NCBI GenBank assembly: GCA_025998875.1
Contig: AP024675.1
Span: forward strand, 124,001-188,000
Direction: 5' to 3'
From: Bacteroidota bacterium
GTDB lineage: Bacteria; Bacteroidota; Rhodothermia; JANXDC01
Length of the DNA stretch: 64,000 nt
How positions within the stretch are numbered: position 1 is the stretch's first letter; the number at the start of each line of letters is the position of its first letter. The notes under the pieces were generated by a model. The model searched no databases, had not been told where the DNA came from, and saw only the letters and a program-made list of their open reading frames with translations. Below are positions 1 to 64,000 of this stretch, piece by piece. A program made the position numbers and the translations under genes.

Positions 1-2
1 CA

Positions 3-1250
3 CTCATGGGGCTGGAGCGGGAGTTTGCCATGCTCCGAAGCCGAAACCGAGAGGGATCGGTCTCTGCGCTATATCCGGCCGGGTTGCGCACCTTTATGCT
101 TCTTTCCCTGCTGGGGGCGATGGCGGCTTTTTTGGACCGGGGCATTCCGGGAAGCTATCTGGTCATCCTGGGCGCCGTGGCCCTGCTCACGGCCGCGGCC
201 TACATCATGGTGGCCCGCCAGAGCGGGGAAGCCACCCCCGATGTCGGGGCCACGACGGAAGCAGCCATGCTGGCGGCTTTTCTGATCGGCTCCCTTGTGG
301 GGTTCGGCTTTCGCGGGATCGCCATATCCGGCGCCGTGCTCGTAACGGCGGTTCTGGCCCTCAAACGGCCAGCCCAGCGCCTGGCCGGTTCCCTGGAAGA
401 AGTGGACCTGCTGGCTGGACTGCGTTTTGCCGTGGTAGCCCTGGTGCTGCTGCCTGTACTGCCGGATCGCACCTACGGCCCGCTGGAAGTGCTCAATCCC
501 CGGCAGATCGGGCTCATGGTCACGCTCATTGTCGGGGTCGGGTTTTCTGGCTACGTGCTCGTGCGCTGGATCGGACCCGAGCGGGGGCTGGGCCTGAGCG
601 GGCTTCTGGGCGGTCTGGTATCCAGTACAGCCGTCACGCTCGCCTTCAGCCAGCGCAGCCGAGAGCAAGGGGCACTTTCCCATGCCCTGGCGCTGGGGAT
701 TGTGCTAGCCTGCTCGATCGTATTCGTGCGCCTGCTGGTGATCCTGGGATTCGTTTACGCGCCCCTGGCCAGAGCGCTGGCCCAGCCTCTGTTGATCATG
801 TTCGTTGTGGGTGTCGGGCTCGGGGCGGGGATTTTGTTCTACGAACGGCGTCGGCGACGGCAGGTCTCTTCCACCCCAGCGCGCATGCCGCTTCAGGTGG
901 AGAATCCAGCTCGTCTGTGGCCCGCCATTCAGTTCGCCCTGGTGTATACGGCGGTGCTCCTGCTGGCCAAGGCCGCGCAGACGTACTACGGAAGCCGGGG
1001 GCTGCTGCTGGCCAGCGTGCTGAGTGGGATCACCGATCTGGATGCGATCACGCTCAGTGTAGCCAGTCTGTTTCGCAGCGCCGCGATCGGATTGGAAACC
1101 GCGCGCGCCGCCGTTATCTTGGCGGCCGTAACGAACACACTGGTCAAAATGGGGTTGGTGCTCTTTCTGGGGGGAAGCGAACTCCGCTGGCGCGCCGGTC
1201 CCGTGCTGGCCGGTATTGCGCTGAGCGGGCTTTTGCTCATCCTCCTTTAG
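3..1250 (+). CDS. MgtC/SapB family membrane protein with DUF4010 (5' partial)
   Basis: Polytopic inner-membrane protein of the MgtC/DUF4010 group; the family's transport role is not settled. The first visible residues, GLERE, are the conserved motif that normally lies inside the first MgtC helix region, followed by the AGLRT segment. The true start is therefore upstream of the window, and the ATG at 6 is internal. About 415 residues are visible, with many hydrophobic helices; the DUF4010 half has the SGLLGGLVSSTAVT and SGITDLDAIT segments typical of that domain. The stop overlaps the stop of the opposing propeller gene by 4 bases. The family call is firm; the substrate is unknown. Confidence 0.85.
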   Translation, partial: LMGLEREFAMLRSRNREGSVSALYPAGLRTFMLLSLLGAMAAFLDRGIPGSYLVILGAVALLTAAAYIMVARQSGEATPDVGATTEAAMLAAFLIGSLVGFGFRGIAISGAVLVTAVLALKRPAQRLAGSLEEVDLLAGLRFAVVALVLLPVLPDRTYGPLEVLNPRQIGLMVTLIVGVGFSGYVLVRWIGPERGLGLSGLLGGLVSSTAVTLAFSQRSREQGALSHALALGIVLACSIVFVRLLVILGFVYAPLARALAQPLLIMFVVGVGLGAGILFYERRRRRQVSSTPARMPLQVENPARLWPAIQFALVYTAVLLLAKAAQTYYGSRGLLLASVLSGITDLDAITLSVASLFRSAAIGLETARAAVILAAVTNTLVKMGLVLFLGGSELRWRAGPVLAGIALSGLLLILL

Positions 1251-3316
1251 GGTAGACGCAGCAGCGGGTAGCCGATTTTTCGACCCAGCTCGTCCTCGAT
1301 CACGAGCAGATACCAGCCAGCGGGTATCTGGGCCTGCCAGCTGATCGTGTGCGTTCCGGCAGACAGACCGCCCTCCCAGGCTACGGCCAGGCGGCGCCCC
1401 AGCAGGTCGTAAAACGACAGGCGCAGAAAAGAGGGCTGATCCGTACGAAACCGCACCTGCAGGGTCTGCCGAAAGGGAACGGGATAGACCGCCTCCAGGA
1501 ACAACCCTGACGGGGTCGGAGGGGCTTCCTCCGCGTATGCGGTGCTGATCCGCTCCCGACTGCGCCAGACCCCGGTTCCCTCCGTGCCCAGGAAAAGCGC
1601 CCCATCCGGCGCCACAGCCAGAGCTGAAAGGGTTGGCCGTGCGGGGATGAGCATCAGCTCCCAGCTCTCGCCCCCATCACGGGATACGAACAGCTGTCCG
1701 GACCAGGAGGAGGCGAAGAGCTCACCCGAAGAGCTCAGAGTCAGCGCCAGTATGGGCTCTCTCACCTCTGTCGGACGCCAGGATATGCCCCTGTCAGCAG
1801 AGATGTAGAGCCCTGCCTCCGTGCCCGCATAGAGCCGATCCTGGCGGGCGCTGTAGGCAAGCACGCGAACCTGGCGTCCCTCCACCCCTGCAGCGGGGCT
1901 CCAGGAGAGGCCATAGTCCAACGACCGGTAGGCTCCGGAAGCCGTCCCGGCCACCAGGGCGCCATCGGGAAGCACAAGCAGAGCCAGCGCATCCGGACCG
2001 GAGGAGATCACCTCCCAGTTGAGCCCGCCGTCCAGAGAGCGATACAGGCCACCTTCGGCGCTCACATAGATCCGGTTGCGGGGTCCGGAGGCAATAGCCC
2101 GCACCTGACGGCCCTGAAAGCGCTCAGGCGCGCGGGAGATCCAGATCAACCCATTGGGTCCCAGCTCAAAAAGCCCGGACCCGGCGGTTCCGACCCAGAC
2201 GCGTCCACCGGAGCTTACATGCAGGGCGGTCAGATAGGGCGAAGGGAGTCCTGCCTCCATGAGCGTCCAGGAACGCCCGCCGTCCGCAGATCGGAACAGG
2301 CCCGTACCGAAGGCCAGGGCATAGAGCGAGCCGTCCGGGGCAAAGGCCAGAGCGCGTATACTGGTCGCCACCAGCCCTCCATAGGCCGGCTCCCATCGAA
2401 CCCCTTCGTCCGGAGAACGGTAAAGGCCTGCACCGAACAATCCGGCCAGGAGCGTCCCCTCTTGCGAACGGAGCAGCGCGTGCACGGCCCCACTGCGCAA
2501 GCTCGTGGGGATCCATCGGGCGCTATCCGGAAGCCACAGCCATACCCCCCCACCATCGGTGCCCAGCCACAGGCGACCGTCGGGTTCGGGAAGCAAAGAG
2601 AGCACGTAGGGATTGTTCAGGTTGGCGTTTTGCGCCGTCCAGGTTCTGCCTCCGTCCTGGGAGCGAAAAACGCCCTCGCCGTATAGCCCCAGGTAGCATA
2701 CCCCCCGGTTGCCGAGCTCCAGGAAGGCCACCTCCCGATTCCGCAGATCGAAGACGAGCTCCGGCCAGGTGCGCCCCCCATCCAGGGACCGATACAGGCC
2801 CATACCGGGCACAGCGGCCAGCATGAGCCCGTCGGGGGTGCCCAACAGCGCGCGCACGTTCCGTCCGGAAAGCCCCGCCGGTATCCATCGGGTTCCGTCG
2901 TATCGGAACAGCCCGTCGTCGGTTCCGGCCCACAGGGCGGAACCGGCAAACAGAGACCAGATCGTGCGCTCCTGGAGGCCTGCGGAGGCTTCGGTCCAGC
3001 TACGCCCGCCGTCGGTAGACCGGTATACGGCCCCGTAGGACAGCGCGGCCCAGAGCGTTCCCTGAGCGTCACGCACAAGCTGGCGAATGGCCTTGCCCCG
3101 CAGTTCCGGGGTGGCCTCATGCCAGCTCAGGCCGTCGTTGCGGGAATAGTACACCCCCCCACCCTCGGTTCCGGCCACCAAGGTGCCATCGGGATGAGAG
3201 GCCAGCGTGCGGACCGTACCTCCATAGGGCCCTGCGAGAAACTCCCAGCTCTGGGCCGAAAGCAGGATCGGAACACCCAGAAAGACGAAGAACAGAAGAC
3301 GCCCTGCGCGCTTCAT
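1247..3316 (-). CDS. Secreted beta-propeller (BNR/YCF48-like) protein with T9SS sorting domain
   Basis: 689 residues. An N-terminal signal peptide ends near AQS (about residue 23). The body holds roughly ten repeats ending in S-x-D-G-G-x-S/T-W, the BNR/Asp-box pattern of sortilin/YCF48-like beta-propellers. From about residue 600 there is a C-terminal module starting YPVPF and containing FYDLLGRRLA, matching a type A T9SS sorting domain. It is therefore expected to cross the outer membrane through T9SS and be anchored or released. The ligand is unknown; such propellers usually bind rather than catalyse. Its leader carries an 11-bp inverted repeat (3331-3360). No classical promoter was recognised directly upstream. 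Confidence 0.85.
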   Translation of the reverse strand: MKRAGRLLFFVFLGVPILLSAQSWEFLAGPYGGTVRTLASHPDGTLVAGTEGGGVYYSRNDGLSWHEATPELRGKAIRQLVRDAQGTLWAALSYGAVYRSTDGGRSWTEASAGLQERTIWSLFAGSALWAGTDDGLFRYDGTRWIPAGLSGRNVRALLGTPDGLMLAAVPGMGLYRSLDGGRTWPELVFDLRNREVAFLELGNRGVCYLGLYGEGVFRSQDGGRTWTAQNANLNNPYVLSLLPEPDGRLWLGTDGGGVWLWLPDSARWIPTSLRSGAVHALLRSQEGTLLAGLFGAGLYRSPDEGVRWEPAYGGLVATSIRALAFAPDGSLYALAFGTGLFRSADGGRSWTLMEAGLPSPYLTALHVSSGGRVWVGTAGSGLFELGPNGLIWISRAPERFQGRQVRAIASGPRNRIYVSAEGGLYRSLDGGLNWEVISSGPDALALLVLPDGALVAGTASGAYRSLDYGLSWSPAAGVEGRQVRVLAYSARQDRLYAGTEAGLYISADRGISWRPTEVREPILALTLSSSGELFASSWSGQLFVSRDGGESWELMLIPARPTLSALAVAPDGALFLGTEGTGVWRSRERISTAYAEEAPPTPSGLFLEAVYPVPFRQTLQVRFRTDQPSFLRLSFYDLLGRRLAVAWEGGLSAGTHTISWQAQIPAGWYLLVIEDELGRKIGYPLLRLP

Positions 3317-3330
3317 GAGGCAATCGCATG

Positions 3331-3360
3331 TTTTTGGTCGGGAATTTTACCGACCAAAAA
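3331..3360. repeat. Perfect 11-bp inverted repeat overlapping a stop codon
   Basis: The arms TTTTTGGTCGG (3331-3341) and CCGACCAAAAA (3350-3360) are perfect complements around an 8-base loop. No T run follows the stem on either strand, so it does not look like an ordinary intrinsic terminator. On the minus strand it contains the stop codon (3347-3349) of the upstream 161-residue gene and lies about 15 bases before the ATG of the propeller gene. Confidence 0.75.
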
Positions 3361-3832
3361 CGATGCCGGCCCGTAGCCAGGGCTCGGCAGGGGCACCGAC
3401 CTCGAAGAAGTACCTCGTTCCCTGATTCGAACGCACAATCAGCCGCAAAAAGCCGTCTCCATCCAAGTACGTATCCCCTCGACGGCCAGACCAGGACCAT
3501 GTAGTGGGACCCAGACGCAGTCCCAGGTCGAGATCTACATGCCGGGCCGTTACCCCGGCGCGACGGGCCGCACCCAGTATGCGGAAACCGGCCCCGAAGC
3601 CGATCCCCACGCCGGCCCGCGCACTGGACCAGATGCCCGGGGAGACAAACCCATGCCCCATGATCTCCGCCGTAACGAGCTCTTCGGCCACCGGTACAGC
3701 GAAAACCCCCAGCAGCCCCACTCCCGGCCCGACTCCCCCTCCAAGTTGTACAAACATGCCCGAAGTGGACTGAGCATACAGGGTACCGCTCACAAGAGCC
3801 AGCAATGTCCCCAACAGGATGTGGCGCATCAT
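3347..3832 (-). CDS. Small exported glycine-rich protein, possible outer-membrane barrel
   Basis: 161 residues, not assigned to a family. A clear signal peptide ends at about residue 21 (LYAQS). The mature part is glycine-rich and alternates polar and hydrophobic residues, as in small outer-membrane beta-barrels, but the C-terminus (IVFGR) is not the usual aromatic end. The start ATG at 3832 is preceded by a strong Shine-Dalgarno (AAGGAGGAGC). It lies 12 bases after the upstream membrane-protein gene, so the two are probably cotranscribed. The last codons lie inside the inverted repeat at 3331-3360. Confidence 0.65.
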   Translation of the reverse strand: MMRHILLGTLLALVSGTLYAQSTSGMFVQLGGGVGPGVGLLGVFAVPVAEELVTAEIMGHGFVSPGIWSSARAGVGIGFGAGFRILGAARRAGVTARHVDLDLGLRLGPTTWSWSGRRGDTYLDGDGFLRLIVRSNQGTRYFFEVGAPAEPWLRAGIVFGR

Positions 3833-3844
3833 GCTCCTCCTTTT

Positions 3845-5092
3845 CTATTCCTCTAGCTTCAGATCCCGCCGCAGGGATTCATCCCGCGAAGGTCGCCAGA
3901 TGTATTGATCCAGAAAGTAGTGATGCATGGGAAAACCGATCAGAAAGGCCAGCACCAACTCCCGCGTGCTGAAGGTGCCGAAGAGTTCATGCTGGCTGGT
4001 GAGCACAAGCGGCCCACAGCCGGGATGCACCTCCAGCAAGCAGCCCAGAAACCGAAACACAACGGCCATGGCGATTCCGCAGGCCATGTAGGTCAGAAAA
4101 CTGCGGCTGATCTTGACCGCCAGGCCGAATCGATTCGGATCCACTCCCGGACGATGGTACCGGTTGCGGTGATGAAACCAGACGATGGCGTGGTACTGGA
4201 TGTCGTGGTAGATGGTCACAAAGGCGCTGAAGGCCAGAAGGGGCGCGCTCAGGGCAAGCGAGCTGAAACCGATGAGGCTGTAGAGCGGCAGAAGCGCCAG
4301 AAGAAAGAGCAACTTCGAGCCGTTGAGCGGCAATCCGGCCCGCCATCGCTGGATCTGCCGCAGGAGGAAGACCGCGATGATCGTCAACCACGCCGCCCAG
4401 GCCAGGGCCAGCACGTAATGATCCCAGTGGAGTGCCCCCCAGTAGCCCGAATCCAGGAGCGCAGCCAGCCGTCCCCTCCATCCCGCCTCTGGCAGCACCG
4501 GATAGGCCGGAAACGCCTCCGAGAGCCCCAGCGCCGCGCGGGCCTCTGGATGCCGGATGGCAAAGGCCACAAAAGGAGCCAGCAACCCCACGTAGATCAG
4601 CGCCCGATCGATACGGAAATCCACAGGGTCGGTTTCCCCGCTCTTCCTGCGGTACAGGCTCAGGATCCCGTAGTGCTGACGGACCACATGCCAGTAGGCC
4701 CAGAGGTTGAAGAAGACCAGAAAGGCCAGAAACGGAACCCGATACGCCTCCCATCCAAGCCGGTATCCCAGATAGGAGAGGCCCAGCACGGCCGGACCGA
4801 CCAGAAACCAGGCCAGGCTACCCAGGAGCAATTTCCTGCGGCGCTGCCACTCCTCCCGATCGAAGTACGTGCGGGAATAGGTACCGAAAAAGTGCGGGCT
4901 GTCCAGCAACACCACCCAGAGAAACCAGACCGTGATCATGTCCAGGCCCAGACCGGCGTGCAGGTAGAGGAGCAAATACCCCGCCAGGGCGCCCCCGATA
5001 AACCACAATAGATCGGCGCGCGGGCTAACAATCCAGTGGAACGTGAAGCGCGCCTGCCATCGCTGTAGCGATATGATCCTGTGAACTAGCAT
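3845..5092 (-). CDS. Polytopic membrane protein, function unknown
   Basis: About 415 residues with roughly nine to ten hydrophobic helices. Conserved-looking histidine-rich segments occur between helices (DSPHFFGTYSRTYFD, YWHVVRQHYG, IYHDIQYHAIVWFHHRNRYH, MHHYFLDQYIWRP). Histidine clusters like these recall membrane oxidases, desaturases or metal-binding enzymes, but I do not recognise the family. The ATG at 5092 is chosen over an in-frame codon at 5149 because GGGGGAG lies about 9 bases upstream and a promoter-like TTG-N21-TATTATTT lies at 5149-5118. It is followed by the small exported gene at 12 bases. Confidence 0.7.
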   Translation of the reverse strand: MLVHRIISLQRWQARFTFHWIVSPRADLLWFIGGALAGYLLLYLHAGLGLDMITVWFLWVVLLDSPHFFGTYSRTYFDREEWQRRRKLLLGSLAWFLVGPAVLGLSYLGYRLGWEAYRVPFLAFLVFFNLWAYWHVVRQHYGILSLYRRKSGETDPVDFRIDRALIYVGLLAPFVAFAIRHPEARAALGLSEAFPAYPVLPEAGWRGRLAALLDSGYWGALHWDHYVLALAWAAWLTIIAVFLLRQIQRWRAGLPLNGSKLLFLLALLPLYSLIGFSSLALSAPLLAFSAFVTIYHDIQYHAIVWFHHRNRYHRPGVDPNRFGLAVKISRSFLTYMACGIAMAVVFRFLGCLLEVHPGCGPLVLTSQHELFGTFSTRELVLAFLIGFPMHHYFLDQYIWRPSRDESLRRDLKLEE

Positions 5093-5117
5093 GGGCACAG
5101 CTCCCCCTCTTTTCTGC

Positions 5118-5149
5118 AAATAATAACTAGGCAAACGGCGGGAAGGCAA
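5118..5149 (-). promoter_or_regulatory. Putative Bacteroidota-type promoter for the membrane-protein operon
   Basis: On the minus strand, TTG (5149-5147), a spacer of exactly 21 bases, then TATTATTT (5125-5118, followed by G). Transcription would begin near 5111, ahead of a good Shine-Dalgarno and the ATG at 5092. The -7 element differs from TAnnTTTG by a one-base shift. Confidence 0.5.
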
Positions 5150-5206
5150 CAGGCGGGTTTTTCGGTTCGCCAGAGGCGTATTTTTTACGGCCCCATGCTA
5201 CGCCCT

Positions 5207-6289
5207 ATGACCACACTGGACCGATATCTGGGCCGGCAGGTTGCCGGTGGGTATCTGTTTCTCATCTTCGCCTTTGTGCTCGTCTTCGTCCTGCTCGATT
5301 TTGTCGAGCACCTGGATGATTTCTACGATCGGGCTATTCCTTGGCAGGAGGTTTTTGGCCGCTACTACGCCTCCTATGTACCGGAGATGATCAGGCTGAC
5401 CAGTCCGGCCGCGGTCTTTGTGGCTACCCTTTTTGTGACCAGCCGCTTGGCTCAGCGTTCCGAGCTGATCGCCTTGCGCGCTGCGGGGGTCAGTGCGCTT
5501 CAGCTGCTTCGTCCCTACCTTGTGCTGGGTCTGCTGATCACGGCCTTCATGGAGGTCTTCAACGGCTGGGTCGTACCACAGGCCAACCGGGCCCGGATCG
5601 CTTTTGAGCAGCGCTACTTTTATCGAACCGGTTCGCTGATCGAGGCGGCCAACATTTTCCGGCAAAACAGTCCGAGGAGCTTTCTCGGAATCGGCTACTT
5701 TGACCGTCAGGAGAAGATCGGCTACAGCGTCGTTCTACAGGAGTTCGATCGGCCCTTTGGCACCCTGGTGCGACGGATCGATGCGGCGCGCATGTACTGG
5801 ATCGATTCCCTGCGGATCTGGCGTTTTGAAGAAGTCTACGAACAGCGCTTCGGTCCGGAGGGCATTCGACTCCGAGCGCTTCCTTTCTGGGACACCACCC
5901 TGGCCCTCTCCCCGCGGGATCTGGCCCGTTCCGAGCGCGACGTCGAGCAGATGACCATTCCGGAGGCGAAGGCCTATCTGGAGCTTCTGGAACGCACAGG
6001 GGCCACCTATCTGGATCGGCCGCGGGTGGATTACCACAGCAAGTTCGCCTATCCCGTGGCGAACCTGATTGTGATCCTGCTTGGTTTTCCCCTGGCCTCC
6101 GTGCGCCGACGGGGGGGCATGGCTCTGGCCCTTACGGCCGGATTGCTGCTCAGCTTCGCCTACATGGGCCTGATCAAGCTCTTTGAGCCTTTTGGCTACG
6201 AAGGGGAGCTTGATCCCCGCCTAGTGGTCTGGGCCCCTCACGGGTTTTTCCTGTTGCTGGGCATCGCGCTCCTGTGGCGCTACCGATAG
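5207..6289 (+). CDS. LptF/LptG-family permease of lipopolysaccharide export
   Basis: Inner-membrane permease of the YjgP/YjgQ family, which with LptB extracts LPS from the inner membrane and passes it to the LptC/A bridge. The N-terminal LDRYLGRQ, two early helices, RLAQRSELIALRAAGVS (coupling region) and PQANRAR are typical. A periplasmic beta-jellyroll (about residues 135-260) precedes three to four C-terminal helices. Length (360) is normal. The ATG at 5207 (MTTLDRY) fits family starts; the in-frame ATG at 5195 is the alternative. It is divergent from the membrane-protein operon and ends two bases from mtgA, which points the other way. LptF versus LptG cannot be decided here. Confidence 0.88.
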   Translation: MTTLDRYLGRQVAGGYLFLIFAFVLVFVLLDFVEHLDDFYDRAIPWQEVFGRYYASYVPEMIRLTSPAAVFVATLFVTSRLAQRSELIALRAAGVSALQLLRPYLVLGLLITAFMEVFNGWVVPQANRARIAFEQRYFYRTGSLIEAANIFRQNSPRSFLGIGYFDRQEKIGYSVVLQEFDRPFGTLVRRIDAARMYWIDSLRIWRFEEVYEQRFGPEGIRLRALPFWDTTLALSPRDLARSERDVEQMTIPEAKAYLELLERTGATYLDRPRVDYHSKFAYPVANLIVILLGFPLASVRRRGGMALALTAGLLLSFAYMGLIKLFEPFGYEGELDPRLVVWAPHGFFLLLGIALLWRYR

Positions 6290-6290
6290 G

Positions 6291-6956
6291 CTACCAGCCG
6301 TGTTGCGCCATGCGGCGCAGAATGAGGGCCGAAAGCTGATGCATCCGATGAGGATGACGGCGGTGCGGCGCCGGTAGAATGGCCACCAGCCGGGCGGCCT
6401 GCTCCCGGCTCAGGCGTGCGGCCGAAATCCCGTAGTATCGCCGGGCCGCCTCCTCCATACCGAAGAGGCCCTCTCCGGTCTCCACAATGTTCAGATACAG
6501 CTCCAGGATGCGCTCTTTGCTCAGGCACAGCTCCAGCAGGGGGGCAAGGATCAGCTCCAGCGCCTTGCGCAGGTAACTGCGATGCGTGCACAGGTACAGA
6601 TTCTTGACCAGCTGCTGGGTGATCGTACTCCCCCCGCGCACGATCCGCCCCCGACGCACGTTGCGCTCGTAGGCTTCCCACAGAGCCTCCCAGTCGATAC
6701 CCCAGTGCTCGTAGAAACGGCCATCCTCGGCCGCCACGGCGGCTCGAGGCAGATGTCGGGACATACGCTCCAGGGGCAGAAACGTGTATCGGATCCGGTA
6801 GTCCGTGCGCCCCTTGAGGCGCGCCTCCCAGCGCCGCTGGGCCATAACGGCCGTCTGAAACGGGTCGAGCACATTGAGCAGCAGCATGCCCCCCAGCAAA
6901 ATCAGGAGGCCGCCACCGCCAAGCAGGCCCAGGGCCCGCTTCCACAGGGGCCTCAT
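6291..6956 (-). CDS. mtgA: Monofunctional peptidoglycan transglycosylase
   Basis: GT51 glycosyltransferase that polymerises lipid II into glycan strands at the periplasmic face. One N-terminal transmembrane helix (about residues 10-30) is followed by the GT51 domain with EDGRFYEHWGID (catalytic Glu), RGGSTITQQLVKNL and KERILELYLNIVE. At 221 residues it has the length of MtgA and no transpeptidase domain. It starts 9 bases after greA, so it is probably cotranscribed from the greA promoter and subject to whatever the greA leader does. Confidence 0.93.
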   Translation of the reverse strand: MRPLWKRALGLLGGGGLLILLGGMLLLNVLDPFQTAVMAQRRWEARLKGRTDYRIRYTFLPLERMSRHLPRAAVAAEDGRFYEHWGIDWEALWEAYERNVRRGRIVRGGSTITQQLVKNLYLCTHRSYLRKALELILAPLLELCLSKERILELYLNIVETGEGLFGMEEAARRYYGISAARLSREQAARLVAILPAPHRRHPHRMHQLSALILRRMAQHGW

Positions 6957-6965
6957 AGCGGGGGA

Positions 6966-7445
6966 TTAGGGTCCTCGCTCGATATGCAAGATCTCGTACT
7001 CGATCAATCCGGCCGGGGCGCGCACTACGGCCACATCCCCCACGCGCTTACCCAGAAGCTCCTTGCCGATCGGAGAGGTCACCGAAAGCCTGTTGGCCTT
7101 AAAATCGGCCTCTTCCGGGGATACAAGCGTAATTTCCATCTCCTGTCCGTTCTGCCGGTTGCGGATCCGAACCCGGCTCAGGATGTAGACGCGATCGTTG
7201 GGCAGGTCGTCCTCCTCGATGATGCGGGCATTGAGCAGAATCTCCTCCAGCTTGGCGATACGCATCTCCAGATGGCTCTGCGCTTCCTTGGCCGCGTCGT
7301 ATTCGGAGTTCTCGCTCAGGTCCCCATAGGAGCGGGCCTCCGCGATGCGCTGGGCGATCTCCTGCCGCCCCCGTGTGCGTAGCTCCTGCAGTTCCTGCTT
7401 GAGCTTCTCGTAGCCCTCTCGGGTCAGGTAGACCGGCTTGCTCAT
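6966..7445 (-). CDS. greA: Transcription elongation factor GreA
   Basis: Stimulates RNA polymerase to cleave backtracked RNA. 159 residues: an N-terminal coiled coil with the conserved GDLSENSEYDAAKE tip carrying the acidic residues, then the FKBP-like C-terminal domain with SPIGKELLGK. The ATG at 7445 has AAGGAG eight bases upstream; an in-frame upstream start at 7478 would lie in the leader hairpin and is rejected. Promoter and terminator-like hairpin lie directly upstream (7553-7522 and 7506-7468), suggesting attenuation. First gene of a greA-mtgA unit. Confidence 0.96.
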   Translation of the reverse strand: MSKPVYLTREGYEKLKQELQELRTRGRQEIAQRIAEARSYGDLSENSEYDAAKEAQSHLEMRIAKLEEILLNARIIEEDDLPNDRVYILSRVRIRNRQNGQEMEITLVSPEEADFKANRLSVTSPIGKELLGKRVGDVAVVRAPAGLIEYEILHIERGP

Positions 7446-7467
7446 AGCGCGCACTCCTTCTTGAGGC

Positions 7468-7506
7468 AAAAAAAGCACACCAGCCCTCTCTTATGAGGGC
7501 TGGTGT
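7468..7506 (-). terminator. Terminator-like hairpin in the greA leader (candidate attenuator)
   Basis: Arms ACACCAGCCCTC (read on the minus strand from 7506) and GAGGGCTGGTGT form a perfect 12-bp stem with a 6-base loop (7494-7489). After a GC pair, a run of seven T follows on the minus strand (7474-7468). The orientation fits only minus-strand transcripts: the plus strand has A instead of T before the stem and no T run after it. It lies between the likely greA start site (about 7515) and the greA Shine-Dalgarno, so it would terminate greA transcripts after roughly 45-50 bases unless overridden. Confidence 0.8.
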
Positions 7507-7746
7507 TTCCCGCGTGCGGGACAAAGTTACATCACCCCTCCCCTCGAGGGCAAGCGGAAACGGCCCCACTTGCAGGCACCACCGCCCCATAGGAGGGTCT
7601 AATCGGAGCCAGAAAAGCGGCTCCGGATGGGCACACACAGGCGGCAGGCTTGAGGGAAAACGCTCTGCCCCTACCACCAGGCAGACGTAACCCTGGCGTG
7701 CGGTCCAAGGTCCTTCCCGTGCCATCGGCAGGGAGGGCAAGCGGTC
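7507..7746. other. greA-comM divergent intergenic region
   Basis: No gene seen. The left end holds the greA promoter. No match to TTG-N21-TAnnTTTG was found facing comM, although GGGAGGG lies 14-20 bases before its ATG. Confidence 0.6.
7522..7553 (-). promoter_or_regulatory. Bacteroidota-type promoter of greA
   Basis: On the minus strand, TTG (7553-7551), 21 bases, then TAACTTTG (7529-7522), an exact match to TAnnTTTG. The inferred start is near 7515, nine bases before the leader hairpin. Confidence 0.7.
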
Positions 7747-9285
7747 ATGTATGCGATGGTCTGGAGCGGATCCGTATACGGGGTAGAGGCGCTGCCTGTG
7801 CGCGTAGAGGTGCACCTGACCACGGGCCAGCCGGGCGTGACCGTGGTGGGCCTGCCGGATAACGCGGTCAAAGAGAGCCGGGAACGGGTGCGGGCGGCCA
7901 TCAAGAACAGCGGATTTTCGTTTCCCCGGCGTCACATCGTCATTAACCTCGCTCCGGCTGATCTGCGCAAGGAGGGATCGGCTTTTGACCTGCCCATTGC
8001 CGTTGGCATTCTGAGCGCCGATGGGCTGCTGCCCCCAGAGGAGGCGAACCAATACGTCTTTCTGGGGGAGCTATCCCTGGACGGAAGCCTGAGGCCGATT
8101 CGGGGCGCCCTGCCTGTGGCCGTATCGGCGCGCCACAACGGCCCGCATCGGATCATCGTGCCCGAGGCAAACGCGGCCGAAGCCGCCGTGGTCGACGGCC
8201 TGGAGGTCTTTCCCTGCCGGAACCTGGGAGAGGTGATCGCCCACCTGCGGGGCGAGGCGAAACGGGAGCCGGTGCGCGTGGATCTGCAGGCGATCTTCCA
8301 GCAGGTTCGGCAATACGAGGTAGATTTTGCCGATGTGCGAGGCCAGCAGGCGGTCAAACGCGCCCTGGAGGTGGCCGCCGCCGGCGCACACAACGTGCTC
8401 ATGGTCGGCCCACCCGGATCCGGAAAAACCCTCCTGGCGCGCCGCCTGCCCACCATCCTTCCCCCGCTCACGCTCGAGGAGGCGCTGGAGACGACGAAGA
8501 TCCACTCCATCGCGGGCAAACTGCCCGCCGGGGCGGCGCTCATCGGCCTGCGCCCCTTTAGGGCTCCACATCATACCATCTCCGATGCCGGACTGGTGGG
8601 CGGGGGATCCATCCCCATGCCGGGAGAGATCTCCCTGGCGCACAACGGGGTGCTGTTTCTCGACGAGCTGCCCGAATTCCATCGTTCCGTCTTGGAGCTT
8701 CTGCGTCAACCCCTGGAGGAGCGCCGGATCGTGCTCAGCCGCGCCCGGATGGCCGTCGAGTATCCAGCCAATTTCATGCTTGTCGCGGCCATGAACCCCT
8801 GTCCCTGCGGACACCTGGGAGACCCGCGCAAGGCCTGCACGTGCACACCCGCCCAGGTGCAGCGCTACCTGGCTCGGATATCCGGCCCTCTTCTGGATCG
8901 CCTCGATCTGCACATTGAGGTCAGTCCGGTTCCCTACGAAGAGCTAGCTTCCCGCCAGAACGGGGAGCCCTCCGAGGCGATCCGGGAACGCGTCATGGCC
9001 GCTCGGATCCGGCAACTGGAACGCTTTCGCGACCTGCCGGGCGTCTACACGAACGCGCAGATGGATACGCGCCTGGTGCGGCGCTTCTGCACGCTCTCTT
9101 CGGAGGGAGAGGAGCTCATGAAGAGGGCCATCTCCCGGCTCGGCCTCTCGGCCCGGGCCTACGATCGGATACTGAAGGTGGCCCGCACGATCGCCGATCT
9201 GGCCGGATCAGACAGAATAGCCACCGAACATCTGGCGGAGGCGATCCAGTACCGCAGCCTGGATCGGGAAAGCTATTTCCGCTAA
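7747..9285 (+). CDS. comM: ComM/YifB-family AAA+ ATPase (Mg-chelatase-like)
   Basis: 512 residues. An N-terminal S5-fold/ChlI-like domain (residues 1-170) is followed by the AAA+ core with Walker A GPPGSGKTLLARRLP (about 220), the RPFRAPHHTISDAGLVGGG segment and Walker B VLFLDELPEF. The C-terminal Mg-chelatase domain includes a cysteine-bearing NPCPCGHLGD loop. ComM is a hexameric helicase that helps branch migration during natural transformation; outside competent species the family is named YifB. The start at 7747 matches the family N-terminus. The stop overlaps the opposing Trm112-like gene by 4 bases. Confidence 0.93.
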   Translation: MYAMVWSGSVYGVEALPVRVEVHLTTGQPGVTVVGLPDNAVKESRERVRAAIKNSGFSFPRRHIVINLAPADLRKEGSAFDLPIAVGILSADGLLPPEEANQYVFLGELSLDGSLRPIRGALPVAVSARHNGPHRIIVPEANAAEAAVVDGLEVFPCRNLGEVIAHLRGEAKREPVRVDLQAIFQQVRQYEVDFADVRGQQAVKRALEVAAAGAHNVLMVGPPGSGKTLLARRLPTILPPLTLEEALETTKIHSIAGKLPAGAALIGLRPFRAPHHTISDAGLVGGGSIPMPGEISLAHNGVLFLDELPEFHRSVLELLRQPLEERRIVLSRARMAVEYPANFMLVAAMNPCPCGHLGDPRKACTCTPAQVQRYLARISGPLLDRLDLHIEVSPVPYEELASRQNGEPSEAIRERVMAARIRQLERFRDLPGVYTNAQMDTRLVRRFCTLSSEGEELMKRAISRLGLSARAYDRILKVARTIADLAGSDRIATEHLAEAIQYRSLDRESYFR

Positions 9286-9500
9286 TGTTCCGGAGGAGGC
9301 ACCGGAAGGTCTTCGGGCTCTACGGCGCGCCAGCGCTCCCCTTCTTCGACAAGCATCACGGGGATGCCGTCACGAACAGGATACTTGCGCCCACAGTCCC
9401 GGCACAAAAGCCAGCTTTCCCGATAGAACACAAGCAGACCGCCCCCGCCCCCCACACAGGCCGGACAGCACAGGATCTCCAACAGCTCAGCTCGTATCAT
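9282..9500 (-). CDS. Trm112-like zinc-ribbon protein
   Basis: 72 residues. The N-terminal LLEILCCPAC and the later CRDCGRKYPVRDGIPVML are the hallmark of the Trm112/YcaR family: two CxxC-type pairs forming a zinc ribbon, then the 'DGIPVML' strand. Trm112 proteins activate partner methyltransferases; the bacterial homologues are poorly characterised. The start overlaps the tpiA stop as ATGA, making it the last gene of the gatB-led chain. Confidence 0.85.
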   Translation of the reverse strand: MIRAELLEILCCPACVGGGGGLLVFYRESWLLCRDCGRKYPVRDGIPVMLVEEGERWRAVEPEDLPVPPPEH

Positions 9501-10279
9501 GCCTCACCTCCCTGGCTGGAAACACCGATAGCCGCCTCTACGATGGCCAGAAACGAAGAGGCCTTCAGACTCGCCCCCCCAACCAGCCCTCCGTCTACGT
9601 CGGGTTGCCGAAACAATGCCGCGGCGTTATCAGGCTTGAGGCTCCCTCCATAGAGCAGGCGCACGGAATCGGCCTTCGAACCCCAGCGGGCCCGCATCCA
9701 GGACCGAATGAATCCGTGCATCTCCTGGGCCTGTTGCGGGGTGGCGTTCTGCCCGGTTCCGATGGCCCAGACGGGCTCATAGGCGATCACCAGCTCCGGG
9801 AGCGCCTCCTCGGAGAGCCCATCCAGCGCCCCCTCCAGCTGGGCCTGCACCACCTGCCGGGCACGGCCCGCCTGCCGCTCCTCCAGGCGTTCGCCGACGC
9901 ATAGAATGGGCCGGAGCCCCCCCTGCAGGACGGCCCGGACCTTGCGGGCGATCCAGGCGTCCGTCTCCCCAAAATATTGTCGTCTCTCCGAATGCCCCAC
10001 GATGACATACCGACAGCCCACGCTCGCAAGCATGGGCACGGAGATCTCGCCGGTAAAGGCCCCTTCGGGCTCCGGATGCACGTTCTGGGCGCCCAGCTGC
10101 ACCGGGGTATCGGCCAGCGCCTGACGTACCGGCTCAAGAAACACAAACGGGGGACAGAGGGTCACCTCCACGGCCGCCGAAAGCCCGCTGACGGCCCGGG
10201 CGATTGCTTCGGCCAGGGTGATGGCCTCCTGGCGCACGGTGTGCATCTTCCAGTTGCCGGCCACCAGGGGAATGCGCAT
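9497..10279 (-). CDS. tpiA: Triosephosphate isomerase
   Basis: Interconverts dihydroxyacetone phosphate and glyceraldehyde 3-phosphate in glycolysis. 260 residues with AGNWKMH (substrate Lys), VGHSERR (catalytic His) and IAYEPVWAIGTG (catalytic Glu), and the phosphate-binding GGSLKPDN and VGGASL near the end. The ATG at 10279 shares its A with the stop of the TlpA-like gene (TGATG); a TTG one codon upstream is not needed. The downstream Trm112-like gene overlaps by 4 bases. Confidence 0.97.
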   Translation of the reverse strand: MRIPLVAGNWKMHTVRQEAITLAEAIARAVSGLSAAVEVTLCPPFVFLEPVRQALADTPVQLGAQNVHPEPEGAFTGEISVPMLASVGCRYVIVGHSERRQYFGETDAWIARKVRAVLQGGLRPILCVGERLEERQAGRARQVVQAQLEGALDGLSEEALPELVIAYEPVWAIGTGQNATPQQAQEMHGFIRSWMRARWGSKADSVRLLYGGSLKPDNAAALFRQPDVDGGLVGGASLKASSFLAIVEAAIGVSSQGGEA

Positions 10280-11613
10280 CAAGAACCTCCGAGAGCTTCT
10301 GCTACGGCGCGCTCCAGATCTGCCCCGCGCAGATTGCGGGCGATGATCTTCCCCTCCCGATCCAGCAGAAACGTGGCCGGGATGGCCTGCACCCGATACT
10401 GCCGAGCTACGGGATCCTCCCAGCCAGATCCGCCGCCTATATGGACCCAGTCCATTTGCTCCCGACGCACGAAACGCTTCCAGGCCTCGATATCCTCATC
10501 CAGCGAGATCCCGATGATCACCAACCCCTTGTCCCGATACTTGCGCCAGACGGCCTTCAGGTTGGGCAGCTCTTCTATGCAGGGCTGGCACCAGGTGGCC
10601 CAGAAGTCCAGAAGCACCACCTTGCCCCGGAACTGGGTCAGCGAAACCGTTCGCCCCTCCATGTCCGTAGCCGAGAAATCCGGCGCCTGCGCCCCCTCGG
10701 AGAGGTTTTCCAGCTCATAGAGGACATCGCCGGCCGTACGCGCCCAGCGGGTATCGGGATAGCGCTCCACAAGCCCGCGCAGCACCAGCCGGGCCGAATC
10801 CATTCGCCCGGCGGTGGCATAAAGGGAGGCCAGGTGGTATTCAAAGGCGGCCCGGGAGGCCGGGCGCCCGGCTCGCTTCAGGCCTTCGCCCAGAGACTTC
10901 CAGTACTGCAGGGCCTCTCGGGGCTCCCTGTGCTCGACCAGCGCCATGCGCACGTTCTCCAGCACGGCCCCATAGCTGGGGTGGTCGGACTCCAGTTCCC
11001 GCCGGGCCGCCTGGAGAAACGAATCCGGAAGCGCCGGGTAGAGCACCAGCACGGCATACAGACGCGCATCCCGACCCGCCTCGAAATCCTTATATTCCCG
11101 GGCGAAGGAAAGAAACGCCCGACGCTGTGCCAGCACCTCGGCCTCCAGCATGCCGGATCCGGCCGTATCGGCCTGGGCTTTCTGCAGAAGGCTCTGCTGG
11201 GCCAGGGAAACCAGCCCCATCAGCCGTTGCCAGGCCTCGTTTTCCGGAGACCCCTCGACCTGCACAGTGAATTCGGGCACCTGAATCTGCAGGCGAACCG
11301 TCTCGTTGCGCTTCAGAATCACCCATGTATTGCCCACCAGCATGGGTCCATAGGAGAAAAGCAGTACGTAGCGGTCGGGGGTGATGTCCTGGAGCGCAAA
11401 TCGGAAGGCATGCTCAACCGTATCCGTGCGGGTCTGCGCCAGCGTATCGAGCTTCTGCCGATCCGGATCGAAACGGACCAGGGTTACATCAAAAGCCTGC
11501 CCCTGCAGCGCCCCGGTGAAGCGGCCTTCGATGACCGGAGAAATCCTGCCGGTGCCGCAGGCGAGCAGTGAGCTCAGCAGGAGGGGGAAAAGCAGTCCCC
11601 AATAGCGTATCAT
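10279..11613 (-). CDS. TlpA-like thioredoxin lipoprotein
   Basis: 444 residues. A lipoprotein signal peptide ends in LLAC (lipid-anchored Cys19). Residues about 25-120 look like the beta-rich DUF4369-type domain often found before Bacteroidota thioredoxins; then a helical region; then a thioredoxin fold from about 308 with WATWCQPC (Cys342, Cys345) and the cis-proline segment QAIPATFLLD. Expected to be a periplasm-facing disulfide reductase. It overlaps its upstream neighbour by ATGA and tpiA by one base. The neighbour is a relative with the same layout but without the active-site cysteines. Confidence 0.88.
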   Translation of the reverse strand: MIRYWGLLFPLLLSSLLACGTGRISPVIEGRFTGALQGQAFDVTLVRFDPDRQKLDTLAQTRTDTVEHAFRFALQDITPDRYVLLFSYGPMLVGNTWVILKRNETVRLQIQVPEFTVQVEGSPENEAWQRLMGLVSLAQQSLLQKAQADTAGSGMLEAEVLAQRRAFLSFAREYKDFEAGRDARLYAVLVLYPALPDSFLQAARRELESDHPSYGAVLENVRMALVEHREPREALQYWKSLGEGLKRAGRPASRAAFEYHLASLYATAGRMDSARLVLRGLVERYPDTRWARTAGDVLYELENLSEGAQAPDFSATDMEGRTVSLTQFRGKVVLLDFWATWCQPCIEELPNLKAVWRKYRDKGLVIIGISLDEDIEAWKRFVRREQMDWVHIGGGSGWEDPVARQYRVQAIPATFLLDREGKIIARNLRGADLERAVAEALGGS

Positions 11614-12968
11614 GGTCGAACTCCCGTCTGTTGGATTTGCAACATGGATTCCAGCTGGCGGCGCAGCGCTTCCACTCCGGCCCCCTCGAAACGAGCTCGT
11701 AGGCGTCCTTCCGGATCGATGAGAAACCGGGTCAGCGGGGCCCGCACGTTATAGGCTCGAGCCAGTGGCCCCTGGCCATCCTGACCTTCATAGAGATGTC
11801 TGCCGGGCATCCTCCTGTCCTCAAACACCGCCGCATAGTCGAGCGAATCCCCATCCAGGCCCACGCTGATCCAGGTGAGCCGATCTCCGTAACGGGCCAG
11901 AAGGGAATCGATCCAGGGCAGGTCATTGAGATATCCCGGGGCCTGCGTATGCCAGAACTCCAGGACCACGTAGCGCCCTCGCAGTTCATCCCAGCGCACG
12001 GGTTTGCCCTCCCGATCCAGGCCCGTCACTGCGGGGGCGGGCTGGCCGGGTTGCAGGTGCTTGAGTTCATATTCGAGCCGATCCAGCCAGGACAGGGCGG
12101 CCTGTTCGCGGGGGAAACGGGACCGAAAATCCGCTATCAGGCTCTGGGCCCGGGCAACGCGGTGGCTATCGGCCAGGACTCGGATCATGTTTATCAGCAA
12201 GCCGGCCTGCTCCCGCTCTCCGAGCCGGGGCAGATGCGCCTGCAGGTAGCTCAGGGCCGCCTCCAGCCCGCGGAGGCGCAATTCGGCCCCCCAGGCCGCC
12301 TGTACGGCGGCGGCATACTCCGGCGCCCCGGGCGGGATTTGCTCGGCCAGACGCCGCAGCTGCTCATCATTCCAGTTGGCCAGAATCCGAAGCGCCTCCA
12401 GCGCGGCCACCGAGGCGGCCAGCGTGCCCGGATACTGCTCTCGGATGCTCCACAGGATGCTGGCGTACAGCTCCACAGAGCCCCTCAGGCGCTCCTGCGT
12501 CCGCCCCAGGGTGTCTTGAAGGGCTTCAAGCACGAGCTGGTTGTACTGCATCCGCGTGTTCTCAAAGGCCATCCAGGCCGTGTTCTCACGCGACCGAATG
12601 CGTCGGCTCTGGGTGTACTGGGGCAACACGGCCCGGAGCTCGATCGTATCCCCGGCGGCGAGCACAAGCCCATCTTCCACAAGCACCTGCCCATAGCGGC
12701 CAATCCAGAGCGGATACCGGCCTCGGACCGGAACACGAATCCGCATGCTGAAACGGCCGGTGGAATCGGTCACCGCATAGCCCAGCGTATCCAGGCGGGC
12801 CGAATCCGGACGCACCACCCAGAGCTGAATACCCCAGTAATTGCGCGTCTCGTCCACGGTCGTATCGACCGTGATCTGGCCCCGAAAGAGCACCTCGAGG
12901 GCGCCCCTGTCCTGAGCCCGAGCCAGGGAAGGGAGGATCAGCAGGACAAACAGACAAGCTCGCCTCAT
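11610..12968 (-). CDS. Secreted thioredoxin-fold protein lacking the CxxC
   Basis: 452 residues with a cleavable signal peptide (to about residue 19). The layout matches the downstream TlpA-like gene: N-terminal beta domain (25-115), helical middle, thioredoxin fold from about 308. Aligning LEFWHTQAPGYLNDLP with the neighbour's LDFWATWCQPCIEELP puts Ala343 and Tyr346 where the catalytic cysteines should be, so it cannot do thiol exchange there. It may be a binding or partner protein. Start and stop overlap gatB and the TlpA gene by ATGA, and the two look like diverged tandem duplicates. Confidence 0.8.
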   Translation of the reverse strand: MRRACLFVLLILPSLARAQDRGALEVLFRGQITVDTTVDETRNYWGIQLWVVRPDSARLDTLGYAVTDSTGRFSMRIRVPVRGRYPLWIGRYGQVLVEDGLVLAAGDTIELRAVLPQYTQSRRIRSRENTAWMAFENTRMQYNQLVLEALQDTLGRTQERLRGSVELYASILWSIREQYPGTLAASVAALEALRILANWNDEQLRRLAEQIPPGAPEYAAAVQAAWGAELRLRGLEAALSYLQAHLPRLGEREQAGLLINMIRVLADSHRVARAQSLIADFRSRFPREQAALSWLDRLEYELKHLQPGQPAPAVTGLDREGKPVRWDELRGRYVVLEFWHTQAPGYLNDLPWIDSLLARYGDRLTWISVGLDGDSLDYAAVFEDRRMPGRHLYEGQDGQGPLARAYNVRAPLTRFLIDPEGRLRARFEGAGVEALRRQLESMLQIQQTGVRP

Positions 12969-14437
12969 GCGGCCGACCCGTCTATTTCGGCACGAGCCTG
13001 TAGCTTGCGCAGGACCAGCTCCCGGGTTCGCTGTGGGTTGGCCTTGCCCTGGCTGGCCCGCATGACCTGCCCGATAAAGAAACCCAGCAGGCCCGTTTTC
13101 CCTCGCAGGTAGGCCTGCACCTCGGCCGGGTGCTCGTCCAGCACGGCCTCTACGAGCGGCTCGATGGCCGCATCATCGGAAACCTGGAGCAGGTTCAGCT
13201 CGCGGGCTAGCGTTTCCGGATCCCTCCGATCCTCCAGCATGACCTCGAAGATGCGCTGGGCGGCGGAACTGGAGAGCACATCCCGATCGCGCAGGGCGAT
13301 GAGTCCGGCCAGGCGCTCGGGTTCGATGGGGAAAGCGGTAATCGGCATGGAGCGCTCATTGAGCACGCGCAAGACTTGCGTCATGATCCAGTTGCTGGCC
13401 GCTTTGTAATTCTTCGTATGGGCCACCGTGGCCTCGTAGTAATCGGCCAGCTCGCGCGTCTCGGTCAAAATCCGGGCGTCATATTCCGGAAGCCCATACT
13501 GGGCCATAAAGCGCTCCCGGCGCTGCTCGGGCATCTCCGGCAGGGTGCGGCGCACGGCTTCGAGCACGTCCTCCGTGACCCGGATCGGGACCAGATCCGG
13601 CTCCGGGAAGTACCGGTAGTCGTGCGCCTGCTCCTTGGTACGCATGGGACGGGTCTCCATCCGGAACGCATCCCACAGCAGGGTCTGCTGGACCACGGGC
13701 AGACCGGCTTCCAGGAGCCTGATCTGCCGCTCGATCTCGTAGGCCAGCGCCCGTTCAACAAACCGGAAGGAGTTCATGTTTTTGATTTCGGTTTTGGTGC
13801 CCAGGCGCTCCTCTCCCCGCCGCCGCACGGAGACGTTGGCATCACAGCGCAGACTGCCCTCCTCCATGTTGCCATCGCAGATACCCAGATAGCGCACCAG
13901 CTGGCGGATCTTCATCAGATAGGCCACCGCCTCCTGTGGGGAGCGCAGATCGGGGGCGCTGACGATCTCGATCAGCGGCACCCCGCAGCGGTTGAGGTCT
14001 ACCAGCGTATGGTACGGGTCCTGATCGTGCAGGCTTTTGCCGGCGTCCTCTTCCAGATGAATACGCACGATACCGATGCGTTTGCGCGTCCCATCCTCCA
14101 ACTCGATCTCTACCCAGCCCTCCGAACAGAGGGGGGTTTCGTATTGGGAGATCTGGTATCCCTTGGGCAGGTCGGGGTAGAAGTAGTTTTTGCGGGCGAA
14201 CCAGGACCGGGGCGCGATCCGGCAATGCGTGGCCAACCCCATGCGCAGCGCGAACTCAACGGCCTTTTCGTTGAGCACGGGCAGCACCCCGGGATGACCC
14301 AGACAGATGGGGCAGACGTTCGTATTCGGGGCCTCACCGAAGGCCGTCGAACAGGAGCAGAAGACCTTGCTCTCGGTCAGCAGCTGGGCATGTACCTCCA
14401 GACCGATTACCGCCTCATAATCCGGATGTAGCGACAT
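12965..14437 (-). CDS. gatB: Asp-tRNA(Asn)/Glu-tRNA(Gln) amidotransferase subunit B
   Basis: Subunit B of the GatCAB enzyme that converts misacylated Asp-tRNA(Asn) or Glu-tRNA(Gln) to the amidated forms. 490 residues: cradle domain with IGLEVHAQL, DLPKGYQISQYE and GSLRCDANVSVR, a helical domain, and a C-terminal YqeY-like tail with KTGLLGFFIGQVM. The ATG at 14437 (MSLHPDYE) fits the family; an upstream in-frame codon at 14467 lies within the promoter. gatA and gatC are not in the window. It heads a five-gene overlapping chain ending in the Trm112-like gene. Confidence 0.97.
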   Translation of the reverse strand: MSLHPDYEAVIGLEVHAQLLTESKVFCSCSTAFGEAPNTNVCPICLGHPGVLPVLNEKAVEFALRMGLATHCRIAPRSWFARKNYFYPDLPKGYQISQYETPLCSEGWVEIELEDGTRKRIGIVRIHLEEDAGKSLHDQDPYHTLVDLNRCGVPLIEIVSAPDLRSPQEAVAYLMKIRQLVRYLGICDGNMEEGSLRCDANVSVRRRGEERLGTKTEIKNMNSFRFVERALAYEIERQIRLLEAGLPVVQQTLLWDAFRMETRPMRTKEQAHDYRYFPEPDLVPIRVTEDVLEAVRRTLPEMPEQRRERFMAQYGLPEYDARILTETRELADYYEATVAHTKNYKAASNWIMTQVLRVLNERSMPITAFPIEPERLAGLIALRDRDVLSSSAAQRIFEVMLEDRRDPETLARELNLLQVSDDAAIEPLVEAVLDEHPAEVQAYLRGKTGLLGFFIGQVMRASQGKANPQRTRELVLRKLQARAEIDGSAA

Positions 14438-14463
14438 AGCCCTTTGATCCCGCACTGCACCCC

Positions 14464-14495
14464 GCAAAATAGCACCGGTCTTCCGGCCCGATCAA
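14464..14495 (-). promoter_or_regulatory. Putative promoter of the gatB operon
   Basis: On the minus strand, TTG (14495-14493), 21 bases, then TATTTTGC (14471-14464), close to TAnnTTTG. The predicted start, near 14458, lies about 20 bases before the gatB ATG. Confidence 0.55.
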
Positions 14496-14540
14496 CCGGA
14501 CCTGTCTCGGATAGGAGTCTCAAACTGAAAGCCGATCCCG

Positions 14541-14569
14541 CCGAAATCCCGAAAATCGGGCTTTTTCGG
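14541..14569. repeat. Nested inverted repeat in the leader of the glycan operon
   Basis: An inner stem CCCGA/TCGGG (14548-14552, 14556-14560) with an AAA loop is enclosed by CCGAAA (14541-14546) pairing with TTTCGG (14564-14569). It lies about 70 bases before the GT2 start at 14639. No T run follows on the plus strand beyond the T's within the stem. No promoter was recognised for the glycan operon; the rest of 14496-14638 holds nothing else I can identify. Confidence 0.5.
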
Positions 14570-14638
14570 AGGGTTCTGTGCGATGGCATCCCCTTTGTCC
14601 GACTACAGGGCGGACCAAGGGAAAAGTTCGAGCTCTAC

Positions 14639-15424
14639 ATGGCCACGTTTGTGCTGCTTCCCGCCTATAACGAGGAACCTGCCCTGCGCCGGCTCATCCC
14701 CCGGCTTCAGCAGGCCGACCCGGAGGTGCGGATTGTGGTGGTAGACGACGGATCGACGGACCGCACCGCCGAGGTGGCCCGTTCGTTTTCCGGAGTTACG
14801 GTCCTGGAGCACGGGGAAAACCGGGGGCTTGGGGCAGCGCTTCGCACGGGATTCCGGTATCTGGCCCATACTGCCAGAGCCGAGGATGTCATCCTGACCA
14901 TGGACGCCGACGACACGCACGATCCCGCCCTGCTGGAGCAGATGCAACAGGCCCTTGCGGAGGGGGCTGATATCGTCATCGCCTCCCGATACCGGGCGGG
15001 CTCCCGTAGCACCGGGGTTCCCTGGTATCGGCGCCTGCTCAGCTACGGAGCCCGGTGGATGTTTTCGCTGCTGACCCCCATACCCGGGGTGCGGGATTAT
15101 ACCTGTGGATTCCGCGCCTATCGGGCCGAGCTCATTCAGCAAGCGTATCGGATATGGGGGGAACGGCTTATGGAGGCTCCGGGCTTCGCCTGCGCCACAG
15201 AACTGCTGCTCAAGCTGCGGGCGTTCCGACCGCGCGTTCGGGAAGTTCCCCTGCAATTGCGCTACGATCGCAAGCCGGGACACAGCAAAATGCGCCTGCT
15301 GCGCACCGTCCGGGAGTATCTCCGGTTGCTCGGCCGCTTTCGGCGACCCACAATCTGGCTTTCCCGGACCACCGGTTATATGCCCATCTGGATCGAAGGA
15401 GTTACCCTATGCGCGTGGCTATAG
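14639..15424 (+). CDS. Family 2 glycosyltransferase (DPM1-like)
   Basis: 261 residues. Probably transfers a sugar from a nucleotide donor to a polyprenyl phosphate or growing glycan at the cytoplasmic face. GT-A features: LLPAYNEEPAL at the N-terminus, VVDDGSTDRT, and MDADDTHDP (metal-binding DxD). The later GHSKM segment resembles dolichol/polyprenol-phosphate mannosyltransferases. The ATG at 14639 gives the standard GT2 N-terminus; no clear Shine-Dalgarno is present. The 3' end overlaps the FAD oxidoreductase gene by 16 bases. First gene of a four-gene glycan cassette. Confidence 0.87.
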   Translation: MATFVLLPAYNEEPALRRLIPRLQQADPEVRIVVVDDGSTDRTAEVARSFSGVTVLEHGENRGLGAALRTGFRYLAHTARAEDVILTMDADDTHDPALLEQMQQALAEGADIVIASRYRAGSRSTGVPWYRRLLSYGARWMFSLLTPIPGVRDYTCGFRAYRAELIQQAYRIWGERLMEAPGFACATELLLKLRAFRPRVREVPLQLRYDRKPGHSKMRLLRTVREYLRLLGRFRRPTIWLSRTTGYMPIWIEGVTLCAWL

Positions 15425-16752
15425 TCGGAGCCGGTATTTCGGGGCTTACCGGCGCCTATCGATTACTGCAGGAAGGACATCAGGTGACCGTCTTCGAGCG
15501 CGCCCCCACAGCAGGAGGGCTGGGAGCGGATTTTACCTTCCAGGGCGCTTCTATAGAACGCTTCTATCACTGCATGATCCCCTCCGATGCGCCCCTGCTC
15601 GGCTTGCTCGAAGAACTCGGCCTTCTGGAGCGGGTCTACTGGCGCGAGGTCTCCATGGGCTTCATGGTGGACGGACAGATGTATCCGTTCAACCGGGCTG
15701 TGGACTTGCTGCGCTTCTCCCCCCTGCCCCTTCCGGATCGCATCCGCATCGGACTGGGGGCTTTGTATGCCCGCTTTGCCTCAGAGGAAGCGCTCGAGAC
15801 TGTGCCGGCTCTGGAGTGGTTAGCACGCGTCTTTGGCAAACGCACCACCGCGCTCCTGTACCGGCCCCTGCTGGAGGCCAAGTTTGGCGCCGAGTATGCG
15901 GCCGGAGTCCCGGCTTCCTGGTACGTACATCGTTTCCGCAGAGAGAAAGCCTCCGGGCGCGAGATCAAGGGCTACATCGCCGGCGGCTATGAGGTCATCA
16001 CTCGACACCTGCTCGTGCACATCCACCGCATGGGAGGGCAGGTTCGCTTCAACCAGCCGGTCGAGCGGCTCTGGGTGCATCCCAACGGCACGGTATCCGT
16101 GGACACCGCCACGGAGACGCGCCTCTTTGACGCCGTTCTGCTGGCCGTTCCGTATCCGGTCGCGCTCCGGCTGCTGCGCAATAGCCCGGGGCTGGCCGAC
16201 CTGCTGCGCCTGCCGGAGATCCCCCACGTGGGGGTGGTCAACCTGGTGCTCGTGCTCAAACGCTCCCTCATCCCCCACTACTGGATGCCCGTCGTGCGCT
16301 CCGGCGTGCGCTTTCAGGGTATCGTACAATCCACCCATGTGCGGCGGACCGAAGAGCTCGGAGGCCATCATATCGTCTACCTGATGAACTACCTGCCCTC
16401 CTCGGACGAAAGGCTGCATCTGGGCGATGGCCTGCTCATGGAGCGCTACTGGCAGGACCTGTGCCGCCTCTTCCCCGATCTGCGTCAGGAAGATGTCGCC
16501 GATATGCGGCTGTTCCGGACGCCCTTTGTGGAGCCGGCCTACACGCTGGGATACGCCGCTGTCAAACCCCCCACCATGTTGATCCCGGGCGTGCTGTATC
16601 TGAGCACCCCGGCGCAGGTCTATCCCGATCCCCCCTCCTGGAATGCCATGGTCGGCCAGATCGAAAAAGTGGCTCGGCAGATCGCCGAAGATCTCCACTT
16701 CAAAGCCCAACGTGGATTGAGGGAACCCTATGAAGCCGTACGCAGCGCTTAG
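15409..16752 (+). CDS. FAD-dependent oxidoreductase of a glycan cluster
   Basis: 447 residues. The N-terminal dinucleotide-binding motif GAGISGLTGAYRL and the acidic VFERAPTAGG end of the second strand identify an amine-oxidase/protoporphyrinogen-oxidase-like FAD protein. Members next to glycosyltransferases are often distantly related to UDP-galactopyranose mutase, but the substrate cannot be read here. No signal peptide, so cytoplasmic. The ATG at 15409 lies within the end of the GT2 gene; its own 3' end overlaps the deacetylase by 23 bases. Tight coupling argues for a role in the same glycan or lipid-linked sugar pathway. Confidence 0.82.
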   Translation: MRVAIVGAGISGLTGAYRLLQEGHQVTVFERAPTAGGLGADFTFQGASIERFYHCMIPSDAPLLGLLEELGLLERVYWREVSMGFMVDGQMYPFNRAVDLLRFSPLPLPDRIRIGLGALYARFASEEALETVPALEWLARVFGKRTTALLYRPLLEAKFGAEYAAGVPASWYVHRFRREKASGREIKGYIAGGYEVITRHLLVHIHRMGGQVRFNQPVERLWVHPNGTVSVDTATETRLFDAVLLAVPYPVALRLLRNSPGLADLLRLPEIPHVGVVNLVLVLKRSLIPHYWMPVVRSGVRFQGIVQSTHVRRTEELGGHHIVYLMNYLPSSDERLHLGDGLLMERYWQDLCRLFPDLRQEDVADMRLFRTPFVEPAYTLGYAAVKPPTMLIPGVLYLSTPAQVYPDPPSWNAMVGQIEKVARQIAEDLHFKAQRGLREPYEAVRSA

Positions 16753-17656
16753 CGTGGACGTTGACACCGTGGCCACCCACCTACAGGGCTATGGATACTG
16801 GGGCGTCCGGGACGACGGGCTGGTCTACGAGCGGGCCCTGCCCCGGATGTTGGATCTGTTCGGCGCGCTCGGCATACGGGCGACCTTTTTCGTGGTCGTA
16901 GAGGACGCACTGCGGTATCCGGACCTCATCAGAGAGCTGATTCATCAGGGACATGAAGTAGCCTGCCACTCCCTGACCCATCCCTTCAAGATATCCCGGC
17001 TCAACGAATCCCACCTCTACGATGAGATCGTCTACGCCCGCTCCGTGCTGAGCCAGTTGACCGGCCAACCTGTACTTGGCTTCCGGAGCCCCTCCTGGCA
17101 GTTGAGCGAGCGCCTTATGGGCATGATCGCCGAGGCGGGTTACTGGTACGATGCCACGGCCTATCCTTCCCCCCTGCTTCTGTTGGCCCAGTTCGAGATC
17201 GCGCGCCGGGGCCAGAAAGGAACCCCGCGGGAATGGGGGAAGCTATGGAATCAGGCCTTCGGCCAGCGTATGCCCTACCTGGTCCGCACAGACCGAGGTG
17301 ATTTCCTCGAGCTACCCGTGAGCACGCTCACCCCCCTGCGGATCCCCTTCTATCACACGCTCCGCTGGATGCTACCCCGCAGCCTCTGGAGGTGGATGTG
17401 CGGCGGGCTCCGGCAAACCGGATACGTGACATATGTTTTCCACGCGGTGGACTTTCTGGGTGCGGATACCGATCCCATAGACAGGCGTCTGCTGCCGCAT
17501 CCGGGCATGCGACTGCCGCTGCAGTACAAGCTCCAGGAAGCCCGTCGGGTGCTGACCGAGGAGCTGGGCGCCTACCGGATCGTGCCCTTGAGCGAGCTGC
17601 CGACCGTACAACTGTCGCGAATACGCGAGCAGCTTCGGGCGGAGGCGATGGCATGA
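16730..17656 (+). CDS. Polysaccharide deacetylase (NodB-like)
   Basis: 308 residues of the carbohydrate esterase 4 fold, which removes acetyl groups from amino sugars. SVDVDT carries the catalytic and metal-binding aspartates near residue 10, CHSLTHP supplies the two metal-binding histidines, and GFRSPSW is the third motif. No signal peptide, so it may act on a cytoplasmic lipid-linked or nucleotide-linked sugar. It overlaps the FAD gene (23 bases) and wecB (ATGA). A later HAVDFLG segment resembles the C-terminal region of deacetylases in exopolysaccharide clusters. Confidence 0.87.
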   Translation: MKPYAALSVDVDTVATHLQGYGYWGVRDDGLVYERALPRMLDLFGALGIRATFFVVVEDALRYPDLIRELIHQGHEVACHSLTHPFKISRLNESHLYDEIVYARSVLSQLTGQPVLGFRSPSWQLSERLMGMIAEAGYWYDATAYPSPLLLLAQFEIARRGQKGTPREWGKLWNQAFGQRMPYLVRTDRGDFLELPVSTLTPLRIPFYHTLRWMLPRSLWRWMCGGLRQTGYVTYVFHAVDFLGADTDPIDRRLLPHPGMRLPLQYKLQEARRVLTEELGAYRIVPLSELPTVQLSRIREQLRAEAMA

Positions 17657-18783
17657 GGCGGGTACTTATCATCCTGGGCACACGTCCAGAGGTCATCAAA
17701 CTCGGCCCCGTAATCCAGGCCCTCGAGCAACATCCTGACCTCAAGCCCATCGTCTGCTTCAGTGGCCAACACCGGGACCTGGTCTCTCCCCTGCTGCCCT
17801 TTTTCGGGATTCACATCGACCACACGCTCAAGCTTCGGCGTCGCGATCCGGGTCTGGCCGCCTTCGGAGGCGAGATGATGCGCGAGCTGGCCCGGCTCTT
17901 TGTCCGCCTCGACCCGGATATGGTCATGGTGCAGGGGGATACGACCACGGCCGCGCTGGCCGGACTGGCGGCTTTCTATGAGGGCATCCCGGTCGCGCAC
18001 GTGGAGGCGGGCCTGCGCACGCACAACCGCTGGGAGCCGTTTCCGGAAGAGGTCAATCGCAAACTGCTCTCCGAAACCAGCAGCCTGCATTTCGCCCCCA
18101 CGCAACAGGCCGTACTGAACCTGCTTCGCGAGGGTATCCCCCAGAACCAGATCTGGCTGACGGGGAATACGGCCATCGACGCCCTTCGCTACATGCTCGA
18201 GCGCCTGGGCCCGATCCCCCGGCCCCGGACTCCGATGGTGCTCATCACCGCCCATCGCCGGGAGAACTGGGGCCAGGGCATGCGGCGCATCGCGCGCGCC
18301 CTGCGGTGGCTGGCCCTGCGTCATCCGAAAGTGCGCTTCGTCTTCCCTCTGCATCCCAACCCCCTGTTGCGTGAGGAGCTCCACAGGTGGCTGGGTGGGA
18401 TAGAGAACATCGAGCTTCGCCCTGCCGTCCCGTATCCGGAGATGGTACGCCTGCTTGCGCAGGCGCATCTGGTGCTGACGGATTCCGGCGGACTGCAGGA
18501 GGAGGCGGCCTATCTGGGCAAGCCGATTCTGGTGCTGCGCCATACCACCGAACGCCCCGAGGGCGTGCAGGCCGGCGTAGCCAGGCTGGTGGGTACAGCT
18601 CCCCGGAAGATCATCATCGAGACCGAGGAACTACTCCTCGATTCGGCCCGCTACCGGGCCATGGCCCGTCCCTGTCTGGCCTACGGGGACGGCCGAGCCG
18701 CAGAGCGGATCGCCCGGGTTGTGGCCGCCTATCTGCGCGGGGAGCATCTGGCCGAGGAACACGGGTCGGCACTTTCGGCCTAG
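17653..18783 (+). CDS. wecB: UDP-N-acetylglucosamine 2-epimerase (non-hydrolysing)
   Basis: Converts UDP-GlcNAc to UDP-ManNAc, a precursor for surface polysaccharides. 376 residues with GTRPEVIKLGPVI, QGDTTTA, HVEAGLRT, GNTAID, TAHRREN and the C-terminal DSGGLQEEA...TERPEG signature of the WecB/MnaA family. The ATG at 17653 overlaps the deacetylase stop (ATGA). With the deacetylase, GT2 and FAD enzyme it suggests an amino-sugar-containing surface glycan or glycolipid. Confidence 0.94.
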   Translation: MRRVLIILGTRPEVIKLGPVIQALEQHPDLKPIVCFSGQHRDLVSPLLPFFGIHIDHTLKLRRRDPGLAAFGGEMMRELARLFVRLDPDMVMVQGDTTTAALAGLAAFYEGIPVAHVEAGLRTHNRWEPFPEEVNRKLLSETSSLHFAPTQQAVLNLLREGIPQNQIWLTGNTAIDALRYMLERLGPIPRPRTPMVLITAHRRENWGQGMRRIARALRWLALRHPKVRFVFPLHPNPLLREELHRWLGGIENIELRPAVPYPEMVRLLAQAHLVLTDSGGLQEEAAYLGKPILVLRHTTERPEGVQAGVARLVGTAPRKIIIETEELLLDSARYRAMARPCLAYGDGRAAERIARVVAAYLRGEHLAEEHGSALSA

Positions 18784-18837
18784 CCATGCCCACCCCTGCG
18801 GCCTCCCGGGCCGTTGCGCCGCGCAGGGGAAGGGTGT

Positions 18838-19506
18838 ATGTTTGGCCCCGTCATGGAGCATCATCTGCGGGCCCAAGAAGTAGGACATGCCTTCGGGCTG
18901 AGGCCCGTCTTCGAGGGCGTAACCCTGGAATGCCGCTCCGGCCAGATATGGGGCATTCTGGGGCCCAACGGATCGGGCAAGTCCACCCTGCTCCGGATCC
19001 TGGGAGGGTTGCTGGAGCCCACTTGGGGAGAGGTGCGCTACATACGAGGAGAACGCGCCTTTTCCCGTTCAGCCATCCTGCCCTGGATCGGCCTTGTGGC
19101 CCCGTACGCCAATCTGTATGAGGAATTCTCCGCCTACGAGAACCTGTACTGGGTCCTGGCGCTTCGGGGGCAGAGGCCGGAACCTGATCGTCTGGCGGCT
19201 GTCCTGGAGCGCGTGGGGCTTGCTCGGACCTGGTGGCAGGAGCCCCTGCGGACCTACTCCTCGGGCATGAAGCAACGCGTTCGCCTGGCCGCCGCCCTTG
19301 TAACAGAGCCGAGCCTGCTGTTGCTCGATGAGCCCACCTCGAACCTGGATGAAGCGGGCGTGCGGCAAGTCCGCCAGATCCTTGAAGAGGAGGCCTCCGG
19401 TGGTCACATCGTATTGCTGGCTACGAACATCCCCGAAGAGGCTTCCTGGTGTTCCCATCGGCTTGATCTGCGGGCCCACAGGCCCCGCAAAAGAGTGGTT
19501 TACTGA
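18838..19506 (+). CDS. Lone ABC transporter ATPase (CcmA-like)
   Basis: 222 residues: one nucleotide-binding domain with Walker A GPNGSGKST, Q-loop region, signature YSSGMKQR and Walker B LLLLDEPTSNLD. Similar in size and layout to CcmA, the ATPase of the heme-exporter-like CcmAB, but no CcmB or other permease follows: the next gene is convergent and overlaps by 7 bases. The H-loop position after Walker B reads ATNIPEEA, so the usual histidine appears absent. AGGGGA seven bases upstream supports the ATG at 18838; 18853 is the alternative. The partner is presumably elsewhere. Confidence 0.82.
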   Translation: MFGPVMEHHLRAQEVGHAFGLRPVFEGVTLECRSGQIWGILGPNGSGKSTLLRILGGLLEPTWGEVRYIRGERAFSRSAILPWIGLVAPYANLYEEFSAYENLYWVLALRGQRPEPDRLAAVLERVGLARTWWQEPLRTYSSGMKQRVRLAAALVTEPSLLLLDEPTSNLDEAGVRQVRQILEEEASGGHIVLLATNIPEEASWCSHRLDLRAHRPRKRVVY

Positions 19507-20750
19507 GCCGAAGGTTTGCGGCGCAATGCCTCCAGCAACCGGCGCAGAAAGGCATCAACCTGATCGCTGCGGATCCAGCGCAGCACGACCACCAGATCGT
19601 GCTCCGGGTCCACGTAGATCACATTGGCCCCGTTGCCCAGATGGGCGAACGCCCCCTCCGGCGCGCTCGGATAGAGCCGGCGTTCCGTGTTGAGAAACCA
19701 GTTCATGAACCCGTAGGTGGGCTGAACCGCTGTGGGCGTGCGGGCGAGTTCAATCCAGCGCCGGGAGAGCACCTGCCGATCCCTCCAGCGGCCGTTGCGG
19801 AGCAGAAGGTATCCGAAACGAGCCATATCGCGAGCCGAGATGAACATTCCCCCGCCCCAGTGCCCGCCTCCGGAGACGGATTGCACCAGACGGCCATCGA
19901 GCACGACCCAGGAGTTTTCATACCCATACCAGCGCCAGGTAGGGGAAGCCCCGATGGGATCCATGACCAGCTCCCGGAGCACCTCCGGCAGTGGCCTGCG
20001 CCAGAGGCTCAAAGCGGCCAGGGCGAGCACATTGACGCGCACGTCGTTGTATTCGTACACCGTGCCCGGCTCATGACGGGGGCGCGTTGTCCAGGCACTC
20101 GGGTTCGGGTCCGGTCGGTCGGCCCAGTCCGGTTTCCCCCATAGGGTGCCCTCCCAGTCGCTGGTCTGACGCAGCAGGTGATCCCACGTGATCTTCCGAT
20201 TATGTGGGGTGGCGAAGAGGTCCAGCAGCTTCATCTGTCCCAATCGTTCGGCCGAGGCCCAGCGCATATGGGGCTCCCACACCCAGATAGGCCCCACATA
20301 CTGCCATACGGGATCATCCAGGCTCCGGATGAGCCCGCGATCGAAAGCCAGCCCCACGACCGTGGACAGGAAGCTTTTGGTCACGCTGAAGGTCATATCC
20401 ACCCGGTCGGGCTCCCCCCATTCGGCCACGATATAGCCGTGTCGCACGATGATACCCGTCTGCTCCCCGCGCACGCTCAGCGGACCGATGGGATCTCCAA
20501 AGGGTTCCCGGCCAAAGCTCTGGTAGTGGGCCAGCTCCAGATCCCGGGGCGCGGGGGATTCCTGTTCTCGGGCGAAGGCGATGGCTTCCTGGAGTTTTCC
20601 GGGGTCAAAACCCAGCTCCTCCGGAGCCCGTCTGGCCCAGGCCTCAGGCCACGCGGGGGGAAAATACGGGGAAGCCGCAGGTTGCGCCCACAGGGAGAGG
20701 GCTACAAAGAGCGCCCCCGCCATCCCCACGGAACGGGCAACGACGATCAT
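19500..20750 (-). CDS. Secreted serine hydrolase (beta-lactamase/esterase class C fold)
   Basis: 416 residues with a signal peptide (to about residue 25, WAQPA). The penicillin-binding-like active site is visible: SVTK (S-x-x-K) within TFSVTKSF, and the Tyr motif YEYND (Y-x-N). Such proteins are esterases, D-aminopeptidases or beta-lactamase relatives; resistance cannot be inferred from sequence alone. It is the last of a three-gene chain after the BtuF-like and dienelactone hydrolase genes, each overlapping as ATGA. Confidence 0.87.
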   Translation of the reverse strand: MIVVARSVGMAGALFVALSLWAQPAASPYFPPAWPEAWARRAPEELGFDPGKLQEAIAFAREQESPAPRDLELAHYQSFGREPFGDPIGPLSVRGEQTGIIVRHGYIVAEWGEPDRVDMTFSVTKSFLSTVVGLAFDRGLIRSLDDPVWQYVGPIWVWEPHMRWASAERLGQMKLLDLFATPHNRKITWDHLLRQTSDWEGTLWGKPDWADRPDPNPSAWTTRPRHEPGTVYEYNDVRVNVLALAALSLWRRPLPEVLRELVMDPIGASPTWRWYGYENSWVVLDGRLVQSVSGGGHWGGGMFISARDMARFGYLLLRNGRWRDRQVLSRRWIELARTPTAVQPTYGFMNWFLNTERRLYPSAPEGAFAHLGNGANVIYVDPEHDLVVVLRWIRSDQVDAFLRRLLEALRRKPSAQ

Positions 20751-21562
20751 CTTTCCCTCCGGGAATGCGTCTCCAGGAGCTTCAGCCAGCGCGCCCAGGC
20801 CGCCTCCCGGGCGCGACGATTGGCCTCCGAGGCCGCTGGACCCTCACCGGTGCGCATGAAGGCATGTCCGGCCCCCTCGTAGGTAACGGGCTCGAAATGC
20901 CTGCCAGCCCTCTGCAGAATCCGGGCCGTGGCCGGCACGGTGGCGTTTACCCGGGCATCGGCCCCGCCGTAGAAGGCGTACACCGGGCACCGGATGCGGA
21001 CCAGCGCGGCGGAATCCTCCGGCGCCGTGCCATAGAACACAAAGGCCGCCTGCAGCTCCGGATACGCCGTGGCAAAGCGAAAGGCCTGTGTGCCGCCCCA
21101 GCAGAAGCCGGCCACGCTTAACCGGCCATCGGAGGCGGCAAGCCTCCGCACTCGATCCGCCACGGCCCGGAGATCGGCCAGCACCTGTTCTGGGGAAAGC
21201 CGGTAAATGGCCTCCCGAGCGGCATCTTCATCCGGGAAATCCCGTGTTCCCCCTCCACCGGGAGCCATGCCGGAGAGCAGATCCGGGGCCACGGCCAAAT
21301 ATCCGGCCTCCGCCAGGCGATCTGCGACAGAACGCACCCAGTCCGTAAGCCCCCGGTTTTCGTGAATGACCAGCACCACCGGGGCGGGATCGGGTCGTTC
21401 CGGATAGACCACATAGGCCTGCACGGCGCGCCCGTCGTAGCGTACCTCGAGCCATTCATGATGCCGTGGGCTTTCGAGCAGACGTCGGTGCGCGGCATCC
21501 TGGGCGGGAAGCTCGCCCCAGAGAACAAACAACAGAGCGACGCTGATGCAGATGCGCTTCAT
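20747..21562 (-). CDS. Exported dienelactone hydrolase family protein
   Basis: 271 residues. A signal peptide (to about residue 22, LPAQD) marks it as periplasmic, unlike the cytoplasmic enzymes of chloroaromatic degradation. The alpha/beta-hydrolase core has HENRG, nucleophile elbow GFCWGG (Cys, as in DLH), GGADARV (Asp) and GAGHAFM (His). The ATG at 21562 is the first with a proper signal sequence and overlaps the BtuF-like stop. Substrate unknown; pairing with a secreted serine hydrolase suggests ester or lactone cleavage outside the cytoplasm. Confidence 0.88.
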   Translation of the reverse strand: MKRICISVALLFVLWGELPAQDAAHRRLLESPRHHEWLEVRYDGRAVQAYVVYPERPDPAPVVLVIHENRGLTDWVRSVADRLAEAGYLAVAPDLLSGMAPGGGGTRDFPDEDAAREAIYRLSPEQVLADLRAVADRVRRLAASDGRLSVAGFCWGGTQAFRFATAYPELQAAFVFYGTAPEDSAALVRIRCPVYAFYGGADARVNATVPATARILQRAGRHFEPVTYEGAGHAFMRTGEGPAASEANRRAREAAWARWLKLLETHSRRER

Positions 21563-22491
21563 GGCGGCGTTCCTATGGCTATGGGGTTGAGCAGGCGGGC
21601 TCTGGACGGATCTGGCTCCCCGAAGCGCTCCGGATGGAGCACCTGCGCCAGCAGTTCGATGCCCTCGACCACCCGGGGTCCCGGACGACTGAAATAGGCG
21701 TTGGCCTCCAGCGCCCAGATGGAAACCCGCCCCAGATCGCAAAGCCGAGGGAGCAGGCTACGGGCTTCGGCCAGCACCTCCTGCAAGCTATAGCCGCAGG
21801 GCATGAGGAGCAACACCTCCGGGCGGGCCTCTTGAATGGTCTCCCAGTCCGTCCGATACGAAGGCTCCCCGGCCCTGCCCAGCAGACATTCCCCTCCGGC
21901 CAGCAGAATCTGCTCCGGCACCCAGTGTCCCGGAGCAAAGGGGGGATCGAGCCACTCCAGCGCCGCCACACGGGGGCGATGGGCTATCCCCTGCAGCGCA
22001 CAGCGCAGACGCTCCAGGCGTCCGAAGATGCCCTGCAGCAGCATTCGGGCCCGATCTGCCACCCCCAGCAGATCGGCCACCCTCTCGATGGACCTCCAGA
22101 TCCCCTGCAGATCCACCGGCTCCAGAGACAGCAACCGGATCCCCCCCTTTCGGGCCAGATGCCCGAGGGCATGCTCGAGCGTTTCCCGGGAGACGGCGCA
22201 CACATCGCAGAGGGCCTGTGTGATAATCACATCGGGCCGCAGGGCAAGCAGGCGCTCCAGATCCAGCCCGTAGAGGCTACGCCCCTCCCGCAGGGCATCC
22301 GATACGCGCCGGTCGATCTCCCGGGGGGTAAGCGGCTCATCCGGCGCGGCTATGGTGCTATAGGTCAGCGCCGGAAGCTCACCAATCCCGGGCGGCCAGT
22401 CACATGCATGACTGCGGCCGACGAGTTCGGACTCCAGCCCCAGGGCGCAGACGATCTCCGTAGCGCTCGGCAACAGCGAAACGATCCGCAT
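21559..22491 (-). CDS. BtuF-like cobalamin/siderophore-binding protein without signal peptide
   Basis: 310 residues of the helical-backbone substrate-binding fold (BtuF/FhuD group). RIVSLLPSATEIVCALGL and the LALRPDVIITQALCDVCAVS segment are characteristic. It starts directly with the first strand and lacks a signal peptide, so if the start is right it would be cytoplasmic, unlike transport-linked BtuF. No permease or ATPase adjoins it. The ATG at 22491 is the only sensible start; upstream codons would translate the promoter region. First gene of the chain with dienelactone and serine hydrolases. Confidence 0.8.
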   Translation of the reverse strand: MRIVSLLPSATEIVCALGLESELVGRSHACDWPPGIGELPALTYSTIAAPDEPLTPREIDRRVSDALREGRSLYGLDLERLLALRPDVIITQALCDVCAVSRETLEHALGHLARKGGIRLLSLEPVDLQGIWRSIERVADLLGVADRARMLLQGIFGRLERLRCALQGIAHRPRVAALEWLDPPFAPGHWVPEQILLAGGECLLGRAGEPSYRTDWETIQEARPEVLLLMPCGYSLQEVLAEARSLLPRLCDLGRVSIWALEANAYFSRPGPRVVEGIELLAQVLHPERFGEPDPSRARLLNPIAIGTPP

Positions 22492-22505
22492 ACCTACTCC
22501 GGCGG

Positions 22506-22537
22506 GAAAAATACGACCTTTGGCCGTGCGGGGCCAG
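22506..22537 (-). promoter_or_regulatory. Weak promoter candidate for the BtuF-like chain
   Basis: On the minus strand, CTG (22537-22535), 21 bases, then TATTTTTC (22513-22506). The -7 matches TAnnTTTG at seven of eight positions; the upstream element is CTG rather than TTG. Confidence 0.3.
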
Positions 22538-22613
22538 TGCGCATTGGGGAACCGTTTTCCCCGCTCCGGGGTTGTGCGGGGGGTAAGGGGCGGGGAAAAC
22601 GCTGGCATATCCC

Positions 22614-22644
22614 TTGTGCTTCAGCCCCGTGTATCGTACTTTCA
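22614..22644 (+). promoter_or_regulatory. Weak promoter candidate for the TPR gene
   Basis: TTG (22614-22616), 20 bases, then TACTTTCA (22637-22644). The start would be near 22651, about 20 bases before the ATG. Confidence 0.3.
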
Positions 22645-22670
22645 GGAACGCAAACGGCCTGCGCAAGACC

Positions 22671-24062
22671 ATGAGCTGGTACGACTACCTCTTCGGGGAC
22701 GATCCGGAATATCCCCCCCACGGCGACGGGAGCGCGCATTTTGAGCGCCTTCTGGAGGACAACGGGGGATATGTGGATTCGGATGTGCTGGAGGAGGCGG
22801 CCAGCTATTATCTGGAACAGGAACGCTATGAGGAGGCGCTCCGTATTCTGGACCGCCTCATCGAACAGTATCCGTTCAACTCCGACTACCTCATCCGGCG
22901 CGGTGTGGCGCTAAACCACCAGGGCCGCTTCGAAGAAGCGCTCGAGAGCCTGGAGCAGGCGCGCCGTCTGAACCCCACAGACAGCGAGTTGCTCCTGCAC
23001 CGGGGCCTGGCCCTCGACGGCCTGGGACGATCCCAGGAGGCCGAGGAGGCCTTCCGCGAGGTGCTCAAATACAACCCGTGGGATGAAGATGCCTCCTTCA
23101 ATCTGGCCCTCTTGCTCGAAAGGCAGGAACGCTACGAAGAGGCGCTTCCCCTGCTGGAGGCCTGCGCCTCGCGCAACCCCCGGTATCGGGATATCTGGTA
23201 CGAGCTGGGCTACTGCTATGAGGCCCTCGGGCGGCTGGAAGAAGCCCTGCAGGCATATGAGCGGCATCTGGATGAATATCCCTACGCGGCCAATGCCTGG
23301 TACAACCGAGGGGTTGTGCTGGGCCAAATGGAGCGTCCAGAGGAGGCCCTCTCCAGCTACGACATGGCCCTGGCTATCGATCCCGCCTTCGCCGCCGCGC
23401 ACTTCAACCGCGGACATGTACTCATGCAGCTGGGCCGGTTCCGGGAGGCTTTAGAGGCCTTCCACGAAGTCCTGCACCTGGAGGGAGAAGAATTCGGCAC
23501 CCTCTTCAACCTGGGGCTCTGCCATCAGGAGCTGGGCAACCCCGCGGAGGCCATCCGATATTATCACAGGGCCCTGGAGCTGAACGCGGAACACCCGGAA
23601 ACGCACTACAACACGGGTCTCTGCTACGACGCGCTGGAGGATTACGAATCCGCCCTGCGGCACTTCCTCCAGGCCGCCGAGCTGGATCCCTACAACGCCG
23701 AATACTGGTATGCCCGCGCCGATACAGAGTACAACCTGGGCATGCTCGAAGAGGCCCTCTCGAGCTATAGCATCGTATTGCGGCTCGATGAGCAGAACGC
23801 GGAGGCCTGGTACGATTACGGGGATACCCTCCTGGAAGTGGGCCGCTTCGAGGAGGGCCTCTACGCCTTCGATCAGGCGTTGCGGTATCGGCCCCGGTGG
23901 GCGCAGGCGTATTATCAGCGCGCCCGAGCGCTGTACAACCTGGGCCGCCACCGGGAAAGCCTCCAGGCCCTGCAGACGGCTATAGAGCTGGACCCCGCAT
24001 TGGGCGAGGAGCTGGGGCGCGCCTTTCCCGCGATCATGGAATATCTTGCCGGGCTCCGCTAG
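22671..24062 (+). CDS. TPR-repeat protein
   Basis: 463 residues made almost entirely of tetratricopeptide repeats: about a dozen 34-residue units with the W/L-G-Y/A-F-A-P pattern, e.g. AYNLG, GRFEEAL, LNPTD. No signal peptide or membrane helix, so a cytoplasmic scaffold. The N-terminal 35 residues are acidic and non-repetitive (MSWYDYLFGDDPEY). The 12-base gap to aroE suggests a TPR-aroE-pgeF unit. The partner is unknown. Confidence 0.88.
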   Translation: MSWYDYLFGDDPEYPPHGDGSAHFERLLEDNGGYVDSDVLEEAASYYLEQERYEEALRILDRLIEQYPFNSDYLIRRGVALNHQGRFEEALESLEQARRLNPTDSELLLHRGLALDGLGRSQEAEEAFREVLKYNPWDEDASFNLALLLERQERYEEALPLLEACASRNPRYRDIWYELGYCYEALGRLEEALQAYERHLDEYPYAANAWYNRGVVLGQMERPEEALSSYDMALAIDPAFAAAHFNRGHVLMQLGRFREALEAFHEVLHLEGEEFGTLFNLGLCHQELGNPAEAIRYYHRALELNAEHPETHYNTGLCYDALEDYESALRHFLQAAELDPYNAEYWYARADTEYNLGMLEEALSSYSIVLRLDEQNAEAWYDYGDTLLEVGRFEEGLYAFDQALRYRPRWAQAYYQRARALYNLGRHRESLQALQTAIELDPALGEELGRAFPAIMEYLAGLR

Positions 24063-24074
24063 CCGGTCCGGAAC

Positions 24075-24920
24075 ATGATTCGATACGTGGCGCTCATCGG
24101 ACATCCCGTCGCCCACTCCCTTTCCCCTCTCATCCATAATCGCGCCTTCGCCCACGATGGATTGCCCTACCAGTATCTGGCCCTCGATGTACCGGATCCG
24201 AATCGGCTTCCGGCCGTTCTTCTGGGCCTCTGGGCGATGGATTTCCTGGGCGCGAACGTGACCCTTCCTTATAAGGAAGCCGTCCTGCCCTGGATGGACG
24301 AGCTCTCCGATACCGTGCGCGCCGTGGGCGCGGCCAATACGATCGTGCGCGACGGGGAGCGATGGTGGGCGGAAAACACCGACGTAGTGGGGTTCATCAG
24401 GGCCCTGGAGCCTGAGGCGGAGCGTATCGAGGCAGGAACAGCCGTCGTATTCGGTGCCGGAGGGGCTGCGCGCGCCGTCGTCTACGGGCTTCTTACCACG
24501 TACCGGATGCGCCGCATCACGATCCTGGCGCGCCGGCCGGAGCGGGCCCATGCGCTGGTAGCGCAGTTTCGCTCCCTCAGGGCAGAGGTGTGCTGGAGCG
24601 TACCGGACTCTGCCCGGAAAGCCGCCGAAGCCGTGCGCCGGGCTCAGCTCCTTGTCAACACCACACCCTTGGGCATGGAACCCCATGGAGAGGCCCTGCC
24701 GTGGCCGGATTCCTCCGCATATCGACCCGGACAGGTCGCCTTTGACCTCGTCTATCGACCCCGGCCCACCCGATGGCTCAAGGAAGCCTCCCTCCGGGGA
24801 CTGATCACGATCGATGGGCTGCCCATGCTCCTCTATCAGGCCGCGGCCGCCTACCGGCTCTGGACCGGACGGGAGATGCCGCTACAGATCGTGCAACAGG
24901 CTCTTGAGGAGGTGCTGTGA
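24075..24920 (+). CDS. aroE: Shikimate dehydrogenase
   Basis: Reduces 3-dehydroshikimate to shikimate with NADPH in aromatic amino-acid synthesis. 281 residues: IGHPVAHSLSPLIHN (substrate binding), GANVTLPYKEAV (catalytic Lys), ENTDVVGF (catalytic Asp), and the nucleotide-binding GAGGAARAVVYGL with the ARRPERA basic turn favouring NADP. The stop overlaps the next gene's GTG start by 3 bases. Confidence 0.96.
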   Translation: MIRYVALIGHPVAHSLSPLIHNRAFAHDGLPYQYLALDVPDPNRLPAVLLGLWAMDFLGANVTLPYKEAVLPWMDELSDTVRAVGAANTIVRDGERWWAENTDVVGFIRALEPEAERIEAGTAVVFGAGGAARAVVYGLLTTYRMRRITILARRPERAHALVAQFRSLRAEVCWSVPDSARKAAEAVRRAQLLVNTTPLGMEPHGEALPWPDSSAYRPGQVAFDLVYRPRPTRWLKEASLRGLITIDGLPMLLYQAAAAYRLWTGREMPLQIVQQALEEVL

Positions 24921-25660
24921 GCCTGGAACTGCTGCGTCCCGATGTCTTCGCCGGACTGGAGGGATACGTGGCTGCCTTCAGCACGCGGCAGGGCGGGGTC
25001 AGCAGGCCCCCGTTTGCCACGCTGAACCTGGGCCTGAGCACGGGCGACGATCCCGCCTGCGTTCAGGAAAACCGCCGCCGCGTGGGTCATGAGCTGGGCC
25101 TCTTCCCAGATCGATGGGCTACGGCCGGACAGGTGCACGGCGCCGAGGTGGCGATTGTGCGCGAGCCTGGCCATGTATCCGGGGTAGACGGACTGGTCAC
25201 AGACCGGCCCGGTATCCTGCTGGCCGTGACCGTGGCCGATTGCGCCGCCGTGCTCCTGGCCGATCCAGAAGCGGGGGTCGTGGGCGCCGCACACGCCGGG
25301 TGGCGCGGAGCGGTTTCGGGTATTCTGCGCCGCACCGTGGAGACCATGCGTCGCCTGGGCGCTCGCCCGGACCGCATCCGGGCCTACGTCAGCCCAGCGA
25401 TCGGCACATGCCACTTCGAGGTAGGCCCAGAGGTAGCCGAACACTTTCCCCCACCGGTCGTCCACCCTGGCCCCCAGGGCCGCCCCCACGTGGATCTTAA
25501 AGAGGCACTCCGTCGGCAGTTGATCGCGCTTGGTCTGCACAGCGCCCGCATAGAGGTCTCCCCGCTGTGCACGGCCGACGATCCGGGCCGGTTTTTCTCC
25601 TTCCGCGCCCAGAAGGGCCAAACGGGCCGCATGATGGGCCTCATCGGCCGCCTCTGCTAG
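24917..25660 (+). CDS. pgeF: Peptidoglycan editing factor PgeF (YfiH, multicopper polyphenol oxidase-like fold)
   Basis: 247 residues of the YfiH/DUF152 family, which removes wrongly built UDP-MurNAc-peptides containing L-Ser instead of L-Ala. The metal site is visible: GQVHGAEV (His), TVADCAAVLL (Cys) and GAAHAGWRG (His). The GTG start at 24917 overlaps the aroE stop (GTGA) and is followed by LRPDVFAGL. It ends five bases from the convergent M1 peptidase. Confidence 0.93.
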   Translation: MSLELLRPDVFAGLEGYVAAFSTRQGGVSRPPFATLNLGLSTGDDPACVQENRRRVGHELGLFPDRWATAGQVHGAEVAIVREPGHVSGVDGLVTDRPGILLAVTVADCAAVLLADPEAGVVGAAHAGWRGAVSGILRRTVETMRRLGARPDRIRAYVSPAIGTCHFEVGPEVAEHFPPPVVHPGPQGRPHVDLKEALRRQLIALGLHSARIEVSPLCTADDPGRFFSFRAQKGQTGRMMGLIGRLC

Positions 25661-25665
25661 CCGCC

Positions 25666-28617
25666 CTACCAGGGCGCCACCCGCAGACCCACATAGGGCC
25701 GCTGGATCCGGAGGATGGGCTCTTTTAGTCGTCCCGCCAGCAGGGGCAGATGCACCGAGCATTCCAGAGTCCGCAATAGATCGGACTGGGCCACCCAGCG
25801 CTCCAGTCCGGCAAGCTCGTGCAGGCGATAGCTTATCCCAACGGCCACCTCTGCGTGCCAGGCCGAAAGCGAGCGGGGCCGATCCCGCCAGGCTCCATCC
25901 CAGAGCATGCCGGCAGCCCCCAGCAGCTCCAGCCGCATAGGACGCCACAAGGAGCTCGTCCCCACGGGCAGGCTGTAGAGGATCGCCCCGCTGAGCCGAT
26001 GGGTGCCGCTGCGCATTCGATCTGCCCCCCGAGCAACCGGTCCGTATCCGTCCACGGGCAGGTATACGTCCCCGAGCGCGGAGGCGAGCGCGTTGGACAG
26101 ATAGGCGTAAGCGGGCGTGCGCCACTGGGACTCCGAGGTGCCCATACCCATTTGGAAGCGCTTCTGGGCGGCTATTCCCACCTGAGCGGACCCGAAAAAG
26201 AGACGGCCCGTGAGCTGTCCTTTTCCCCAGCTGCGAACCCACTGCCGCCACAGCAACAGGCGCAGACCGGAATTGGACCCCTCCAGCCGTAGTCCGCCTT
26301 CCCCTCCCCGGGCCTGCCGTTGCCCTAAAGAGAGGGCAAGCGTGAGCTCCTCTTCTCGGTCCCACTGGAAACCGGGCCCCCGGAAGCGAGAAGATCCGGC
26401 GCCCTGATAGGTCACCTCCAGCTCAAGAAAACGCGTCCACGGGGTCGGTAGCACGGAGGGGCGCAGGCGCAGCATCGCGCGCATCTGGCTGATCCCCCAG
26501 AGCCGGGCGGCGGAAAAGGACAGCTGTGTCTGCGGACTCATCTGCCGGCTCGCCTGCAGGCGCCCCTCCAGATACGGACGGATCCGCTCAAACGGACCGG
26601 AGACCAGCCAAGCCGTGGCCCCCAGGGCCCGATCCCCGAACAGGTAAGCTCCGTCCAGATCCAGCCCCAGACGCAGGCCTGTATGGGTGCTGTACCAGAG
26701 CGCCGGACGCCAGGCCACATGATAGGAGCGCCAGTCCGGCTCCACAGGGCGCAACAGGGAAATACGCACCGGAGCGGGTCGGCCGCGCACGTTATTGAGC
26801 CGGTTGTAGTCAGGAAGCCGCATCTCGGGATCGAGCTCCACGCGCCGCACCCGGGCCGGCAGCGTATCCCGGTATGTGTAGACGGGATCTGTCCACCGCC
26901 ATGGGGCGCCCAGACGTTCCGTCGGGCTCAAGGGGCGATGCCCCCACTGGATGAGCTGAGGAATATGAACGCGTTCGATCTGCCCGTTTTCCAGATACAG
27001 GGCCACATCCACCGGCGCAATGGCCAGATCCCGATTGCGCAACCTGAGCTCCACAGCCCACCGGCCATCGGGAAGCGGACTGGTGCGCAGGCGTTCGATC
27101 CCGTAGTCCAGTCGGCGCGTCGTATAGAGCCACTGGGTGAAATACCAGTCCAGCTCCATACCGCTTACCTGTTCGGCCAGGCGGGCAAAATCACGCGCCG
27201 TTGGATTCCGGAAACGCCAAGTCTCATAATAGCGCCGCATTAGCTGCCGGTGCGCTTCCTCCCCGATGACGGCCCGGAGCCCTTCGAGGATCATCGCCCC
27301 CTTGGCATAGGCCGCTGTGGTATAGGCCGTGTGCGTGGCGAAGTGATCGCTGTGCAACGCCACGGGCTCTTCGAGTCCGCTCAGGGCCGTGCGCAGGTAG
27401 GAGAGATACGACCCCGTATGATCCGGGCTGCGCCCAAGCACGTAGGCTATGATCTCCTGTGTGGCCCAGCTTGTAAACCCCTCATCGAGCCAGGCCTCCT
27501 GGCTTTCGTTATTGGCCAGCAGTCCGTAGAACCAATTATGAGCCACCTCGTGCGCGGTCACACTGAGCAGGCTCATCGGGCTACGGCGACCCGTGATGAA
27601 GATGATGTTCGGATACTCCATACCCCCATCGCCGGCCTGCGCGACCGTGAAATCGGAATACGGATACGGCCCGTAGGTCCGGATGCAGTATTCCAGAATT
27701 CGGGGCACCCAGTGGCGCATCATGCGCCAGCGTGCGGCCACGTCAGGCAAATAGAGCAGGTGAATCCGGATCCCGTCCGGACCGGGGATGAGTTCATGCC
27801 GGTAATCCGGATCGGCGACCCAGGCGAAATCATGCACGTTGCGGGCCACGAAATGCCAGCTCAGCGTATCCTGCGGGCTGCGGGGCCGATTGTCTATGCT
27901 CGGGTCGCCGGCGTATCCGTGCCCAACCTCAGTAGGGTTCTGCAGTACTCCCGTGGCCCCGACCACGTAATGGGCCGGAAGGCGAATCCGCACGTCGAAA
28001 TCGCCCCAGACGCCATAGAATTCCCGGCCCACGTAAGGGTCCGGATGCCACCCATCCTGATCATAGGCGACGAGCTTCGGATACCATTGCGCCATCGAGT
28101 AATCGACCCCCTCGGCGTTCATGCGCCCGCTCCGACGGATCTGCACCGGAATCTGGCTTTCAAAGCGCATCTGAAGCAGGGTCGAATCCCCCGGGGGGAG
28201 CGGACGGGCCAGCTCCACTTCCAAGATGGTCTCCATAACGCGCCAGCGCACCGGGGTTCCATCCTGCCTCAGGTCCTGAACGCGATGCCAGCCGTATTCA
28301 GGGGGCCGGAGATGTCGGATGCGCGCCAGACGCGCGTCCGGATCGGCAATGTTTCGGTTTCGCACATCCATCATGCTGCCGGGCTGAAAGGCGTTGAAGT
28401 AAAGATGATAGAAGACCCGACGCAGGGTATCGGGTGAATGGTTGTAGTACAGGAGCCGCTGCCAGCCCCGCATCCGATGTGTGGCCGGATCGAGCCTCAC
28501 CTCCATCTCATAGCGTACGCGCTGTTGCCAGCGCTCCGTACCCCCAAGGGCCCATGAGGCAGAGAAGAGAAGCATCCCCCCCGAAAGAAGAAGCGCACCT
28601 GCGGGTCTGCTCCGCAT
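25666..28617 (-). CDS. M1 family metallopeptidase fused to a C-terminal beta-rich (probable barrel) domain
   Basis: 983 residues. A signal peptide (to about 25) precedes the M1 aminopeptidase-like domain: GGMEY (331-335) replaces GAMEN, and the zinc site is HEVAH (356-360) with Glu379 18 residues on, so the catalytic site is intact. After about residue 620, some 360 residues alternate aromatic, glycine and polar residues in short strands (LRLGLDLDGAYLFG, VGIAAQKRFQMGMG), ending VGLRVAPW. That looks like an outer-membrane beta-barrel, so the protease may be tethered at the cell surface or outer membrane. Standard M1 enzymes lack this tail. Divergent from the beta-helix cargo gene. Confidence 0.88.
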   Translation of the reverse strand: MRSRPAGALLLSGGMLLFSASWALGGTERWQQRVRYEMEVRLDPATHRMRGWQRLLYYNHSPDTLRRVFYHLYFNAFQPGSMMDVRNRNIADPDARLARIRHLRPPEYGWHRVQDLRQDGTPVRWRVMETILEVELARPLPPGDSTLLQMRFESQIPVQIRRSGRMNAEGVDYSMAQWYPKLVAYDQDGWHPDPYVGREFYGVWGDFDVRIRLPAHYVVGATGVLQNPTEVGHGYAGDPSIDNRPRSPQDTLSWHFVARNVHDFAWVADPDYRHELIPGPDGIRIHLLYLPDVAARWRMMRHWVPRILEYCIRTYGPYPYSDFTVAQAGDGGMEYPNIIFITGRRSPMSLLSVTAHEVAHNWFYGLLANNESQEAWLDEGFTSWATQEIIAYVLGRSPDHTGSYLSYLRTALSGLEEPVALHSDHFATHTAYTTAAYAKGAMILEGLRAVIGEEAHRQLMRRYYETWRFRNPTARDFARLAEQVSGMELDWYFTQWLYTTRRLDYGIERLRTSPLPDGRWAVELRLRNRDLAIAPVDVALYLENGQIERVHIPQLIQWGHRPLSPTERLGAPWRWTDPVYTYRDTLPARVRRVELDPEMRLPDYNRLNNVRGRPAPVRISLLRPVEPDWRSYHVAWRPALWYSTHTGLRLGLDLDGAYLFGDRALGATAWLVSGPFERIRPYLEGRLQASRQMSPQTQLSFSAARLWGISQMRAMLRLRPSVLPTPWTRFLELEVTYQGAGSSRFRGPGFQWDREEELTLALSLGQRQARGGEGGLRLEGSNSGLRLLLWRQWVRSWGKGQLTGRLFFGSAQVGIAAQKRFQMGMGTSESQWRTPAYAYLSNALASALGDVYLPVDGYGPVARGADRMRSGTHRLSGAILYSLPVGTSSLWRPMRLELLGAAGMLWDGAWRDRPRSLSAWHAEVAVGISYRLHELAGLERWVAQSDLLRTLECSVHLPLLAGRLKEPILRIQRPYVGLRVAPW

Positions 28618-28817
28618 AGCCTCATCCTCGCTCGTTTTTTCCCCTCCGAACGAAGAAAAAACCCTGTTCCCTCAAAAGTTGTAACGATCCCCTTACCAGC
28701 CCGGCTGGTCCGGGGTTTGCTCTCTTCTGCGCGGCCTGCTGGCAAGCCTCGCAGGCCCCCTTGGCGCACGTACTCGGGGCGTTCGGAGGTACCAGAGTGA
28801 TACGCATCCTAGCGGGC
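28618..28817. other. Divergent intergenic region M1 / beta-helix protein
   Basis: 200 bases without a gene. I found no TTG-N21-TAnnTTTG match in either direction and no strong hairpin. Confidence 0.5.
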
Positions 28818-31088
28818 ATGAGACTCATTTCTTTTCTGGCCGCGCTGTTTGCCCCCCTGCTTCTGTGGGCGCAGGCGACTTACTATGTCAGCCCGAACGG
28901 GGACGATGGCGCCGATGGCCTGAGCCCGGATCGGGCCTTCCGCACGCTGGGCAAGGCGGCCACCGTGGCCGGTCCGGGCGATACGGTCATCCTCCTGCCG
29001 GGCATATACCGCGAAGTGCTTTTTCCCCGTCAGAGCGGGCTCCCGGGCGCGCCCATCACGTTTCGGGCCCGACAGTTGGGCGAGGCGATCATAACGTCAT
29101 TTGACCTCGCTTCGGGATGGCAACTCTATCAGGGGCGCATCTACCGCTGCCGGCTTCCTCAGGCCTACGCGGGATGGGAGCCCCGGCAGGTGCTCGAAGA
29201 CGACGAGTTCCTGGAACGGCGATCCGGCCCCGGATCCATCACCGCTCCGGGTCAGTGGGCCTACCAGAACGGCTATCTCTACGTGCGTACCCGAGATGAT
29301 CGGCATCCGGCAGACAAACGCATCGAGTACGACAACCGGGAATCCGTCGTCAGCGACGGCGGATACCGACACCATATCGTGATCGAAAACCTCGTGCTGC
29401 GCGGGGGCAACGGCCCGAATACATACGACAACAACCGGGGAACGGTACTGATCTGGCGATCGAGCTACTGGACATTCCGCAACCTGATCATCGAAAAAAG
29501 CCACAGCGACGGTTTCGTCTGGGCCTATGAAGGCCAGCAGGGTCTGGTCATGGAGAACGTATGGATCCGGGATGTGGGCCTGCGCGGCGTGCTCCTACAG
29601 GCCGACGAGAGCCGCCGCCATGTGGGCATTACACTCCGGCGGGTAACCGTGACCCGGACCCGCGACGTGGGCATCCTGATCCGCAATGCGGAGGATGTGC
29701 TACTCGAAGAGGTGCAAGTCAGCTACGCCGGCGCTGGAGGGATCAATCTGGTGCGTACGCGCAGGGCCCGCATTGTGCGCGCCATCGCCCATCACAATGC
29801 CCTGCTGCGAGACGATGAGTCGGGCTTTTCGACTTTTGAGGGGGTGGAAGATGTCACCTATACGGATTGCGTATCCTTCTCCAACGGGATCGGACGCGAT
29901 CCGGCAATATCCACCCGATACGGCGCCTGGGGATTTTTCGCCGATCGGATGAGCCGGCGCATTCAGTATGTGCGCTGTATCGCTTTCGACAACCTATCGG
30001 CCGGATTTCAGGCCCTCGATGCCGAGGAGGTCACCTATCTGCACTGCACCTCCTGGGGGAATAATACCCGCCTGCCCGCTCTGATGGAGGAATTCGCCTC
30101 TGGCTGGTTTCTCAACGACATACCCGGAGACGGGGCGCCCACGCGGGTGCGCCTGACCAACTGCATGGGAGTGAGCCTGTCCCAAACCCCGGCCCTGAAG
30201 GTTTACGGGGAAGCACGCCAGGGCCTGGAGGCCGACTATAACCTCTGGTGGCGCACAGATGACGGGGCGCCGGTGCGCTGGCACGATACAGAACTCGGCT
30301 GGGAAGCCTACCGGCAGGTGAGCGGACAGGATGCCCACAGTCGCTACGCCGACCCCCTGCTTCGCCCCTTGCTGGAGGGCCGCCAGAGCCTCTGTGAATG
30401 GCAGAGCGCCTTCGAACCGCCCCCCAACAGCCCGGCCATCGATGCGGGCACCTATGTGGGGCTGACCTTCTATGGCACCGCGCCAGATCTGGGCGCTGTC
30501 GAGGTCATCGGGCTTCCCGCTCCCGCCCAGATCGTGCTGCAGGCAAGCGCGCTCAGCGATACAAGCGCGCTTGTACGCTGGCGGATTCCTCCGGACAGCC
30601 GGTATCGGTATCTGGTTCTGGAACGCGCGTTCGATGGAGAGCCTTTCTCCGCCCTGTTTCGCACTGACTTCCGTCCCGAAGGGGAGTACCGGGATCGCAT
30701 ACGGCAAAAGGGGCGAACGTACTATCGGATTCGCATCGAGATCGTGCCGGGACAATCGCTCTACAGCGACGTGCAAGAACTTGTCCCCCTCGTGCCGGCC
30801 AGCTCTCCGGACCCCTCTGCGGCGCCCGATTTCGCTTTTGTCCTTTTCCCCAACCCGACACGCGATGTGCTCACGTTGCGTTTTGGGCTCAGCCGAGCCG
30901 ATCAGGTACGCCTGATTTTGTATGATACGCTGGGAAGGCAAATCGCCGTTCTAGGTGACGATCACTACGAAGCCGGGACCCATCAGCTGCGCTACCGGTT
31001 TCCTCCCGTAGCCCCGGGACTGTATGTGGTTCGCCTGCAGACCCGTTCAGGTCAGGTAGCCGAACGCAAAGTGCTCTACCTGCGCTGA
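28818..31088 (+). CDS. Secreted right-handed beta-helix protein with T9SS sorting domain
   Basis: 756 residues. Signal peptide to about residue 20 (LWAQA), then the YYVSPNGDDGADG opening typical of DUF1565/pectate-lyase-like beta-helices, with many short beta-coil repeats (VIENLVLRGGNG, GVLLQADES, GILIRNAEDV) to about residue 540. A fibronectin-III-like region (about 575-655) follows, then a type A T9SS sorting domain from FPNPT (about 685) with LYDTLGRQIA. Probably a surface or released polysaccharide-binding or -cleaving protein; catalytic residues cannot be assigned. The ATG at 28818 gives a clean signal peptide. Confidence 0.87.
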   Translation: MRLISFLAALFAPLLLWAQATYYVSPNGDDGADGLSPDRAFRTLGKAATVAGPGDTVILLPGIYREVLFPRQSGLPGAPITFRARQLGEAIITSFDLASGWQLYQGRIYRCRLPQAYAGWEPRQVLEDDEFLERRSGPGSITAPGQWAYQNGYLYVRTRDDRHPADKRIEYDNRESVVSDGGYRHHIVIENLVLRGGNGPNTYDNNRGTVLIWRSSYWTFRNLIIEKSHSDGFVWAYEGQQGLVMENVWIRDVGLRGVLLQADESRRHVGITLRRVTVTRTRDVGILIRNAEDVLLEEVQVSYAGAGGINLVRTRRARIVRAIAHHNALLRDDESGFSTFEGVEDVTYTDCVSFSNGIGRDPAISTRYGAWGFFADRMSRRIQYVRCIAFDNLSAGFQALDAEEVTYLHCTSWGNNTRLPALMEEFASGWFLNDIPGDGAPTRVRLTNCMGVSLSQTPALKVYGEARQGLEADYNLWWRTDDGAPVRWHDTELGWEAYRQVSGQDAHSRYADPLLRPLLEGRQSLCEWQSAFEPPPNSPAIDAGTYVGLTFYGTAPDLGAVEVIGLPAPAQIVLQASALSDTSALVRWRIPPDSRYRYLVLERAFDGEPFSALFRTDFRPEGEYRDRIRQKGRTYYRIRIEIVPGQSLYSDVQELVPLVPASSPDPSAAPDFAFVLFPNPTRDVLTLRFGLSRADQVRLILYDTLGRQIAVLGDDHYEAGTHQLRYRFPPVAPGLYVVRLQTRSGQVAERKVLYLR

Positions 31089-31452
31089 AGGCCCGGAAAT
31101 CCTCCAGGTGGCCTGTAGGTAGCTCTGCCGGGTCGATTAGCAACCGCGGATATCCGCTCATGCCCCTGCAGGCACCCCCTGAAGGCAATCCGGGCTTTCG
31201 GCGGGCAAAGGCATCCCTGCCTTTCTTGAGCCCCTCTGTGGGGCCGAGAGGCCTCGATCCCGGAGGGAAGGATCCGTTCCGTGCACGTGCGCTCAAGCGG
31301 CGGCGGTTGCTTTCTGAGCGCCGCTCTGGTCCCCGTCGATACGCCGGACCGGCCTGCCCGCGCACACCCTCGCTTCTGAATAATCCCGGTACCCGGGTAT
31401 GGCACAGAATCCGTACCTTTGCAGGGCTCCTGCCGTGACGCTGTAGCAGACT
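31089..31452. other. 364-base intergenic region with hairpins
   Basis: No gene supported. It contains AAAGGCA-TCCC-TGCCTTT (31207-31224) followed by CTTG, a weak terminator candidate for the beta-helix gene, and directly after it GCCCC-TCTGT-GGGGC (31230-31244). The right end carries the -7-like TACCTTTG before the next gene. Reading frames here have atypical composition and no family match. Confidence 0.5.
31414..31421 (+). promoter_or_regulatory. TAnnTTTG -7 element before the SAM hydroxide adenosyltransferase gene
   Basis: TACCTTTG is an exact match to TAnnTTTG, 31 bases before the ATG at 31453. No TTG is found 19-22 bases upstream, so the promoter is less certain than others in the window. 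Confidence 0.4.
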
Positions 31453-32238
31453 ATGCGACCCTCCGGCATCATCACCCTGCTTACCGACTTCGGAGAACAG
31501 GACTACTTTGTGGGCGCGATGAAGGGGGAAATCCTCTCTCGCGCCCCGGATGTGCGCCTTGTGGACCTCTCTCACCAGGTCCGGGCGCACGACATTCTGC
31601 ACGGGGCCTTCATTCTGCGACATGCCTACAGGCACTTCCCCGCAGGCACGGTGCACCTGTTCGTCATCGATCCCGGTGTGGGTAGCGCGCGCCGCCCGGT
31701 GGCCGTATTGGCCCATGGCCACTATTTCGTGGGTCCGGACAATGGGCTTCTGAGCCTGGTACTAGAGGACAGCCCCTTTGAAGCGGTCGTGCTGGAGCGG
31801 CGCGAATACTTCCGATCGGAAATCAGCCGCACCTTTCACGGCCGGGATCTCTTCGCCCCTGTGGCCGCCCATCTGGCTCGAGGCGTGGAGCTCCGGGAGT
31901 TCGGAACCCCGATCTCGGAGCTGGTTCCGGCTTGCTGGCCCCGTCCTCAGCGGCTGGCCAAGGGGCTGAAGGGGCAGATCCTGCACATTGATCGATTCGG
32001 AAACGCGATCACAAACCTGAGACCCGAGGATATTCCCCCCGTAGAGCAGGTTCGGTTCCGCTGTGGCCGATTGCGCTGCGAAGGGCTCGCCTCTGCATAC
32101 GCCGCTGTGGAGCCGGGCCAGCCTCTGGCCATCGTGGGCAGTGCGGGCTTTATCGAACTTTCCGTGCGCGAAGCCTCGGCTGCCGCGCTCTACGGCCTAC
32201 ATCCAGGAGATCCAGTCATCCTACGATGGAAGCCATGA
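31453..32238 (+). CDS. SAM hydroxide adenosyltransferase (DUF62)
   Basis: 261 residues of the fluorinase/DUF62 family, whose ordinary members cleave S-adenosylmethionine with water to adenosine and methionine. Visible motifs: LLTDFGEQDYFVGAMKG at the N-terminus, FVIDPGVGS, GPDNGLLS, and NAITNL in the C-terminal barrel. The fluorinase-specific insertion is absent. First gene of a tightly packed chain; its stop overlaps the ABM gene (ATGA). Confidence 0.93.
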   Translation: MRPSGIITLLTDFGEQDYFVGAMKGEILSRAPDVRLVDLSHQVRAHDILHGAFILRHAYRHFPAGTVHLFVIDPGVGSARRPVAVLAHGHYFVGPDNGLLSLVLEDSPFEAVVLERREYFRSEISRTFHGRDLFAPVAAHLARGVELREFGTPISELVPACWPRPQRLAKGLKGQILHIDRFGNAITNLRPEDIPPVEQVRFRCGRLRCEGLASAYAAVEPGQPLAIVGSAGFIELSVREASAAALYGLHPGDPVILRWKP

Positions 32239-32534
32239 TCCTGCGCTTGGTTCGCTTGCCCCTGCGCCCGGAAGCCGTGTCGGCTTTTATGGAGCTCTAC
32301 GGGCGCATCCATCCCGAACTGGAGCGCTTCCCCGGTTGTCGATCCGTGACCCTGCTCCGGGATGCAGCCGACCCCTGCGTGTTGGCCACTCTGAGCTACT
32401 GGGATTCCCTTGAGGAGCTGGAACGATACCGGCGCAGCGCCCTCTTCGCCCGCACCTGGCCTCAGGTGCGCGCCCTGCTCGTAGAACGCGCTCAGGTCTG
32501 GACGTATGAGCTCGATGCGCCTGCTCCTCTTTGA
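32235..32534 (+). CDS. ABM-domain (antibiotic biosynthesis monooxygenase-like) protein
   Basis: 99 residues with the dimeric alpha/beta-barrel ABM pattern: an N-terminal strand ILRLVRLPLRPE, a PGCRSVTLLRD segment, SYWDSLEELERYRRS and a final strand. Relatives are quinol oxygenases, heme-degrading enzymes or stress proteins; the substrate is unknown. The ATG at 32235 overlaps the preceding stop (ATGA); 32226 is an alternative. The 3' end overlaps the HAD gene by 29 bases. Confidence 0.75.
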   Translation: MILRLVRLPLRPEAVSAFMELYGRIHPELERFPGCRSVTLLRDAADPCVLATLSYWDSLEELERYRRSALFARTWPQVRALLVERAQVWTYELDAPAPL

Positions 32535-33231
32535 CATCGACGGCACCCTGCTCCGCATACGTGACGGACGCATCCGGGGGCTGGTGGAGGAGATCCTCCA
32601 GGAAGTCTTCGGCCGGTATATCAGCAGCCGGGGCTATGCGTTTGCGGGCAAAACCGACCCCCAGATCTTCCGGGATTTAGCCCGCCTGGGCGGCGTACCG
32701 GAAGAGGAGATCGCCCTCGCTCTTCCCGTAGCGCTGGATCGCTACCTGAACGCGCTGGCCGAAATGCTCCAGCCCGACATGATCGAGGTCCTGCCCGGTG
32801 TACGGCACCTCCTGGAACGCCTCTCCGAGAGAACGGACGTCCTTGTGGGCTTGCTCACCGGCAACCTCGAGGCCGGGGCGCGCCTGAAACTGGCCACAGC
32901 CGGACTGCTGGCCTATTTTCCCCGCCTGAGCCCGGAGGAAGGCTCCCCCCTGCTGGGCGCCTTCGGCAGCGACAGTCCGGAGCGGGACAAACTCCTTCCC
33001 GTAGCGTGGAACCGTGCAGCCCGTTATGCGGGCCGCCCCTTTTATCCGGAAGAGACCCTCTTGATCGGCGACACCGAACACGACATCCGCTGTGCACTCC
33101 CCTACGGGGTGCGCGTGCTGGCCGTGGCCACCGGTCCCTACCAGGCCGAAACGCTCCGGAAAGCCGGAGCCTGGCGTGTGCTCGAGCGCCTGGAACCTGT
33201 GGAAATGGCGCTGGCCGCGCTGCTTCCCTGA
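32506..33231 (+). CDS. HAD-superfamily hydrolase
   Basis: 241 residues, phosphoglycolate-phosphatase-like. Motif I FDIDGTLL holds the nucleophile Asp, followed by a helical cap (about 15-95), the LLTGNLE motif II region, a motif III Lys in SPERDKLLP, and motif IV IGDTEHDIRCA. The ATG at 32515 (MRLLLFD) is an equally good start. The stop overlaps an ATG at 33231 in the next frame. Probably a small-molecule phosphatase. Confidence 0.87.
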   Translation: MSSMRLLLFDIDGTLLRIRDGRIRGLVEEILQEVFGRYISSRGYAFAGKTDPQIFRDLARLGGVPEEEIALALPVALDRYLNALAEMLQPDMIEVLPGVRHLLERLSERTDVLVGLLTGNLEAGARLKLATAGLLAYFPRLSPEEGSPLLGAFGSDSPERDKLLPVAWNRAARYAGRPFYPEETLLIGDTEHDIRCALPYGVRVLAVATGPYQAETLRKAGAWRVLERLEPVEMALAALLP

Positions 33232-33248
33232 TGCCGAGGGGTGTTTCC

Positions 33249-34061
33249 ATGACGGGCCTAACCGAGGCGCATAGTATCGAGCTGGAGGGATTCCGACATG
33301 GATATTATCGCATCGGCGCTCCGAACGGAAAACCCCTGATCGGCCTCCATGGGTTCGGCACAAGCGGACGGTTGTATCGCATGACCGCTCCCTACTGGGC
33401 CGAACACGGCTTTACCCTCTACGCGCTGGATCTGCTGGGCTTCGGCCAGTCCGAACAGCCGCGGATATGCTACAGCCTGCCTCTGTATGTGGAGCTGCTG
33501 TGCGCCTTTCAGGAGGCGCTCGATCTGGGTCCGGTTCCCCTGCTGGCCCATTCGCTGAGCGGCAAAATCGGGCTGGCGCAGGCCCTCTGGCATCCGGAAC
33601 GCGTCGGCCATCTGTTCCTGATCGCACCCGCGGGCTGGCATCCGGCCGAAAAGCTCCCCCTGCTGGGGGACCTTCCCTTCTTTGGCCCTTTATTCCGGAC
33701 GCTTTTTACCCGCGCACCCGTTCGGGATCTCGTCCTGCGCCTGCTTCTGCCCGAGGTGGACAGCGAGCTTCGACGCGCCCATCTGGATACGTACACCGCG
33801 CTTGTACGCTCAGCGCGCTGGATGGATCTAGACAGCTGGGGTCTGCGCTCCGGACTCGCAAGCCGCCTGCGGGTGCCCGTTACGCTCCTCTGGGGGGAAA
33901 ACGATCGCCTGCTGCCCATCCGCTGGGCCCACCTCATCCGGCGACGCCTGCCCCAGGCCCGACTCGCCATAATCCCCCGTGCCGGACACCTGCCCATGCG
34001 CGAGCAACCGGAGGCGTTTGTGCAGGCCGTATTGGAAACGCTTGCTCAGTATGGCGCGTAG
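33249..34061 (+). CDS. Alpha/beta hydrolase
   Basis: 270 residues. Canonical fold: GLHGFGTSG (oxyanion loop), nucleophile elbow AHSLSGKIG (Ser), GENDRLLP (Asp) and RAGHLPM (His). No signal peptide. The ATG at 33249 has GAGGGG seven bases upstream and is preferred over the in-frame ATG at 33231, which overlaps the HAD stop. Last gene of the chain; it overlaps the convergent fructosamine kinase by 16 bases. Substrate unknown. Confidence 0.88.
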   Translation: MTGLTEAHSIELEGFRHGYYRIGAPNGKPLIGLHGFGTSGRLYRMTAPYWAEHGFTLYALDLLGFGQSEQPRICYSLPLYVELLCAFQEALDLGPVPLLAHSLSGKIGLAQALWHPERVGHLFLIAPAGWHPAEKLPLLGDLPFFGPLFRTLFTRAPVRDLVLRLLLPEVDSELRRAHLDTYTALVRSARWMDLDSWGLRSGLASRLRVPVTLLWGENDRLLPIRWAHLIRRRLPQARLAIIPRAGHLPMREQPEAFVQAVLETLAQYGA

Positions 34062-34897
34062 CGGCGCAGCAGGCGCCGCACAACCCCTCGGTAGGAGTCG
34101 CCGAACAGCTTCCAGTGCACGAGCAGAGGATAGAGGTTGTACAGATCCACCCGCTCGGCAAAGCCTCCGGCTATGGGCCGCACCTCTTCGTAGGCGCGAT
34201 AGAAGCGCTCCGGGAATGGGCCGAAAAGCCGGCTGAACGCCAGCTCCGCCTCCCGCCAGCCGTAGTAAACGGCTGGATCGATGAGCCAGGGCCGGCCCTC
34301 CCGATCGAAGTGCACGTTGCCCGACCAGAGATCGCCGTGCAGGAGCACGGGCCCCTCTGGATCGGGGAGGAAATCTTCCAGGTGATCGAGTAACCAGCTC
34401 CAGGAACGCACCTCCTGCCGATCCAGGGGCAGGAGGCGGAGTAGCACTTCCAGCCGACACTCCCGGAAGAACGCTACGCCGTCCTCGCGATAGGCATTGG
34501 GTTGTCGCCAGAGCCCCAGATAGGTATCGCGCGCATAGCCAAAAGCAGGTCCCTGTACGCTATGCAGCGCGGCGAGCGCTCGGCCCAGCTCCTCCCACCC
34601 CTGCGGAGTCTCAGCTCCGGGCTCGATATAGGTGAGCACGATCCCCTCCGGGGCCACGGCCAGTACCCCGGGCAGGCGTACGCATCCGGCCGCGGCCAGA
34701 TGGGCCAAGCCCTCGGCTTCGGCCTCGAAGTAATCCGGGGGCACGTGCGGGTTCTGTTTGACCACCACGGTCTGGCCGTTCCGGCATCTGACGGCAAAGA
34801 CTTCATGGATACAGCCGCCCCGTAGCGGTCGGACGTCTTCGGCAGGGGCAGGAAGCAGGTTCCTGAGCGCATGCAGCAGCACACCGTCAGCGTCCAT
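34046..34897 (-). CDS. Fructosamine kinase family protein
   Basis: 283 residues of the FN3K/aminoglycoside phosphotransferase fold. FN3K-type enzymes phosphorylate ketosamines so that glycated proteins deglycate. N-lobe GGCIHEVFAV and VVVKQNP (ATP Lys), then HGDLWSGNV (catalytic Asp) and DPAVYYGWRE (metal-binding Asp), which separate it from plain APH enzymes. The start overlaps the end of the low-MW phosphatase gene by 11 bases; such pairing is common for FN3K homologues in bacteria, which fits a kinase/phosphatase repair unit. Confidence 0.9.
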   Translation of the reverse strand: MDADGVLLHALRNLLPAPAEDVRPLRGGCIHEVFAVRCRNGQTVVVKQNPHVPPDYFEAEAEGLAHLAAAGCVRLPGVLAVAPEGIVLTYIEPGAETPQGWEELGRALAALHSVQGPAFGYARDTYLGLWRQPNAYREDGVAFFRECRLEVLLRLLPLDRQEVRSWSWLLDHLEDFLPDPEGPVLLHGDLWSGNVHFDREGRPWLIDPAVYYGWREAELAFSRLFGPFPERFYRAYEEVRPIAGGFAERVDLYNLYPLLVHWKLFGDSYRGVVRRLLRRYAPY

Positions 34898-35396
34898 GGC
34901 TGGAAAGGGGCCCCAGCGCATGCCGGCGCACGAGCTCCTCAAGCAGGTTTTGACAGGAACGCGCGATCATCTCCCAGACCCGCTCGTAGGCAGCTCGCCC
35001 CCTGCCCCACGGATCGGGCACCTCGAGATCACCGGGCTGGGGATCGAACTCCCGAAGCAGACGTACCTTGTGCCGGTAGCGCCCTGCCGGATCCCAGGAG
35101 AGCACCGCCTGCAGATTTTCCCGGTCCATGACCAGGATGTAATCGTACTGTTCCAGATCCTCGGGCCCGAGCTGGCGGGCTCGATGCGGAAAATCGGCTC
35201 CATGCTCCTTAAGCACCCGTCGGGTTTCCGGATGCGCCGGCTCGCCCACATGCCAGGAGCCGGTGCCCGCCGAATCGATCTGAAAACGACCCTCAAGGCC
35301 CGCCTCGCGCACGAGCTTGCGAAATACCCCCTCTGCCATAGGGCTGCGACAGATATTGCCCAGACAGACAAAAAGCACACGAAGGGATCGTTCCAT
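34887..35396 (-). CDS. Low-molecular-weight protein tyrosine phosphatase
   Basis: 169 residues. The P-loop CLGNICRS (Cys11 nucleophile, Arg17) lies at the N-terminus, the general acid Asp in VPDPWGRG near residue 126. The ATG at 35396 puts the P-loop at its normal place. In bacteria with an adjacent fructosamine kinase, such phosphatases can act on phosphorylated sugars or proteins. Middle gene of dcd-phosphatase-kinase. Confidence 0.93.
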   Translation of the reverse strand: MERSLRVLFVCLGNICRSPMAEGVFRKLVREAGLEGRFQIDSAGTGSWHVGEPAHPETRRVLKEHGADFPHRARQLGPEDLEQYDYILVMDRENLQAVLSWDPAGRYRHKVRLLREFDPQPGDLEVPDPWGRGRAAYERVWEMIARSCQNLLEELVRRHALGPLSSHGR

Positions 35397-35459
35397 ACCG
35401 TTTTTCCTCGGCTCAGGGGAACTCTGTAAACGCGGACCGAGCACTTCCGGATCCGGTTC

Positions 35460-36041
35460 CTAGACCCGGGGCAGGACAACCTGCATGGGTTGATCCTGGT
35501 ATTTGCCCTCCCGATCCGCGTAGGTGACCTCGCAGGGCTCGCCCTCCAGGAACAGGAGCTGCACGACGCCCTCATCGGCGTAAATCTTACAGTCGGCCGA
35601 ACTGGAATTGGAGAACTCCAGCGTCAGGTACCCCCGCCAACCGCTCTCCGCCGGAGTGATGTTGGCGATGATGCCGCAACGAGCGTAGGTGCTTTTGCCA
35701 ATGGCCAGGACCGTGATATTCGGGGGGACCTCCAGATACTCCTTGGAAACCCCCAGCCCGTAGGAGTTGCCGGGCAGGATAAAGTAACGCCCCTCCGGCC
35801 CCTCGTGCAGAGGGGCGGGCTCCAGATGCTCCGGATCGAAGTTTTTCGGATCCACGATGCGGCCCGGAATCCGACGGAAAACACGAAACTCCGTGGGACT
35901 GAGCCGGATGTCATAGCCGTAGCTGGAGAGCCCATAGCTGAGCACGGGCAGGCCTTCGAGACGTCGGATCTGACGGGGCTCAAAGGGCCGAATCATGCCT
36001 CGTTCGGCCATCTGACGGATCCACCGATCGTTCTTGATCAT
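35460..36041 (-). CDS. dcd: dCTP deaminase
   Basis: Deaminates dCTP to dUTP for thymidylate synthesis. 193 residues, the usual length. Conserved segments include SSYGYDIRL, FILPGNSYGLGVSKEYLEVP, GKSTYARCG, and the ESGWRGYLTLEFSNSS active-site region, plus the C-terminal YQDQ. It heads a unit with the phosphatase and kinase genes (63-base gap). Confidence 0.95.
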   Translation of the reverse strand: MIKNDRWIRQMAERGMIRPFEPRQIRRLEGLPVLSYGLSSYGYDIRLSPTEFRVFRRIPGRIVDPKNFDPEHLEPAPLHEGPEGRYFILPGNSYGLGVSKEYLEVPPNITVLAIGKSTYARCGIIANITPAESGWRGYLTLEFSNSSSADCKIYADEGVVQLLFLEGEPCEVTYADREGKYQDQPMQVVLPRV

Positions 36042-36069
36042 AGGCCTCTTCCCCGGGGCTTACCGGGTG

Positions 36070-36101
36070 CGAAGATATTACCCTCCTCTCCCCCGCGACA
36101 A
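36070..36101 (-). promoter_or_regulatory. Putative dcd promoter
   Basis: On the minus strand, TTG (36101-36099), 21 bases, then TATCTTCG (36077-36070), seven of eight to TAnnTTTG. The start would be near 36063, about 22 bases before the ATG at 36041. Confidence 0.55.
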
Positions 36102-36230
36102 CGCTGGAGCGCCCCTCCCTGGGCCGCTACGCAGAGCGTGAAGAGGAAATCGGTTGACGCCTCGCCAGGTAAATTGAGAACAGGTCGAAGCGCGCTCGGA
36201 AAACCAGCTCTGGACGTGAGCAGGTGACCA

Positions 36231-36262
36231 TTGACAAAAGATTAATCGAGAGAGTATTTTTG
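36231..36262 (+). promoter_or_regulatory. Promoter of tRNA-Asn
   Basis: TTG (36231-36233, within TTGACA), a 21-base spacer, then TATTTTTG (36255-36262), an exact TAnnTTTG. The predicted start is about 36268, four bases before the tRNA. The best promoter in the window; the rest of 36102-36230 shows nothing else. Confidence 0.75.
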
Positions 36263-36271
36263 CCCGCGCAT

Positions 36272-36344
36272 TCCCCGGTAGCTCAATCGGTAGAGCAAGC
36301 GGCTGTTAACCGCTGGGTTGCAGGTTCGAGTCCTGCCCGGGGAG
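36272..36344 (+). tRNA. tRNA-Asn (anticodon GTT)
   Basis: 73 bases folding as a standard cloverleaf: acceptor TCCCCGG/CCGGGGA with discriminator G, D-arm GCTC/GAGC, anticodon stem AGCGG/CCGCT with loop CTGTTAA (anticodon GTT at its centre), and T-arm GCAGG/CCTGC with loop TTCGAGT. The 3' CCA is not encoded. It fits with gatB in the same window, since Asp-tRNA(Asn) amidation is one role of GatCAB. Confidence 0.97.
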
Positions 36345-36347
36345 CCG

Positions 36348-36372
36348 AGGGGGCCCGCAGGGTCCCTTTTTT
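36348..36372 (+). terminator. Terminator after tRNA-Asn
   Basis: A GGGGGCCC/GGGTCCCT stem (36349-36356, 36360-36367; two G-T pairs) with a GCA loop, followed by a T run ending at 36372. Confidence 0.7.
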
Positions 36373-36648
36373 GTTCGAATCGGCACGTACTCCGGTTTGG
36401 GGCGCGCCGCCCTTGCAGCCTCGATTCGGCGGATTGGGGAAAGCAATGCCCCTGCCCGGGTTTTCCGCAACGAGAAGGAACCCGTCCGAGCTCCAGGCCC
36501 TGCGCTCGATTCCGGCGCACAGATCCTCGGCCCCGCAGGTATGTGCCCCGCCCCCGCGGATCGATACCCGTCCATATATGGCCCGAAGGCGGCCATTGGC
36601 AGGCGCGGCGCGACGTACGGCGCAGCTGTTTCAAGCCTTGGTGCGGCT
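36373..36648. other. Intergenic region after tRNA-Asn
   Basis: 276 bases with no supported gene, no attachment-site duplicate of the tRNA end, and no strong hairpin. Open frames running through the tRNA are translation artefacts. Confidence 0.55.
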
Positions 36649-37527
36649 TCACATACGCGGCAGAAGACCTGACACAGGGGACCCGGGAAGCCTGTACGGC
36701 CCGGGAGCCCCGATACATCCACCCTGCCCGTTTGTCGGCCTGCGCAGCCATAATACCAGATGATCGCCCAGCGCGCGGAGCAGGGGCAGGCGGCTCAGGA
36801 ACGCATCCACCGCCTCCAGCCCCCGAAGCCGGTCAGAAAGGCGCGTCCAGAACCGATAGCCCGGAGGTGGTAGCAAAAGCCAAAGGGCCTCTGCCCCTTC
36901 CCAGATCCAGTCACGGCAAAGGCGCCGCAGTTCCCGGAGCCCGTAGTAGCGCACGGGTATGGACTGGCCATCGACAAGGGCCTCTCCGATGGGATCTTTC
37001 CAGCGCCGCAGCCGTCCCTGTCGGAGCCCGCAGAGCAGTTCATCCAGAACCGCCCATCGGTTGATGACCACAAGCAGCAGACGCCCCCCGGGCCGAAGCC
37101 CCCGGGCTATGGCCTCCATTACGGGTCGGGGATCCGGAACGGCGTTCAATCCTCCGAAGTTGAGCAGGGCCGCCGCATAGTGCTGCGGTTCGGGCTGAAA
37201 ACGCCGGATATCGGCCTTTTCGATGCGCACGGCAGAGGCCCAAAAGGCGGTCTTTTCCCGGAGCACTTCCAGCATTCCGGGGGCCGCATCCACGGCGTGT
37301 ACACGAAAACCACGCTCCAGGAGCCATCGTGCATCCTCCCCCGTGCCGGCGGCCAGATCCAAAATCCACGATCCCGGCTCAAGCCCCCGGATGAGGCGCT
37401 CAAGCAAACGTTGGCGGGCCCTCTGAACCTGTCCGAGTGCGCAAAACCGCTCATCGTATCGGGGCGCATACTGGCTGAAGGCCTCCGGTATACGCTCCCA
37501 GTCAGCTTCGCCTCCAGGCCAGCGCAT
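36649..37527 (-). CDS. Class I SAM-dependent methyltransferase of the radical SAM operon
   Basis: 292 residues. Rossmann methyltransferase with LDLAAGTGEDARWL (SAM loop), VHAVDAAPGML (acidic end of strand 2), then DIRRF and LLNFGGLNAVPD. The C-terminal 100 residues are basic and hydrophobic. The start overlaps the upstream radical SAM gene by 26 bases. Substrate unknown; position suggests it modifies the same product as the two radical SAM enzymes. Confidence 0.85.
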   Translation of the reverse strand: MRWPGGEADWERIPEAFSQYAPRYDERFCALGQVQRARQRLLERLIRGLEPGSWILDLAAGTGEDARWLLERGFRVHAVDAAPGMLEVLREKTAFWASAVRIEKADIRRFQPEPQHYAAALLNFGGLNAVPDPRPVMEAIARGLRPGGRLLLVVINRWAVLDELLCGLRQGRLRRWKDPIGEALVDGQSIPVRYYGLRELRRLCRDWIWEGAEALWLLLPPPGYRFWTRLSDRLRGLEAVDAFLSRLPLLRALGDHLVLWLRRPTNGQGGCIGAPGPYRLPGSPVSGLLPRM

Positions 37528-38851
37528 ACATACCTCCGGCGGCCAGCCAGCCCTTCAGACGGGCTATCGGAGAGGCGGCTCGGCCCGCGTTGCTCACGTA
37601 TCGGGTGGCGAAATAGTAAAACGCCCGTCCGTAGCGCCCCCGGAAATCCAGCTCCCGATCCGAGCTTTCCTCCCAGGGCCGGGCTGGCTTGAGCCGATCG
37701 GCCACTTCACGATAGAACGCCGTTCCCTTGATTGGATAGGCCACGGTGATGAGAAACTCATCCGGACGCGTACGCCGCAGATGTGCGGCTGTCTCGCGGA
37801 TGTCGCGCAGGCCCTCCCCCACATAGCCCAGCATCACAAACAGGCCCACGCGGATTCCGGCCCGCTGCAACAGGTGCGTGGCCTGTCGAATCTGTTCGGC
37901 CGTGACCCCGCGCTCCATGGCCGCCAACAGGCGATCGGAGCCGGATTCCGAACCCAGCCAGACCTGCTGACATCCCATCTCGGACAGAAGCCAAGCGATC
38001 CGGGCATCTACGCGATCGGCGCGCGTGATACAGGTAAAGGGCGCTCGAATCCGGCGTTTTTCCAGTTCTCGGGCGTACTTTTCTAACCAGCTCGGCTTGA
38101 TCGTGAAGACATCATCGACATACCAGATCGATTCAGGTCGATAGCGCTCCATGATATCGGCCACCTCGTCGGCGACGCGCTCCGGGCTCCGTTTTCGAAA
38201 CGTATCGCCGAAGACGGCCTTGCTACACCAGCGACACCGATACGGACAGCCCCGGGCGGTGGACACGGAAACCGATCCCATCCCGTGCGCGGCGCGCCAG
38301 GCGGCCAGATAACGGGCCATGCAGACGGCCTCCCGATCCGGCCAGGGCAGCGCATCGAGATCCGGCACGAGAGGTCGGGGAGGGCCGAAGAGGATCTCAT
38401 TGCCCCTGCGCACCGCGGCACCGGCCACGGCGTGCTCCAACCGTTTTTCCGCCAGCAGGGGTAATAGTTCAGCCAGCGTATGTTCTCCCTCTCCGAGCAC
38501 CACCGCATCGGCCCCGAAAAGCAGATATTCTCGGGGATAATTCGAAGCGTCCGGCCCCCCGACCACGACGCTTTTGCCCGCCTCGCGGGCCAGCCGAATG
38601 AGCCGCAAAGCCCGGGACCGGGTCATGAGGTTTGTATAGATGCCCACCACAGGAGCCCGGGAGGCGCGCAGTCCCTGCTCGACTTCCGACCAGTGGGCAA
38701 AGGTCGTATCCAGCACCTCCACCCGGAACCCCAGCTTTTTCAGGTAGGCGGACAGATATAAGATCCCGAGCGGCGGATAGGGCCGCATGATCCGCCGCTC
38801 CCGGGGATCTTCGGCCAGACAATAGGCGTGTGTCAGCAACAGATCGCTCAT
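37502..38851 (-). CDS. B12-binding radical SAM protein (second of pair)
   Basis: 449 residues. An N-terminal cobalamin-binding-like Rossmann domain (1-150) opens SDLLLTHAYCLAEDP with YPPLGILYLSAYL; the radical SAM domain follows with CPYRCRWC (4Fe-4S cysteines) near residue 205 and GSESGSDRLL. The usual base-off DxHxxG motif is absent, as in many members of this class. Such enzymes often methylate unactivated carbons or rearrange rings. The ATG at 38851 overlaps the first radical SAM gene (ATGA). Clearly paralogous to its neighbour. Confidence 0.88.
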   Translation of the reverse strand: MSDLLLTHAYCLAEDPRERRIMRPYPPLGILYLSAYLKKLGFRVEVLDTTFAHWSEVEQGLRASRAPVVGIYTNLMTRSRALRLIRLAREAGKSVVVGGPDASNYPREYLLFGADAVVLGEGEHTLAELLPLLAEKRLEHAVAGAAVRRGNEILFGPPRPLVPDLDALPWPDREAVCMARYLAAWRAAHGMGSVSVSTARGCPYRCRWCSKAVFGDTFRKRSPERVADEVADIMERYRPESIWYVDDVFTIKPSWLEKYARELEKRRIRAPFTCITRADRVDARIAWLLSEMGCQQVWLGSESGSDRLLAAMERGVTAEQIRQATHLLQRAGIRVGLFVMLGYVGEGLRDIRETAAHLRRTRPDEFLITVAYPIKGTAFYREVADRLKPARPWEESSDRELDFRGRYGRAFYYFATRYVSNAGRAASPIARLKGWLAAGGMYALAWRRS

Positions 38852-40296
38852 CCTGTGGCGGCAGGTTGCTGTTGCCACCAGCGATGCCATCGGGGATCGG
38901 GGCGGGCGCGTAGGCGGCGCACCAGGCCCCAGTACAAGGCTCTGCTCAGCGCCCAACCCAGCACAAGCAGACTGCGCGGCCCGATGGGCTCCCGACCCGC
39001 CCGGAGCCGCCAGATCCGGTGCCGGGCGTGCAGTTCCCGGTGCAGCGCCGGATAGAAATGCGGCCTGTAGTAGGCCGGCGCGATCGGCTCTACATCGTCC
39101 GCGTGCGCCCAGTTGGTGCGCTCCCCGAGCAGGAATCGGGCGCGTTCGAAGAACTCCGTTCCCGGCAGGGGATAGGCGGTGGAGATACCGATCTCATCGG
39201 GCACGAGCTCCCGCACCAGCGCCCAGGTGCAGGCGATATCCTCCGGGGTCTCCTCCGGATAGCCGAACTGCAAAAACCACCCCACCCGGATTCCCCTGCG
39301 CCGGAGCTCGTTCGTAGCCAGGCGCACGTCCTCCGGATCGATCCCCTTGCGCATGGCCTTAAGCACCCGGACGGATCCGGACTCCACGCCCATCCAGAGC
39401 GTTCGGCATCCGGATCGGGCCAGAGGGTCGAAGGCCTTCAGGCGCCGGAGCAGATCGGCCCGCTGCAGACACCGGTAGGGCAGTCGAGGACCGCGGGACT
39501 CAACGAGTTCGGCCCAGCGTTCCAGCCATCCGGGCTGGAGCCCGAAGATGTCATCCATGAACCAGATATGTTCGGCCCCATAGGCGCGGGCCAGCAACCG
39601 AACCTGCTCGAGCACGCGCTCCGGGGATTGGGCCCGGTAACGCCGGCCGAAAAGGGGCTTGGCGCACCAGGCGCATCCATACGGGCACCCCCGGGAGGTG
39701 TTGAGGTTAAAGGAAACATACCCGTGGTGCCGGATCCAGAAACGCCGGTATCGTTCCATATCGACCAGGTCCCATGCCGGATCCGGAAGCTCGTCCAGGT
39801 CCGGTTCCGCCACAGCGCCGGGCTCGAGCAGGGACACAGGATCCCCTCTCCCCCCGCCCCGCGCTATGGCTTCCAGACAGGCCAGCACGAGCGCCTCGTT
39901 TCCCGTCCGCAACACGGCCCATGCCCCGGCCTCCAGGTACGGCTGGGGGTGATCGACAGCATCGGCGCTGGAGATCAACACGGGAAGCCCCCGTCTGCTC
40001 GCCTCCCCCACCATCAAGCAGGCGGCCCGGCGCATGCGCTCCAGGCACATTTTAGAGAGGTAGTGAAAGTGATCCTCATAGAGCAGACACACATCGGCTT
40101 GCGCGCACCGGAGCACATCCGCGAACGCCTCGGGTCCGGAGGCCAGGGTGGCGTCGAAGACCTCGACCCGATAGCCCTCCCGGCGAAGCAGGGCGGCCAT
40201 GAGCAGTGTGGCCAGCGGGGGATAGACCGCCCCGGAGCGGCGCATCTTGGGATGATCCAGACTGAGAAAGTACGCGTTAGCTACCAGAATCCGCAT
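38848..40296 (-). CDS. B12-binding radical SAM protein (first of pair)
   Basis: 482 residues. Same layout as the neighbour: RILVANAYFLSLDHP and YPPLATLLMAALL in the cobalamin-binding-like domain, an unusual LLYEDHFHYLSKMCL segment, radical SAM cysteines CPYGCAWC near residue 215, and GVESGSVRVLKAM. The ATG at 40296 lies 20 bases inside the nucleotidyltransferase gene. No lipid, tetrapyrrole or hopanoid genes are close by to fix the pathway. Confidence 0.88.
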   Translation of the reverse strand: MRILVANAYFLSLDHPKMRRSGAVYPPLATLLMAALLRREGYRVEVFDATLASGPEAFADVLRCAQADVCLLYEDHFHYLSKMCLERMRRAACLMVGEASRRGLPVLISSADAVDHPQPYLEAGAWAVLRTGNEALVLACLEAIARGGGRGDPVSLLEPGAVAEPDLDELPDPAWDLVDMERYRRFWIRHHGYVSFNLNTSRGCPYGCAWCAKPLFGRRYRAQSPERVLEQVRLLARAYGAEHIWFMDDIFGLQPGWLERWAELVESRGPRLPYRCLQRADLLRRLKAFDPLARSGCRTLWMGVESGSVRVLKAMRKGIDPEDVRLATNELRRRGIRVGWFLQFGYPEETPEDIACTWALVRELVPDEIGISTAYPLPGTEFFERARFLLGERTNWAHADDVEPIAPAYYRPHFYPALHRELHARHRIWRLRAGREPIGPRSLLVLGWALSRALYWGLVRRLRARPDPRWHRWWQQQPAATG

Positions 40297-41257
40297 CGAT
40301 ATCCTCCCAATAAAGCAGACGCTCAAGCCCCCAGAGCCGGAGCCGATCCGCATAGGCCGACAGAATGCGATCCTGAAAATCCTCCGGGTGCGCTTTGGAG
40401 GCAAAGGGCGTGCTGCGAAAACGCCGGGCGCGTTCTTCGGGGCTCAGGTGCGGATAGCGGCGCGCCCAGGTGTGTACCCAGAATCGGCGCAGCCGTTCAT
40501 CTATCTCGTCGCACAGCCGGGTGCACGGGGCACGTCCCAGCGGGCGCCGAGGCGCGTTATCCCCTTGCGGAATGGGCCAGGGAGTGTTCGGCAGAAAACG
40601 CCATAACCAGGCGTTGGCCTGCAGAAGTCGGCTTCTGTAGGCCTCTCCCCACAACGGCCGGAGCGTCACCAGCTCGGTAGCTGTAAAGAGATTCCGCTCC
40701 GGAATGCGCAAGTGCGCCTCCGTGACCAGGTAGTTGAGGCACAGAAACCGGCGGCTGTTGAGCAGGGCGCTCTTCTTGAAGGCGATGAGCAGGGAGCGCA
40801 CGATCCAGAGCCGCCGCTCGGCGGTTATAAGGAACAGGTCCACATCGGCGCCGGGATCGGCTACTCCTTTGGAAAGTTGCCCGGACAGGAACACGGCGCG
40901 CACGAAAGGTACCCCTGCCAGAAACCGGCCCACCCATCGGGCGGCGACCATGAGCTGGCGGGCTCGACGTTCCCTTTCTTTGCGCAGGGAGACAAGCTCT
41001 TCTCTTCCGGGCAGGCACCAGAAGCCTCCTATGGGGACTAAAACGGAGTGCAGGAGCGCCCGTCGGAACGCGTACCAGTCGGCCTCCACGGGCAGGAAAG
41101 CCCATAGCTCGTCGGCCGAAAGGACGTGCCCGAAGAGATCAAAGTACAGGGCCGCGCTCAGAGCCCCCTCTGAGAGCTGTTTTGAGCAGCAACGGAGAGC
41201 TGAAGTGGCCTGCTGCTCCGAAGGAAAACCCCGCGGTGAACAGGCAACAGGCCCCAT
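40277..41257 (-). CDS. wHTH-nucleotidyltransferase-like protein heading the radical SAM operon
   Basis: 326 residues. The N-terminus resembles a winged helix (ALYFDLFGHVLSADELWAFL, residues 36-55), followed by LPGREELVSLRKERERRA and the minimal nucleotidyltransferase motif FLSGQLSKGVADPGADVDLFLIT, with DxD at 138/140. The usual Gly-Ser is Gly-Gln here (126-127), so activity is uncertain. The ATG at 41257 has a strong GGAGGAGG Shine-Dalgarno. First gene of the four-gene unit; regulator, enzyme or antitoxin-like roles are all possible. Confidence 0.72.
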   Translation of the reverse strand: MGPVACSPRGFPSEQQATSALRCCSKQLSEGALSAALYFDLFGHVLSADELWAFLPVEADWYAFRRALLHSVLVPIGGFWCLPGREELVSLRKERERRARQLMVAARWVGRFLAGVPFVRAVFLSGQLSKGVADPGADVDLFLITAERRLWIVRSLLIAFKKSALLNSRRFLCLNYLVTEAHLRIPERNLFTATELVTLRPLWGEAYRSRLLQANAWLWRFLPNTPWPIPQGDNAPRRPLGRAPCTRLCDEIDERLRRFWVHTWARRYPHLSPEERARRFRSTPFASKAHPEDFQDRILSAYADRLRLWGLERLLYWEDIDADSGS

Positions 41258-41283
41258 ATTTCCTCCTCCCCTAAGGCGGTGTG

Positions 41284-41315
41284 TACAAATAATAGCCGGC
41301 CTCTGTATGGGGCAA
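41284..41315 (-). promoter_or_regulatory. Putative promoter of the radical SAM operon
   Basis: On the minus strand, TTG (41315-41313), 21 bases, then TATTTGTA (41291-41284). The start would be near 41277, before the Shine-Dalgarno of the nucleotidyltransferase gene. Confidence 0.45.
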
Positions 41316-41340
41316 GACCTTGTTGCGGTACCCGCCGAAA

Positions 41341-41374
41341 AAGAAAACGGCCTGCTCTTGAGAGCAGGCCGTTT
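41341..41374 (-). terminator. Terminator of the SusC/SusD operon
   Basis: A perfect stem AAACGGCCTGCTC/GAGCAGGCCGTTT (41345-41357, 41362-41374) with a 4-base loop lies 23 bases after the SusD stop. On the minus strand it runs into TTTTCTTTTT, a terminator tail. Confidence 0.85.
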
Positions 41375-41397
41375 GTGGACCGGACCGAAAAGGTGTG

Positions 41398-42711
41398 CTA
41401 TCGAGGATAGTTCGGGTTGGAGTTGCGCTCGATGCGCGGAATGATGAGGTAAAGCTTTTCTGCGCTCAAGATCACGTTCCGGACCGGATCCTGGGAGGCG
41501 GGTTTGCCAGCCGCTTCTTCGCGGACCACGGAGGGGATGTAGCGCTGCACGAAATCGGCCCCATAGGTGGCCCAGCGGCGCATGTCCGCGATGCGCTTGC
41601 CCTCCAGCCAGAGCTCCACACCCCGCTCCCGGATCAGCAGAGGCCAGGCCTCCTCGACGGTTTGAGCCGAGACCAGGGGCAGGTTATAGCGGAAACGGGT
41701 GTTGTTGTACTGCCGGACCTCGTTGATCTTGGCCACGGCCGTTTGCACATCCCCCTGTCGGAGGGCGTATTCGGCCTCCAGCAGCCGCATGTCCGTGCCC
41801 TTGATCACGGCGATAGGATCGGAGTAACTCTTGTACTTGCGCTGGCGCCAGAAGGGCCGCCGACCATCCCCTCCGTTCTTGCCGGAGATATCGTACGGCA
41901 CACGGGGATCGCCTTCAGAGACCGAGGGATTGGTGAGGTTCAGCCCCCAGCGAGCGAAGGGCGTGCCCCATACGGAGCACTCATCCCGCAGGTATCCCCA
42001 CCAGTAGAAATAGTTGCGCTCCCGATCGGTTTTATCCGCATGGATCTGGTAGAAGACAAAATCGGTCGGGATCTGGCGCATGTCCTGCAGCGCCTCGCTC
42101 CAGCGGCCAAGCTGGACATAGCACCAGGCCCGTCCGCCAAGGGAGGAGAGCAGCACGTCTCGGTTGTTGATGGCCTGGGCGATCTGAATGGCCCGGTTGA
42201 AATACGTAATGGCCCGTTCGTAGTAGGTCGTATGGGGCTGCGGGGAGCCGCCGTTGATTACGGCCTCTCCATAGTGATCGCCCATAACGCGGTTGATGTG
42301 GCCGGCCCACATGGCCACGGTAGCCACGTTTACGTCGCGGTCCGGGTTTTCGACGAGCTTGCTCAGCCGCTCCACAGCCTGTTCGGCCGTCCAGCGCGCC
42401 TGAGAGGCGCCGGACCATCGACCGTCGGCCTCGGTCCAATCGTCCGGGATCCCGTTGCTGAGCAGGCGCAGGCCGATCCAGGTGCCCACGTGCACGAGTT
42501 CATCGGTGAGCATGGCGCCGGCGTTGTATAGCCCTCCCCCACCAGGGATCGTGGTGGCCCAGGCGAAATCACCCGCTACCCCGTTTACGATGGGGGTAAT
42601 GGCTTTGGGATCATCCAAGTATTCGTCCTGAATCTGCCCCGGGTTGGTCACCGACAGATCGCATCCGGCGGCCCAGAAGCCCACCAGGGCGAGTAGGGCA
42701 AAACGCCTCAT
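41398..42711 (-). CDS. RagB/SusD family outer-membrane nutrient-binding lipoprotein
   Basis: 437 residues. Lipoprotein signal with AAGC (Cys17). SusD-type TPR scaffold: an N-terminal domain with NPGQIQDEYLDDPKAITPIVNG, repeated helices, and the C-terminal LLEAEYALRQGD / INEVR and RERGVELWLEGKRIADMRRW segments. It pairs with SusC (19 bases upstream) to bind and import oligomers across the outer membrane. No glycosidase or peptidase lies in the same operon, so the substrate is unknown; nearby peptidases make peptides possible. Confidence 0.93.
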   Translation of the reverse strand: MRRFALLALVGFWAAGCDLSVTNPGQIQDEYLDDPKAITPIVNGVAGDFAWATTIPGGGGLYNAGAMLTDELVHVGTWIGLRLLSNGIPDDWTEADGRWSGASQARWTAEQAVERLSKLVENPDRDVNVATVAMWAGHINRVMGDHYGEAVINGGSPQPHTTYYERAITYFNRAIQIAQAINNRDVLLSSLGGRAWCYVQLGRWSEALQDMRQIPTDFVFYQIHADKTDRERNYFYWWGYLRDECSVWGTPFARWGLNLTNPSVSEGDPRVPYDISGKNGGDGRRPFWRQRKYKSYSDPIAVIKGTDMRLLEAEYALRQGDVQTAVAKINEVRQYNNTRFRYNLPLVSAQTVEEAWPLLIRERGVELWLEGKRIADMRRWATYGADFVQRYIPSVVREEAAGKPASQDPVRNVILSAEKLYLIIPRIERNSNPNYPR

Positions 42712-42729
42712 GGCCTTTTCCTCCCTGCC

Positions 42730-45618
42730 TTAGAAACCCACACGCAACCCGAAGACGACCTGCCTCGGCGTCGGGGTGCCGAAGTACTCCTGCTGGCTCA
42801 GGTCTCGGTCCGTGGCATAGGAGCTTTCAACCTCCAGCAGGGGGAACTTAAACCAGCGCCACAAGTTGCGGCCCGAGAGGTAGACCATCACGGAGCGCAC
42901 ATGCTGGCCCACGAACCGGCTCAGCACGGATTCCGGCACCCGATAGCTCACCGACAGCTCGCGCAACCGCCAGTAGTCGGCCGGCACCACGACGTTGCCC
43001 CGCGGCCCGCCACGACCCCAGGGGCGCTGGATGTACTGCTGCATAACGGGGTCGTTCTTGTACTTATCCATATGGGCCCAGAGGCCGACCGTCTGGCCCG
43101 CCTTGTCGGGCAGGACGGGATCGTTGACGGCCACCGTCCAGTTCATCAGCCAGCGGAAGGTGGTGCTTTCCACGTAATGGCCGCCGGCGTGATCGAAAAG
43201 CAACCGGAAGTTCAGGTTGCGGAACAGGGTCAGCTCTGTCGACAGCTGGACCTTGCGGATGGGGAAGGAGGGCCCGATATAATCCCAGCCGTCCGGAAGC
43301 GTTCCGTCGGGGTTGCGCAGCAGCTGGCTGGCCAGTCCCACCTGACCATCCTTGAGGATATAGCGATCCTCAAAGTAGGCGGCCACCGGGTAGCCGACCT
43401 TGTGCTTCTGCGACCAGTGCACCGGGATCTCGGGCATACCGGCCAGATCGAGCACCTTGTTGTAGTTGGTCGAAAAGCCGGCCTGGAAGCTCCAGCGCGC
43501 CTGCGCTGTGTTCAGCGCCACCAGCATGGCCGATAGCTCAACGCCACGGTTGCGGAGTCGGCCCCGGTTTTCCAGCTGCGGGTTGGGGAATCCCTGCGAG
43601 GGTGGATACTGCACCGCCAGCAGAGCGTCGCGCGTTTCCTGGTTGTACCAGGTAAACTCCACCGACAGGCGATCACCCAGCAGCGAGGCATCGAGCCCGA
43701 GCTCGCGCTCATGACTCACCTCTGGACCCAATTTCGGGTTGCCCAGATTGAGCGTGGTCACCCCGGGCTTGCCGTCCACGGCCGATATCGGCTGCCAGGT
43801 GCGCACGGCATCAAAGGTGCCGGGCTGCCGGCCAGCGGTTCCATAGGCGACCCGAATCCGGAAGGAAGGCACCCAGAAGGCGCGCAGCGGCTCCCAGAAG
43901 CGGAATCCCGAGAGCAGGATCGAGGCGTTCGCGCTCGGATAGACCTGATAGGGATAGTCCTTTCCGAAGGCGCTGTGCCCGTCGACGCGGGTGCCGGCAT
44001 TCAGAAAGATCACCTCCCAGAAGCCCAGCCCGATCTGGGCAAATCCACCGGCGGATTTGATGTTCAGGCGCGTCTCGGTGCCCTCACGCACCGCCGCGGC
44101 GCTGACCACAGACAGCCCGGGGGTGGGGAAATCCCGACCCGTGGCCGTATTGGCGCCATAGGCGCGCTCGTAATACTGCCATCCCGCGGTGGCGTTGAGA
44201 TTAACCCAGGACGCCAGGCGACGGGTGAAGTTGGTCGCGTATTCGAAGCTCAGGATCGTGGCATCCCGCCGGTAATTGACCTTCCGACCCAGCGGAACTT
44301 GAGAGACCCCGCCGTAGGGGAAGTACTCCGTGTTGTCGTAGTTGACGATATCCGCACCCAGCGTCAAACGATGGGTGAACCCTTCAAGGGGGCGGTATTC
44401 CACCGAGGCCGATCCAGTAAAGCGGCCGGATTTGCCCCGCACGTCCGTGGTCAGCGCTTCGGCCGGCGGGATGAAGCGGCCCCTCTGGCCTCCACCCAGC
44501 CCGTTGATGGCCAATCCGTAAATGTTGTTCGCATCCTGGGGGAAGAGCACTTCGCGCGTGGCATACCCCGTGTTGAAGCGCACGATCAGGTTCTGCCGGG
44601 GCAGGAGCTGCAGGTTGACCCGGAAATGCCGGCCCTCTTCCCGGTTACCCCTCAACACCCCGTCCTGATTACGCAGACCGGCGGAGGCGTAGTAGGTAAA
44701 GCCCTGGAGCCCACCGGAGACGGAAAGCTGCTGATCGACGACCCCGCCTGCACGCACAAAATTGTCGTAGAACCAGGGGCTGTAGAGGGAAACATTCCAC
44801 CAGTCGAAGGGTGTCGAGCTCTGCCCGATCTCGCTGCGGTACTCCCAGCGCGGCGCGCCTGTGCGGCCGGTGCGGGTGAAGATCTGAATGACCCCCGCCG
44901 CCGCCTCTGTGCCGTAAATGGTCGAGGACGCCGCGCCCTTTACGATTTCCACCCGCTCGATATCCTCCGGGTTGAGGTCATCGAGCCCGCTCCAGGAGTA
45001 CCCTCCAGTCCAGACCCCCAGCGCGGTGGAGTTATCAATCCGCACCCCGTCGACATAGATAATGGGCTGAATACCCTGCGTTACGCTCACCGGACCGCGG
45101 ATCAGGATCTTCGTGCCCTCTCCCGTCTTTCCCCCGCCGGGGAGCACGTTCACCCCGGGAGTGCGTGCCTGCAGCAGCTGAGACATGTTCAGAATGGGGG
45201 CGTCCTCGAGCCGGCGCACATCCAGGGTGGCAATGGAAGCGCCAATCTCCTTGCGCGCCGCCTCGCGGGCCACGCCCGTTACGACGACCTCTTCCAGATT
45301 GATGGCCTGCTCCCGAAGGGCGAAGTTCACCGTTACGCTCTGCCCCGCTGCCACGGTCACGGAACGGGAAGCGGTCTCATAGCCCAGGAAACGAGCTTGC
45401 ACCGTATAGGTGCCTGGACGAACCTGAAGAGTATAGCGGCCCTGATTATCCGTGGCCGCACCCTGCGTGGTACCCAGAAGCACGATGTTCACCCCGGGCA
45501 GGGGGTCACCCGTGCGTGCGTCGGTAACGCGCCCCTGAATCGTGCCCGTCTGGGCCCACAAAAACCCGGCTGATAGCAATACACAGCCGATGCCACCCAG
45601 CGTGCGCAACCAGCCCAT
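42730..45618 (-). CDS. SusC/RagA TonB-linked outer-membrane transporter
   Basis: 962 residues. Signal peptide, a carboxypeptidase-regulatory-like domain (GTIQGRVTDARTGDPLPGVN, 20-105), a TonB box region LEEVVVTG, the plug (DVRRLEDAPILNMSQLLQARTPG; IIYVDGVRIDN) and a long beta-barrel ending in VFGLRVGF with the C-terminal aromatic. The ATG at 45618 has GAGGAGG eight bases upstream. With SusD it forms a pedal-bin importer. Confidence 0.95.
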   Translation of the reverse strand: MGWLRTLGGIGCVLLSAGFLWAQTGTIQGRVTDARTGDPLPGVNIVLLGTTQGAATDNQGRYTLQVRPGTYTVQARFLGYETASRSVTVAAGQSVTVNFALREQAINLEEVVVTGVAREAARKEIGASIATLDVRRLEDAPILNMSQLLQARTPGVNVLPGGGKTGEGTKILIRGPVSVTQGIQPIIYVDGVRIDNSTALGVWTGGYSWSGLDDLNPEDIERVEIVKGAASSTIYGTEAAAGVIQIFTRTGRTGAPRWEYRSEIGQSSTPFDWWNVSLYSPWFYDNFVRAGGVVDQQLSVSGGLQGFTYYASAGLRNQDGVLRGNREEGRHFRVNLQLLPRQNLIVRFNTGYATREVLFPQDANNIYGLAINGLGGGQRGRFIPPAEALTTDVRGKSGRFTGSASVEYRPLEGFTHRLTLGADIVNYDNTEYFPYGGVSQVPLGRKVNYRRDATILSFEYATNFTRRLASWVNLNATAGWQYYERAYGANTATGRDFPTPGLSVVSAAAVREGTETRLNIKSAGGFAQIGLGFWEVIFLNAGTRVDGHSAFGKDYPYQVYPSANASILLSGFRFWEPLRAFWVPSFRIRVAYGTAGRQPGTFDAVRTWQPISAVDGKPGVTTLNLGNPKLGPEVSHERELGLDASLLGDRLSVEFTWYNQETRDALLAVQYPPSQGFPNPQLENRGRLRNRGVELSAMLVALNTAQARWSFQAGFSTNYNKVLDLAGMPEIPVHWSQKHKVGYPVAAYFEDRYILKDGQVGLASQLLRNPDGTLPDGWDYIGPSFPIRKVQLSTELTLFRNLNFRLLFDHAGGHYVESTTFRWLMNWTVAVNDPVLPDKAGQTVGLWAHMDKYKNDPVMQQYIQRPWGRGGPRGNVVVPADYWRLRELSVSYRVPESVLSRFVGQHVRSVMVYLSGRNLWRWFKFPLLEVESSYATDRDLSQQEYFGTPTPRQVVFGLRVGF

Positions 45619-45677
45619 CGCCTGTACCTCCTCTACTGGGATACAACCCCGCCCTGTAGAGGGCGAGCGGACCAAAG

Positions 45678-45708
45678 GGAGAATAACACGCCAATTCGGA
45701 AAAGTCAA
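45678..45708 (-). promoter_or_regulatory. Weak promoter candidate for SusC/SusD
   Basis: On the minus strand, TTG (45708-45706), 20 bases, then TATTCTCC (45685-45678). Spacing is one short and the last four bases of the -7 match poorly. Confidence 0.25.
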
Positions 45709-45751
45709 GCACCCTGCCCCTCTGCGACCCCCTTTTTGTGTACAAAACAAA

Positions 45752-45780
45752 GCGCCCCCTTCCGATCCGGAAGGGGGCGC
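45752..45780 (-). terminator. Terminator of the Oar-like receptor gene
   Basis: A 13-bp perfect stem GCGCCCCCTTCCG/CGGAAGGGGGCGC (45752-45764, 45768-45780) with a 3-base loop, followed on the minus strand by TTTGTTTTG. Confidence 0.85.
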
Positions 45781-45802
45781 CCGAAGCAGAACACCTCAGG
45801 GC

Positions 45803-48800
45803 TCAGAACGTATAGCGAATTCCGAGCTGCATCTGCCACCGGGAGGCCAGATCGGAGATCTGGAAGATGCTCTCGGGCTTGGTGAAGGCGAAACGGTATT
45901 TGCCCGTGGCCGGATCGATGCCGCTCAGCCGCAGCAGCTGGTACGTGCCGAAGGGCACGAACTTGACCACGCCCCAGTCCTTGTTGAGCAGGTTGGTCAC
46001 GTTGAGCACATCGAGCGTGACCTCCAGACGTTGCCCGCCCAGGGTGGGGATTTCCTGCGTAATGCGCAGATCGACTTGATGAGACCAGGGGCCGAGGATG
46101 GCGTTCTTCTCAACGATCTTGCCCCGCATCTTGCGCAGATACGGATCGTTTTCGATGAACTCGTTGAGCTCATTCCAGTTGTTGGTCGTGAGGATGATCT
46201 CGCTCGCATCGCGGGGCACGTAGATCAGATCGTTGGAGCCCTGCCCATCGACGTTTACGTCCCCATCGTAGATAAACGAATAGGGTGAACCCTGCCGGCT
46301 CTCATGGAAGAGCGAAATCGTCGTGGCCCACCCCCGGCGGCCGATGAAGCGGCCGAAGTCAAAACGATACGACAGGGTGGCGATCAAGCGGTTGCGCACG
46401 GCGAAATCGGAGCGCGCCAGGGGCGGATTGTTCGGATCGCCGGGCACCTCGTTGAAGCGCCACTGGGAGATGGCCTGAGAGCTGGTCAGATCGTTGACCG
46501 AGAAAGCGTCGCCAAATGTATAGGCGAGCTTACCGAAAAAGCCCTGCTGGGGCGGACGCTCCAGGGAAAGGGTCACCAGGTATTCGTATCCCTTGGAGAT
46601 ATTGCCCATGTAGATGACGTTGGTAAAGCGGCTGTCCCGAACGACCGGAGAGCCAAAACGCGAACCCGTGCGCGGTCCGAACACGGGACGACCATCGACG
46701 GGATCTTTCCCCTGGGGTCCGACAAGGTTGAGATCCTTGTAGACGATATCGTTGATTCCCCTCGAGTAGATACCCTCGGCTGTGAAGACGAACCCCAGGA
46801 AGGGCAGCTGCTGATCAAAGGCCAGGTTCGTTCGCCAGACCTGGGGGAATCGGAAGTTCGGATCCGTGATGTTGATCTCCGTCGTGGGTATGGGGCTGAT
46901 GCCCGGCGTCACACCCGGCTTGGGCTGATTGAACGGATCGGGCACGAACTGGGGCACGTTCCGCGTGATGTTCAGGCGCTTGAACTCCATGCCGGTGTTC
47001 GAGTACTGGTTGGAGATCCACACAAACGGAATCCGACCGCTGAAGACGCCCGTGCCCCCCCGAATCTGCGTGGTGCGGCGACCCCGGCTCAGGTCGAAGT
47101 TGAAGCCGAAGCGTGGAGACCAGAGCACATTACCGCTGGGCACCTTGTCCGTGCGCAGCCCGAAGACGGCCTCCACATCCGGGTTGTAGGAGGGCTTGCT
47201 GGTGAAGACGGGCACATCCAGGCGTAGCCCGAAGGTCAGGCGCAGATCCGGAAGCAGGCGCCACTCATCTTGCGCATAGAAACCCAGCTGCCACATCCGG
47301 GGACGAGCCGACTCACGCGGATTGCCCGTAACCGAGTAGCTGTGCTCATAGCGGGCGGCGCGCCCGGCCTCGAAATCATTCAAGCTGTTGAAGAACCAGT
47401 AGCCGTAGAAATCCCGGATGAAGAGGTTCCGGAAGGCGAAGAACTGGTTGCTTGAGCCGATCGTGATCGTATGCGGGCCGGTGAAGTAGGAGAAGTTATA
47501 GGTCAGCTCTACGATGTCCTGATCCAGCTCGTTGGCTCCGGAGAAACGCTCCGTGCCCGCCACAAGGCGCGCCGATCCGTAGGCGACCTCGACCATGGGG
47601 AAGGGATCCCCGTCGGGATCGCGCCGATCCCGGATACGCGTGTAGGCCAGACGCAGCTCACTGGCCGCCTGGTTGCCGAAAGTGGCCGTCCACTGCGCCA
47701 CGGTCGAGTTCTGCTGGCTGCGGAAAACATAGTTGGTGTTGCGCAGCTGATAGGTCGTAGCCCCGCGCGAGAGGTTATCATCTAGGGCGTTGACGAAGTT
47801 GTGCCGGATCGTGATCCGGTTTCCAGGGGCGAGGTTGTAGTCTAGGCGCAGGAAAAGCTTGTCGCTGTTGCGCCGCCACGTGTAAGATCCATAGCCCCCG
47901 GCCTCATAGCCGTACTTCGTCTTCAGGATGTTGTAAAAACGAGCCACATCGGCCTCGGGCACATCAAAGACCACAGCGCCCTGCTGGCCCCGGAAAACCA
48001 CCCGCTGGGGCAGGTCACGCCGGCCCATCTCTCCACTCAGGAAGAAGAAGAACCGGTTGGTCTGCACGGGGCCACCGATACGGAAGCCGCTTTCAAACTG
48101 CCGGAAGTCCCCGATCGGCACCTGAGCCGGACCTCCGCCCACGAAGTCCTGGTTGCGGCCGTAGAAGTAGACCGAACCCTGATAGCGGTTCGTCCCCGAA
48201 CGGGTGATGGCGTTGATGAGCCCGCCTGTAAAGCCGTTTTGACGCACGTCGTAGGGTGAAACGGCCACCTGCAGCTCTTCGATCGCGTCCAGGCTGATGG
48301 GCTCTGTTCCGGCCTGCCCGCCGGGCGTGCCGCTGGCAGCAAGCCCGAAAGCATCGTTGAGCACGGCTCCGTCGACCTGGATGTTGTTGAAGCGGTTATT
48401 GCGGCCCGCAATGCTGTTGCCCACCACCTGCGGGGTAAGCCGTGTAAAGTCCGTAAGACTGCGGGCGATGGTGGGCAGGGCGCGCAGCTGTTCGAAGGTG
48501 ATCTGCGTGGCGGCTCCGGTGCGGGCCGAGCTCAGAATGGCGTTGCGCTCGGCCGTGACCACGACCTCACCGGCCTGTATGGCCTGCTCGGTGAGCTCGA
48601 AATCGAGAATCATCGTCTCGCCCAGAGGCAGATAAAGGCCCTCTCTCCGCTCCGTGCGGTACCCCACAAAGGAAACCGTGACCGTATAGGGCCCACCCGG
48701 CCGCAGGTTGACGAGGTTGTAGCGCCCATCGGCCCGGGTGGAGGTGCCGTACTGTGTACCCGTGGGCAGGTGCACGGCCACCACGTTCGCGCCCGGCAGG

Positions 48801-48916
48801 GGCTCTCCGCGCTGATCGGTAATCCGACCGCTGATGGCCGAGGTGGTCACGCTCTGCGCCCACAGGGAACTGGAAAGCCCCCCCAGGAGCAGAGCCATAC
48901 ATAACCAACGAGGCAT
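45803..48916 (-). CDS. Oar-like TonB-dependent receptor
   Basis: 1037 residues. Signal peptide, carboxypeptidase-regulatory-like domain (ISGRITDQRGEPLPGANV, 28-110), GEVVVTAERN, a plug with NNRFNNIQVDGAVLNDAFGL and VSPYDVRQNGFTGGLINAITRSGTN, then a very long barrel ending LGIRYTF. The plug pattern is that of Oar/OmpA-linked TonB receptors, not SusC. Substrate unknown. It has its own promoter and terminator, so it is a single-gene unit. Confidence 0.93.
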   Translation of the reverse strand: MPRWLCMALLLGGLSSSLWAQSVTTSAISGRITDQRGEPLPGANVVAVHLPTGTQYGTSTRADGRYNLVNLRPGGPYTVTVSFVGYRTERREGLYLPLGETMILDFELTEQAIQAGEVVVTAERNAILSSARTGAATQITFEQLRALPTIARSLTDFTRLTPQVVGNSIAGRNNRFNNIQVDGAVLNDAFGLAASGTPGGQAGTEPISLDAIEELQVAVSPYDVRQNGFTGGLINAITRSGTNRYQGSVYFYGRNQDFVGGGPAQVPIGDFRQFESGFRIGGPVQTNRFFFFLSGEMGRRDLPQRVVFRGQQGAVVFDVPEADVARFYNILKTKYGYEAGGYGSYTWRRNSDKLFLRLDYNLAPGNRITIRHNFVNALDDNLSRGATTYQLRNTNYVFRSQQNSTVAQWTATFGNQAASELRLAYTRIRDRRDPDGDPFPMVEVAYGSARLVAGTERFSGANELDQDIVELTYNFSYFTGPHTITIGSSNQFFAFRNLFIRDFYGYWFFNSLNDFEAGRAARYEHSYSVTGNPRESARPRMWQLGFYAQDEWRLLPDLRLTFGLRLDVPVFTSKPSYNPDVEAVFGLRTDKVPSGNVLWSPRFGFNFDLSRGRRTTQIRGGTGVFSGRIPFVWISNQYSNTGMEFKRLNITRNVPQFVPDPFNQPKPGVTPGISPIPTTEINITDPNFRFPQVWRTNLAFDQQLPFLGFVFTAEGIYSRGINDIVYKDLNLVGPQGKDPVDGRPVFGPRTGSRFGSPVVRDSRFTNVIYMGNISKGYEYLVTLSLERPPQQGFFGKLAYTFGDAFSVNDLTSSQAISQWRFNEVPGDPNNPPLARSDFAVRNRLIATLSYRFDFGRFIGRRGWATTISLFHESRQGSPYSFIYDGDVNVDGQGSNDLIYVPRDASEIILTTNNWNELNEFIENDPYLRKMRGKIVEKNAILGPWSHQVDLRITQEIPTLGGQRLEVTLDVLNVTNLLNKDWGVVKFVPFGTYQLLRLSGIDPATGKYRFAFTKPESIFQISDLASRWQMQLGIRYTF

Positions 48917-48945
48917 AGGCTATTCCTCCACATTTTGGAACAGCG

Positions 48946-48977
48946 CCAAGTTATCTCTTTCTGAGCTCGGTTACCAA
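48946..48977 (-). promoter_or_regulatory. Promoter of the Oar-like gene
   Basis: On the minus strand, TTG (48977-48975), 21 bases, then TAACTTGG (48953-48946), seven of eight to TAnnTTTG. The start would be near 48939, 23 bases before the ATG. Confidence 0.55.
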
Positions 48978-49072
48978 GTAGCAACGAAAAGATAATAAAA
49001 AAACCGCCGCCCCAGATAAAAGGCCTCAAGCCGACAGCACCCCTGCACGGAGAACCGGGCCCGCCCCTCACC

Positions 49073-49104
49073 TTGGCTCTCATCAGAGGCCCTTTCTATC
49101 TTCC
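49073..49104 (+). promoter_or_regulatory. Promoter of the DPP-IV gene
   Basis: TTG (49073-49075), 21 bases, then TATCTTCC (49097-49104), six of eight to TAnnTTTG. The start near 49111 leaves room for AGGAG before the ATG at 49137. Confidence 0.5.
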
Positions 49105-49136
49105 CCATCCCGAATCGAAACAGAGGAGATGCCTCC

Positions 49137-51317
49137 ATGCGCAAGGTGCTCCTGTTGCTCCTCATCTGGGGCGGGCTGGCTCAGGCCCAGGAGCGGCTGA
49201 GCGTGCCGCTCATCTTCGGATCGGCCACCTTCAGCCCGGAAGACGTGCGCGGATTTCAGTGGGGGTCCGATGGCCGGACGTACTATCGGCTCGAACCCGC
49301 TTCCTCGGACGGGGTCCTAGAGTTGTGGTCCGTCAACCTGGCCACAGGGGCACGCCAGAAACTCATCTCCGCCGATGAACTGCAGCCCGAAGGAGAAAAT
49401 CGCCGGATCCGCATCTGGGACTACGCGATCAGCCCCGACGGCCGTTGGGCCCTGCTGTATACGGATGCGCAGCAGGTCTGGCGCCAGTTCACACGGGGCA
49501 AATACTACGTCTTCGACTTCCAAACGCGACGGCTGTGGCCGCTAAGCCGCCGGGAGGGCTGGCAGCAGTTCGCCAAGTTCTCTCCCGACAGCCGGCATGT
49601 AGGCTTCGTACGGGAACACAACCTTTTTGTCCTCGAGCTGAGCTCCCGAACGGAGCGACAGCTCACGTTCGACGGATCGGAAACGATCATCAACGGCACC
49701 TTCGACTGGGTCTACGAAGAAGAACTCGACCTGCGCGACGGCTGGCGCTGGAGCCCGGATGGCCGACGCATTGCCTTCTGGAGGCTGGACCAGAGCCGAG
49801 TCCGCACCTACCATCTGGTGGATAACCTGGGTGATTATGCTCGGCCCGTCCCCATCCGGTACCCCAAGGCCGGGGAAGAGAATTCCCGCGTGCAGATCGG
49901 GATACTCGAGCTGGAGACGGGCCAGACGCGCTGGCTGGATCTGGGTCCGAACCCGGATATATACATCGCGCGCATGGATTGGCTTCCCATGCCGAACATG
50001 CTCTACGTGCAACGCCTCAATCGACAGCAGAACCACCTGGAGCTCCTCTTCTACGACGCGGACACAGGACAGGGACGGGTAATCCTGGAGGAGCGCTCCT
50101 CGACATGGCTCGACGTGCACGATGAGCTTTTCTTCCTGCCCTCCCGAAGTGCTTTTATCTGGGTATCGGAACGCACAGGATGGCGACACCTGTACCTATA
50201 CGACCTCGAAGGCCGCCTGCTGCGCCCCCTCACCCAGGGGACATTTGAAGCCTCGCTGGCCGGGGTGGACGAACGGCGGGGATGGGTATACTACGTCTCC
50301 ACGGAGATATCCCCCCTGGAACGCCACCTCTTCCGGGTGCGAATCGATGGGCGGGGCCGCCCGGAACGGCTCTCCACAGAACCGGGAACCTACAGCATGA
50401 GCCTTTCCCCCACGGGAGACTACTATCGGGTCACGTACTCGAATATCACCACGCCCCCGCAGAGCTGGATTGTGCGTTTCGACGGCCGTCAGCGCCTAGA
50501 GCTCTTCACTAACGCCGCCCTGCGGGAGCGTCTGGCCCAGTATCGGATGAGCAGGCCGGAATTTTTCCGCTTTCGGACCTCCGATGGGGTGGAGCTCAAC
50601 GGCTGGATGATCCGCCCCGCCGATTTCGACAGCACCCGACGCTATCCGGTGCTCATGTACGTCTACGGCGGGCCCAACTCCCAGACCGTGCGCAACGCAT
50701 GGGGAGGAGCCAATTACCTCTGGCATCAGATGCTGGCCAACGAAGAGGGCTTTATTGTGGTCTCTGTTGATGGACGCGGAACGGGCGCCCGGGGACGCGC
50801 CTTTCGGGACGTGGTGTACCGCAACCTGGGCTACTGGGAAGTACACGACCAGCTGGAGGCCAACCGCTATCTACGCCGGCTACCGTATGTAGACAGCACC
50901 CGCATCGGCATCTGGGGCTGGAGCTACGGGGGATACATGGTCGCCCTTACCCTCACCCGCTCCGGCCGCGCTTTCCGCTGTGGCATTTCCGGGGCGCCGG
51001 TTACGCACTGGCGCTTTTATGATACGATCTACACGGAGCGCTACATGGACACCCCCCAGCGCAATCCAGAGGGCTATGAACAGAGCGCGCCCCTGACGTA
51101 CGCAGACCGGCTCGAAGTACCCATCCTGGTCATCCACGGCGATCAGGACGATAACGTACACCCGCAGAATTCCCTTCAGTTTATCTACCGGCTACAGCAG
51201 CACAACCGGCCGTTTGCCTTTATGTACTACCCCGGCCAGCGACATGGCATCACGGGCCCCCAGCGGGTGCACCTGTACACGATGATGACGGATTTCCTGC
51301 GGGAGCAGTTGAAATGA
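49137..51317 (+). CDS. Dipeptidyl peptidase IV (S9B)
   Basis: 726 residues. Exported serine peptidase that removes N-terminal dipeptides, classically X-Pro. Signal peptide to about 18 (AQAQ); eight-bladed propeller with the double-Glu anchor DWVYEEE (190-196); catalytic domain with GWSYGGY (Ser596), the DDN motif (Asp671) and QRHGI (His703), all intact. AGGAG eight bases before the ATG. Single-gene unit between two divergent or convergent neighbours; one of several exported peptidases in the window. Confidence 0.94.
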   Translation: MRKVLLLLLIWGGLAQAQERLSVPLIFGSATFSPEDVRGFQWGSDGRTYYRLEPASSDGVLELWSVNLATGARQKLISADELQPEGENRRIRIWDYAISPDGRWALLYTDAQQVWRQFTRGKYYVFDFQTRRLWPLSRREGWQQFAKFSPDSRHVGFVREHNLFVLELSSRTERQLTFDGSETIINGTFDWVYEEELDLRDGWRWSPDGRRIAFWRLDQSRVRTYHLVDNLGDYARPVPIRYPKAGEENSRVQIGILELETGQTRWLDLGPNPDIYIARMDWLPMPNMLYVQRLNRQQNHLELLFYDADTGQGRVILEERSSTWLDVHDELFFLPSRSAFIWVSERTGWRHLYLYDLEGRLLRPLTQGTFEASLAGVDERRGWVYYVSTEISPLERHLFRVRIDGRGRPERLSTEPGTYSMSLSPTGDYYRVTYSNITTPPQSWIVRFDGRQRLELFTNAALRERLAQYRMSRPEFFRFRTSDGVELNGWMIRPADFDSTRRYPVLMYVYGGPNSQTVRNAWGGANYLWHQMLANEEGFIVVSVDGRGTGARGRAFRDVVYRNLGYWEVHDQLEANRYLRRLPYVDSTRIGIWGWSYGGYMVALTLTRSGRAFRCGISGAPVTHWRFYDTIYTERYMDTPQRNPEGYEQSAPLTYADRLEVPILVIHGDQDDNVHPQNSLQFIYRLQQHNRPFAFMYYPGQRHGITGPQRVHLYTMMTDFLREQLK

Positions 51318-51318
51318 A

Positions 51319-51345
51319 AAGGCCCGCCTTCTGAAGGCAGGCCTT
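51319..51345 (-). terminator. Terminator of the secreted helical-repeat gene (possibly bidirectional)
   Basis: 12-bp arms (51319-51330, 51334-51345) around a 3-base loop. The only imperfect pair is C-A in plus-strand RNA but G-U in minus-strand RNA, and TTTTCATTTC follows on the minus strand. It therefore favours the gene at 51442-52719; it also lies directly after the DPP-IV stop. Confidence 0.65.
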
Positions 51346-51441
51346 GCGGAGGAGAGGTGACAACAGGCCGCCCGCATGCGGCGACCTGCGGCATATAATA
51401 AGAAAACGCGACGAGCGCTGGCTCACGCGATCGCGTGGGGA

Positions 51442-52719
51442 TTAACGCGGAAGAAGTCCCAGCAACCCCAGAAAGAGCCGCCACCATCCGCGGGAGCGCC
51501 GCGCCTCGTTTTCCTTCTCCGAGCCTGAGGCCGTCGCTCGGATAGCTCCTCTCTTCGATGCCGAAGCGGCGCCTTCCTGCCCCCGCCAGGAAGCCAACAG
51601 GCCCTCGGCCTCTTCACGCTCCCCGAGCTGCTCAAGGGCGCTGGCTAGCAGAACGACCAGTTCCCGCTGCCCCTTGAGCTGTGCCTGCGGCAGCCTCAGA
51701 AACCCGAGCAATTCGCACACGGCGGCAGGCGCCCCATGCGCAAGCAACCAGGAGGCCGCCGCCCGATAGGCGGAGAGGCGATGCTGGGAACGGGCCCAGT
51801 CCATCCAGAGCGCGGTGGCTTTCTCGAGCGCTCCCAGCCGATGGTATCTTGCGGCCCAGTAGGCCACGGAGGCCGAATCCGCCTCCCTAAGGGGCTCCAG
51901 GGCGGGCGCAAAGGCGAGCAACTCAAGCTGAGGGAGCCACAACTCTCGATCGGCCTCGCGCAGCGCCTCCAGAACCCTCCGGGCCGCTATACGGCGCGCC
52001 TCCCCGGGGAGCGCCTCCAGATAGCCCCGCAGCTTCTCCGGAGCCGCAGCGGCCGCCCATTGGAAAAAGCGCACCTCGGCCTCCACGTGCTCGTGCATCC
52101 CGCGGGCCACATAGCTGAGGGCGGCCTCCTGCCAGAAACGAGCCCGGCCGGAATCCACCTGCGCCCAGCACTGCCCCAGATACCAGAACCCATCGGCCCG
52201 CTCCGGACGAAACGACCCGGACAGATCCGCAAAAAGACGCACAGGGGTCATGAGCCGATCGAGGCGCTCCAGCGCCTGACGGCGCACCTCCGGAGGGCTC
52301 GCCTCCCAGATGCGCTGCCAGCTCCGCCAGAGGCCTGCGCTTTCCACCCCCTCCTGCTCGCTCCGGCAGATGGCCTGCGCGGCCAGTGCCAACCAGCGCC
52401 GAAAGAGGACCGAATCGGCCAGGGCGCAGATGCGCGCCTCTGGGACCTGAGCGAGCGCTTCCCGCTCATGGCCCGTCCACAGAGCCGCCTCCAGAAAGAG
52501 CCCGTAGGCCTCCCCCTCCCGGCTTGCCTCCCCCATCTGCTGAGCCTTGAGCGCGGTCTGCAGGGCCAGCTCCCGCGCTTCATGCCAGCGGTTGAAAAAA
52601 CGCGCCGTCTGCGCCTCCATCCAGAGGGAATCGAGCATCTCCCTGGATTGCGCACCCGCCTCTGCGCTCAGGCTCAGGGCGATCAGCCACGCCAGCACGC
52701 TCGAGCCGGCTCTGCCCAT
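51442..52719 (-). CDS. Secreted helical-repeat protein, function unknown
   Basis: 425 residues. Signal peptide to about 24 (AGAQS), then an alpha-helical, Ala/Leu/Glu/Trp-rich solenoid resembling degenerate TPRs (RFFNRWHEARELALQTALKAQQMG; REEAEGLLASW). A basic linker with a short hydrophobic C-terminus (GWWRLFLGLLGLLPR) could anchor it in a membrane. AGGAG precedes the ATG at 52719. No family recognised. It lies 60 bases after hutG, so it may be separately transcribed or read through. Confidence 0.65.
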   Translation of the reverse strand: MGRAGSSVLAWLIALSLSAEAGAQSREMLDSLWMEAQTARFFNRWHEARELALQTALKAQQMGEASREGEAYGLFLEAALWTGHEREALAQVPEARICALADSVLFRRWLALAAQAICRSEQEGVESAGLWRSWQRIWEASPPEVRRQALERLDRLMTPVRLFADLSGSFRPERADGFWYLGQCWAQVDSGRARFWQEAALSYVARGMHEHVEAEVRFFQWAAAAAPEKLRGYLEALPGEARRIAARRVLEALREADRELWLPQLELLAFAPALEPLREADSASVAYWAARYHRLGALEKATALWMDWARSQHRLSAYRAAASWLLAHGAPAAVCELLGFLRLPQAQLKGQRELVVLLASALEQLGEREEAEGLLASWRGQEGAASASKRGAIRATASGSEKENEARRSRGWWRLFLGLLGLLPR

Positions 52720-52779
52720 GGTCGCTCCTGTTTCGGGTGGTGTTTATGCCAAAACCGTACCATGCAATCCGGATGCGGA

Positions 52780-53745
52780 CTATCCCTTCTCCCCCCGGCG
52801 TTCGGCCAGGCCCTGGACGAAGGACCACACCATGAGCGCCGCCAGCCGGGCCGTCTGCCCGTCCCGGTCCAGGGGAGGGGCGCATTCGACGAGCTCGAAG
52901 CTCGAGACGGCCGGATGGGCACCGCAACGTCTGGCAAAGGCGATGGCCCACCGGGCCGAAAACCCCACAGGCGAAGGCGCACTCACCCCGGGAGCATCGG
53001 CCTGTTGCACGGCATCCAGGTCGAAGGAAACCAGAATCGGGGATGGGGTCTCCTCCAGAAACGCCCAGTCCTCCCCGGGGTCCATCTCCTCGAACCAGTG
53101 GATCAGCCCCCCGTGCTGGCGAAGATAGGCCTCGTGGTGCGGGGCGACGGCTTGCCTCTGGGCACCCACCACGCGGTACTGCCGCAGAAGGCCGGAAGGA
53201 TGTTCAAGGGCCTCCCGGAACGGGGAGCCGCTGTGCGGACCCTCCGGACGCAGGGGTCTTACGTCCAGGTGCTGATCCACATTCAGTATGCTCACCGCCC
53301 GCGCGGCCTGCACGTAACCCAGGAAATGCCCGAAAGCGGTCTCATGTCCTCCCCCGAGCACCACGGGCAACAGGCCCTCTGCCAGCAGAGCGGCCACCAC
53401 GTCGGCCAGACGCTGCCGATCCGCCTCCAGGTCCCCGGAAAGCATCAGATCGCCCAGATCCAGGGTGCGCTCCCAGAGGGCAAGCCCTGCCCCCGGGCTC
53501 ATGCGATAGAGCCAGCGTCGGATCTCGCGCGGAGCCTCGGCCGCTCCGCTCCGGCCCTGATTGCGCCGTACCCCCTCATCGGAGGGGAAACCTATCAGGG
53601 CCACCGCGTACAGCCGCCAGCTCGAAGGCCTGCCGTCCCAACGTTGCAATAGGTGTCCGACCCGTCGGTCGGCCGGCTCATAGACCCGAGGTACGAGCTC
53701 CGGATCCACCGGACGCAGCTCAGGCAACCGCTTCGACATGGCCAT
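52780..53745 (-). CDS. hutG: Formimidoylglutamase (arginase family)
   Basis: Last step of histidine breakdown: formimidoyl-glutamate to glutamate and formamide. 321 residues of the ureohydrolase fold; the manganese site is visible in GGGHETAFGH, NVDQHLDVRP and SFDLDAV. The arginase family also includes agmatinases; the hut context decides the call. The ATG at 53745 (53739 is equal) overlaps hutI by 26 bases. hutH and hutU are not nearby. Confidence 0.9.
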   Translation of the reverse strand: MAMSKRLPELRPVDPELVPRVYEPADRRVGHLLQRWDGRPSSWRLYAVALIGFPSDEGVRRNQGRSGAAEAPREIRRWLYRMSPGAGLALWERTLDLGDLMLSGDLEADRQRLADVVAALLAEGLLPVVLGGGHETAFGHFLGYVQAARAVSILNVDQHLDVRPLRPEGPHSGSPFREALEHPSGLLRQYRVVGAQRQAVAPHHEAYLRQHGGLIHWFEEMDPGEDWAFLEETPSPILVSFDLDAVQQADAPGVSAPSPVGFSARWAIAFARRCGAHPAVSSFELVECAPPLDRDGQTARLAALMVWSFVQGLAERRGEKG

Positions 53746-54955
53746 AGCATAACCGACCGCGCTTCCAGACGGCGCGCACGGGCATATCTCCCCCGTGGTA
53801 GAGCACATAGGCGGGATCGGGATGCTCCAGAAGCACCAGGTCGGCTTCATACCCCGGCGCCAGGCGCCCGATCCGATGCCCCTGTCCGATGGCCTCTGCC
53901 GCCGCGCGCGTCACCGCCACCCATACGGCCTCCGGACTCAACCCCAGCTCCAGACAGGCGATTACCATAACAAAAGGCAGGCTGTAGGTCGGCGAAGAAC
54001 CCGGATTGAAATCCGTGGCGATGGCTATCCGGAGGCCACAGTCCAGCGCGGCGCGGGCCTGGGCCTGAGGCTGGCGCAGGTAAAAAGCACATCCGGGAAG
54101 CAGCGTGGCCACCACGCCGGCCTCGGCCAGGGCGGGAAAAACATCCGGGGGGGTATGTTCCAGATGATCCGCCGATATGGCGCCCAGCTCAGCGGCCAGG
54201 CGAGCCGCCCCGGAATCCTGAAACTGATCTGCGTGCACCTTGATTGCCCAGCCCAGCGCCCGACCTGCCTGCAGAATCCGGCGCGCCTCCTGAGGGGTGA
54301 AGACTCCACGTTCGCAGAAAACGTCGACGAACTCCACCTCTCCGGTCCGGGCCAGGGCGGGCATGAGCTCCTCGATCAGGTAACGCAGGTATTCCCCTCG
54401 GCGGTCCGCATAGGCATCGGGCACCCCGTGGGCCAGAAACGTGGGATGCAGTTCCACGGGGTGTTCGCGCCTGAGGGCGGTATAGACCTCCAGCTGCTTG
54501 CGTTCGGTCTCCAGATCCAACCCGTAGCCTGTTTTCGCCTCCACGGTCGTGACGCCCATCTGGAGCATGCGGTCCAGAAACCAGCGAGTCCGCTTCAGGA
54601 GCGTCTCGAAATCCGCCTCGCGCGTGCGGGCCACGGTGTAGCGGATCCCCCCACCCCGGGCGGCGATCTCCTGATAGGACACTCCCTGCAGGCGCAGTCG
54701 AAACTCATGCAGCCGATCTCCCCCAAAACACAGATGGGTGTGGCTGTCGATGAGTCCGGGAACCAGAGCGCCCCCCGATCCGGAGAAGGCGGGCCAGTCC
54801 CGAAGGGGTTCCGGAATCGCCCGCTCGGGACCAACCCAGCGGATACGCCCGTCCTCCACGGCCAGGGCCGCCCTGGGGATGGCGCCCACCGCCTCCGGCC
54901 CCTCTCCGTCCATCGTCCAGATCAGCCCGAGATCGCGCAGGAGAAATCCTTTCAC
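53720..54955 (-). CDS. hutI: Imidazolonepropionase
   Basis: Hydrolyses imidazolone-5-propionate to formimidoyl-glutamate. 411 residues of the amidohydrolase fold: DSHTHLCFGGDR (metal HxH), GGGIRYTV, KTGYGLDLETE, FLAHGVP, KVHADQF, SADHLEH, and TDFNPGSSPT (metal Asp). The start overlaps the GroES-like stop (ATGA) and the end overlaps hutG. Confidence 0.96.
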   Translation of the reverse strand: MKGFLLRDLGLIWTMDGEGPEAVGAIPRAALAVEDGRIRWVGPERAIPEPLRDWPAFSGSGGALVPGLIDSHTHLCFGGDRLHEFRLRLQGVSYQEIAARGGGIRYTVARTREADFETLLKRTRWFLDRMLQMGVTTVEAKTGYGLDLETERKQLEVYTALRREHPVELHPTFLAHGVPDAYADRRGEYLRYLIEELMPALARTGEVEFVDVFCERGVFTPQEARRILQAGRALGWAIKVHADQFQDSGAARLAAELGAISADHLEHTPPDVFPALAEAGVVATLLPGCAFYLRQPQAQARAALDCGLRIAIATDFNPGSSPTYSLPFVMVIACLELGLSPEAVWVAVTRAAAEAIGQGHRIGRLAPGYEADLVLLEHPDPAYVLYHGGDMPVRAVWKRGRLCYGHVEAVA

Positions 54956-55326
54956 GGTTCCGGGTCCCCGCCGGATTCGAAACGAGAACGCACCAGCACG
55001 AGAATGGCCGAATGGGGCACGACGAAGTATTTTTTGCCCTCATAGAGGATCTCCACGGCCTGATCGCGCAGGAACATGGCATAATCGCCCTCCTCGGCCT
55101 GCAGGGGCACGTACCGCACCGCGGGACGCTCTCGCCATGGTTCCTCTTCAAAAGGACCGGGCACGGCGTATCCGGGCCCGACCTTGACCACGTAACCGGA
55201 GAGCACCTTCTCTTTTTCCTTGACCGTCGGGGGCAGATACAACCCCGTTTCCGTAGTCTGTTCCCCCTCTTCCGGGGCGATGAGCACGCGATCTCCCACG
55301 AGGAGCAGCTCCTTGACCCAGCGCAT
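54952..55326 (-). CDS. GroES-like co-chaperonin, divergent
   Basis: 124 residues against about 95 for GroES. The N-terminal VGDRVLIAPEE and the later VVKVGPG and YFVVPHSAILVLV strands match the cpn10 fold; the mobile-loop region reads TTETGLYLPPT. An extra segment with FEEEPWRERPAV and EEGDYAMFLRDQ lengthens the middle. No groEL adjoins. The ATG at 55326 is chosen because the longer reading needs a TTG. It is translationally coupled to hutI. Confidence 0.78.
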   Translation of the reverse strand: MRWVKELLLVGDRVLIAPEEGEQTTETGLYLPPTVKEKEKVLSGYVVKVGPGYAVPGPFEEEPWRERPAVRYVPLQAEEGDYAMFLRDQAVEILYEGKKYFVVPHSAILVLVRSRFESGGDPEP

Positions 55327-55369
55327 TGTACGGAGAACCTCTGCTTTTGCCAAAGATAGCGCCTCTGCG

Positions 55370-56800
55370 CTACAGAAAAACGCCTATCACGAGCACAAGC
55401 ACGAGCACGCCGATCAGGTCCAGCCAGAGGCCGGCGCGCACCATGTCGGCAACCCGCAGCTGTCCGCTGGCGAATACCAGAGCGTTGGGCGGAGTACCGG
55501 CCGGCATCATAAAGCCCAGGCTGGAGGCGAGGGTGGCGGGCAGGGCCAGCTCCAGGGGGGAAAGGCCGATCCCCTTGGCCAGGGCGGCCAGCAGGGGCAC
55601 GAGCACGGCCGCGGTGGCCGTGTTGGAGGCGAACTCCGTAAATAGGAGCGCGATCGCGGCCGAGGCCACCAGAACCGCCAGGGGTGGCCAGTGCACCGCC
55701 CCCTCCAGCCAGAGGCTCACCAGCCGATCCAGGCCCGTAGTCTCGATGCCCCGTCCCAGGGCGAATCCCCCTCCAAAGAGCAGGAGCACGTCCCAGGCCA
55801 CAAAACGCGACCAGTCTCCTTCCAGCACGTACCCCCTTCGGCCCTCCCGATCGCGCACCGGCCAGAGAAAGAGTATCAGGGTGAGCAGGAGCACCACGGT
55901 GGTATCATCGACCCTTACCCCCTCGGGCAACCAGCTTTCCCATCCAGGCCATGGGCCCAGCCCCGTGCGCGTTAGCCACAACAGGGCCGTGAGCATAAAT
56001 ACGCCCAGCACCACACGCTCGGCCTCGGACCAGGGGGGAAAGGCCCTCAGACGCCGGCGCAACAGATCTGGATCGTAGTGGAGCTCCTCTTCCCGGTAGG
56101 GGAAAAGGATCCGGAGCACCCCGTAGGTCGCCAGCAACATCAGGACGGCGATGGGCAATCCCCACCGCATCCACATGCCGAAGCTCGGCACCAGCTCCGG
56201 ATGGTGATCTCGCAGGTATCCGATCAGGATGCCGTTGGGGGGAGTGCCCACGATCGTGGCCACTCCGCCGATGCTGGCCCCATAGGCCACCCCCAGGAGC
56301 AGCTGCCTGGCAAAACGCGACTTAGAAGGGCTTTCCGGGATCTGTTCCAGAATGGAGAACACCATGGGCAGGGCCACAAGCGCCGTGGCCGTATTGGACA
56401 TCCACATGGACAGAAAAGCCACAACGAGCAGTAGCCCTCCGACCACATGGTGCGAACGGCGGGCAAAACGGCTCATCATGAGCAGGGCCAGGCGCTCGTG
56501 CACCCCCCATCGCTGCAGGGCGGCCCCGAGCAGAAACCCGCCCAGAAACAGGAATACGGTGGAGTTCGCATACGCCTCCGCGATCCGGAGTCCCGGGGGG
56601 ATGCCCAGCACGGGGAAGAGCACAAGGGGCAACAGCGCCGTAATGGACAGGGGTACGGCTTCCGACAACCACCAGAGCCCCATCCAGAGCACCACCCCGC
56701 CCATGCGCCAGGGCAAAGGGTCCGATGTTCCTTCCCCGAGCAACACAACCCCAGCGGCCAGCAGGGGACCTGCGATACGGGCCAGCCTCCGCCCCCTCAT
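55370..56800 (-). CDS. SLC13/DASS family sodium-coupled anion transporter
   Basis: 476 residues, about twelve helices in two inverted repeats. The paired SNT motifs SNTATALVALPM and SNTATAAVLVPLL form the sodium and substrate site; GTPPNGILIG and GTPPNALVF follow them. Members carry di- or tricarboxylates or sulfate. It starts 9 bases after the upstream M14 gene and lies 43 bases before the GroES-like gene, so probably in one operon. Confidence 0.9.
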   Translation of the reverse strand: MRGRRLARIAGPLLAAGVVLLGEGTSDPLPWRMGGVVLWMGLWWLSEAVPLSITALLPLVLFPVLGIPPGLRIAEAYANSTVFLFLGGFLLGAALQRWGVHERLALLMMSRFARRSHHVVGGLLLVVAFLSMWMSNTATALVALPMVFSILEQIPESPSKSRFARQLLLGVAYGASIGGVATIVGTPPNGILIGYLRDHHPELVPSFGMWMRWGLPIAVLMLLATYGVLRILFPYREEELHYDPDLLRRRLRAFPPWSEAERVVLGVFMLTALLWLTRTGLGPWPGWESWLPEGVRVDDTTVVLLLTLILFLWPVRDREGRRGYVLEGDWSRFVAWDVLLLFGGGFALGRGIETTGLDRLVSLWLEGAVHWPPLAVLVASAAIALLFTEFASNTATAAVLVPLLAALAKGIGLSPLELALPATLASSLGFMMPAGTPPNALVFASGQLRVADMVRAGLWLDLIGVLVLVLVIGVFL

Positions 56801-56809
56801 GCGCTATTC

Positions 56810-59386
56810 CTACCGACTTGGACCCAGGAGCAGAGCGTTGAGCAGCAACCGGTGCCCGTCCACCCAGAAGGCCCGGAAGGCGGGGTTGTCGGCAAACAGG
56901 ATCACCCGCCCCCTGCCCACGTCTTCGGCGACAATGGCCGCGCCGCCGGCCAGATGACGGACCAGGCGAGCCGGCGCGTAGCCGTTCACCAGGGGATCGG
57001 TCTCGTAGAGGGCCACGTTGCCCGGCTTTTCCAGTGGCTCGAAGGCGAGCGTTCCCAGTTTAAGGCCCACGTAACGGCTTCCGTATCCGTAGGCCACCGG
57101 GTGCGTGGGGTCCAGGCGCAGGCGAAAGAGCGCGCCGGGTATATCCTCCTCCAACTCCAGCCGTTCCTGCTCCGCATAGGCGGCGCGGCGCAGGCGCTCC
57201 TTGCGCGCCTCATCCGGTTCCGGTTCGCGGCGCAACCGGACCGTCGTAAGTCGAGACCGGCTTTGCGCCACCCATCGGGCCGCCGATCCGATGGCCACCA
57301 CCACGCCGCCGCGCTGGATCCATTCCCGGATGCGGGCCTGCGTCAGGGAATCGATGCGGCTGTAATTTCCCGGAGGGAGCAGGAGCACGTTATAGCGACT
57401 GAGATCCAGGCTGGGCAGGGCGGAAAGAGGCACGTTGTGGTAGGGCACCTCGAAACGACGGTCGAGCAGGTACCAGATCGCGCCGAATTCGCCCGCACTT
57501 ATCCCCTCTCCGGTGAGTACGGCGATACGGGGATAGACAAAGGTGGATACGTAGTTGGAACCCAGATCCACCCCCTCCTCGGCCAACCCGGTCTGTACGG
57601 CGTAGATCTGCACTCCGCAGGAGGCGGCCACCTGACGCATGAGTTCGCCCAGCGTATGCCTGCGCTCCTCGTTGCGCACAAGGGGTATGATGAGGGTTCC
57701 GGCCGGATAGCGCCGGCCCTCGAGCAGGAAGGAGCGATGGGCCAGCCGCATCCGTACGCCCTGACGCATGAGCTCGCCCACGGCTCTGGGGAAAAAGTAC
57801 TGGTCCGGCGGGATCAGGTAGGCATATCGGGCTTCCCCTCCGATCACGACGCCCTCCAGCGGGGGCGGCTCGGATACGGGCTCAATGGCCTCCACGGAGG
57901 CGGTCGTGCTGTAGAAGGGCGCAAAGCCGAAGGCATACGGAAGAGTCCAGGCCGTGATGTCATAGGTGAGCGAATCGGACACCACCGTGCGTCGCTCCAT
58001 GAGCGCGCGCAGGAGCGCACCGCGAGGTTGTGCGGTCTGGATCACCCAGGATCCTTCGGGAAGATCCACCACCGCCTCCCGGTCCGTGGCATAGTCATAG
58101 ACGGTAAGGCGCCGAAGGGGCCGGGTAAGCCGACCCACCTCGATCCCCTGATCCAGCAGCAGCTTGATAAACAGATGCCGCCGGGCCGCATCCCCCGCAT
58201 CCGGAGGCAAGAGGTAAGCCCGCACCGCCCCGGCCGGCACCCGCACCACGGCCTCAAAAGCACGCCGGAAGTTCTCCAGAAGCTCCCTGCGCCGCTCCAC
58301 CGCGGTGCGCAGGGTCGCCATAGAGGTCGCGACATGGTGTCGGATGCGGTCCTCCAGGCTCAGCTTTGTGCCATCGCGCAGGTCTACCAGCGTGCCCGCC
58401 GAACCTCCCCCGGCCTGCTCGTAGGTCATACCCGCCGCCCCATTGAAGGCGGGCCAAGAATCCCCGTAACCGGGATAGAGCAGATCGAAGTTTTCTCGCG
58501 TAAAATACAGCCAGCCCTGCTGGTCGAAGACCGCCCGATTGCCCTCTCCAAAGAGGCGCATGTTCTGCAACACTTCGGGCCGCAACAGCCGATGTATGGG
58601 CTCGGCGGCGGGGGCGAAATAGTATGGCGATTCTCGCCCCTGCTCGTGGAAATCCACGTGCACCACCGGCATCCAGCGCAGATACATCCGGATGCGCCCC
58701 TGCGTCTCCGGCTGCGTCATCCAGGCCCAGTCCCGATTGAGGTCGAAGAAATAGTGATTCGTCCGCCCCCCGGGCCAGGGCTCGCTGTGTTCCCAGCTGT
58801 CCGGATTAGGGTCGGGCCTCTGGCCCTGCACCTGGCGGATCCAGCTCACGTACCGGTCGCGTCCGTCCGGGTTGAGGCAGGGATCGAGAATCACCACGGC
58901 CTCTCGGAGCAGGCGCTCGGTCAGGCTGTCGGTGCCGGCCACGAGCCGATAGAACACCTCCATGGCCGCCTCCGTACTGGAGGCCTCGTTGCCGTGCACG
59001 TTGTAGCTAAGCCAGAGCACGATGGGCAACCGATCGAGCTCCTGAGACACCTCCGGATACCGGCGCGGGTCGATGAGGCGCAGATGGCGCTGCCGGATCT
59101 CCTCAAGCCGGACCAGGTTTTCCGGACTGGACAGAATGGCCACCATCAGGGGGCGCCCCTCGTAGGTCTGCCCGTACACCTCCAGACGCACACGATCGGA
59201 GCGCTCAGCCAGCGCCTGGAAATAGCCCACGACGCGATGATGGTAGGTGAAATGCCGGCCCAGAGGATACCCCAGCCACTGCTCCGGGCTGGGCATGTCC
59301 GATCGAACCGGACCGCGCAAAGACTGCCCCCACAGAGCGGGAACAAAGCAGCACAGCAGTAGGGCGATAAGCAGACGACGCGGCAT
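56810..59386 (-). CDS. Exported M14 metallopeptidase (second of tandem pair)
   Basis: 858 residues. Signal peptide to about 20 (LWGQ). Zinc carboxypeptidase domain: HGNE (His131, Glu134), third ligand in VVHVDFHEQG (about 243-247), catalytic Glu in TYEQAGGGSAG (323). The C-terminal half (about 600-858) has a class-I glutamine-amidotransferase-like fold with YNVLLLPPGNYSRID and GGVVVAIGSAARWVA. Active site intact. About 21 bases after its paralogue. Confidence 0.9.
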   Translation of the reverse strand: MPRRLLIALLLCCFVPALWGQSLRGPVRSDMPSPEQWLGYPLGRHFTYHHRVVGYFQALAERSDRVRLEVYGQTYEGRPLMVAILSSPENLVRLEEIRQRHLRLIDPRRYPEVSQELDRLPIVLWLSYNVHGNEASSTEAAMEVFYRLVAGTDSLTERLLREAVVILDPCLNPDGRDRYVSWIRQVQGQRPDPNPDSWEHSEPWPGGRTNHYFFDLNRDWAWMTQPETQGRIRMYLRWMPVVHVDFHEQGRESPYYFAPAAEPIHRLLRPEVLQNMRLFGEGNRAVFDQQGWLYFTRENFDLLYPGYGDSWPAFNGAAGMTYEQAGGGSAGTLVDLRDGTKLSLEDRIRHHVATSMATLRTAVERRRELLENFRRAFEAVVRVPAGAVRAYLLPPDAGDAARRHLFIKLLLDQGIEVGRLTRPLRRLTVYDYATDREAVVDLPEGSWVIQTAQPRGALLRALMERRTVVSDSLTYDITAWTLPYAFGFAPFYSTTASVEAIEPVSEPPPLEGVVIGGEARYAYLIPPDQYFFPRAVGELMRQGVRMRLAHRSFLLEGRRYPAGTLIIPLVRNEERRHTLGELMRQVAASCGVQIYAVQTGLAEEGVDLGSNYVSTFVYPRIAVLTGEGISAGEFGAIWYLLDRRFEVPYHNVPLSALPSLDLSRYNVLLLPPGNYSRIDSLTQARIREWIQRGGVVVAIGSAARWVAQSRSRLTTVRLRREPEPDEARKERLRRAAYAEQERLELEEDIPGALFRLRLDPTHPVAYGYGSRYVGLKLGTLAFEPLEKPGNVALYETDPLVNGYAPARLVRHLAGGAAIVAEDVGRGRVILFADNPAFRAFWVDGHRLLLNALLLGPSR

Positions 59387-59407
59387 AGGATTTCCTCGCG
59401 TTGCGGT

Positions 59408-62020
59408 TTACCAGGCCGACAGAAGAAAAACGGCGTTCCAGAGCATGCGCTGATACCCCACCCAGTAGTGTCGAAAAAGCGGATTGGCGAGCAACAGCAC
59501 GACTTTGCCCCGGCCTATTTGCGCCATGGCCGCCCAGCTACCCCCGGCCAACCGGGTCCGATTATAGGTGCTGATGAAGCCGGATACCCGGAGCCGATCG
59601 GGATCGGAAACATACCTTCCCGCCCAGGAGATGCCCCCCCCTCCGGAGGGCAGGCGCAGGGCCTCGGCCAGCTGGACAAAAACGTAGAGCTCCGGATCCA
59701 GGCCGAATCCGAGCGGATGCGTCGGGTCGATCTCTCCACGCAAGGCCACTCCGGCCAGCTCCTGCAGGCCCCGATCGCGCTCGAGGGCCTCCCATCCCAT
59801 CCGGGCAAGCAAGGCCTCGCGTGCGCGGCTGAGCGACTCCGGAGGCCGGAGGATCTCCAGCCGGGTAAAGCGGCTCCGCTCGCGCGTAAAAAACAGCGCC
59901 GACCCCTCCAGGGCCACCAACACCCCGCCCGCTTCGACCCAGGAGCGGAGTCGGGCTTCCAGCGTGCTATCGACAAACGCTCTCAGGTTGCCCCCGCCCG
60001 GAAAGAGGATCACATCGTAGCGACGCAGATCCACCTGAGACAGGCTGCTCAGGCGTACCGGGTGCACGGTATAGCCCAGCTCCTGCTCGAAGGCATACCA
60101 GAGCTGTCCGTAGCTGTAGGCGGAAATGGGCCGATCGGCCACAAGCAGCACCCGGGGAGGCCCAATGGGCCTGTGGCTGGGGGAGGCCAGGTCCGTCCCG
60201 GACTCGACCAGGCTCTTGTGGGCTCCGTAGACGGCGATCCCCACCTCGGAGGCGAGCCGCTCCATGTCCGCATGCACCCGGGGCAGGAGGGAATCGGGCT
60301 GTTGTCCCAGAAGCAGGATCAGGCTTCCACGGGGAAACTCCCGCCCCTGGAGCCGAAACGGCCTCCCGGCGGCCCGGACCCGATATCCCCGCTCCCACAG
60401 ACGCACCAGCGCCCGAACGGCGTGCACGTGATCCCAGGCAATGACATAGGCATAGGAAGCCGGCGCTCCGTATACCTGGCCCCGATAGCGGGGAGGTTCC
60501 TCGATCCGCTCGGAGACCACGGAGACGGGCTGCTCGGACCAGTATCCCTCCAGACCGAAGGCGAGCGGAGCGGACCAGGTGGAGACGTCATAGAAGAGGG
60601 AATCCTCAAGGGCCATCTCCCGAAGCAACAGGGTGTGGATGAGCACCTGCCGGGGCTGCTGGGCGCGAATGAGCCAGGTGCCAGCCGGGAATGTGCGGCT
60701 CGGCCCCGCCGAACCGCTCCGATAATCAAACGGTCGTGGGACGGTAAAGGGCGCGCGCGCACGCTCGATCTCCACCCCGTGCTCGTGCAGCAGGGCCAGC
60801 AACCGATACAGATACGAATCGGGGCGATCCGGGAAAATGTACAGCGCCGGACCCCGACGCTCCGATACGCCCTGGCGGAAAAATTGGACCATATAGCGCA
60901 ACAGCGCCTCCCGGTTGGCAACTGCCTCCTGGAGGGCGGCCATAGAGGTGAGGAAATGGTTGTATACCCGATCCCGGAAGGTGAGCACCGTGCCGTCCCA
61001 GGTCTGTACGCGCAATCCGGCCCGGGATCCACCCCCCTGCTCGGTGAGCATGCCGATGGCGCCCTGCAGGCTCGGGTAAGAGGAACCGTACCCCGGATAG
61101 AAGAACTCGAAACGCTCGCGGGTGAAGTACTGGATACGTTCGCGATCGAAGGCCCGATTCATGGCCTCGGCAATACGCCGCGCCCAATTGTGGTTTTCCT
61201 CCGGTAGCAGGAGGTTGCGCGGCCTCATGCCCGGCATGGTGAAGTAGTTGGCGTTGTAACTCTGCTCGTGGTAATCGATGTGCACCTGGGGCAGCCATTG
61301 CCGGTAGGCCTTCAGACGGGCGCGCGACTCCGGCTGGGTGAGCCAGATCCAGTCCCGATTCAGGTCGAACAGGTAATGGTTCGTCCGTCCCCCGGGCCAG
61401 GGCTCCTCATGCTGCAGGACATCCGGGTTATCGTTGGGCCTGAGCTGCCGGTTGGCCCGGAAATACTGCACGTAGCGCTCCCTGCCGTCCGGGTTGAGGC
61501 AAGGGTCGATCAACACCACCGCGTTGCGCAGGATGTGCAGGGTCAGGCTGTCGGTCCCGGCCGCAAGCTGGTAGATGAGCCGAAGGGCGGCCTCCGTGCT
61601 GGAGGGCTCGTTGCCGTGTATGTTGTAGCTGAGCCAGATGCAGAGGGGATTTTCCCGCACTATGCGCTCCTCCTCATCGGCCCGAAGCGTGCGGGGATCG
61701 GAGAGGCGCAGATTGGCCTGCCGGATTTCCTCGATCCTGCTCAGGTGTTCCGGATCGGTAAGAAGGACGTAGTGCAGGGGACGTCCCAGATGGGTCTCCC
61801 CGTAACGCACCAGGCGCATCCGGGGGCTCGTACGGGCAACGGCCTCCAGATAGGCGACCACGCGATCGTACGGGGTAAAATCCGATCCCACCTCGTATCC
61901 CAGAAAACGCCCTGGATGGGGCACCTCGGGCAAATACCTCGCCCCGGGATAGAATCCGTCCTCAAGGGGCTGCGCCCGCAACAGGGCGGGCCAGAGCAGG
62001 AGGAGCCAGAATCGCCGCAT
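59408..62020 (-). CDS. Exported M14 metallopeptidase (first of tandem pair)
   Basis: 870 residues, same layout as its downstream paralogue: signal peptide to about 17, HGNE (His135, Glu138), QVHIDYHEQS (247-251), TEQGGGSRAG (Glu327), and a C-terminal amidotransferase-like half with YDVILFPGGGNLRAF. A promoter lies at 62081-62050. Tandem duplication with retained active sites suggests two substrate ranges for peptide trimming. Confidence 0.9.
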   Translation of the reverse strand: MRRFWLLLLWPALLRAQPLEDGFYPGARYLPEVPHPGRFLGYEVGSDFTPYDRVVAYLEAVARTSPRMRLVRYGETHLGRPLHYVLLTDPEHLSRIEEIRQANLRLSDPRTLRADEEERIVRENPLCIWLSYNIHGNEPSSTEAALRLIYQLAAGTDSLTLHILRNAVVLIDPCLNPDGRERYVQYFRANRQLRPNDNPDVLQHEEPWPGGRTNHYLFDLNRDWIWLTQPESRARLKAYRQWLPQVHIDYHEQSYNANYFTMPGMRPRNLLLPEENHNWARRIAEAMNRAFDRERIQYFTRERFEFFYPGYGSSYPSLQGAIGMLTEQGGGSRAGLRVQTWDGTVLTFRDRVYNHFLTSMAALQEAVANREALLRYMVQFFRQGVSERRGPALYIFPDRPDSYLYRLLALLHEHGVEIERARAPFTVPRPFDYRSGSAGPSRTFPAGTWLIRAQQPRQVLIHTLLLREMALEDSLFYDVSTWSAPLAFGLEGYWSEQPVSVVSERIEEPPRYRGQVYGAPASYAYVIAWDHVHAVRALVRLWERGYRVRAAGRPFRLQGREFPRGSLILLLGQQPDSLLPRVHADMERLASEVGIAVYGAHKSLVESGTDLASPSHRPIGPPRVLLVADRPISAYSYGQLWYAFEQELGYTVHPVRLSSLSQVDLRRYDVILFPGGGNLRAFVDSTLEARLRSWVEAGGVLVALEGSALFFTRERSRFTRLEILRPPESLSRAREALLARMGWEALERDRGLQELAGVALRGEIDPTHPLGFGLDPELYVFVQLAEALRLPSGGGGISWAGRYVSDPDRLRVSGFISTYNRTRLAGGSWAAMAQIGRGKVVLLLANPLFRHYWVGYQRMLWNAVFLLSAW

Positions 62021-62049
62021 ATGACCCCCGCGAACCTGACAATACGGCC

Positions 62050-62081
62050 GGAAAATACAGGGGCCGTTTCCGGAGGGGCAA
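62050..62081 (-). promoter_or_regulatory. Putative promoter of the M14-hut operon
   Basis: On the minus strand, TTG (62081-62079), 21 bases, then TATTTTCC (62057-62050). The start would be near 62043, before the ATG at 62020. Confidence 0.5.
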
Positions 62082-62113
62082 CAGAAAGGACGCCGGAAGC
62101 CCGTAACAAAATG

Positions 62114-62893
62114 CTAACGAAGGGCCATGCTGCCCAGCACACGCTCCAGCCAATCGTCGAGCCGGTCGAGCACAAGGCCCATCGCCTCAAAAAGCGTGGG
62201 CAGCAGAAGCCACAGAAGCAGAAGCCCGACAAGCGCCTTCAGAGCCAGGGAAAGCAAAAAGATGTTGCTTTGCGGGGCCAGACGACTGTAAATGGCCATG
62301 GCCATGTCGAGCAAAAGCATGACGACCAGCACCGGGGCGGCCAGCTGCAGGCCGATGGCGAATATACCGGTGGCCAGCCGGAGAAAGGCCTCCGAATCCG
62401 GGAGCGCCGCGCCCCCCAGCGGTAGCAGGGAGAAGCTCAGCCCCAGCGCGCGCACATAGAGGTGATGGCCATCCAGAAGCAAAAACAGCAGGGTGCCGAG
62501 CAGAAACCAGAACTGGGCCAGCACGCTACCCTGCTCCTGCGATAGGGGATCGAAGAGATTGGCCAGCCCCAGACCGAGCTGCAGGCCGGCAAAATCCCCG
62601 GCCATGCGGATACCTTCCAGAAGCAGTCGACCGACAAACCCCAGGCTGAAGCCCACCAGAAACTCCCGCACGAGCACGAGCACGAGCATAAGCCAGCTAC
62701 TCATGGCCTCCTGTACGGATCCGAATCCCGCCGGGGCCGTGGCGGCGAAAAACAGACCCAGAGCGAAGGACAGAAGCAGACGCACGCGCGCAGGATAAAA
62801 GGCCATGCCGAAAAACGGAGCGCTCAGCAAAAGCCCGCTCGTACGCACCACCACGAGGAAGTAGCGCACCAGGTATTCGGCTGTCCACTCCAT
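62114..62893 (-). CDS. fliR: Flagellar biosynthesis protein FliR
   Basis: 259 residues, about six to eight helices. Part of the FliPQR export gate at the base of the flagellum. Signature segments VRTSGLLLSAPFFG, LVREFLVGFSLGFVGRLLLEGIRMAG and DPLSQEQGSVLAQFWFLLG. It lies 4 bases after fliQ. Confidence 0.94.
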   Translation of the reverse strand: MEWTAEYLVRYFLVVVRTSGLLLSAPFFGMAFYPARVRLLLSFALGLFFAATAPAGFGSVQEAMSSWLMLVLVLVREFLVGFSLGFVGRLLLEGIRMAGDFAGLQLGLGLANLFDPLSQEQGSVLAQFWFLLGTLLFLLLDGHHLYVRALGLSFSLLPLGGAALPDSEAFLRLATGIFAIGLQLAAPVLVVMLLLDMAMAIYSRLAPQSNIFLLSLALKALVGLLLLWLLLPTLFEAMGLVLDRLDDWLERVLGSMALR

Positions 62894-62897
62894 CGGC

Positions 62898-63167
62898 TCA
62901 GCGCGCCACAGTGGGGATGGCGACCAGAATCCGGGCCGTAAACTCGGTTATGATGCCCAGCAGCCATGGGGCCAGCACGATCAGCAACAAGGCGAGCAGG
63001 AGCATCTTCGGCACATAGCTCAACGTCATCTCCTGCACGGAGGTGACGGCCTGGAGAATGCTGATCACCAGCCCCGCCAGAAGCGAGGCAAGCAACAGGG
63101 GACCGGCCAGCAACACGGCCACCCGCAGGGTCTCCTGTGTCCAGTAGAGCGCCAGTTCCGTAGTCAT
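62898..63167 (-). CDS. fliQ: Flagellar biosynthesis protein FliQ
   Basis: 89 residues, two helices, the normal size. The LLASLLAGLVISILQAVTSVQEMTLSY region is the conserved core of FliQ. Start overlaps the fliP stop (ATGA). Confidence 0.94.
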   Translation of the reverse strand: MTTELALYWTQETLRVAVLLAGPLLLASLLAGLVISILQAVTSVQEMTLSYVPKMLLLALLLIVLAPWLLGIITEFTARILVAIPTVAR

Positions 63168-63937
63168 CCCTGAAATCCCCGCAGCATAGAGCCCACGATG
63201 AGGTACCAGCCATCGGTGAGGACGAAGACAAGCAACTTGAAGGGAAGCGAGATCATCACGGGCGGAAGAAACATCATCCCCATAGAGAGCAGCACGCTGG
63301 ATACGACCAGATCGATCACAAGAAAGGGCAGATAGAGCAAAAATCCGATCTGGAAGGCGATCCGGAGTTCGCTGATCAGGAAAGCGGGTATGAGCACGTG
63401 CAAGGGTACCTGCATGGGATCCTGCACCGGGGCCATACGCGCCAGGTCCATGAAAAGCAACAGGTCCTTGGCCCGCGTCTGACGCAGCATGAACTCTTTG
63501 AGCGGCCTAGCGGCCCGTTCCAGGGCTTCGCTCTGCGTGATCTGCCTGCCCAGATACGGCTGCAGGGCCTGCGTGTTGATCTCCTGCAGAGCGGGGTACA
63601 TAACAAACAGGGTCAGAAACAGCGCCAGGCCGATGAGGACCTGGTTGGGGGGTGACTGCTGTGTGCCCAGCGCCATCCGGAGCAGGTGAAAGACGACCAC
63701 CAGCCGGGTAAACGAGGTGGTCATGATGATGATCGAAGGGGCCAGCGTCAGAACGGTCAACAGCAAAATGAGCTGGATGGGCAGGGCGTAATCCTCCCGC
63801 CCATCGGCCGGTTGCACGGAGAACTGAATGCGGGGCAGGGTCTGGGGCAGGGGGGAAAACGGCGCAGGCGAATCCTGCGCCCGCATCGCGGTCGGAACAA
63901 GCACGCTAAAGAGCAGCACAATGCACAGTCGCCTCAT
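63164..63937 (-). CDS. fliP: Flagellar biosynthesis protein FliP
   Basis: 257 residues. Signal peptide (to about 20), four helices, and the conserved TSFTRLVVVFHLLRMALGTQQSPPNQ and FVLTDGWYLIVGS segments. Pore-forming subunit of the export gate. Start overlaps the upstream partial gene (ATGA). Confidence 0.95.
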   Translation of the reverse strand: MRRLCIVLLFSVLVPTAMRAQDSPAPFSPLPQTLPRIQFSVQPADGREDYALPIQLILLLTVLTLAPSIIIMTTSFTRLVVVFHLLRMALGTQQSPPNQVLIGLALFLTLFVMYPALQEINTQALQPYLGRQITQSEALERAARPLKEFMLRQTRAKDLLLFMDLARMAPVQDPMQVPLHVLIPAFLISELRIAFQIGFLLYLPFLVIDLVVSSVLLSMGMMFLPPVMISLPFKLLVFVLTDGWYLIVGSMLRGFQG

Positions 63938-64000
63938 GGCCGCAGGGGAAACCCTTCTAGCTGTTCTGTTCCTCCCGACCCTCCCGGGGGGCTATCATAG
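63934..64000 (-). CDS. 3' end of the gene before fliP, probably fliO
   Basis: The last 21 codons of a minus-strand frame run off the window edge, ending in GTEQLEGFPLRP and a TGA that overlaps the fliP start (ATGA). Gene order fliO-P-Q-R makes fliO likely, but these residues alone do not identify it. Confidence 0.5.
   Translation of the reverse strand, partial: YDSPPGGSGGTEQLEGFPLRP

Follow-up and report, generated by a model that had tools for sequence, protein, structure and literature searches.

A widespread cassette of a nucleotidyltransferase, B12-type radical SAM proteins and a methyltransferase, with a possible role in surface glycan tailoring

Results

Gene organization

Four minus-strand genes encoding a nucleotidyltransferase (NT), two B12-type radical SAM proteins (R1 and R2) and a methyltransferase (MT) were identified in a 64,000-nucleotide stretch of contig AP024675.1 from a Bacteroidota bacterium of the class Rhodothermia (Table 1). 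This stretch is referred to below as the window and the bacterium as the host. Among the window ORFs, NT and R1 overlap by 20 bases, R1 and R2 by 4 (ATGA) and R2 and MT by 26. Frames, strand and overlaps were as described in the initial annotation, which had taken the genes to be a coupled unit, and the four overlapping genes form a genuine operon. The Shine-Dalgarno sequence reported for the first gene, GGGAGGAGG, was found ahead of the NT start. The letters of the proposed promoter, TTG-N21-TATTTGTA, are also present, but a simple promoter scan called no sigma-70-like site there and a search with the exact pattern TANNTTTG, a Bacteroidota -7 motif, gave no match at this position; its status as a promoter is therefore unproven. 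The 61-nt terminator stretch upstream of NT has a folding energy of -28.5 kcal/mol (z -6.8, 0/200 shuffles), and this strong terminator cuts the operon off from the upstream SusCD-like pair. Neighbours of the cassette in the window are the SusCD-like pair, a tRNA and housekeeping genes, with no adjoining glycan gene; among the window proteins examined, no Wzx, Wzy or initiating transferase was found next to it.

Table 1. Positions of the cassette genes and of neighbouring features in the window
Feature	Position	Strand	Description
NT	40277..41257	-	326 aa, ORF; winged helix-turn-helix and pol-beta-type nucleotidyltransferase domain; Asp138-x-Asp140, near-invariant Glu195, Gly126-Gln127
R1	38848..40296	-	482 aa; B12-type radical SAM protein; start ATG 40296; CPYGCAWC
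R2	37502..38851	-	449 aa; second B12-type radical SAM protein; start ATG 38851; CPYRCRWC; strong B12-binding domain
MT	36649..37527	-	292 aa; class I SAM methyltransferase; start ATG 37527
Intrinsic terminator	41345..41374	-	gap between SusD-like gene and NT; 13-pair stem and T tail
Shine-Dalgarno of NT	41262..41270	-	GGGAGGAGG, 41270-41262; read from sequence
Candidate promoter-like element	41284..41315	-	TTG-N21-TATTTGTA; TTG 41315-41313, TATTTGTA 41291-41284; from sequence
tRNA-Asn	36272..36346	+	neighbour, no working part; convergent, directly 3' of operon

Characteristics of the encoded proteins

Both radical SAM proteins passed the PF04055 cut-off of 29.5 bits (R1 72.3, R2 73.7), and the CxxxCxxC motif, noted earlier as intact, is so in both. 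The cobalamin-binding domains ascribed to the pair held up for R2, which scored 67.8 bits against PF02310 (cut-off 32.1), but R1 reached only 15.4 bits. The structure model of R1 retains a B12-domain-like fold, to which a photocobilin chain aligned at residues 1-152 with Z 10.4. The GE(G/A)E-type motif of the B12 domain is lost in the window R1, and judged from its sequence this domain appears to be degenerate. Full-length R1 orthologs showed 37-47% identity. MT scored 57 bits against Methyltransf_25 (cut-off 27) and 52.1 bits against CpaM (NF043040), far from the cut-off of 180 bits. None of the four proteins reached an NCBIfam equivalog cut-off, so that the match to a characterised cluster considered in the initial annotation was not found.

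Sequence searches with NT gave no match in Pfam, NCBIfam or PDB sequences. The structure model (pLDDT 90.2) bore out the winged-helix-like N-terminus proposed before, and in a fold search the core of NT most closely resembled the kanamycin nucleotidyltransferase ANT(4') (Z 9.2-9.3, rmsd 2.9-3.2, about 3.1, 113-115 aligned residues). NT was assigned to the pol-beta-type nucleotidyltransferases on its fold and its Gly and Asp-x-Asp residues, with Gln at residue 127 in the window. In an alignment of 54 rows (53 loci and the window, from 56 drawn; two near-identical and two long rows excluded), G126, D138 and D140 were invariant (54/54) and E195 was found in 53/54. The replacement of Gly-Ser by Gly-Gln had been pointed out correctly, residue 127 being Ser in 45 of the 54 proteins and Gln in 2.

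Distribution and co-occurrence

Among 394 Bacteroidota-level genomes, R1 was found in 27, NT in 30 and both in 27 (Fisher p 9e-39, relatedness uncorrected). Four weaker R1 matches (E 7e-26 to 3.5e-35) had been set aside, and NT was present in 0/4 of those genomes. The possibility that the genes are rarely adjacent elsewhere did not hold, NT being found in all 27 genomes with a clear R1. R2 was present in 6 of the 27. In one scan the R1 family comprised at least 557 related stretches from at least seven phyla, and the best 80 of these by likeness to the window R1 were inspected; having been picked in this way, they are not a random sample. A methyltransferase related to MT was located near R1 in 57/80 of these and in 23/27 loci, the label being based on a profile whose member proteins share about 23-32% identity with MT of the window. 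R2 was near R1 in 22 of the best 80, so two neighbouring radical SAM genes are not rare in the R1 family, contrary to what had been suggested. The exact order NT-R1-R2-MT was also found in a Myxococcales contig. Culturable carriers include strains of Niastella, Chitinophaga and Mucilaginibacter. Genes in the fetched loci were called by a simple longest-ORF script; of 86 loci with NT and R1, 52 had both on the same strand, 45 of them spaced by -160 to +60 bases, and in 34 NT was on the opposite strand. The recurrence of these genes together across phyla places the association beyond chance. NT and R1 are shown to be an almost obligate pair with MT, in a unit spread across phyla with R2 as an optional partner, and R1 defines a large family of B12-type radical SAM proteins that has no name and extends over at least seven phyla.

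In a quick tree, some branches of which are long, R2 fell into its own clade of 25 rows (SH-aLRT 98), and the best match of the R2 profile in the host genome was R2 itself (648 bits). That R1 and R2 arose by recent tandem duplication was rejected, since they form separate clades across phyla in that tree. The two proteins represent two old clades, with R2 as the older, optional partner of the cassette. A third radical SAM protein accompanies the cassette elsewhere, and the search of the host genome returned only R1 and R2. For an amidohydrolase that also accompanies it elsewhere, the host genome gave no match, an empty result that shows little.

Gene neighbourhoods

The genes nearest the cassette (n=137) were compared with genes lying farthest out in the same loci (n=122). 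They were drawn at random under size limits from 184 near and 244 far candidates in loci no shorter than 19 kb. The far draw comprised 136 genes; 14 of these were discarded and a few trimmed by three bases, some coordinates lying beyond the locus ends. Wzy_C (O-antigen ligase/Wzy) was found in 13/137 near versus 2/122 far genes, and Bac_transf, the initiating sugar transferase, in 7/137 versus at most 2/122. The near set was also richer in SPASM radical SAM (14/137 versus at most 2/122), Radical_SAM (19/137 versus 6/122), Methyltransf_25 (18/137 versus at most 2/122) and GT2 (13/137 versus 8/122). GT4-type Glycos_transf_1 was about equal (7/137 and 6/122), as was Wzx-type Polysacc_synt (5 near and 5 far), whereas ABC transporters were commoner far (12) and fell outside the 25 commonest families near. 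No lipid genes were among these 25 families. GT87, a polyprenyl-phosphate-dependent type of glycosyltransferase, was seen near some loci. Some loci, such as L086, had R1 and R2 with no glycan genes in view, and near the loci read, neither resistance genes nor genes typical of natural-product pathways were noticed. Elsewhere in the host genome, Wzy_C (two matches) and Bac_transf were found over the cut-off.

Cassette in the host genus

R1 was restricted to the host genus among 145 relatives. The sister species has only a decayed remnant of the cassette, with stops, frameshifts and a deletion in R1/R2; the cassette function is dispensable in the genus, and genomes or strains with and without it can therefore be compared directly. 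The joint decay of all four genes fits a single function. In the window all four frames are open, the CxxxCxxC, DxD and methyltransferase glycine motifs are intact in sequence, and G+C by codon position follows the usual pattern, lowest at the second position. The window R1 deviated at 18 of 119 conserved columns and R2 at 7 of 109, in each case more than any other row compared (36 rows for R1, 20 for R2).

Discussion

The same gene set recurs in many phyla next to genes concerned with exported sugar chains, which makes modification of a surface sugar seem probable. Radical tailoring of an exported surface glycan or lipid-linked sugar is put forward here as the leading reading of the whole cassette, tentatively and at somewhat less than an even chance, with substrate and reactions deduced. 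NT would attach a nucleotide, probably AMP, to a hydroxyl group on a saccharide or on a saccharide carrier, as a tag for activation or recognition. R2, whose B12 domain is normal, would C-methylate or perform another B12-radical step at an unactivated carbon. A further radical step, be it methylation, deoxygenation or a rearrangement, would fall to R1, which in the host would perhaps work without cobalamin. MT would methylate O or N. The finished unit would enter a Wzy-type surface polysaccharide machinery encoded elsewhere in the host genome. A stricter version, in which NT and R1 are an obligate pair in a pathway so far undescribed, NT tags a free or lipid-linked saccharide, and B12-type radical SAM enzymes C-methylate or deoxygenate the tagged sugar ahead of its incorporation into surface glycans, is rather unlikely. 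If true, rare sugars would be reached by a radical route that differs from NDP-sugar pathways and is common to at least seven bacterial phyla.

Observations in favour of the glycan reading are the NT-R1 co-occurrence, the gene coupling, the census of near genes, GT4-NT fusions, the folds, Wzy_C and Bac_transf in the host, and the joint decay. Against it stand the lack of an adjoining glycan gene in the host and of near enrichment of Glycos_transf_1, Polysacc_synt and ABC transporters, as well as loci such as L086 and the 34 of 86 loci with NT on the opposite strand. The initial annotation had left a modified lipid, cofactor or surface molecule in view. It is partly supported as a whole: the surface option gained support, and the product is less open than was stated, as neighbours elsewhere point to exported glycans.

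In a different explanation the radical SAM proteins would act by methylation or cyclisation on an acyl or prenyl chain of a membrane lipid or polyprenyl carrier, with NT and MT modifying the head group. The sub-threshold matches of R1 and R2 to TIGR04072, HpnJ and HpnR and the GT87 genes near some loci fit this, but no score comes near its cut-off (360 to 650 bits), lipid genes are absent from the commonest neighbour families and NT occurs fused to glycosyltransferases; we consider it improbable. Similarly low weight is given to a small secreted or intracellular metabolite, such as an aminoglycoside- or cyclitol-like product or a cofactor, for which glycan neighbours would be partly coincidental or supply a glycosylated product. 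The closest folds do make (AprD4) or modify (ANT(4')) aminoglycosides, and the cassette stands alone in the host and in L086, but occurrence in at least seven phyla with Wzy, Bac_transf and Wzx-type neighbours is more in keeping with a structural surface molecule than with an antibiotic, and resistance and natural-product genes went unnoticed near the loci read.

That the cassette is, in the host, a fading and recently redundant acquisition, still open and losing or having changed its function, deserves more weight while still being the less probable view. The sister-species remnant, the strongest deviations of R1 and R2 among the rows compared and the restriction of R1 to the host genus argue for it; the four open frames, intact motifs and usual codon-position G+C argue against it. 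A defence or toxin-antitoxin role of NT, with the other genes riding along, is very improbable. The fold neighbours of NT include MNT antitoxins and Hailong HalB, but ANT(4') ranks above MNT (Z 9.3 vs 6.4), no HEPN gene is annotated beside NT in the window and NT had no PADLOC match. In PADLOC-DB, the other three proteins gave only weak matches to generic models for radical SAM proteins or methyltransferases: R1 and R2 to PDC-M51A (14.9 and 24.2 bits), and MT to mad2 over only the methyltransferase part (58.1 bits). Defence was rejected as the main reading, as no specific PADLOC-DB model matched.

Should the glycan reading be true, carbon-radical chemistry would join the building of bacterial surface sugars, which bear on phage entry, adhesion and recognition. 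The R1 family is large, lacks a curated name and is almost strictly linked to a nucleotidyltransferase, which makes it a concrete target that can be tested. No description of the cassette was found in titles and abstract starts of the open-access papers searched, which argues only weakly that none exists. A loose analogy is offered by nucleotidyl activation in the surface tailoring with phosphonates, the subject of PMC6697681.

Comparison with known systems

The best fold match of R1, over its whole length, was AprD4 (PDB 6fd2; Z 27.4, rmsd 3.7, 405 aligned residues, 20% identity), the radical SAM 1,2-diol dehydratase of apramycin biosynthesis, which has a B12-type N-terminal and a radical SAM domain, as the R1 model does. 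According to an excerpt of PMC5461906, AprD4 acts on paromamine with the reductase partner AprD3. The AprD4 model NF033070 (cut-off 500 bits) gave 80 bits for R1 and 59.4 for R2. R1 travels with NT instead, and because the cassette showed no AprD3-like reductase, there is no specific support for a dehydration of the AprD4 type. The fold resemblance of NT and R1 to aminoglycoside enzymes shows no substrate.

The methylcobalamin-type enzymes OxsB (Z 25.0), MgmA (Z 24.7), TsrM, CysS and TokK were the next fold matches of R1 and also sequence matches of the R1 and R2 profiles, but share only 14-20% identity with R1 in structural alignments. Their gene neighbourhoods differ from that of the cassette. 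The MgmA structure is PDB 9ccb, as named in an excerpt of PMC11796369. BchE, HpnJ, HpnR and TIGR04072 are members of the same superfamily and were the best curated sequence matches. The lipid B12-radical SAM model TIGR04072 (cut-off 360 bits) gave 85.6 bits for R1 and 117.3 for R2, and the best scores against HpnJ, HpnR and BchE, all from R2, were 97.8, 99.8 and 121.4 bits (cut-offs 577.6, 650 and 481.35). A hopanoid, tetrapyrrole or TIGR04072 lipid assignment was rejected on these scores, and no tetrapyrrole or hopanoid gene context was seen around the cassette.

ANT(4') and other aminoglycoside and lincosamide nucleotidyltransferases have the core fold, Gly and Asp-x-Asp in common with NT. 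They differ in their low identity (11-12%), in the winged helix added in NT and in the C-terminus; the ANT(4') type are resistance genes, whereas NT, with no Pfam match, is the partner of biosynthesis-type genes. The NT domain was fused to GT4 glycosyltransferases in seven proteins, one of them (L074) encoded directly 5' of R1. In six fusions from genomes of the host's class (L018-L023), the NT domain covers most or nearly all of the profile. These loci differ from the cassette in the fused glycosyltransferase and in having neither R1 nor R2; a related methyltransferase is present in five of the six, as in the cassette.

Organization of the cassette

The initial annotation had placed four genes on the minus strand, encoding a winged-helix nucleotidyltransferase (NT), two B12-type radical SAM proteins (R1 and R2) and a methyltransferase (MT). 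This was borne out by the open reading frames, their starts and their overlaps (NT/R1 20 bases, R1/R2 4, R2/MT 26). Because a terminator closes off the SusCD-like unit ahead of NT, the cassette has the anatomy of a separate transcription unit. The letters of the promoter-like string were found, but the promoter itself is unproven. A convergent tRNA-Asn lies downstream. The gene for a SAM hydroxide adenosyltransferase, 4.4 kb past the end of this SAM-using operon, is probably unrelated to it.

Features of the cassette and its surroundings, in window coordinates
Feature	Position	Strand	Remark
NT	41257-40277	-	ORF
R1	38848-40296, ATG 40296	-	ORF
R2	ATG 38851	-	ORF
MT	ATG 37527	-	ORF
Terminator, 13-pair	41374-41345	-	closes SusCD-like unit ahead of NT
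SusC/SusD-like pair	41398-45750		upstream of cassette
SAM hydroxide adenosyltransferase	31453-32238		SAM-consuming family

Domains and predicted structures

Both R1 and R2 belong to the radical SAM proteins and keep CxxxCxxC intact; they are 37-38% identical to each other (tblastn). The B12-type domains annotated on both were strongly matched in R2, but only weakly in R1. MT was found to be a class I methyltransferase by domain search. No sequence match to NT was found in Pfam, NCBIfam or PDB, and none of the four proteins reached an NCBIfam cut-off.

The NT model, built from 54 aligned sequences, had a mean pLDDT of 90.2. Its core resembles kanamycin nucleotidyltransferase (Z 9.3, with 114 residues aligned at rmsd 3.1); MNT proteins and other nucleotidyltransferases of the aminoglycoside and lincosamide type matched at lower scores, and residues 1-83 match winged helices. 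The kinship is remote, because Foldseek alone gave no match at E 0.001 or better. Gly126, Asp138 and Asp140 are present in 54/54 sequences and Glu195 in 53/54. Residue 127 is Gln in the window and Ser in 45 of the 54.

Distribution and gene order

Among 145 relatives, R1 was found in the two species of the host's genus only. R1 matches at E 1e-25 or better were obtained in 31 of 394 genomes of Bacteroidota in the wide sense; exclusion of four weak matches (E 7e-26 to 3.5e-35) left 27, one of them the sister species, where the match is a decayed remnant. NT, searched with a profile from the 54 sequences, was present in 30 of the 394 genomes, including all 27 with R1 (Fisher p 9e-39, kinship ignored). 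The other three (G034, G039, G104) carry NT fused to a GT4 glycosyltransferase, without R1. True R2 (E under 1e-190) was found in 6/27 R1 genomes.

A scan of named genomes for R1 gave at least 557 related stretches, the best 80 of which belong, by record names, to Bacteroidota, Ignavibacteria, Chlorobiota, Chloroflexota, Acidobacteriota, Elusimicrobiota, Myxococcota or their members. Among these 80, many of which end at contig ends, NT was present in 63, MT in 57 and R2 in 22; 13 loci had all four genes and 7 had only R1. NT accompanied R1 in 86/107 loci, on the same strand in 52 and on the opposite strand in 34; 45 of the same-strand pairs were spaced -160 to +60 bases. The run NT-R1-R2-MT is contiguous in a Myxococcales locus (L158). 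L080 and L081, which hold just a distantly related radical SAM gene, have neither NT nor MT.

R1 and R2 are old lineages: a quick 80-row tree placed R2 (25 rows, SH-aLRT 98) and R1 (44 rows, SH-aLRT 81) in separate clades, each of which spans phyla. The window has one copy in each clade, both on long branches. Its R1 groups with an Elusimicrobia R1 from an NT-R1-R2 locus (SH-aLRT 94), the unusual composition of these rows making the exact placement unsure. In its B12 domain, the window R1 has lost the GE(G/A)E-type motif, which is changed in the Elusimicrobia R1 (L095:10001-11596); the two are possibly a sub-lineage leaving cobalamin.

Gene context in other genomes

Genes nearest the cassette (137) were compared with genes from the outer parts of these loci (122). 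More frequent near the cassette were Wzy_C (13 vs 2), Bac_transf (7 vs at most 2), SPASM (14 vs at most 2), Radical_SAM (19 vs 6), Methyltransf_25 (18 vs at most 2) and GT2 (13 vs 8), but Glycos_transf_1 (7 vs 6) and Polysacc_synt (5 vs 5) were about equally frequent in both sets. In an Anaerolineales locus (L127), a Wzy_C protein and two opposite-strand genes are followed by NT, an inserted SPASM-type radical SAM gene, R1, R2 and MT, and then by a third B12-type radical SAM, a methyltransferase, an amidohydrolase-like and a Wzx-type gene, some of these labels being assigned by likeness to families. L074 has NT as the C-terminal half of a GT4 protein, immediately ahead of R1. The neighbour census and the occurrence of fusions both link NT and R1 with glycosyl transfer.

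Within the window's class, six genomes (L018-L023) carry GT4-NT fusions without R1, all with Asp-x-Asp, that look like a second use of NT. The winged helix-NT part is the C-terminal half of these proteins (for example L018:8411-10492); a related methyltransferase lies within the locus in 5/6, and in L018 an epimerase family protein adjoins the fusion. Separately, a larger set often surrounds the cassette in Chloroflexota and Bacteroidota (L127:7980-17034, L057, L060, L063, L068, L070, L120), which adds a third B12-type radical SAM protein of ~500 aa, another radical SAM protein of SPASM type, more methyltransferases and an amidohydrolase that bears a distant resemblance to aminofutalosine deaminase.

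The cassette in the host and its sister species

The window cassette is isolated; two Wzy_C and several Bac_transf matches lie elsewhere in the host genome. Deviation from conserved columns was the highest of 36 rows for R1 (18/119) and of 20 rows for R2 (7/109), and NT ranked fifth of 54. In the sister species, a remnant of all four genes (L017:1001-4400) occupies the same site beside the SusD gene (L017:4323-5639). NT has frame shifts and stops, MT has stops, and R1 has frame breaks and a stop within the CxxxCxxC stretch. After about residue 336, R1 runs directly into the last part of R2, one broken reading produced by deletion between the two paralogs. The function of the cassette is dispensable in this genus, and the joint loss is as would be expected of genes serving one pathway. 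In the host, a Bac_transf sugar transferase frame (G000:C1:2261604-2267711) has two internal stops and another is split in two (2267183-2267711), signs of decay of a surface polysaccharide region.

Proposed function and comparison with known enzymes

Linkage, folds and context are observed, and tailoring of an exported glycan is put forward tentatively as the function of the cassette; the glycan reading as a whole is given slightly less than an even chance, and any single reaction a lower one. With substrate, step order and reactions inferred, NT would nucleotidylate a saccharide or the molecule that carries it, radical steps at carbon would fall to R2 and R1, and MT would place a methyl on a heteroatom. 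The open-access literature searched yielded no description of an NT-R1-MT cassette that spans phyla and has R2 as an optional member, and no curated NCBIfam model covers it. Some radical SAM enzymes are already known to act on sugars: AprD4, and also GenK and GenD1, which depend on cobalamin (PMC5461906). AprD4 was the best fold match of the R1 model (pLDDT 81.8) at Z 27.4, followed by OxsB (Z 25.0) and MgmA (Z 24.7; 9ccb, identified from PMC11796369).
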